A DNA stretch of 23,615 bases from a virus, in the IMG/VR virus record IMGVR_UViG_3300010157_000256, positions 1-23,615 of that record. One strand, given 5' to 3'. The notes under the pieces were generated by a model, which worked only from the letters and a program-made list of their open reading frames with translations, searched no databases and was not told the DNA's origin. The translations under genes were made by a program, and so were the position numbers. Of the stretch, positions 1-23,615 are shown in pieces. How positions within the stretch are numbered: the stretch's first letter is position 1; each line of letters opens with the position of its first letter.

Positions 1-547
1 CGTTAATGCGTTCGTTGACGTGGTAGTCCAGCAGCTCGTCCGGGCTGAGTGGGCGCATAGCCTGGCTGATGGCGCGCATGGCACGTACATCTTGCTCACA
101 ATAATTAATCATCTCGGCCATCAGCGCAGTGTCTTGCCTGAACTCGCCATCAGCCTGCGGGATTGATAGCAGCCGGATCAGTTGGCTACCCCGGTGGTCT
201 TTCTTCATCGACGCGCCAGCAAACCGTCCAGCGTCTTCAAGGCTACCCGGCGCGCAGTTGGCGCGGGCTTGGGCGGCGGTGCAGTAGAACTGCTCCAGCT
301 TGAAGTCGATCTGCAAGACATACCAAAAGATCAGACGCTCAAACGCCGCGTTATGGGCGTAGATCATGCCCGTGTAGTCTTTGACCTCTGTGGGGAACGG
401 CTGGCCGGGCAACCATGTGCTGACCGGGCCATCGTCAAAGGCGTAAGACATACACAGCACTTCGGTGCTTGCGTCTTGCGCGTAGTTGTACACGCCGCGA
501 CTTTTAAGGTCACAGCGGCTGCGGGTTTCAAAATCAATATATAGCAT
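1..547 (-). CDS. DNA polymerase family A, N-terminal 3'-5' exonuclease part (partial, runs off left edge)
   Basis: The visible 182 residues form a DnaQ-like proofreading exonuclease as found at the N-terminus of phage family A DNA polymerases. Exo I is the DFE at residues 5-7 of the opening MLYIDFETRS. An HNAAFE segment near residue 66 fits Exo II. A YCEQD segment (Y-x3-D) near residue 149 fits Exo III. The polymerase domain lies beyond the left edge, so family A is inferred from the gene context and the style of the N-terminus. I chose the ATG at 545-547, which has AGGCGG about ten bases upstream. An in-frame ATG nine codons earlier lacks a good ribosome site. It is the third gene downstream of the DUF2800-type nuclease in the leftward replication operon and would copy the phage genome. 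Being cut by the window, it does not look broken. Confidence 0.85.
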   Translation of the reverse strand, partial: MLYIDFETRSRCDLKSRGVYNYAQDASTEVLCMSYAFDDGPVSTWLPGQPFPTEVKDYTGMIYAHNAAFERLIFWYVLQIDFKLEQFYCTAAQARANCAPGSLEDAGRFAGASMKKDHRGSQLIRLLSIPQADGEFRQDTALMAEMINYCEQDVRAMRAISQAMRPLSPDELLDYHVNERIN

Positions 548-583
548 TTTCCAATGCCGCCTGTCACGCGGCATCAGGAAAGG

Positions 584-1222
584 TTACGATGCCCGGCGGC
601 GGCGACCTGCTGCTGGCGCTTCAGGTTCAGCAGCAGCTTGCGCTGGCGCGGCCTCTTCAGCGTCCATGCTCACCCACTCGACCACTTGGAACACGGGCGT
701 GAAGATCTTGCCGTAGCTCTTGTGGGCGTAGTGGTCTTTCTTCAGCTTGACGATGGCCACTGGTTTGGTCTGGTCTTTATCGACCTGCTCGGCCAGCGCG
801 ACTGCCAGGGCTTGCACCGCACGCTTGCCGCCCACTGACGTGGTGGTGAAGCGTGCTTCCATGCCCTTGTCTTCGCCAGACAGACACTTCAGGCTCATGC
901 CTACCTGTGTCTCCCAGCCCTTCTTGGCACCGGGTGGCGACACGTCCAGCTCAGGCAGCGGCTGGCTAACGCTGGCCATCTTCTCGCCCAGCACCTCACC
1001 GTCGCCCCAAGCGATAAAGCCGTGGACAAACGAGAAAGGATTGACAGCCCAGGTGGTGTCATCTTCCACCTCGGTCTGATCAGCGCCGAATACCCAGTGG
1101 CCAGTCTTGTCCATTTTGAGGATGACAACACCAGCAGGGCCGACATCAACGGCGATAGATCGGAGGGAAGTTGCAAGGGAAGACACGGCTGGCAGACCAG
1201 CGGATTGAAATACAGTCAACAT
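584..1222 (-). CDS. Replication-associated protein, candidate single-strand DNA binding protein
   Basis: This is a 212-residue soluble protein with no membrane segment. The ATG at 1222 has AAGGAAAA just upstream. It lies 11 bases after the DUF2800-type nuclease gene and 36 bases before the polymerase. In the known phage cassette DUF2800 - DUF2815 - polymerase, this slot holds a DUF2815 single-strand DNA binding protein, so that role is inferred from position and not from a motif. The body is rich in beta-forming stretches, and the C-terminal 30 residues are low complexity: an Ala/Glu/Pro stretch ending in four arginines. The acidic part recalls the disordered tails of single-strand DNA binding proteins, although the terminal arginines are atypical. 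Sequence identity to a named family was not recognised. Confidence 0.6.
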   Translation of the reverse strand: MLTVFQSAGLPAVSSLATSLRSIAVDVGPAGVVILKMDKTGHWVFGADQTEVEDDTTWAVNPFSFVHGFIAWGDGEVLGEKMASVSQPLPELDVSPPGAKKGWETQVGMSLKCLSGEDKGMEARFTTTSVGGKRAVQALAVALAEQVDKDQTKPVAIVKLKKDHYAHKSYGKIFTPVFQVVEWVSMDAEEAAPAQAAAEPEAPAAGRRRRAS

Positions 1223-1233
1223 TTGATTTTCCT

Positions 1234-2325
1234 TTACATTATTTTAGAAAGAGCGCCCCGAAGGTCACCCAACTGAACGACTGCTGGCCGGGGATCGCTC
1301 TCCGGTGCAATCGTGTTACCCGAACTGATGGAAACTGTCAGACCGTCCGGCAGCTTGAGCTTCTGCGTTTTAAGCAGCTTCTCGGCAGCAGCCGGAGTGA
1401 CCAACTTCATCTCCACCACTTCAGATTCTTTCAGGTGCTGGAGCAGCGCCGTCTTAGCGTCCTCCTCCTTCACCCATGAGCGTGTCGCACGTTTTGGAAC
1501 CATCTTCCAGCCCGGCACGGCACGACCTTTTTTCATCATTTCCTCGGCAAGGGATCGCAAGTCTTTGATCCAATCTTCAAGAAGGTCTGCATTGTGCAAA
1601 TACGCGCCGATCTTGTCAATATCAATCGCGTCGATCTTCATGGCCACAGCGCGATCAACAGCGCCAGTGATGACGGGACAGGTTGGTTTGGCCGCGCACC
1701 AACGGCAGTGGTCACCGTGCTTGAGCGGCGCGTCCGGCTGCTGGGCCAGCTTGACAGCCTTGACCAGTGTCCGCTCAAAATCTTTGATGCGGTCAATGGT
1801 GGTCGTCCAACGCTTGATTGTGGGCGGCTGGATGATAACTAATTCAACTTCTGTCGCGCCGTCAAACACCCACTGCGCGCCAGGCGTACGCATGGCAGCC
1901 GCAGCGTAGAACATGAGTTGTTCGTTCTCTTCAGCAGGGACAGGCACGCCAGAGCCAAACTTCCAATCCAAAATGATGGCCTTGTCGCCTATGCGGCCCA
2001 TCAGGTCAGTCGAACCAAAGACATCTGGCAGCAGGTCACCAAAGCCTACGCGAGTCTCGACCTCGTACTCCATTGTTTTGTCGGGGTCGATATCGTCCAG
2101 CAGCGCCAGCGCAGGCTTGAGCTTGTCTTCAATCAGATCTTGAGAACAGGTAAACCTGTACTCCAACTCACCCAAAAATTTGCTGATTTCGTCGTGGAGC
2201 AGTGTGCCTTCTTCAGCGTAGGTGCTGGTTGGCTGCGGCGGCATCTTGGCCACCAACGCCACACTGCCTGGGCAGTTGATGACGCGCTTGGCGGTACTAC
2301 CGCCGACGATTTTACTGTGCTGCAT
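1234..2325 (-). CDS. DUF2800-type Cas4/RecB-like PD-(D/E)XK nuclease
   Basis: This is a 363-residue protein of the phage DUF2800 / Cas4-like group. Residue C18, then C207, C210 and C216 (the HCRWC...TCP segment), match the four cysteines that hold an iron-sulfur cluster in Cas4/AddB-type nucleases. An AEEGTLLHDE segment near residue 37 supplies the usual conserved His. The catalytic PD-(D/E)XK core is D107 in GSTDLMG, then D120 and K122 in ILDWKFGSG, followed by an ENEQLMFYA helix. I chose the ATG at 2325 because GGAG stands eight bases upstream. A longer reading starting at 2397 has no ribosome site. Its first codons overlap the 54-residue gene at 2312-2476. The family is associated with recombination and processing of phage DNA ends, but the substrate here is unknown. 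Confidence 0.85.
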   Translation of the reverse strand: MQHSKIVGGSTAKRVINCPGSVALVAKMPPQPTSTYAEEGTLLHDEISKFLGELEYRFTCSQDLIEDKLKPALALLDDIDPDKTMEYEVETRVGFGDLLPDVFGSTDLMGRIGDKAIILDWKFGSGVPVPAEENEQLMFYAAAAMRTPGAQWVFDGATEVELVIIQPPTIKRWTTTIDRIKDFERTLVKAVKLAQQPDAPLKHGDHCRWCAAKPTCPVITGAVDRAVAMKIDAIDIDKIGAYLHNADLLEDWIKDLRSLAEEMMKKGRAVPGWKMVPKRATRSWVKEEDAKTALLQHLKESEVVEMKLVTPAAAEKLLKTQKLKLPDGLTVSISSGNTIAPESDPRPAVVQLGDLRGALSKIM

Positions 2326-2476
2326 CTTTTTTCTCCACAGTAATAGTTTCTGGCAGACTCCGGTAGGCGTATTGGCTGGAACAATCAACACTGTCAAAGT
2401 TAGCGTATGGGATCAGCCTGTTGGCGTGATCTAACAAGATGCGCTCGACTTCAGCGCGGGTAAATTCAATCTTCAT
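2312..2476 (-). CDS. Small conserved-looking protein leading the replication operon (54 aa)
   Basis: A short gene encodes 54 residues beginning MKIEFTRAEVERILLDHANR and ending TVEKKDAAQ. GGAG lies five bases before the ATG at 2474-2476. The stop overlaps the start of the Cas4-like nuclease by 14 bases, so the two are probably translationally coupled. The N-terminal half is an amphipathic helix, followed by a short segment with an SxQYAYRSLP motif. It is the first gene after the leftward promoter at 2507-2536. The function is not recognised. Similar short leaders with a YRSLP-like segment seem familiar from replication operons of other phages, but I cannot confirm that here. The perfect operon fit and ribosome site make it a real gene in my view. 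Confidence 0.7.
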   Translation of the reverse strand: MKIEFTRAEVERILLDHANRLIPYANFDSVDCSSQYAYRSLPETITVEKKDAAQ

Positions 2477-2506
2477 GTGAACTCCAATTTAGTTGATGAG
2501 GCGTTC

Positions 2507-2536
2507 AGTATAGCACAAAAAATAATTGTTGTGCAA
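2507..2536 (-). promoter_or_regulatory. Leftward sigma70-like promoter for the replication operon
   Basis: Read on the minus strand, TTGCAC (2531-2536) and TATACT (2507-2512) are separated by 18 bases, close to the bacterial -35/-10 consensus. Transcription would begin near 2500, about 25 bases before the start of the 54-residue gene. Confidence 0.65.
2513..2534. promoter_or_regulatory. Inverted repeat, candidate operator between the divergent promoters
   Basis: GCACAA (2513-2518) and TTGTGC (2529-2534) form a perfect 6-bp inverted repeat around a 10-base AT-rich centre. It fills the spacer between the -10 and -35 boxes of the leftward promoter and overlaps the likely -35 of the rightward one. 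A dimeric repressor bound here could silence both. The geometry is seen directly; regulation is inferred. Confidence 0.45.
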
Positions 2537-2559
2537 ATCTTTTTTACATGGTGTAGAAT
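2529..2559 (+). promoter_or_regulatory. Rightward promoter for the VRR-NUC operon
   Basis: On the plus strand TAGAAT (2554-2559) is a good -10 box. Candidate -35 boxes are TTGTGC (2529-2534, spacer 19) or GTGCAA (2531-2536, spacer 17), both weaker. The predicted transcription start falls at about 2566, right next to the ATG at 2567, so the transcript may be nearly leaderless. Confidence 0.5.
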
Positions 2560-2566
2560 TTAGGCC

Positions 2567-2842
2567 ATGCTAGAAAAACAAGTCGAAACCTACCTCATCA
2601 AGCGCGTCAAAGAGCTTGGTGGGATGGCCTACAAATTCACCAGTCCCCAGCATCGCGGGGTGGCTGACCGTATCGTGTGTTTACCTGACGGCCAGACATG
2701 GTTTGTTGAGGTCAAGACTGAGGGCGGCAGGCTGTCGCCCTTGCAAAAGGTTTTCATGTCGGACATGGCACGCATGAAACAGAACTACGTTTGCCTGTGG
2801 AACAAAGAACAGATCGAAGGGTGGCTCAATGAAATTCGGTAG
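2567..2842 (+). CDS. VRR-NUC domain nuclease
   Basis: A 91-residue stand-alone VRR-NUC (PD-(D/E)XK superfamily) protein, the normal size for phage members. The core is visible as GVADRI (D34), then FVEVKTEGG (E48, K50) and a following Q60 in SPLQ. The N-terminal helix MLEKQVETYLIKRVKELGG is typical of the family and fixes the start at 2567. The start has only a weak AGG upstream and may be translated from a leaderless message. The family cuts branched or structured DNA, and in phages it accompanies replication and recombination genes, commonly beside an SNF2 helicase. Here the last 14 bases overlap the methyltransferase gene. Confidence 0.92.
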   Translation: MLEKQVETYLIKRVKELGGMAYKFTSPQHRGVADRIVCLPDGQTWFVEVKTEGGRLSPLQKVFMSDMARMKQNYVCLWNKEQIEGWLNEIR

Positions 2843-4361
2843 CGTTTGTAGCGGTATTGAGGCCGCATCAGTAGCATGGCATCCGTTGGGGTGGAAAGCT
2901 GCATGGCTGTCTGAAATTGAAAAATTTCCGTGCGCGGTGCTGAAACATCACTATCCAGATGTCCCCAATCTTGGCGACATGACCTTGCTGCCAGAGCGCA
3001 TCCTGTCTGGCGAAATTGAAGCGCCAGATGTGTTTTGCGGTGGCACACCATGTCAAGCCTTTTCAGTCGCTGGGTTGCGTAATTCACTTGATGATGCGCG
3101 TGGAAATCTTTCCTTAACTTTTTGTGAGATAGCAAATGCAATTGACCAAGTACGATCTGTTCAACAATCCAATCCCAGTATTGTCTTCTGGGAAAACGTC
3201 CCCGGTGTCCTCAGTACCAAAGACAACGCCTTTGGGTGCTTTTTGGGAACGCTTGCCGGAGAAGACGATGCGCTCGTCCCACCAGGGGGCAGATGGACTA
3301 ACGCGGGTTTTATTGATGGCCCCCAAAGAGCAGTCGCGTGGCGAGTCCTCGATGCCCAATATTTCGGAGTGGCCCAACGCCGCCGCCGTGTGTTCGTTGT
3401 CGCAAGTGCTAGAGCAGACTTTGATCCCGCAGCGGTTCTTTTTGAGTTCGACGGCGTGCGCCGGGATACTGCGCCGCGCAGAGAAACGGGGCAAAGTATT
3501 GCCCCCACAGTTACAAACGGCGCTCCTTTCAGTCGTACAGGCAACGAGCGAGTAGAGGCCGATGCAATGGTTACCACGGCTCGCATGGTGGCTTTTGGTG
3601 AATATTCAGTTGATGGCACAGCAAGCGCCATGAAGGCGGGGGATTACAAAGACGCTACCGATTTGGTAGCGCAGCCAATTGCTCTTGCCGAAAACACCAT
3701 AGGACGCAAGCCTGAGAACGGTGGCAATGGTGATGGGTTTACTGATGGCGGTCCAATGTACACGCTGAACGCTACGGGTGTGCATGGAGTAGCGCAACCG
3801 ATAGCTTACGCCTTTGACAGCCTCTCATCTAACTCAATGAAATCAAGCAACCCTAATAGCGGCGTTAATCAAGTCAATGTTTCAAAGACTTTAGATACCT
3901 CGCGTGGTCTTGACCCATCTTGCAATCAAGGCGGTATTGGAGTAGCGCAGCCGATACCGCTTAACACAATGAACTGTTTTAGAAGTCCGGATGCAGATGC
4001 AAGTACTGGATGCGGCATTGGTGATGAAGGCGAGGCAATGTTTACCATTACCAAGACAAATAGCCATGCGGTGGCGCAACCAATTGGTTTGGATGAAGAA
4101 CAAAACGCAATGATTGATGCTTTTGGCACACTAAAAGCCAGAACGCAAGGTGGTGGTTTTCAAGGTTCAGTCATGCAAGCCAACATGGATGTGCGCCGCC
4201 TGACCCCAGTGGAATGCGAACGCTTGCAAGGCTTTCCAGACAACTACACCAACATCAAGGACAAATGCCCAGACGGGCCGCGCTACAAGGCGCTGGGTAA
4301 CTCTTGGGCTGTGCCAGTGGTGCGTTGGATTGGCGAGAGGATTGCAAATGAAGTTGCGTGA
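2829..4361 (+). CDS. DNA (cytosine-5) methyltransferase with repeated target-recognition region
   Basis: A 510-residue C5-cytosine methyltransferase that transfers a methyl group from S-adenosylmethionine to cytosine in DNA. Motif I is CSGIEA (7-12). Motif IV is GGTPCQAFS with catalytic C75. Motif VI is WENVPG (E122). Motif VIII is QRRRRVF (183-189). Motif IX is RRLTPVECERLQGFP (456-470). Motif X is GNSWAVPVV (490-498). The region between VIII and IX, which reads the target sequence, is unusually long (about 260 residues) and holds four VAQPI motifs at residues 280, 321, 372 and 415. It starts 14 bases inside the VRR-NUC gene and ends 14 bases inside the helicase gene. It probably protects phage DNA from host restriction; the target sequence cannot be read from the gene. 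A second conserved frame lies inside it at 3136-3555. Confidence 0.93.
   Translation: MKFGSVCSGIEAASVAWHPLGWKAAWLSEIEKFPCAVLKHHYPDVPNLGDMTLLPERILSGEIEAPDVFCGGTPCQAFSVAGLRNSLDDARGNLSLTFCEIANAIDQVRSVQQSNPSIVFWENVPGVLSTKDNAFGCFLGTLAGEDDALVPPGGRWTNAGFIDGPQRAVAWRVLDAQYFGVAQRRRRVFVVASARADFDPAAVLFEFDGVRRDTAPRRETGQSIAPTVTNGAPFSRTGNERVEADAMVTTARMVAFGEYSVDGTASAMKAGDYKDATDLVAQPIALAENTIGRKPENGGNGDGFTDGGPMYTLNATGVHGVAQPIAYAFDSLSSNSMKSSNPNSGVNQVNVSKTLDTSRGLDPSCNQGGIGVAQPIPLNTMNCFRSPDADASTGCGIGDEGEAMFTITKTNSHAVAQPIGLDEEQNAMIDAFGTLKARTQGGGFQGSVMQANMDVRRLTPVECERLQGFPDNYTNIKDKCPDGPRYKALGNSWAVPVVRWIGERIANEVA
3136..3555 (+). CDS. Probable overlapping gene inside the methyltransferase gene (139 aa, +1 frame)
   Basis: An open frame of 139 codons lies wholly inside the methyltransferase gene, shifted by one base. 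Its C-terminal half does not look like a random shadow. It contains SEWPN (77-81), SLSQVLE (87-93), PQRFFLS (98-104) and ACAGILRRAEKRGK (107-120), then LPPQL and a final helix. I recognise this order of motifs from a family of small phage proteins often found beside C5 methyltransferases; that is from memory, with no search run. The methyltransferase frame over the same bases carries its own invariant motif VIII, so both frames appear to be used. The ATG at 3136 has a poor ribosome site; internal ATGs at 3316 and 3352 are alternatives. Function unknown. The basic helical C-terminus could bind nucleic acid. Confidence 0.55.
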   Translation: MQLTKYDLFNNPIPVLSSGKTSPVSSVPKTTPLGAFWERLPEKTMRSSHQGADGLTRVLLMAPKEQSRGESSMPNISEWPNAAAVCSLSQVLEQTLIPQRFFLSSTACAGILRRAEKRGKVLPPQLQTALLSVVQATSE

Positions 4362-5628
4362 CTACCAAGAGGCGGCGGCTGACTTCCTGTACGAACACGA
4401 CAGGGCGATGATCCTCGCGCCAGTGGGTGCTGGCAAGACCGCCATCACGTTGACGGCCATGCAAGATATGCTGGCTGACGGTGTGGTCAAGCGGTTCCTC
4501 GTTCTCGCACCCAAGCGCGTCTGCACCGATGTGTGGCCAGTCGAGCAGCCCAAGTGGGCGGCGCGCTGCACCCTGGCGGTAGCAGTCGGCACGCCTGTGC
4601 AGCGCAAGAAGGCGCTGTACAGCGGCGCGCAGATCATCGTGACCAACTACGACAACATACAGTGGCTGTCGATGCAGAACCTGGCTCACATCGACGGCAT
4701 CGTCTACGACGAACTGACCAAGCTAAAGAACCCGTCGGGCACACGGTTTAAGACGCTGAACAAGGTCATTTGCAACATGAACATCCGCTGGGGCTTGACT
4801 GGCTCGTTCACCAGCAACGGCCTTGAAGACGTGTTCGGCCAGTGCAAGATCGTTGACCAGTCGTTGCTTGGCCGCAGCAAGGGCGCGTTCCAGCAGCAGT
4901 ACTTCATCCTGATCAACAAAGAGTACGGCGACTGGGCACCACGCCCCGGATCGCTGGCGCAGGTCATGGAGCGCATCAAACCAGCCACTTACCTGTTGGA
5001 GCCAGGCGAGTACAAGGACAAGCTGCCGCCGCTGCACACGGTTGAGTTGCAGTGCGACATGGACATGACCGACTACAACACCATGAAGAAGGACTTTGTG
5101 CTGAACGATGTGGTGGCAGTCAACGCGGCTGTGGTCACCCAGAAGTTGCAGCAGATGTCCAGCGGCTTTCTGTACACCGACAACGGCCCGGTCTGGATGT
5201 CGCCGCACAAGTTTGAAAGGCTGGAGGACTTGTTGGCCGAGAACCAGCGCGCCAATACTCTAGTGGTTTACACCTACCAAGAAGAACTGGCCGAACTCAA
5301 GCGCCGCCTGCCGCACGCACAGACGCTGGACGATGACCGGGCGATTGAGCGGTGGAACGCTGGCCAGATTGAGTTGCTGCTGGTGCATCCGAAGTCGGCT
5401 GGCCACGGCCTGAACTTGCAGACGGGTGGCCACCATATTGTCTTCTTGTCGCTGCCTTGGTCGTTGGAGCTGTACGAGCAGACCATCGGGCGGCTGCACC
5501 GCAGCGGCCAGCAGTACGCGGTGTGGTGCTACATCTTGCTGACCCGCAAGACGATTGACGAAAAGATCTGGGGCGCGCTACACGACAAGCGCACATTGTC
5601 TGATATTGCATTGGAGGCTTTGAAATGA
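4348..5628 (+). CDS. SNF2-family (SF2) DNA helicase/ATPase
   Basis: A 426-residue compact SNF2-type helicase as found in phage replication cassettes. It has an RDYQ Q-motif (4-7), Walker A APVGAGKT (GAGKT 27-31), motif Ia LVLAPK (51-56), a TNYDN segment (99-103), Walker B DELTKLKN (121-128), and in the second RecA domain GHGLNLQ and QTIGRLHRSGQ (378-388, arginine fingers). I chose the ATG at 4348, which has GAGAGG upstream, over an in-frame TTG at 4330. The start overlaps the methyltransferase by 14 bases, and the stop overlaps the next ATG (ATGA). It would remodel or unwind DNA with ATP during replication, probably together with the VRR-NUC protein. No extra nuclease domain is present. Confidence 0.93.
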   Translation: MKLRDYQEAAADFLYEHDRAMILAPVGAGKTAITLTAMQDMLADGVVKRFLVLAPKRVCTDVWPVEQPKWAARCTLAVAVGTPVQRKKALYSGAQIIVTNYDNIQWLSMQNLAHIDGIVYDELTKLKNPSGTRFKTLNKVICNMNIRWGLTGSFTSNGLEDVFGQCKIVDQSLLGRSKGAFQQQYFILINKEYGDWAPRPGSLAQVMERIKPATYLLEPGEYKDKLPPLHTVELQCDMDMTDYNTMKKDFVLNDVVAVNAAVVTQKLQQMSSGFLYTDNGPVWMSPHKFERLEDLLAENQRANTLVVYTYQEELAELKRRLPHAQTLDDDRAIERWNAGQIELLLVHPKSAGHGLNLQTGGHHIVFLSLPWSLELYEQTIGRLHRSGQQYAVWCYILLTRKTIDEKIWGALHDKRTLSDIALEALK

Positions 5629-5786
5629 AACGGATAGACCTATGGAAGGCGCAGCTAAAAGCCGCGCTGGCCGAACTGAAGATACGCGACAGGGAAGCAA
5701 ACGCGGCGGCGCGTACTGTCGCTAGGCTTAAAAATTTGATAACTACTTTGGAGAAAAAAATTGACAACTACTTGGCGAAGTCTTAA
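5625..5786 (+). CDS. Small helical protein (53 aa)
   Basis: This short gene starts in the ATGA overlap with the helicase stop (ATG 5625-5627, stop of the helicase 5626-5628) and ends at 5786. The 53 residues, starting MKRIDLWKAQLKAALAELK, are almost entirely charged, Ala/Leu-rich helix with heptad character and no cysteines or membrane segment. A short coiled coil is likely. It has no strong ribosome site of its own, so translation probably depends on reinitiation after the helicase. The family was not recognised. Its last 26 bases overlap the following TTG-started gene. Confidence 0.65.
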   Translation: MKRIDLWKAQLKAALAELKIRDREANAAARTVARLKNLITTLEKKIDNYLAKS

Positions 5787-5952
5787 TGCTGAACTGCGAA
5801 CGCTGGACGAAGCGCGGGTGCTGGAGATGCTGACCGAGGAGCGCGTTAACCAGCGCCGCGTGTCGGTCTTGGAGCGGTTGCACCAGCGGTACAACACGCT
5901 GCGCGTCAGCCGTGAACGGATAGAAATACTACAGGAGGCAAAGCAACCATGA
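5761..5952 (+). CDS. Small helical phage protein with TTG start (63 aa)
   Basis: A 63-residue charged helical protein beginning MTTTWRSLNAELRTLDEARV, with an ERLHQRYNTLR segment. It resembles short hypothetical proteins I associate with phages of Burkholderiales, but has no known function. The start is TTG at 5761, supported by GGAG eight bases upstream and by the absence of an ATG before residue 23. It overlaps the preceding gene by 26 bases in another frame and ends in an ATGA overlap with the next gene. It may bind its partners through coiled-coil contacts; that is only a guess from composition. Confidence 0.7.
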   Translation: MTTTWRSLNAELRTLDEARVLEMLTEERVNQRRVSVLERLHQRYNTLRVSRERIEILQEAKQP

Positions 5953-6215
5953 ACTGGTTTATCGCGGGCGTAGCCGCCCTGGCACTGGCAGCAATGCCAG
6001 CCCTGTTTGGTGAACTGCCGGACATGAGGGCTGAACACATTACGGCAGCAGAGCTGTCTGCCATGCAGGCCGAAGAAGCTGTGGAAGCCCGCAAGCAGGC
6101 CGCCGGGCAGAAGATATGCACACAAGATCATGGCTCAAACAGCGAGGCACGGTGGACACCAGAAGGCCATCTTACTTGCCGTCTGCGGAATAAGTTTGTG
6201 AGGAGTCATCTATGA
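5949..6215 (+). CDS. Small protein with N-terminal membrane or signal segment (88 aa)
   Basis: The ATG at 5949 has a near-perfect AGGAGG upstream and overlaps the preceding stop. Residues 3-20 (MNWFIAGVAALALAAMPALF) are a hydrophobic helix that could be a membrane anchor or signal peptide. There is no lipobox. The rest is soluble and charged, with two cysteines (in KICTQD and HLTCRL) that could pair if the domain faces the periplasm. Its family was not recognised. The stop overlaps the start of the next membrane protein, suggesting joint expression. Confidence 0.7.
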   Translation: MNWFIAGVAALALAAMPALFGELPDMRAEHITAAELSAMQAEEAVEARKQAAGQKICTQDHGSNSEARWTPEGHLTCRLRNKFVRSHL

Positions 6216-6325
6216 ACGACGATGATTTGGAAGTGCTATTTCTCTGCATTTTAGCCACGACTTGCATTGCGCTGTTTGCTGGTACGTTGGGTTTTTTCTG
6301 GGCTTTATTTGAAAGGTTTTTATGA
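6212..6325 (+). CDS. Single-pass small membrane protein (37 aa)
   Basis: A 37-residue gene starts at 6212 with AGGAGT upstream, in an ATGA overlap with the previous gene. After an acidic start (MNDDDLEV) nearly all residues from 8 to 32 are hydrophobic, enough for one membrane-spanning helix, followed by ERFL. Such tiny membrane proteins in phage early regions can act on host envelope functions or superinfection, but nothing in the sequence says which. It follows another probable membrane protein. Confidence 0.65.
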   Translation: MNDDDLEVLFLCILATTCIALFAGTLGFFWALFERFL

Positions 6326-6369
6326 GATCAGAAAACGTAGCAGCTATCGACCCAAAAGGAGAAGTTTTA

Positions 6370-7071
6370 ATGACACACACAGAAGATTTAATTCACCGAC
6401 TGCGCGAAGGTTTTGAGGCGCACATCAATGATTGCATTGAGAGCGAAGGCGGCTTAATGCAAGCTTTGCAGCGTGACGCGGCTGGCGACTACGTGACGCG
6501 CTGGGTCGCTGCAAAGTTTGTCACCTGGCAAGCCGCATCTTCAAAAGAGCGCGAGGCGTGTGCGAAGGTTGCCGACCAAATAAGCGACAAATACGGTTGG
6601 GGTTATTACGGCAACGAGGTAGACACAGCAGATGAAATCGCTGAAGCAATCAGAGCGCGGGTTTCACCCCAGCCAGTGCAGAAGCCTGTGGCGTGGGGAG
6701 TGTTTGAGGGCAATCTGCATGATATGTTTTTTACGCAAGAAGAGGCGCGGGAAATGGCTGCTTTAAAAGGGCATCACGCTGAAGTGCGACCCCTTTACAC
6801 CACCCCACCCTTGCCAGTGCAGCCAGCGCAGGAGCCAATGTTTAAAGTCGATGTTGCAAAAAGAAAGTGGGAAAGCCTTCAAGCTGAAGGGCATGAAATG
6901 CAGCACATTGCGTTTGCAAAAGGTTTGGACGCTGGAATTATTGACGCATGGGGCAAGGTTGTTTGGCTTGAAGTTACCTTACCCCTAATAGAGGAGCGCA
7001 ACTTTTGCCCACGCTGCGGCAAGCGCACAGCAGACATTCACACTTGCACACCACCAAGGGAGAACACATGA
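6370..7071 (+). CDS. Ea22-like modular accessory protein with C-terminal CxxC motif
   Basis: 233 residues counted from the ATG at 6370, which has AAGGAG eight bases upstream. An in-frame ATG at 6322, which overlaps the previous stop and has AAAGG, would add 16 residues and cannot be excluded. The N-terminal 75 residues are helical (EDLIHRLREG...KEREACAKVADQI). The middle has a QPVQKPVAWGVF segment and the RPLYTTPP segment characteristic of Ea22-like phage accessory proteins. The C-terminus has FCPRCGKR followed by HTCTPP, a small zinc-ribbon-like tail. These proteins are mosaic between phages and dispensable in lambda; no enzymatic role is known. The QPVQ linker recurs in the next gene. Confidence 0.75.
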   Translation: MTHTEDLIHRLREGFEAHINDCIESEGGLMQALQRDAAGDYVTRWVAAKFVTWQAASSKEREACAKVADQISDKYGWGYYGNEVDTADEIAEAIRARVSPQPVQKPVAWGVFEGNLHDMFFTQEEAREMAALKGHHAEVRPLYTTPPLPVQPAQEPMFKVDVAKRKWESLQAEGHEMQHIAFAKGLDAGIIDAWGKVVWLEVTLPLIEERNFCPRCGKRTADIHTCTPPRENT

Positions 7072-7373
7072 CTAAAGACGAAGCACTAACACTGGCGCTT
7101 GAGGCGCTTGAGCCTTTTAGCACACCGAGCTGGGCTGGCGCTGGTGTAGATAAAGCAAACGAAGCTATCATTGTTATCAAAGAAGCATTGGCACAGCCAG
7201 TGCAGGAGCCTGATTTAACCGCTGCGTATATGAGCGGTCTGCATGACGGCAAGAAGAAACGCCCGTGGGTAGGGCTGACGGATGATGAATTAGCGGCGCT
7301 TAGTGCTTCCGGGCTGGCGCTATGGTCACTGTGGAGAGCCATCGAGCAAGCCTTAAAAAAGAAGAACACATGA
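7068..7373 (+). CDS. Small modular phage accessory protein (101 aa)
   Basis: The ATG at 7068 has GGGAG upstream and overlaps the previous stop. An N-terminal repeat-like helix (MTKDEALTLALEALEPF), common as an opening for Ea22-type accessory proteins, leads to a QPVQEP linker shared with the preceding gene. A KRPWVGLTDDEL segment and a helical end rich in Lys follow. The composition suggests an exchangeable accessory gene, not a conserved enzyme. Function unknown. The stop again overlaps the next ATG. Confidence 0.75.
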   Translation: MTKDEALTLALEALEPFSTPSWAGAGVDKANEAIIVIKEALAQPVQEPDLTAAYMSGLHDGKKKRPWVGLTDDELAALSASGLALWSLWRAIEQALKKKNT

Positions 7374-7585
7374 TCCAATTTAAATCTTCTGCTGAATTAT
7401 TTGACGCTGGATATGCAGTAATGTCTTATAGCATCGCAAACGACACAATCCAATGGCGATTTAAAGACAAGTCGTTTGTAACGCCCAGCATTACCGACAC
7501 AAAATATGTTGATGTGGTTGATGTGAACGGCAGTCAGATAGTTGTGTACCCAGTAAGCAAACTGGATGCAATATCAGGCGCTTGA
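7370..7585 (+). CDS. Small hypothetical protein (71 aa)
   Basis: 71 residues starting at the ATG that overlaps the stop of the previous gene. The ribosome site is weak (GAAGAA), so coupling is likely. The sequence MIQFKSSAELFDAGYAVMSY followed by alternating beta-like stretches (DTIQWRF, YVDVVDV, QIVVYPVS) suggests a small all-beta fold. No motif or family was recognised. Base use is slightly more AT-rich than the replication genes. Confidence 0.65.
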   Translation: MIQFKSSAELFDAGYAVMSYSIANDTIQWRFKDKSFVTPSITDTKYVDVVDVNGSQIVVYPVSKLDAISGA

Positions 7586-7658
7586 AGAATTGATTGCAGC
7601 CAGCGCGTACGCTCATTCGCGCTGGAAAGTGCCTCAAACGCAGGGGGCAAATGCGTGA
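7566..7658 (+). CDS. Possible very small gene (30 aa)
   Basis: A 30-codon frame beginning MQYQALEELIAASAYAHSRW overlaps the end of the preceding gene by 20 bases and reaches almost to the next one. It has no clear ribosome site. It fills a gap that would otherwise be about 108 bases in a region with almost none, and its amphipathic helix looks protein-like. A GTG that starts in its stop codon (7655) has AGGGGG upstream and would extend the next gene by 13 residues. Evidence is thin. Confidence 0.3.
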   Translation: MQYQALEELIAASAYAHSRWKVPQTQGANA

Positions 7659-7693
7659 CGGCTGGAGAGACAGCACCTAACAACGGAGACAGG

Positions 7694-7867
7694 ATGGCAG
7701 ACTTCACAACATGGACACAAGAAAATTTAGCGCAGTTTGCTCAGGACGCGACTGACAAGCTGGCCGTTCAGCACGAACAGATTCAGCAGCTACAGTGCGA
7801 TTTGAAGGACGCTATAGAGGCGTACCGGGCGCTTATACGAATGGACGTGTCCCAGCGCGATCAATGA
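7694..7867 (+). CDS. Small helical phage protein (57 aa), last gene of the rightward operon
   Basis: 57 residues from the ATG at 7694, preceded by GGAGACAGG. The GTG at 7655 is an alternative start. The sequence MADFTTWTQENLAQFAQDAT continues with a helix of HEQIQQLQCDLKDAIEAYRALI type, probably a coiled coil. I have a loose memory of similar Trp-Thr-Gln-Glu-Asn-Leu openings in hypothetical phage proteins. Function unknown. Its last 35 bases overlap the end of the opposing endolysin gene, so the two operons meet tail to tail. Confidence 0.65.
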   Translation: MADFTTWTQENLAQFAQDATDKLAVQHEQIQQLQCDLKDAIEAYRALIRMDVSQRDQ

Positions 7868-8252
7868 TTAGCACCTGGCGGCGCGGCTTGTCATCAATGC
7901 TGATGTGCGTCCAAGCGTCAAACTCTTTGATGAGCTGGTCATAAGGGAGTTTGGAAGCCATTAGCGCCCTTACTACAGCGTCTGGAGTCATGCCTGGTAT
8001 TCTGATATCAGCCGCGCATCCTGTGCGGTGCTGGCTGGTGTCTTTAGAGCCAACGCTGTCGTTGACCGCTTTAGACCTAAAAGCGGAGTTGACCATGATT
8101 GGTTTCCCTGCAAGTACTGTTTTGACTTGTTCAAGAAATTCTGCAAGACGTTGGAGATTGGCAAGTTGTATGTCATTTGGCGTGTTGTCAAACTGACGAT
8201 GGCTGGTGACCGTCAGTTCTTCCAATGTGAAATTTTTACTTAGCTGCAACAC
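7833..8252 (-). CDS. Endolysin, peptidase M15A-type (D-Ala-D-Ala carboxypeptidase fold)
   Basis: About 139 residues, typical for a phage M15_3 peptidase that cuts peptidoglycan peptide bridges at the end of infection. The zinc site is seen as SxHxxGxAxD (H75, D82) and the WTHIS segment (H116), with E110 in KEF as the likely catalytic acid. The opening QLSKNFTLEELTVTSHRQ is standard for the family. There is no ATG near the expected start. GTG at 8252 or TTG at 8249 fits best, with no strong ribosome site, so translation may depend on the holin gene it overlaps by 17 bases. No signal peptide: release would need the holin. The 3' end overlaps the opposing gene by 35 bases. Confidence 0.88.
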   Translation of the reverse strand: MLQLSKNFTLEELTVTSHRQFDNTPNDIQLANLQRLAEFLEQVKTVLAGKPIMVNSAFRSKAVNDSVGSKDTSQHRTGCAADIRIPGMTPDAVVRALMASKLPYDQLIKEFDAWTHISIDDKPRRQVLIIDRAGTRPFV

Positions 8253-8643
8253 CGTTGATTTTTTCAATGGTTCGCAACCCACCTATACCCAGCATACCCA
8301 TAAGAACAGGCAGCATCTCGTTAAGATCGGCTGGCGTTAAATTTAACGGGTGGTTAAAGTACGCTGCGATAAACAAGGCAATTTTTAGCCCTATCCAGTT
8401 CCAAGCGCAGGCGGCACCGCATACCCACCCAATGAATGGCCTCCAGCCAGATACAAAAACGCTGGGGTTAGCGGCCTCAACTTTGTTGATTTCCATTTGC
8501 CCCATGATTTGCGCCAGTTCGCCCGACTGCTGGATTTTGACCAACTCCAGTTTGGCTGCGGCGGCGGCTGCCGGGTCTGGCCACAACCGATCAATAAGTT
8601 TGCCGCCGATATCTAACGCGGCGCTAACAGGGTCAAAACTCAT
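8236..8643 (-). CDS. Holin of the 3TM (GTA_holin_3TM) type
   Basis: A 135-residue protein. The N-terminal half is helical and soluble (IDRLWPDPAAAAAAKLELV). The segment FVSGWRPFIGWVCGAACAWNWIG is the signature of the 3TM holin family. Hydrophobic stretches at about 69-98 and 109-123 give two or three membrane passes. It sits directly before the endolysin and would open the inner membrane for it. The ATG at 8643 has AAGG upstream and overlaps the previous stop (ATGA). The family name comes from recognition of the GWRPFIGW segment. Confidence 0.87.
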   Translation of the reverse strand: MSFDPVSAALDIGGKLIDRLWPDPAAAAAAKLELVKIQQSGELAQIMGQMEINKVEAANPSVFVSGWRPFIGWVCGAACAWNWIGLKIALFIAAYFNHPLNLTPADLNEMLPVLMGMLGIGGLRTIEKINGVAAK

Positions 8644-8861
8644 TTGTCTACCTTATTTTCAAGTTTGTCAAAGATCTTGGCCAGCAATTCTTTGATTTCT
8701 TTTGTATCGGTACGGTAGTCATCACGGTTAACGTATTGCAGCGGCATTGCCCGGACATCCGATTCAAGGCGATCAATGTCCTTAGTAATGTTGTTTAGCA
8801 CCCAGGCGCCAAAAAACGCTGCCAGACCTATCGCAATATTAAATATTTGCTGTTCGCTCAT
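8640..8861 (-). CDS. Membrane-anchored coiled-coil protein of the lysis cassette (73 aa)
   Basis: 73 residues: one N-terminal membrane helix at about 5-24 (IFNIAIGLAAFFGAWVLNNI), then a charged coiled coil containing DIDRLESDVRAM and a C-terminal helix (KEIKELLAKIFDKLENK). This layout resembles small lysis-associated proteins next to holins (for example the XhlA type, though there the anchor is C-terminal). It overlaps both neighbours by ATGA and would be made with the holin. A role in tuning lysis is inferred from position only. Confidence 0.75.
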   Translation of the reverse strand: MSEQQIFNIAIGLAAFFGAWVLNNITKDIDRLESDVRAMPLQYVNRDDYRTDTKEIKELLAKIFDKLENKVDK

Positions 8862-9130
8862 GTTATGCCTTTGGGGTACTTGGCTTTAACTGCCAAACAA
8901 GCGTCAATGTACGCTTGAATTTGCGCTTGGTCACCCTTCACAACTCCATCAAGGTAGTCGGTCATTGGAGGGTATTCAGCGGCGCGGAGTTCTTGGTAGC
9001 TTGGTGCTATTGGTTTAGGCCGCAGCGCCTCAGCTTCCTCGTCTGTGATCGGCACAGAGCCAGCGGGAAGCCAGTGGGCGTATTCAGGCTCAATAAAATG
9101 CAGAGAGTTGTCGGGGGCTTTGTAGTGCAT
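8858..9130 (-). CDS. Tail-fibre-associated small protein (XkdW-like)
   Basis: 90 residues beginning MHYKAPDNSLHFIEPEYAHW, then LPAGSVPITDEEAEAL and a C-terminal domain with YPPMTDYLDGVVKGDQ and KAKYPKG. The two parts recall small proteins found just downstream of tail fibre genes; the YLDGVVKGD...YPK helix pair resembles XkdW-like domains. It probably assists or joins the fibre encoded just before it (9139-10365, 8 bases away). The ribosome site AAGGAT lies before the ATG at 9130. Chaperone or structural role cannot be told apart. Confidence 0.65.
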   Translation of the reverse strand: MHYKAPDNSLHFIEPEYAHWLPAGSVPITDEEAEALRPKPIAPSYQELRAAEYPPMTDYLDGVVKGDQAQIQAYIDACLAVKAKYPKGIT

Positions 9131-9138
9131 GATTATCC

Positions 9139-10365
9139 TTAACGGCGTTCAATCCAAGTGTTGATGGACGGGCTTCCAGTGCTAGAAAATACATACGACT
9201 CGCCGGGCTGTACAAACGCAATAGCATCTGAATTTAAACCTGCGCCAATTTGAGCGCCGCGAGCGTCTACTGTACCCGCCACCGTAAGAATAGTGTTATT
9301 GTTTGCGGCACTATTTGATGCGTTGACTGTGACCTTAATCATCTTGCCTGTAGTGTTGTAGTAGGTAGTCCCAGTAGTTCGGCTACCCGTCACATTCTGC
9401 AAAGTTTGGCCATAGCCAAACGAACTCATTGCAGTCAGCGCCTGACCGCCCACGCCTTGAACTGTTGATGGCGCAGTTGCCCAAGTACCCGCTGTAGCCT
9501 GAGTGGATTCAATGTAACCGATCACCCGGTACGCGACTGATGTCCGCGCCGTCGTGGAGTAAATGTTGCTGGCTGATGTTGAACCCGCACTGATAGCAAT
9601 AGTGTTAATCAAACCCGTTTCGGTCAAGTTAGTGCCGCCCGCAATGTTGACCACAGCCAATTCAATTGTGCCCGCGTTGTTAAGGGCAAGAACAATCAGA
9701 CGCGACTGCACGGCGTTGATTGTGCCCAGTGTCGCGCTGCTTGGAACTACCAGGTTTGCAGGCGTTCCAGAAACAGTCGTGACAGTACCGCTTGTTAAAT
9801 CTGTACTTCTAAAATCGAGCGAAAGCGTCGACGCGCTTAAAGTCAATGCGTTTGCCGCAACCGACGCGCTGATTGCTAAAATACCTGCTTGCGGCGGTTT
9901 GGTCATTGACCCACCGCCCGAAAAGGTTAAAGTCCCCACCGTACTCACGCCGCTTGTAGTACTTGTAGTTGAATTAAGTGTGGTGATCGTCCCAGTTGTG
10001 GCCGTCAGCGTAGTAAACGCGCCAGTATTTGGTGCAGTGCTGCCAATCGGCGGCGGCGAAGCAAACGCTGTTGTCAACGAACCGTAATCAAGAGGCGAGG
10101 TGATGTTGTCTACTGTGTACAGCAGCACATCCGCAGACGTGTAAACGCTAAATTTATAGCTGGACGTTGTAGCCAACCAGATACTGGCCTGGCCCAGCGA
10201 ATCCAAAATGATCGGATTGGTGTTGGCCGTACCGCCGCCAAAGTTTGTATAAGTTGCCAACGCCGTAGTCGTGCCAGCCGAATAGGTGTAGATTTTGCCA
10301 CCAACCAACGGCTTGCCGTCAGTGCCGAAAATTTGCTGCTTGGGTGTGGGAGAAAGTATCGTCAT
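9139..10365 (-). CDS. Tail fibre/tailspike-like protein with virion-binding N-terminus
   Basis: 408 residues. The N-terminal 70 residues (MTILSPTPKQQIFGTDGKPL, GGKIYTYSAGTT, NPIILDSLGQASIWL) match the particle-binding domain common to podovirus fibres and spikes. The middle is a Thr/Ser/Gly-rich repetitive shaft (TLTATTGTITTLNSTTSTTS). The last 200 residues are mostly beta and may hold the receptor-binding tip. No peptidase, lyase or depolymerase motif is visible. The start has GGAAAA upstream and lies two bases after the stop of the ejection-type gene. It probably determines host range. Confidence 0.8.
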   Translation of the reverse strand: MTILSPTPKQQIFGTDGKPLVGGKIYTYSAGTTTALATYTNFGGGTANTNPIILDSLGQASIWLATTSSYKFSVYTSADVLLYTVDNITSPLDYGSLTTAFASPPPIGSTAPNTGAFTTLTATTGTITTLNSTTSTTSGVSTVGTLTFSGGGSMTKPPQAGILAISASVAANALTLSASTLSLDFRSTDLTSGTVTTVSGTPANLVVPSSATLGTINAVQSRLIVLALNNAGTIELAVVNIAGGTNLTETGLINTIAISAGSTSASNIYSTTARTSVAYRVIGYIESTQATAGTWATAPSTVQGVGGQALTAMSSFGYGQTLQNVTGSRTTGTTYYNTTGKMIKVTVNASNSAANNNTILTVAGTVDARGAQIGAGLNSDAIAFVQPGESYVFSSTGSPSINTWIERR

Positions 10366-10367
10366 GT

Positions 10368-12986
10368 TTATTTTCCGATCAAAGCGTTTTTAATCTCTGC
10401 ATCTGACGAGTTTAAAGCGTTTTTGTTGCGCTGCGCCGCTTGTGTTTTTGGGCCTTGATTGCCGCGCTGCACTGGCCTGCCACCCAATTGATCTTGAAGC
10501 ATTTCTGCAACATCCAACATCTGTTCACGCTTGATAACGGCCTCACGAATGCGTTGTGCGCTAATGTCACGCTTGGATAATTCATCAAACGCTGCTGCCT
10601 TTTGCTTTGCCTTATCAATAGCGCCTTGAACCCATTCACGGTCAAGCATTTTGCCCGCCAACGCTTTGTCGCTAAGAGACTTCATGCCGGGTTCAACCCC
10701 AGCCAAATCAACTTTGACTTTATTCCAAGCAATTTTTTCTTCCGCAGTCATGTCAAACGCTTTGGGAACACCGCGTTCAAATGTAGTCTCACCTTCTTGT
10801 TTGGTAATCCGCGTGTAAGGTTTTGCGCCTGTTTTAGGCGACACCAACGTAGTTTTGTATACGGTGTTTGGCTGCTCAATTACTTGGCCAGACATTTTGG
10901 CAACGGCCGACTCTAGCGCAGTAAGTGCAGGTATAGATGCGCCAGCCGTAACTGGTGCTTCAACTAATCGCCCACGCTCGTCAAACACCAACGGCGACCC
11001 GCCGCGTGCTGGCTGACGGGTAGCCGCCGCCGCTTCAGCAGCAGCCGCTTGCGCTTGCAAGTCTTGCGACTCACTCAGCGCCCGTAGCCGCGCATCTTCC
11101 GCACGCAAAGCAGCGGTCTGGCCACCGCCAACAGGCTCACGGCCCATGCCAAGTTGCGGCGCGCCAGTCTCAGGCCCAACAAATGAAGTGCGGGGTGGGT
11201 ACTGCCCAGGCTGCATGACAAAATTAGGCGGCGTGAACGTCTGCTGCGAATAGTCATACGGCATTAGGCCGTTAGGTGTCGCGTTTGGCTCAACTGGGCG
11301 CAACATATTGGGCGCGGGCCGATAGTCAGGCGCAAGCGCGTTTGCTCGTTGGTACGCGGGCGTTGCCATACGCCGAGCGGCTAAACTACCCGCTGTTGCG
11401 CCGACCGCCATACCCGCACTTGTGCCAGCTAAAATTCCCGGTAGACCTAATGGAGCGCCTATCGCAGCACCTAAAGCGCCACCAAAACCGCCCCGCGTAA
11501 TTCGCGGCAAATTTTTGACTTGAGCAGGTGTCAAAGTAAAGTAATCAGGAAACATCGACGCTGCTTTGGCAATGTCAGCGTTAAGCCCCGTCATAGCCCC
11601 TTGGCGTTCTTCAAACAACTTGGCGTATACCTGTGGGTCAATTTTTTGTTGCCCATAATCAATTGCGCGCACATGGTCGTTTATTTGCGCAATTCTTGTC
11701 CGCGCCGCCCTAAGATTGCCTAACATCTCAGGTGACGTTGCGTTGGCATCAATCACACCCTCAAGAATGTTTGCAATTGACATTTGCGTGTCAGCTTTGG
11801 CTTTAGCCAACGGATCGGGGTTAATTTTTTGCGCTTGATAAGTAGCTTGGGCATCGCGCCGCAAAGACCTAATATCGTCTAACACCGCCGCACCGCTGCG
11901 GCCTACAGGTACAGCCCCGCCGCCTACACCTGAAAATGGCCCAGACGTTGTTTGCTGAAGTTTTGCAACAGCGTCATCAACAAGCGCATTGATAGCGTCC
12001 GTCTTTGCACCACCACCAATTGGCGCTTGTTTTTTTAACGCTTCTATTGCTTTGACTGATTCGTCTGGCACAACCAGCGACTCAATTTTGCGAATAGGTT
12101 CGTAAGGCGCGCTGGCTTCATCAATAGCGCGAGTAATTGGGCTATTTACGTTCAGCTTGCCGTTGGCATCTATTTCAGGTGTGAGCCTTTCATTGGGCTT
12201 TATACCCAAGTCTTCACGAACCTTTTCGGTAACAGCGATTTCGTTCTTTTTTGCAAATTGTGTTTCAACTTCAGACCCCGCCAATTTGCCTTTAATTACG
12301 TTGGCTCTTGTAGGGTTGGAAATGGCCGGAGGAACTGCACCACCTATTCGCAACGCTGCTTGCGTTGCGTCAATCATCGGCGCATTCGCGTAACTCTGGT
12401 CAACGCGGGCTTGCTGGGTTTTGGCCGCACGATTGGCCACCATCTGATTAACGCTACCTGCAACTAAAGAACCCTCAGAACGGGCAACATCGCCAACAGC
12501 ACGGGCAGCAGGCGCAAACGCATTTCGAGCGCCACCCATCATGGGCATAAACGGTGGTAATTTAGACGCTTCTAGCCCTCGCCCTACAGCGCCCAATACG
12601 TCTTGCGCCATCTGCGTGCGCGGTTGGTATTGAATTTCATTTGCCACTTTACGCTGAAAATCAAACCCCCCAGCCCCAGCCAAATAGGTGATCGGGCCGG
12701 ACAATAAATTAGCGCCAACAGCAATCGGCGTTTCAATCAAGCCGCCTATAGTTTCGCCCAACATCCCCGGCTTGGGTTGTTGAGGGACAGTGATGGCAGT
12801 ATTTGCGCCAGGTTCTACAGGGATGGCTGCAACGCCGCTGCGGCCTACTGGAACGCCGCTAGACGGCTGTGCTTTAGGCTTGTATATGGACGCTGCAAAA
12901 GCAATCGCTTGTTGCTCTGTTGCGCCATCTGGCGCGTCAACTGGGATGATTGACCCATCAGGTGCGGTGACGTTAAAGAGTGCCAT
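10368..12986 (-). CDS. Large internal virion / DNA ejection protein (872 aa)
   Basis: The opening MALFNVTAPDGSIIPVDAPD followed by a Glu-Gln-Gln-Ala helix is a small N-terminal domain seen on many large podovirus internal proteins. Much of the rest is long helix, Ala/Gln-rich and probably alpha-helical. A Gly/Ala-rich hydrophobic segment at about 495-540 (GGALGAAIGAPLGLPGILAG and following) could insert in the host membrane. I find no lysozyme or transglycosylase motif. The motif VPVGRSG occurs twice, at 45-51 and 359-365. In position it corresponds to the large ejection protein (gp16/gp20 region) of P22-like phages. Function is inferred from size, composition and location. Confidence 0.7.
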   Translation of the reverse strand: MALFNVTAPDGSIIPVDAPDGATEQQAIAFAASIYKPKAQPSSGVPVGRSGVAAIPVEPGANTAITVPQQPKPGMLGETIGGLIETPIAVGANLLSGPITYLAGAGGFDFQRKVANEIQYQPRTQMAQDVLGAVGRGLEASKLPPFMPMMGGARNAFAPAARAVGDVARSEGSLVAGSVNQMVANRAAKTQQARVDQSYANAPMIDATQAALRIGGAVPPAISNPTRANVIKGKLAGSEVETQFAKKNEIAVTEKVREDLGIKPNERLTPEIDANGKLNVNSPITRAIDEASAPYEPIRKIESLVVPDESVKAIEALKKQAPIGGGAKTDAINALVDDAVAKLQQTTSGPFSGVGGGAVPVGRSGAAVLDDIRSLRRDAQATYQAQKINPDPLAKAKADTQMSIANILEGVIDANATSPEMLGNLRAARTRIAQINDHVRAIDYGQQKIDPQVYAKLFEERQGAMTGLNADIAKAASMFPDYFTLTPAQVKNLPRITRGGFGGALGAAIGAPLGLPGILAGTSAGMAVGATAGSLAARRMATPAYQRANALAPDYRPAPNMLRPVEPNATPNGLMPYDYSQQTFTPPNFVMQPGQYPPRTSFVGPETGAPQLGMGREPVGGGQTAALRAEDARLRALSESQDLQAQAAAAEAAAATRQPARGGSPLVFDERGRLVEAPVTAGASIPALTALESAVAKMSGQVIEQPNTVYKTTLVSPKTGAKPYTRITKQEGETTFERGVPKAFDMTAEEKIAWNKVKVDLAGVEPGMKSLSDKALAGKMLDREWVQGAIDKAKQKAAAFDELSKRDISAQRIREAVIKREQMLDVAEMLQDQLGGRPVQRGNQGPKTQAAQRNKNALNSSDAEIKNALIGK

Positions 12987-12987
12987 G

Positions 12988-14454
12988 TTATGGTTTCTTC
13001 ACGCTAAAGCCGGGGAACTGAGGGTTTGTAATTGCTGCGGGTGCTGGAGGCGCGGCGTTACCTTTTTGCGTAGCTGGCTCATCCGCATAAGTATCCTCAT
13101 ACTTAGATTGCTGGCGGTTGGCGTATTCTCTTGCTTGCCGCACTACATCGCGCATTTGCTCATCTAAATTGCCCGCTGCGGGGTCAATTTTTTGCACGGC
13201 ATCGCTAACAAATTTCCATTCTTGCACTGCCATGTTGCCAAGTTTGCCTTCTTGAGATGCAAGTTGGCGACCCAACGCCATAATTTTGCCCTTAAAAGTT
13301 TCAAGTTTTTGCAACGCTTTTTTTGCATCACCAGAAGGTAATGCTATTGCGTTAGTCAGCGCGTTAAATCCCGTAATACTATTTAACCCCGGAGCGGGCG
13401 CAATCTTTTTATCCGGGTTTCCAACCAATTCATCAGTTAGCTTTTCTAACTCGCCAGTCACCGCAAAAGCACCCGTTACTATATCCTTGTCGGACACTTT
13501 GCCTTTGTTATATTTCAGCCTTTGTCCTTCAGTCATAGGCTTTTCAATCATATTTGCTGGCTTTTTATTTACCGCATTTTCGCGGCTAACCAAAATTGGG
13601 TTGCCATCCGGCCCCTCAATAGCAACTAACGGTGATTCTGCGCGAGGTTGCGCGGGCGTTCGAGTTGCTTCTTTAAGTTTACGTTCGTACTCAAAAATGT
13701 CGCCTTTAAAACCTTGCTTAACCGCAGCGTTGTAATTTCGAATCAAATCTGTGTCTTGACGTTCTGGCGCGGTAAACACTGCGTTACCGCCGCGAACCAA
13801 AGAACCGCCAAGTCCAACTACATGGCCTTTTTGTAATTCTTCCAATTCCTTAGTAAGGAAAGAAATTTCAGTATTTGCAGCGGGTACGTTAGGAAACGAA
13901 TTTTTTAAGTAAATAATTCGTCTTTGAATATCGCCAGGCGTTTGCGCTTGCCCGATAGGGCTATTGGTTGGCGCAACTTTAGCCGCAAGCATATTACCGT
14001 CAGGCGTAGGTGTAGGTGCAACTTTAGCCGCGAGCATATTACCGTCAGGCGCAGTTTCACCACCAAACGCAGCGGCAGGCGCGGCTGCTGGTGCAAACCC
14101 TTGCTCAAGGTTATACCGCTTACGTTCTTGAGCCGCCGATACAGCTTGTTGAGCCTTTATCATTAATTCGGGATTACCCGTATTATTTGCATATTTTTGG
14201 AAACTTAACGCAAGAGCTTCAGGCTCACCTGTCATGCCATGTTTTGCAGAATAAGCTATAAATTCATCTAAACCAGCTTGACTGCGTTTAAACCGCTCCA
14301 TTTCCATGCCAATTTTTTCTGTCTGCTGTTGGCTTGACAACAGCTGCTGTTGAGCCATCTGTTGGCGTACAGCATCTTCACGCCCGCGCTGTACGCTGCC
14401 CGCAATTTCGCCAGGTAAGTTTTGGTTTATAAGACCGAAATTAAGTTCTGCCAT
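12988..14454 (-). CDS. Internal virion protein, candidate ejection protein (488 aa)
   Basis: 488 residues with a Gln-rich helical N-terminus (about 20-60), a Pro/Ala-rich hinge at 120-165 and a helical C-terminus. The hinge carries a duplicated segment PDGNMLAAKVAPT (136-148 and 151-163), encoded by a nearly exact 34-bp direct repeat with a 45-bp period. No enzymatic motif was found. It lies between two other ejection-type genes and begins at an ATG with AAGGA upstream. By analogy with P22 (gp7, gp20, gp16) it may be one of three proteins injected with the DNA; that analogy is positional. Confidence 0.6.
   Translation of the reverse strand: MAELNFGLINQNLPGEIAGSVQRGREDAVRQQMAQQQLLSSQQQTEKIGMEMERFKRSQAGLDEFIAYSAKHGMTGEPEALALSFQKYANNTGNPELMIKAQQAVSAAQERKRYNLEQGFAPAAAPAAAFGGETAPDGNMLAAKVAPTPTPDGNMLAAKVAPTNSPIGQAQTPGDIQRRIIYLKNSFPNVPAANTEISFLTKELEELQKGHVVGLGGSLVRGGNAVFTAPERQDTDLIRNYNAAVKQGFKGDIFEYERKLKEATRTPAQPRAESPLVAIEGPDGNPILVSRENAVNKKPANMIEKPMTEGQRLKYNKGKVSDKDIVTGAFAVTGELEKLTDELVGNPDKKIAPAPGLNSITGFNALTNAIALPSGDAKKALQKLETFKGKIMALGRQLASQEGKLGNMAVQEWKFVSDAVQKIDPAAGNLDEQMRDVVRQAREYANRQQSKYEDTYADEPATQKGNAAPPAPAAITNPQFPGFSVKKP
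13973..14051. repeat. Two-copy direct repeat, 34 bp each, period 45 bp
   Basis: The copies 13973-14006 and 14018-14051 differ at one base and are separated by 11 bases. They lie in frame within the 488-residue internal virion protein and duplicate 15 codons. The high identity suggests a recent tandem duplication. Confidence 0.9.
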
Positions 14455-14463
14455 GATCAGTCC

Positions 14464-15231
14464 TTATGTCCAATATCCTGGGTCTGCGTATTCGCCTATT
14501 GCCAAAGGATTACCTGCAGCGCCGCCATTTACGCCTGTATTTCCGTAGTTAAATATTTTTCTAAAGTCAGGTGTATTTTTGCCATATGCGCTGCCGATAC
14601 CTGCAAAAGCGTTGCCGTAGGCGTTAGACCCGATCATGCCTGCGTTAGCTACGTTACCAGCCTGGCTGATCAAAGCATTGCCAATCGTGTTGGCATTATT
14701 TGCGCCCGCAGCATTGGTCAAATTAGTAGCGGATTGGCCTATGCCAGCCATATTCGCTTGACGGTTGTACAGTTGATTTTTGCTAGCTACGTCAGTGTTG
14801 TAGCTATTAAACGCCCGGTTGTACGCATTGCTGTACTCGCCAGATGCGGCGTTTTGTGCGTAGTCCTGCATAGCCTTGAGCGAAGTGCCCGAAACCAGAC
14901 CGCCACGCCCAGCGTTGTTGCCATGCGCCATAGCCCGTTGTCCTTCTGACAATCGGAACTGGTAGCCTGGGTCGCTGTACATGGCATCGCCGTTAAAGCT
15001 AAACGCGCCCGGCAAGTCACGCGCTGTTCGCTGCATTTCTGCCAGCGCGTTATAACCTGCTTGGCGGTACGGCGCTTGATCTTCGCGCATCTGTTGGTAC
15101 TGCGCGTTTTGAAGCTGGGTTGCCCGGTCAGTAGCCGCGCCAGTTATGTTGGCCGCGTTTTGAGCGGCATCTGCTTGTTGACCTGCGCTAAATAGACCAG
15201 CAGCAGCGGGGACGATAAACGACCAAGGCAT
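14464..15231 (-). CDS. P22 gp7-like DNA transfer / ejection protein
   Basis: 255 residues. A hydrophobic N-terminus (FIVPAAAGLFSAGQQ) is followed by a helical Gln/Ala region, then the recognisable core DPGYQFRLSEGQRAM, RGGLVSGTSLKAM and ASGEYSNAYNRAF, which marks the phage DNA transfer protein group. The C-terminal part is Asn/Gly/Ala-rich with low complexity (TNLTNAAGANNANTIGNAL) and ends DPGYWT. Such proteins are packaged in the head and leave with the DNA to cross the host envelope. The ATG at 15231 has CAGGAG six bases upstream. Identification rests on the DPGYQFRL...RGGL...SGTSLKA pattern. Confidence 0.8.
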   Translation of the reverse strand: MPWSFIVPAAAGLFSAGQQADAAQNAANITGAATDRATQLQNAQYQQMREDQAPYRQAGYNALAEMQRTARDLPGAFSFNGDAMYSDPGYQFRLSEGQRAMAHGNNAGRGGLVSGTSLKAMQDYAQNAASGEYSNAYNRAFNSYNTDVASKNQLYNRQANMAGIGQSATNLTNAAGANNANTIGNALISQAGNVANAGMIGSNAYGNAFAGIGSAYGKNTPDFRKIFNYGNTGVNGGAAGNPLAIGEYADPGYWT

Positions 15232-15234
15232 AAT

Positions 15235-15573
15235 TTACTCCTGAAGGCACTGAGCCAATTCACGGGCTTGCGTGTCATCGCCAGCCACTATTAATACTTC
15301 ATCAATTTCGTCAGTATCGGTGCAATCGGTGGCGTGAATACAGTACCACACAATGTCTGTTAACGATTTTACGCCATGATGTTTATTTGCTTTGATGGTC
15401 AAACAAGCCGGGGCATGAACAATTGATTTGACATCATCAACCATTAGCTCAATTGAACCGCTGGCAAGAATAGATAGGTGGTCAAACTTATGTTTGTGTT
15501 GCACAAGGATATACCCCGCAGATATCCGCGTTTCTTTGGTGTACACGCCAGCGCTGAAGTGATGATAAATCAT
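15235..15573 (-). CDS. Small cupin-fold protein (112 aa)
   Basis: A 112-residue single-domain cupin. VQHKHKFDHLSILASG carries the cupin motif 1 histidines and conserved Gly, and KANKHHGV supplies further His for a metal in motif 2. The short length leaves no room for a second domain. The ending WYCIHATDCTDTDEIDEVL I associate with phage-encoded cupins found among virion genes. The ligand and role are unknown: it could be a structural beta barrel or a metal-dependent enzyme. It lies 3 bases before the ejection gene, in the same operon. The start at 15573 has AAGGG upstream. Confidence 0.8.
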   Translation of the reverse strand: MIYHHFSAGVYTKETRISAGYILVQHKHKFDHLSILASGSIELMVDDVKSIVHAPACLTIKANKHHGVKSLTDIVWYCIHATDCTDTDEIDEVLIVAGDDTQARELAQCLQE

Positions 15574-15587
15574 TCGTTAATACCCTT

Positions 15588-16412
15588 TTACGCCGCTTGC
15601 ATGATGACCCAATTAGTGCCATCTGACACCATTGTCGCCCACTTTCCAACAACAGCGGAAAGAATTGCCGTGCCAGGCGTTGCGCTGTTAATTGGCGCAA
15701 CATTACTTGATGCTGACACCAGCAACTGAGCTTGCAAATTTTTAAACGCAACTTGCCGCCCAACATAAGCAGATGCAGCGGGCAAGGTAACAGTGCAAGT
15801 TGAGCCTGACTTGTTGTTGATTACCCAATATTCAGTATCTGCCAAGGTAAAGTCAGCCGTCTTGGTAACTGGCGCAGAAATAGGTGATGTTGCCCAAGCA
15901 GGCACACCAGCCGCAACGGTCAGCACCTGGCCCGTTGTGCCTACTGGCAGCTTTGCCAGAGTGGTCGTGGTGTCTGCATACAGCACATCGCCAACAGTGT
16001 AGGAAGAATATCCAGTACCTCCGTAGGCGGCGGCTAATTTGCCGCCTAACGCTACATTACCAACAGTACCTGTTGATGGGGTTAACCCTGTTAAACCGCC
16101 TGAAAAACTTAAAACGCCGCCGTTGGCAATAGAAATTGCGCCTACTCCGTTGACAATGGTGATGCCAGTGCTGGCGGTTAAAGTTCTTAACGTGTACCCG
16201 TCCCCGTTGCCGATCAGCAATTGGCCGTTGGCTGGGATGGTGGTTAAGCCTGTACCGCCGCTATTGACGGGAGTAACGCCTGTGCCTGAACCCGTAAGAA
16301 CAAACTGGCTGTAAAAAAATAAGTACCATTCTCGCGTCACCAAACCCGTTCGCTGGTCAAGCAGCGGCACTCGCGGCGCTGTGATCTGATTAGCGTTTGG
16401 AGCTGTGGCCAT
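15588..16412 (-). CDS. Tail fibre-like virion protein (274 aa)
   Basis: The N-terminus (ITAPRVPLLDQRTGLVTREW then YLFFYSQF) is a virion-attachment segment that I associate with structural proteins of freshwater podoviruses. Then come Gly/Thr-rich repeats typical of fibre shafts (VNSGGTGLTTIPANGQLLIG, AAAYGGTGYSSYTVGDVLYA) and a beta-rich C-terminal domain ending TNWVIMQAA. The start ATG (16410-16412) overlaps the stop of the gp10-like gene as TGATG and has no Shine-Dalgarno site, so translation is likely coupled. It may be the tail needle/plug or a short fibre attached to the gp10 hub; I cannot decide which. Confidence 0.7.
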   Translation of the reverse strand: MATAPNANQITAPRVPLLDQRTGLVTREWYLFFYSQFVLTGSGTGVTPVNSGGTGLTTIPANGQLLIGNGDGYTLRTLTASTGITIVNGVGAISIANGGVLSFSGGLTGLTPSTGTVGNVALGGKLAAAYGGTGYSSYTVGDVLYADTTTTLAKLPVGTTGQVLTVAAGVPAWATSPISAPVTKTADFTLADTEYWVINNKSGSTCTVTLPAASAYVGRQVAFKNLQAQLLVSASSNVAPINSATPGTAILSAVVGKWATMVSDGTNWVIMQAA

Positions 16413-17884
16413 CAGGCATTCGTGGGGCTAATGATTAGCTCCGCGCCCATAATGACTGCCTTGACCGGATCTGTTTGAGATACCTCATAAACCCGGTCAC
16501 GCAACTTGACCGTCATGCCTAACTTACGCCAAAAGACGCGGCGGTAATACTCGCCAATTTTGCCCATTTTGGATAAATGCTCGTTAGACCAAGTGTGGCC
16601 GCCATCGTCAGACCAGCGCAGCATGATCTCAGGATCGCTGCCTTGACCGTCGTTTAAGCCAGTGCCTGACTCACAATTGAGCTGTAGGCTGTGTTGGCTT
16701 GAGCGTTTAAGGTTGTTTGTGCCTGTAGGCAATGCCCTCCATGACCGCAGCCACTTCTGGATGCTGCCATTGTCAGCGTACACGTTAAGGTCAAACGTGT
16801 AAATGTTGCCGTTTGAATAGTCACCGACTACTGTATTGCCCCCAAAATTGCACTGGCAGTTGCTGCGATGACGAGTAAATTGTCCCGCCACAGTGTCCCA
16901 GCCTGCACGCTCATGCCAGGCTTGGGTGGCCACATCGTAGACCCAAGTGGCGTTAGCTGACGGGAAAGTCAAAACGTAAAACGAATGGCCTTCCTGTTGG
17001 TAGGTGTAAGCTAAGGCATCCGAGATGTTGCCGTATTGCGCGATGGCGTACTCAATGGCGTGTGTCGATACCCGCTCCGCAGTGTATCCGTTAGCCCGGT
17101 AAACAATACCTTGCCCACGGGCATCTGTTCCCAGCCAGAATAATCTATTGTCTAATTTGGCAACCGAAAATGCGGCCACGCAACCAGTCTCGTTAAACGC
17201 GCCTTGAATGGGCGACAATGGAAAGTTGGCCAACCCTGCGTTGTACCAGACCTCAACAGAATCTGTGCCAAACACCCACATCTGGCGGTGATCGGCGTTG
17301 ACCGCTACCACACCGTCCGGCGAACCATCAGCAGACGCAAAATCCAAGGCGTTAAACACCAGCGGATAGATGTAGTCGCCGTTGGCCGGGTTTACCGTAT
17401 CCACGCTCCAAATCCGCTGGGTGTCTGGCTCGTTAAAAACAAACAAGTTGTCAATGTACGCCACAGTTGCAGCGCCGGGGAAGTTGGCATCAGTAATCTG
17501 ATTAAACGTGTTTGTTGGCTCGTAGTACGTGTAGCTAGGGCCATTGCAAGCAAAGAAGATGACCGCGCCGTTGTCGGCAATGGATACCGGGCCAGTGCCT
17601 GACACATCACCAATCTTGGTGGGCGTAGCGGTTAAACCAGTCAGTTTGTAGACCTCAGTGCCCGATACCACGTAAAAGTCACTGCCATTGGTCTGGTGCG
17701 CCCACAAGCCTCGGATAGGGCCTGTGCCTACGGTCTGTTGAAACTTTAGCCCTGGCGCTCGATTAAAGAACCCGGCGGTCAGACCGTTATCGGGTGTGGC
17801 TTCGGGAAAAAGATTGACGAGCCGATTGTCCGCAGCGTTGATACTGCGTGCGACATAAGACGCGCCCAGAATCGGTGTTTGCAT
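16412..17884 (-). CDS. P22 gp10-like packaged DNA stabilisation / tail hub protein
   Basis: 490 residues, close to P22 gp10 length (472). The opening MQTPILGASYVARSINAADN, RLVNLFPE and the NRAPGLKFQQTVGTGPIRGL segment are typical of the phage stabilisation family. The rest is a series of beta blades (DFYVVSGTEVYKL, IWSVDTV, WVYDVATQAWHERAGW), in line with a propeller-like hub. The protein closes the portal channel after packaging and carries the tail needle and spikes. The start overlaps the stop of the gp4-like gene (TGATG). Neighbours on both sides support the assignment. Confidence 0.85.
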   Translation of the reverse strand: MQTPILGASYVARSINAADNRLVNLFPEATPDNGLTAGFFNRAPGLKFQQTVGTGPIRGLWAHQTNGSDFYVVSGTEVYKLTGLTATPTKIGDVSGTGPVSIADNGAVIFFACNGPSYTYYEPTNTFNQITDANFPGAATVAYIDNLFVFNEPDTQRIWSVDTVNPANGDYIYPLVFNALDFASADGSPDGVVAVNADHRQMWVFGTDSVEVWYNAGLANFPLSPIQGAFNETGCVAAFSVAKLDNRLFWLGTDARGQGIVYRANGYTAERVSTHAIEYAIAQYGNISDALAYTYQQEGHSFYVLTFPSANATWVYDVATQAWHERAGWDTVAGQFTRHRSNCQCNFGGNTVVGDYSNGNIYTFDLNVYADNGSIQKWLRSWRALPTGTNNLKRSSQHSLQLNCESGTGLNDGQGSDPEIMLRWSDDGGHTWSNEHLSKMGKIGEYYRRVFWRKLGMTVKLRDRVYEVSQTDPVKAVIMGAELIISPTNA

Positions 17885-18600
17885 CAGTAATTCCCGGCGT
17901 ACACGTTAAAGCGCTGACGAGTCGCCACAATTGCATACGGCATCGACATAACATCGTCAGGGTTGTTGATGCGCTTCAGATTGCGCTTGCTGGTCATGGC
18001 AATCCGCTGTACTTGAGGGCTTGGCTCAACGCCAAACTCAGGCGCAATTTCCATTGCAAGGTTGTAGACAAACGCCCGCAAATAACCTGGTGGAAACAGC
18101 AATTCAGTTACCAAAGAAGCCGGGTTGCTCAACTCTTCAACTGAAATAAAGTGCCACTCCAACTCCCGTGTAGGTTTTGGATAGATATACATATCAATAT
18201 CAGGATATGTCATGTTGATAAACAACACTTGTGGATACGTGGAAGTGACCGTTTTTACAGCAATACCGTCATACTGCTGTTGATTAATCATTTTTATGCC
18301 GAACGACACATTGGTGCTGGGGTCGCGGAAGTAAGTTGCCTCATCAAGCAAAACGGGGCGATTGCCCACAAAGTTACCCGATGGCCCAAGCGTGCGGCTA
18401 ATTGAGCCTGACGGCCATGTAAACACTTGATCTTGCGTAGAAAAGACAGACAAGCGCTCAGTATTCCAACTGTCGGTCATCTGGTTCAACGCGGTCAACG
18501 CATCTTGCGATGTGGCCGCAGATGGCGTTTCACCTTCAGCTAGCACACCCAGCAACCGTAATGCTCGATTGATCTGGTCACCAGCCGTAAAAGTAGCCAT
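17884..18600 (-). CDS. P22 gp4-like head-tail adaptor (tail accessory factor)
   Basis: 238 residues from the ATG at 18600, which has GGAG seven bases upstream; an in-frame TTG two codons earlier is too close to that site. The features ALRLLGVLAEGETPS, LNQMTDSWNTERLSVF and YIYPKPTRELEWHF are standard for the P22 tail accessory factor gp4 group. The protein binds beneath the portal as the first tail component and allows gp10 to join. P22 gp4 has also been reported to have muralytic activity, but no catalytic motif is evident here. It directly precedes the gp10-like gene, as in P22. Confidence 0.83.
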   Translation of the reverse strand: MATFTAGDQINRALRLLGVLAEGETPSAATSQDALTALNQMTDSWNTERLSVFSTQDQVFTWPSGSISRTLGPSGNFVGNRPVLLDEATYFRDPSTNVSFGIKMINQQQYDGIAVKTVTSTYPQVLFINMTYPDIDMYIYPKPTRELEWHFISVEELSNPASLVTELLFPPGYLRAFVYNLAMEIAPEFGVEPSPQVQRIAMTSKRNLKRINNPDDVMSMPYAIVATRQRFNVYAGNY

Positions 18601-18602
18601 GC

Positions 18603-18794
18603 TCAAACTCCTTCAGTTTCACCTTTGCGGGTGTATTTGCGCTTTACAACCAGTGTATTAACCGCCGCTTCTTCAGAGTTTGAAGGCGTGTCTGGATTGT
18701 AGCGTACCCATCCATTTTTTTCGTCCGCTTCAGCTTCCTGCTCCATTGTGGCAATCTTAGCCCCATGAACCAGGTGAGTCATAACAATGTTCAT
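18603..18794 (-). CDS. Small virion-region protein of unknown function (63 aa)
   Basis: 63 residues with an N-terminal stretch THLVHGAKIATMEQEAEADE, a NGWVRYNPDTP segment and a basic end (KRKYTRKGETEGV). I associate NGWVRYNP-type segments with small proteins in this position of P22-like phages, but know no function. The ATG at 18794 lacks a ribosome site and lies only nine bases after a strong hairpin (18803-18823), so expression may be low. The stop falls just before the gp4-like gene. Confidence 0.65.
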   Translation of the reverse strand: MNIVMTHLVHGAKIATMEQEAEADEKNGWVRYNPDTPSNSEEAAVNTLVVKRKYTRKGETEGV

Positions 18795-18802
18795 GTTTAA
18801 AG

Positions 18803-18823
18803 ACGGGGGTGATTAGCCCCCGT
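18803..18823 (-). terminator. Hairpin after the 138-residue gene
   Basis: On the minus strand ACGGGGG and CCCCCGT pair perfectly (7 bp) around a 7-base loop, starting five bases after the upstream stop codon, followed by CTTTAAAC. The weak T-run suggests a partial terminator or an mRNA 3'-end stabiliser. Confidence 0.55.
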
Positions 18824-18827
18824 TTAA

Positions 18828-19244
18828 TTAAGATGCGCCGTGAATGATGGCGTAATTAATGATGACTGCTTCAGAGTAAGAAGTAGACGCTGTTAAATTT
18901 CGCAACGTGATCAAAGCAGATCCAGCAGCCAAATACGAAACGTATGTGGTGTACGCCCCAGCCGTAGTGCCCGTAGTATTACTAGAAATGCACACAATGA
19001 TCGTGTCATTGATAGAGATCAAGCTATTGGTCAAAATGAAAGACACTGCGGTGGCTCCTGCCAACGCTGCATTGTTCATTGTGATACGGCCAACGCTGTT
19101 ATTCAGCGTCACGCCTGTGGATTTGCTTGTGGCTTGTGTCACAGCACCTTGAGCTGCTGCGCTGTAGCCAATTTCTTGGCTTGCGTAGCAAGTAGTAAAT
19201 TCAGGGTCGCTATACGCAACGCCGACTGCTTGTGTATTTGACAT
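18828..19244 (-). CDS. Small beta-rich virion protein, candidate capsid decoration protein (138 aa)
   Basis: 138 residues from the ATG at 19244 (AGGAT upstream); a longer frame from 19283 would run through the terminator hairpin and is rejected. After a short start (MSNTQAVGVAYSDPEF) comes a beta-sandwich-like domain: VTQATSKSTGVTLNNSVGRI, MNNAALAGATAVSFILTNS, GAYTTYVSYLAAGSALITL, ending EAVIINYAIIHG. The same string of motifs is familiar to me from small phage structural proteins beside coat genes. It lies between two hairpin terminators, two genes after the coat protein. Decoration of the capsid surface is inferred. Confidence 0.65.
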   Translation of the reverse strand: MSNTQAVGVAYSDPEFTTCYASQEIGYSAAAQGAVTQATSKSTGVTLNNSVGRITMNNAALAGATAVSFILTNSLISINDTIIVCISSNTTGTTAGAYTTYVSYLAAGSALITLRNLTASTSYSEAVIINYAIIHGAS

Positions 19245-19263
19245 GATGTTTATCCTGTTAAAA

Positions 19264-19283
19264 ATGGGAGCCGAAGCTCCCAT
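19264..19283 (-). terminator. Rho-independent terminator with UUCG loop
   Basis: On the minus strand ATGGGAGC-TTCG-GCTCCCAT is a perfect 8-bp stem with the very stable C(UUCG)G tetraloop, continued by a T-run (ATTTTTAA). It begins four bases after the stop of the 141-residue gene. This is the clearest terminator in the window. Confidence 0.88.
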
Positions 19284-19287
19284 TTAA

Positions 19288-19713
19288 TTACATACGATAC
19301 AAAGACCAAGCAGCGTCACCTGTCTTGCGTGCGCGGAAAGCTGCCGAAGTGCCAGCAGTTGCGGCAATTGTCATCAAACCTTGCGAACCAGATGAACCGA
19401 TTGACCAACCAGTAGCCGTAGTTACGGTAATAACGCCAGAACTAGAGCCATCGACATTAATGATATTGAAATCAAAACTTGCATTGACGGGCACGCTTGG
19501 GAAAGCTGCGTCCATTAAAGCGCAAGTTGGCAATGTGTATGCCGCTGCGGATGTGCCTGGTGAACCAAGAATAATCTTGGTAGCCAGTTGAGCCGCTGTC
19601 AAAGTTGCAGCGCCTGCGGGGACAGTTGCAGGAGTAGCTTGGGGCTGGAATTGAATTTCAGTCAGATTGCCGTCACCGAGTTGGTAACCGCCAGAACCAT
19701 TAGGTAAAGCCAT
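19288..19713 (-). CDS. Small virion protein next to coat gene, candidate decoration protein (141 aa)
   Basis: 141 residues from the ATG at 19713 with AAGGA upstream; the longer frame from 19761 crosses a hairpin and is rejected. It opens MALPNGSGGYQLGDGNLTEI, then has a Thr/Ala-rich stretch with TLTAAQLATKIILGSP, and beta strands with SFDFNIINVDGSSSGVITV and a final FRARKTGDAAWSLYRM. The fold looks like a small beta barrel. The gene is immediately downstream of the coat gene and framed by two UUCG terminators, fitting an abundant, separately dosed capsid component. No name for the family is known to me. Confidence 0.65.
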   Translation of the reverse strand: MALPNGSGGYQLGDGNLTEIQFQPQATPATVPAGAATLTAAQLATKIILGSPGTSAAAYTLPTCALMDAAFPSVPVNASFDFNIINVDGSSSGVITVTTATGWSIGSSGSQGLMTIAATAGTSAAFRARKTGDAAWSLYRM

Positions 19714-19745
19714 GATAATTTCCTTAAAAAGTGTTATGGAATGAA

Positions 19746-19759
19746 GCCCCCGAAGGGGC
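19746..19759 (-). terminator. Terminator-like hairpin with UUCG loop after the coat gene
   Basis: On the minus strand GCCCC-TTCG-GGGGC forms a 5-bp GC stem with a C(UUCG)G tetraloop, six bases after the coat protein stop, followed by TTCATTCC. The T-run is poor, so readthrough is expected. Confidence 0.65.
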
Positions 19760-19765
19760 ATTCAA

Positions 19766-20968
19766 TTAGCCCCAGAGACGCACGCCCATTTGTGGGCGAA
19801 TGACGCTAAAGCCGTACAGAACGTCGATACGGCAAGGCATACGGTCATTGTTGATGTCGTACTGACGCACAACACGCAAGCTGATACCGTTGTGAACTGC
19901 GCGAGCAGCCATGTCAACACCTTGGGGCAGCAACAGGTCAGCCGTAGCAAACGTGATGGCATCCTTGTGGTAGATCATGTTCTGTGGGTACTGGGTTGAA
20001 GCAGCACCAACAAACACAACAGCCGCGCCGTTAGCAGGCAGAGTGTCAACGGTAGCGAGGGCGTTAGCAGCCGAGTAAATCGCAGCAACAGTCACAGTGA
20101 TAGCAGTGCTAACAGCGGTAGCGTCAGCAGCGGCAACAAACTGGAACAAAGAACCAGTTGATTCACGGGTTTGCGGGTTTACAGAATAAACGCCAGCAAT
20201 CGTAAATACATCACCTTGCTTGACGGTCACGCCAGAACCAACGGTCATTGCAATAGACGTAGCGCCTTCAGCAGTCACAGCAGCGGAAGTTGTGCCGCCA
20301 GTAGCAGCACGCGAACCAGTTGTGAATTGCTTGATTGACTGAGACATATTGATCTCGTCATAGCCCAGAACGCCGGTGCCCATCATGCCGTTTTTGAATT
20401 GCTTGCTGATGGTTTCCGTTGGGTTGAACAGACCTTTCAAACCTTCAACAAGACCAGCGTTAGCGGCAGGGTTGACAGTAGCAAAGCGCGGATTCATTAC
20501 AGCGGCGTTTTCGTTCAGCTTCTGTTGGGCTTGGAGCAGCACCAGCGAAGTTGCTGGGGTTGTACCAGGTGTACCAACGGTGTTACCAATGTACTTGTAG
20601 CTGTTGGCCACGTCAGCGTCGATGGACGATGCCAACTGGCTGATACGGGGTTTCAGTACGCGCTCTGCAAAGTCGTCCAATTGCATGGTCAGTTCAGCAG
20701 ATGTGAAGTTGACACCGATATGCTTTTGGGTGGAGACAGTCAGGGTGGTGTATTGTTCGTTGTCATCCTGAACTTGCAGGGCAGCACCGTCAGTTACCAG
20801 AGCGCGGTCAGGCAGGCGAATACGCAGCGTAGAGCCGATTTTCGCGCCTGCAACAGCAAAGCTGTCGTCGTACTGGCGGTTTACGTTGCGGGTGATCACC
20901 AGGTTGTTCTCGAGGATTTCGAGACTTTTCCGCGTGATCATGTCAATGGTGAGAATACTATTAGCCAT
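19766..20968 (-). CDS. Major capsid protein, P22 coat (gp5) family
   Basis: 400 residues, close to P22 coat protein (430). The opening MANSILTIDMITRKSLEILE, NNLVITRNVNRQYDD, GSTLRIRLPDRALVTDGAA, then KHIGVNFTSAELTM and the C-terminal RVVRQYDINNDRMPCRIDVL are typical of the P22 coat family, which has the HK97 fold with an extra inserted domain. The Ala/Thr-rich centre (about 225-325) may include the I-domain and surface loops. The gene follows the scaffold by 19 bases, has AAGGAC before its ATG and is followed by a hairpin. It builds the icosahedral head. Confidence 0.92.
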   Translation of the reverse strand: MANSILTIDMITRKSLEILENNLVITRNVNRQYDDSFAVAGAKIGSTLRIRLPDRALVTDGAALQVQDDNEQYTTLTVSTQKHIGVNFTSAELTMQLDDFAERVLKPRISQLASSIDADVANSYKYIGNTVGTPGTTPATSLVLLQAQQKLNENAAVMNPRFATVNPAANAGLVEGLKGLFNPTETISKQFKNGMMGTGVLGYDEINMSQSIKQFTTGSRAATGGTTSAAVTAEGATSIAMTVGSGVTVKQGDVFTIAGVYSVNPQTRESTGSLFQFVAAADATAVSTAITVTVAAIYSAANALATVDTLPANGAAVVFVGAASTQYPQNMIYHKDAITFATADLLLPQGVDMAARAVHNGISLRVVRQYDINNDRMPCRIDVLYGFSVIRPQMGVRLWG

Positions 20969-20987
20969 AAAAAGTCCTTAAAAAGAT

Positions 20988-21770
20988 TTAGCGGTTCTGC
21001 GCTTCCCACTTCTTTTGCTGGCGGCGGCGTTCAGCTTCAATCCATTGCGAATCAGTCATGGTCTTGATAGACCGTGGATCCGTAGTGTCATAAGCTGGCG
21101 ATCCCGAAGATCTTGCAGTCACTGGCGAAATAGGCGTTGGTGCAGAAGTTGTTTTCCTAACTGGAGGCGTTGAAACCAATTTGGCTTCAATTTTTCCAAT
21201 CTCTTTCGCCTGGCTCAAGGGTGTCATCCGTGAGATACGTTCCGCTTCCTTGGGGTTTGAGCCGAGATAGTACGCTAACTCAGGCCCAATCTCAGAAGAC
21301 TGGATCGTTTCAGCCATTACGTTCGTGACTGGAAGTTTGGGGTTGTAGGCGACTTGTTCAAAATCGTCGTACTTAGTCCGAGCTTCCTCTTCAAGATCGT
21401 GATAACTTTCAAGAACCGCTGATTGCTGCTTGGCTGCTTCACGTCTAGCGATCAGTTCTTCAGCCTTTGAATATGCCAGTGCTTCCGCATAGGCTTCAGG
21501 GGTTTCAAACTGGTCAACGGATGCGGCTGGTGCAGCTTTCATCACCTGCGTTTCCGCTTGGCGATTTGCTTGCTCTCGTTCCCACTTACGTTGCTCTCTT
21601 GCAAGGCGTTTGCCGATGGCAGCGTCAAGTTCCTCTTGCGAGAATGTCTTGGTTGGCTGTTGTTCAGCTACTACTTCCGGCGTACTTTCAACAACTACAG
21701 GTGTGGCCGTCACATCCGGGGTTGGCGCGGAGTCTACTTCCGCTAGGTTTTGTTGGACTTCTTCAGTCAT
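20988..21770 (-). CDS. Scaffolding protein, P22 gp8-like role
   Basis: 260 residues, charged and mostly helical. A disordered acidic/Pro/Val N-terminus (1-40) leads to TKTFSQEELDAAIGKRLARE, a helix opening common in scaffold proteins, then a long charged coiled region, a Ser/Thr/Pro linker and a basic C-terminal helix (RRRQQKKW). A basic C-terminal helix is what P22 scaffold uses to bind coat protein. It lies directly before the coat gene, as scaffold genes do. It would guide procapsid assembly and then exit. The ATG has AGGA nine bases upstream. Confidence 0.85.
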   Translation of the reverse strand: MTEEVQQNLAEVDSAPTPDVTATPVVVESTPEVVAEQQPTKTFSQEELDAAIGKRLAREQRKWEREQANRQAETQVMKAAPAASVDQFETPEAYAEALAYSKAEELIARREAAKQQSAVLESYHDLEEEARTKYDDFEQVAYNPKLPVTNVMAETIQSSEIGPELAYYLGSNPKEAERISRMTPLSQAKEIGKIEAKLVSTPPVRKTTSAPTPISPVTARSSGSPAYDTTDPRSIKTMTDSQWIEAERRRQQKKWEAQNR

Positions 21771-21791
21771 TTCGGTGAATCCTAAGATTCC

Positions 21792-21807
21792 CTGGTGAGC
21801 GCACCAG
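21792..21807. other. Hairpin between coiled-coil and scaffold genes
   Basis: CTGGTG-AGCG-CACCAG is a perfect 6-bp stem with a 4-base loop in the 54-base gap. On the leftward transcript no T-run follows; a T-run follows a few bases later on the plus strand. It could be a weak terminator, an mRNA processing site or chance. Confidence 0.4.
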
Positions 21808-21824
21808 TACGGTTTTTACTAATA

Positions 21825-22313
21825 TTATGCACTTAATGCAGCGACTTTATCTTGGAATGCTTTAACGCGGGCTTGCAGCGACGATTCTTGTGCATTCAAA
21901 TCAGCCGCACGTTTATCAATATCAGCTTGTTGGCTTGCCAACAAAGCAGTTTTTGCATCTGTGGTTTTTTCGCGTTTAGCCACGTCAGACTCGCGTTTGG
22001 ATAAAGCCAAATTAACAGTTTTTTCTTGGTCAGCAACTTCTTTTTCTTTCGCTACCGCGTTGCTTAATGTAGCTTTAGCGTTGGCAAGCGTTTCAGCAGC
22101 TGCTGCTTGAATTGAAGCGGCAGTTTCTCTGGCTTTTGCAAGTTCTTGTTTGGCTATTTCGCGGTCAGCTACGGCGTTTTCAGCCGCAGATAAAGCGCCT
22201 TGACGAACAGCCAGCTCGTCCCGCAAAGCGGCCATGTTAGCCAAATCTATAGGCAATTGTTTGGTGAAATACTCAACGTAATTCACTGAAGCGGCATCGT
22301 TAGAGACTTGCAT
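21825..22313 (-). CDS. Coiled-coil protein upstream of scaffold (162 aa)
   Basis: 162 residues. After a short non-helical start (MQVSNDAASVNYVEYFTKQL) virtually the whole protein is Ala/Lys/Glu heptad-like helix without Pro or Gly, i.e. one long coiled coil. Repeated themes such as ADREIAKQELAKARE and KRESDVAKREK indicate internal repetition. GAGG lies six bases before the ATG at 22313. Position just before the scaffold suggests a head-assembly or internal structural part. The family is not recognised, and coiled-coil sequences give misleading matches easily. Confidence 0.7.
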   Translation of the reverse strand: MQVSNDAASVNYVEYFTKQLPIDLANMAALRDELAVRQGALSAAENAVADREIAKQELAKARETAASIQAAAAETLANAKATLSNAVAKEKEVADQEKTVNLALSKRESDVAKREKTTDAKTALLASQQADIDKRAADLNAQESSLQARVKAFQDKVAALSA

Positions 22314-22322
22314 TTTGACCTC

Positions 22323-22628
22323 TTAAGAATAGTAAGTGATGTTAAGTTTGGCGCTTGCGGCCTGTTCAATAAATTGAATCTGCGACAAATCCCCGTCGTA
22401 CTGCAAGGTAACACCAGCGGCCAGCGGCATTCCAACAGATGCTGTTGGCGCAACATTATCATCGCGCCAGCGAACGCCTTGCGTTTCAGGCGTAATGATG
22501 GCAATCCTGGGCGTGCCGATCAAACCGTTCAAGTCACGCTGAGGGACGGTCAGCCGGGTAGCAGAACTCAGACTTGTAATTTGCTGGTAGCCCATTACCG
22601 AAGTAATTGCTTTAAGGTTAATTGCCAT
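22323..22628 (-). CDS. Small virion-region protein (101 aa)
   Basis: 101 residues starting MAINLKAITSVMGYQQITSL, with a VRWRDDNVAPTASVGMPLAA segment and an end of IQFIEQAASAKLNITYYS. The VRWRDDG/N-PTASVGMPL motif followed by an AKLN-x-YY end is familiar from small proteins in phage head regions, no function known. GGAG stands before the ATG at 22628. The ATG overlaps the stop of the 40-residue gene (TGATG). Likely a virion component because it lies among head genes. Confidence 0.7.
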   Translation of the reverse strand: MAINLKAITSVMGYQQITSLSSATRLTVPQRDLNGLIGTPRIAIITPETQGVRWRDDNVAPTASVGMPLAAGVTLQYDGDLSQIQFIEQAASAKLNITYYS

Positions 22629-22750
22629 CAGAATCTCCTTCTTTCGGTAAATGACCGAAGTTTAATCAATAATTGATCTACGTAAGCCGCGATGGATTCA
22701 AAAAATCCACCGTCAAAAAATCCACCGCCAAAAAATGGGCCGGGTGTCAT
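22628..22750 (-). CDS. Phe/Gly repeat micro-protein (40 aa)
   Basis: A 40-codon gene whose ATG (22748-22750) overlaps the stop of the gene before (ATGA) and whose stop overlaps the ATG of the gene after (TGATG). The sequence opens MTPGPFFGGGFFDGGFFESI, three FFxGG-type repeats, then an amphipathic helix (AAYVDQLLIKLRSF) and a basic end TERRRF. I recall similar Gly-Phe-Phe mini-proteins near phage head genes, function unknown. Without it the gap would be 118 bases. The three T6 tracts make it prone to slippage. Start and stop coupling on both sides argues strongly for a real gene. Confidence 0.65.
   Translation of the reverse strand: MTPGPFFGGGFFDGGFFESIAAYVDQLLIKLRSFTERRRF
22643..22659. other. 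Small hairpin inside the 40-residue gene
   Basis: TTCGGT-AAATG-ACCGAA gives a 6-bp stem just upstream of the ribosome site of the 101-residue gene. It could affect translation there. No T-run follows on the leftward transcript. Confidence 0.3.
22699..22735. repeat. 15-bp tandem repeat with A6/T6 tracts
   Basis: The tract CAAAAAA begins at 22699, 22714 and 22729, a strict 15-bp period, with TCCACCG(T/C) between. It is in frame with the 40-residue gene and encodes its FFxGG repeats. Confidence 0.85.
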
Positions 22751-23016
22751 GCGTCTTTTGCACCCTCAAATTCTGGTTTTTGCTTAATGATAGCGTATAA
22801 AGCCGCACGGTCAGCACCAGCAACATAGTCACCACCAGCAATCTGCACTTTGCCTGCACTTAAGGGTTGCTTGCCTGCGTCACGGGCTTGCTTGGATGCG
22901 TAGCCGTAAATGGTCACTTCAGTGCCTTTGCCTTTGAAGTCTTCTTGGACAGCGCCGATGTTCCAGTATTCAGCGGGAATGCCGTAGTCTGTGTCGATTG
23001 ATTTGATGAGTGCCAT
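22747..23016 (-). CDS. Small hypothetical virion-region protein (89 aa)
   Basis: 89 residues beginning MALIKSIDTDYGIPAEYWNI. The first 50 residues are beta-rich (EVTIYGYAS, then KQARDAGKQPL), and the C-terminal part is a helix (GADRAALYAIIKQKPEF). AGG lies seven bases before the ATG at 23016, itself two bases after the stop of the fibre-like gene. The layout (an opening beta hairpin, YGY-SKxARDAG motif and a helical end) seems familiar from small phage proteins next to fibre or head genes, but no role is known. Confidence 0.65.
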   Translation of the reverse strand: MALIKSIDTDYGIPAEYWNIGAVQEDFKGKGTEVTIYGYASKQARDAGKQPLSAGKVQIAGGDYVAGADRAALYAIIKQKPEFEGAKDA

Positions 23017-23018
23017 GT

Positions 23019-23615
23019 TTAGCCTACGAGTAAGCGGCGGCTTGTGCCGCCAGAATCTTTAATGGTAATGTAGCCTGCAACTGCAAGCAAAGCACTTGCT
23101 GTATATGTGCCAAAGCGCACGTTACCCGCGCCTTTTGGGGTTAGGTTTAGGTCAATGTCTGCGTCTGTACCGGCTACACCAAATACCGGGCCAGCGCCAG
23201 CAATAGCCCCAACTACCGTTGCATAATTTACTACCGTGGCGGCGTGGTTGACTTGAAACTGGCGAGTTGTGCTGTTGGTGCGAAAAACATGAGAGCCGCC
23301 AGTTCCCTTGGCGCTGTAAAGCATGTCTACGCTTGAGTCACTACCTTGAGCAGAAATATTAGGACTAGAACCACTTATGTTGCCCGTCACCTGTACGTAG
23401 TTCACAGCATTGGTTGTGTTAGCTACCCGTAATTGCTCGTCAGCAAGCGAGTTTGTTAAAAAACGAATTGACCCAGTGGATTGACTGCCCAGAAACAAAG
23501 ATACGGCTGCATCAGAGCCAGCGCCACGAATTGAAGGGCTGTTTCCCGATATTTGCCCTCTGCAAAGCAAATAGTTAACACCCGAAGTAGTTGTTGTTAC
23601 TCGCAAGCCTTCAGC
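23019..23615 (-). CDS. Repeat-built fibre-like virion protein (partial, 5' end outside window)
   Basis: The frame is open to the right edge, so the 198 visible residues are the C-terminal part. The sequence is about three tandem units of 58 residues, each starting (L/F)(R/Q)V, followed by VNY, a G-x-I-(S/A)-G turn, a G-(S/T)-D turn, and KGTG/KGAG-type turns before a strand with F. A short tail ends SGGTSRRLLVG. A Ser/Gly/Thr/Asn-rich repeated beta structure like this is typical of phage head or tail fibres. The upstream N-terminus, which would show where it attaches, is not in view. It lies upstream of the scaffold and coat genes, so a head fibre is possible. Confidence 0.65.
   Translation of the reverse strand, partial: AEGLRVTTTTSGVNYLLCRGQISGNSPSIRGAGSDAAVSLFLGSQSTGSIRFLTNSLADEQLRVANTTNAVNYVQVTGNISGSSPNISAQGSDSSVDMLYSAKGTGGSHVFRTNSTTRQFQVNHAATVVNYATVVGAIAGAGPVFGVAGTDADIDLNLTPKGAGNVRFGTYTASALLAVAGYITIKDSGGTSRRLLVG

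Follow-up and report, generated by a model that had tools for sequence, protein, structure and literature searches.

Sequence evidence for a gene nested within a phage C5-cytosine methyltransferase gene and its proposed role as a second enzyme chain

The methyltransferase gene and the frame nested within it

The window analyzed here, the 23,615-nucleotide IMG/VR virus record IMGVR_UViG_3300010157_000256, encodes a C5-cytosine DNA methyltransferase (alpha) whose gene contains a smaller open reading frame (ORF) in the +1 frame (Table 1). Homology searches place alpha in the Pfam domain PF00145 (E 1.5e-40) and in PHROG 116 (E 3.9e-92), and its predicted fold resembles that of M.HhaI (Z 23.5 over 231 residues). 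The PHROG and Pfam searches gave no match to a Dam domain in alpha, and an Rfam search returned nothing at the methyltransferase locus. The confident M.HhaI-like fold in the AF2 model comprises alpha residues 1-209 and the C-terminus, while pLDDT remains below 50 across residues 210-439, where a shallow, gappy alignment may be an alternative cause of the low confidence. Between motifs VIII and IX, the stretch at 3660-4150 contains recurring 'VAQPIxL' units, is predicted to be disordered, and is very variable in length among relatives. Neighbors of the gene (within 2567-2842 and 4330-5628) include a VRR-NUC-like nuclease (PF08774, E 4.5e-4, which misses the curated threshold) together with an SNF2-type helicase, a replication-recombination setting.

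The first-pass annotation of this DNA, made from the letters alone, had claimed a second protein frame at this place, and the +1 frame is indeed open for 139 codons from its ATG (3136) to its stop (3555), inside the methyltransferase ORF. The motifs quoted at that time are present in its translation. SEWPN(A/D)AAV partly echoes motif VIII, as a +1 reading of the bases for FGVAQRRRRV; the independent signal is strongest beyond motif VIII, in SLSxxLE...FFLSxxACxGILRRAxxRGKxLPxxL. The N-terminal part of the product overlaps alpha from directly after motif IV to directly before motif VIII, and two helices near the C-terminus (residues 105-118 and 124-138) are predicted with pLDDT >90 (AF2). The protein falls in no Pfam or NCBIfam family. 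In the PDB, the model has no structural relatives and the sequence no meaningful ones, with no C5 methyltransferase retrieved by the +1 profile up to E 10. A structure search of BFVD returned a sole match (E 6e-3, prob 0.99), the 521-aa A0A8S5LZA8, which is the 'cytosine specific methyltransferase' of Podoviridae sp. ctDgT26. Judging from this model-based match, A0A8S5LZA8 is possibly a version of the nested chain lengthened by a C-terminal half, like the locus L104 described below.

Table 1 Features of the methyltransferase locus, in window coordinates
Feature	Position	Strand	Remarks
C5-cytosine DNA methyltransferase (alpha chain)	2829..4361	+	510 aa; all catalytic motifs
Alpha motif IV (GGTPCQ), catalytic cysteine	3039..3056	+	Nearly invariant in alignment A4
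Shine-Dalgarno-like TGTGAG	3123..3128	+	7 bases upstream of ATG 3136; TAGGT or TAGGG in relatives
Nested +1-frame gene (proposed beta chain)	3136..3555	+	139 aa, pI 9.6; whole ORF within alpha gene
Nested product, N-terminal part	3136..3348	+	Predicted disordered; AF2 pLDDT mostly about 45-60
Alpha motif VI (ENV)	3192..3200	+	Invariant in alignment A4
Alpha motif VIII (QRRRR); same bases read NAAAV in +1	3375..3389	+	Alignment A4
Nested product, conserved C-terminal core, helical	3391..3543	+	SLSxxLE...FFLSxxACxGILRRAxxRGKxLPxxLxxAL; alignments A1, A2
Alpha residues 210-439, between motifs VIII and IX	3456..4145	+	Low predicted order
Alpha motifs IX and X (RRLTPVECERLQGFP ... YKALGNSWAVPV)	4194..4319	+	Conserved in alignment A4

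Constraint on both reading frames

The initial choice of relatives by their +1 peptide carries an ascertainment bias, which was removed by picking 80 loci on alpha residues 1-100 only, a region without +1 overlap. The +1 motif is kept in all 79 of these relatives that reach motif VIII (79/79), and one of the 80 is cut short. Synonymous change was analyzed in 55 non-redundant members (>5% nucleotide difference), again chosen by alpha alone and not fully independent of one another. In the alpha frame, synonymous codon identity amounts to 0.49 upstream of the nested ORF, 0.70 in 3136-3348, 0.89 in 3351-3525, and 0.44 downstream (n=55; core vs. outside, Mann-Whitney p 3e-29). In 60-base bins, 3129 marks a jump from 0.45 to 0.73 and 3549 a fall from 0.83 to 0.47. 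The first-pass annotation had proposed 3364-3525 as the place to look for reduced synonymous change; the reduction is strong there, and the constraint covers the whole +1 ORF, not that stretch alone.

A null model in which the methyltransferase protein is fixed and its codons are resampled leaves the whole +1 ORF open with a mean probability of 0.02, so that 1.3 open frames would be expected among the 55 sequences, against 55 observed. In 16 divergent sequences, column identity of the +1 core is 0.62, compared with 0.23 +/- 0.006 in the simulations, and stops occur in 0/16 cores against 12.8/16 simulated; these 16 loci were found by +1 similarity, which is why the tests on alpha-selected sets matter. 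The second half of the core holds +1 residues that are invariant at sites where alpha is variable, such as the leucines at 3499 and 3511 (+1 identity 1.0, alpha 0.23 and 0.18). Together with the bounded synonymous constraint, the resampling results rule out shadow conservation, in which the +1 peptide would be forced by the methyltransferase protein and a GC-rich codon choice. Such forcing would account for SEWPNxAAV, which is largely motif VIII out of frame, but core identity far above the simulated value, the absence of stops, and invariant +1 residues opposite variable alpha sites speak against it, and we give it practically no credence. The reverse null, with the +1 protein fixed and codons resampled, yields an alpha identity of 0.25 against 0.55 observed, so the alpha frame is constrained as well.

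The start site is under constraint of its own. ATG 3136 is kept in 55/55 members and is built from alpha AAT|G or GAT|G, though AAC and GAC would be synonymous. At synonymous sites of the Shine-Dalgarno codons, valine is encoded by GTA in 29/30 cases (background 0.13) and glutamate by GAG in 24/25 (background 0.57); phage P1 has GTGGAGCTTGCAAATG at the Shine-Dalgarno position. Across 301 loci, pairing to the anti-Shine-Dalgarno sequence is stronger at the best +1 ATG than at control ATGs (p 4e-16). An internal start at ATG 3351 (MPNISEWPN) was rejected, being not conserved and replaced by ACG in many relatives.

The conserved ATG 3136 and its Shine-Dalgarno sequence argue against this inner start and also against programmed ribosomal frameshifting near motif VIII, which would produce a methyltransferase truncated in the +1 frame and no separate protein. 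Frameshifting would fit the onset of the strongest +1 conservation at motif VIII. However, synonymous constraint begins near ATG 3136, some 240 bases ahead of that motif, an invariant slippery run was not noticed there, and the product would be without motifs IX and X, all of which makes this explanation very improbable. The open and conserved +1 frame, the drop in synonymous change, and the kept start indicate that the overlap is a genuine overprinted gene pair. By these comparative measures, the pair of nested ORF and methyltransferase proposed in the first-pass annotation is confirmed, with both frames constrained under resampling; neither shows decay, and relatives carry no stops.

Distribution and kinship with single-chain enzymes

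A tblastn search with the 63-aa core of the +1 product matched 131 phage records at E<=1e-3, among them the dmt genes of P1 and P7 and phages of Vibrio, Pseudomonas, Pectobacterium, Mycobacterium, Streptococcus, and Ruminococcus. Caulobacter giant phages matched at weaker E-values, and the overlap is present also in gut phages and an archaeal virus. Further matches to the core were found in at least 595 IMG/VR stretches and at least 227 times in bacterial genomes, as well as in 534 plasmid records that are mostly from Escherichia and apparently P1-like. Among the plasmid matches listed, nearly all lie under annotated methyltransferase genes.

Homologues of the +1 product thus exist independently of the window. 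The first-pass annotation placed them near methyltransferases, but in the loci and records collected they lie inside these genes. The core is nested in a methyltransferase frame that spans 200 codons or more in 385/392 loci or records, always in the identical relative frame (L339, the same locus as L495, has a nested core), and in the other seven it overlaps a short or interrupted methyltransferase frame. Free-standing homologues number 0/392 among the viral and bacterial loci or records, and whole-genome searches of 24 bacterial genomes revealed no free-standing copies.

Several relatives show individual features. In P1 (L001 2210-2683; NC_005856 66728-67201), the nested ORF is preceded by the Shine-Dalgarno sequence GTGGAG and is unannotated in the RefSeq record. 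P1 dmt carries the nested ORF like the window but, unlike the window alpha, is annotated as a bifunctional Dam and possible C5 enzyme. In the Mycobacterium phage Thibault (L087, NC_023738), an HNH endonuclease gene (gp103) sits in the C5 methyltransferase at motif VIII, and gp104 is the annotation given to what is left of the +1 product. A second type of +1 N-terminus (GPSGWFGRTSPASC...LEPSSGRWANSGMG...) occurs in L047, L059, L081, and many of L232-L311, where it accompanies a different version of alpha.

In single-chain phage C5 methyltransferases, a segment 'LxDILE..VDEKYYLS' stands in frame directly after motif VIII (RLKDILEDSVDEKYYLS in Javan141, LLRDILEKEVDEKYFLS in BD26P2, LLKDILEDEVDEKYYLS in BT528P2). 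In MM1 (SLSDILEEEVDERYFLS), SpSL1, P0091, and Drs3, the post-motif-VIII segment instead forms the end of the nested +1 ORF. A profile built from these four +1 ORFs, searched against 24,689 ORFs, retrieves the in-frame segment of Javan141 (E 1e-6), BD26P2 (3e-5), and SPbetaL5 (3e-3), and it matches those of BT528P2 and SpP too. The same streptococcal/Drs3 profile matches the +1 product of the window at 25.1 bits (E 1.6e-5) and has no match in frame 0 of the window, where alpha is without an in-frame xDILE..YYLS segment. Single-chain enzymes (M.HhaI as well as Javan141, BD26P2, BT528P2, SPbetaL5, and SpP) share the catalytic fold with the window alpha, and those five phage enzymes carry xDILE..YYLS in frame, whereas in the window the segment is on the separate +1 ORF.

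By profile similarity, then, the nested +1 product is related to the in-frame post-motif-VIII segment, and the two are complementary in distribution: among the sampled enzymes, 15 have the segment in +1 and not in frame, five have it in frame, and four have neither. The single-chain Javan141 also gives a weak +1 score (14.6 bits). The likeness extends over about 25 residues only, the in-frame segment lying directly after motif VIII with an alignment that ends near M.HhaI 193-205, and no in-frame counterpart of the ACxGILRRAxxRGKxLPxxL tail was found in C5 methyltransferases.

This kinship and distribution, along with the absence of any copy outside a C5 methyltransferase gene in the 392 loci and 24 whole genomes, speak against an independent small protein (for example, one for host takeover, anti-restriction, or regulation) that shares DNA with the methyltransferase through genome compactness. 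A basic, 15-kDa product that has a start of its own and a C-terminus made of helices would suit such a protein, as would the absence of a curated function from Pfam and NCBIfam and the early replication-recombination neighborhood seen in several phages (for example, RecT and an exonuclease upstream in CobraSix). On balance, we consider an independent protein unlikely.

Three loci carry a longer +1 chain. In L335 (from a Pseudomonas abyssi genome), L104, and L127, alpha stops after motif VIII and the +1 chain extends through the recognition region and motifs IX-X; the +1 chain of L104 matches PF00145 (E 1.9e-12). As read from their sequences, these loci show the +1 chain and methyltransferase parts on one polypeptide, and they may owe their layout to indels instead of being functional splits. 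L385 has the same layout and looks like a decayed or frameshifted copy.

A proposed two-chain enzyme and its known counterparts

The 'unknown role' first given to the +1 protein can be replaced by a specific hypothesis, namely that it is a subunit of the same methyltransferase. We propose, with a probability of roughly 0.6, that the locus encodes a two-chain C5-cytosine methyltransferase with the nested gene as its beta chain. The long frame would supply the catalytic chain alpha with motifs I to X, and the nested gene would supply a small basic chain, beta, whose translation would start at ATG 3136 behind a dedicated Shine-Dalgarno site. The conserved helical C-terminus of beta would be the displaced equivalent of the in-frame post-motif-VIII segment, which in single-chain enzymes lies at the entrance of the small (target-recognition) domain. 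Binding to alpha at that place, beta would probably complete or stabilise this domain, and the two chains would jointly bind and methylate DNA. The most likely origin is an old frame displacement directly after motif VIII, following which alpha would have gained new sequence in the other frame; the old segment would have persisted thanks to a new start site further upstream in the same frame as itself. Complex formation, the need for beta, and this history of displacement are what we infer from the coding and homology data. The proposal draws further support from the extended +1 chains of L335, L104, and L127, the annotations of phage MM1, and the proven two-chain enzymes M.AquI and M.EcoHK31I. 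Against it stand the shortness of the similarity to the in-frame segment, the tail for which no in-frame counterpart was found, the failure of the +1 profile to retrieve a C5 methyltransferase from the PDB, and the absence of motif IX from the small chain, unlike M.EcoHK31I.

Alpha, in keeping every catalytic motif, may work alone. Beta would then be a modulator, such as an inhibitor, chaperone, or specificity switch, and no obligatory structural subunit. The S. pneumoniae phage SpSL1 has an enzyme that is active in DNA methylation in vivo (PMC6755750), as a modulator would permit, but its methyltransferase has the nested +1 ORF and both frames were present there, so this activity does not discriminate between a modulator and a subunit. 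Alpha is, however, without the in-frame post-motif-VIII segment of single-chain enzymes, which suggests completion rather than regulation and makes a modulator improbable.

Beyond the window, we tentatively suggest, at somewhat less than even odds, that a large share of phage 'orphan' C5 methyltransferases, P1 Dmt included, may require two chains, the second of them concealed within the gene of the first. A frame displacement after motif VIII would have divided one polypeptide between two nested genes that constrain each other. If so, alpha genes that are cloned or codon-optimised would lose the hidden chain and with it their activity, and synonymous recoding or single-ORF cloning is predicted to kill many phage methyltransferases, with relevance to assigning phage modification specificities and to anti-restriction studies. 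P1 and hundreds of other phages gain a gene that had gone unannotated, overlooked since nested ORFs are suppressed by gene finders, and the proposed frame displacement offers a concrete route to a two-subunit enzyme without DNA duplication.

A literature search found no paper on this nested phage gene family, although the family is partly on record already. The nested pair of phage MM1 1998 (DQ113772) is labelled 'C5 methyltransferase alpha subunit' and 'beta subunit' (orf14 being beta), an older MM1 record (AJ302074) lists orf14 as 'putative methyltransferase', and two nested methyltransferase genes are annotated in P0091. PHROG 16143 corresponds to the nested ORF of phage phiARI0746. At E<=0.1 it detects 51/75 relatives, the best of them at 3.8e-12, while its match to the window product alone is not significant (E 0.035). 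As far as the literature consulted shows, the new elements are the breadth of the family, which extends to P1 dmt; the sequence-based support for dual coding; the kinship of the small chain to the single-chain in-frame segment with its complementary distribution; and a layout in which, unlike in M.EcoHK31I, the large chain retains motif IX. In MM1 orf13/orf14, the nested +1 ORF is at the equivalent place and its C-terminal CSLSDILE..VDERYFLS is recognisably related to the window; the streptococcal proteins stop soon after YFLS, without the ACxGILRRAxxRGKxLPxxL tail of the window product.

In outline, the kind is known: C5 methyltransferases made of two chains, the small one nested. The nearest precedent is M.EcoHK31I, whose small-chain ORF overlaps the large-chain ORF in another frame. 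Both M.EcoHK31I (YGGCCR) and M.AquI (CYCGRG) are proven two-chain C5 methyltransferases, the former made, like the proposed window pair, of two polypeptides that constitute one enzyme, and the latter divided naturally behind motif VIII into two polypeptides (PMC3404938), a layout that L335, L104, and L127 resemble. Compared with these systems by description, the window alpha has motifs IV, VI, VIII, and X and the M.HhaI-like fold, in keeping with a large chain of the M.EcoHK31I type, which bears C5 motifs I-VIII and X. The layout differs in that the window alpha holds motif IX as well (4194-4238), whereas in M.EcoHK31I it is on the small chain; the window small chain carries the post-motif-VIII segment instead. 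Unlike the M.AquI arrangement, in which the small chain bears the distal variable region and motifs IX-X, as seen here in L335, L104, and L127, the small chain of the window is without motifs IX-X and is wholly nested within the gene of its proposed partner.
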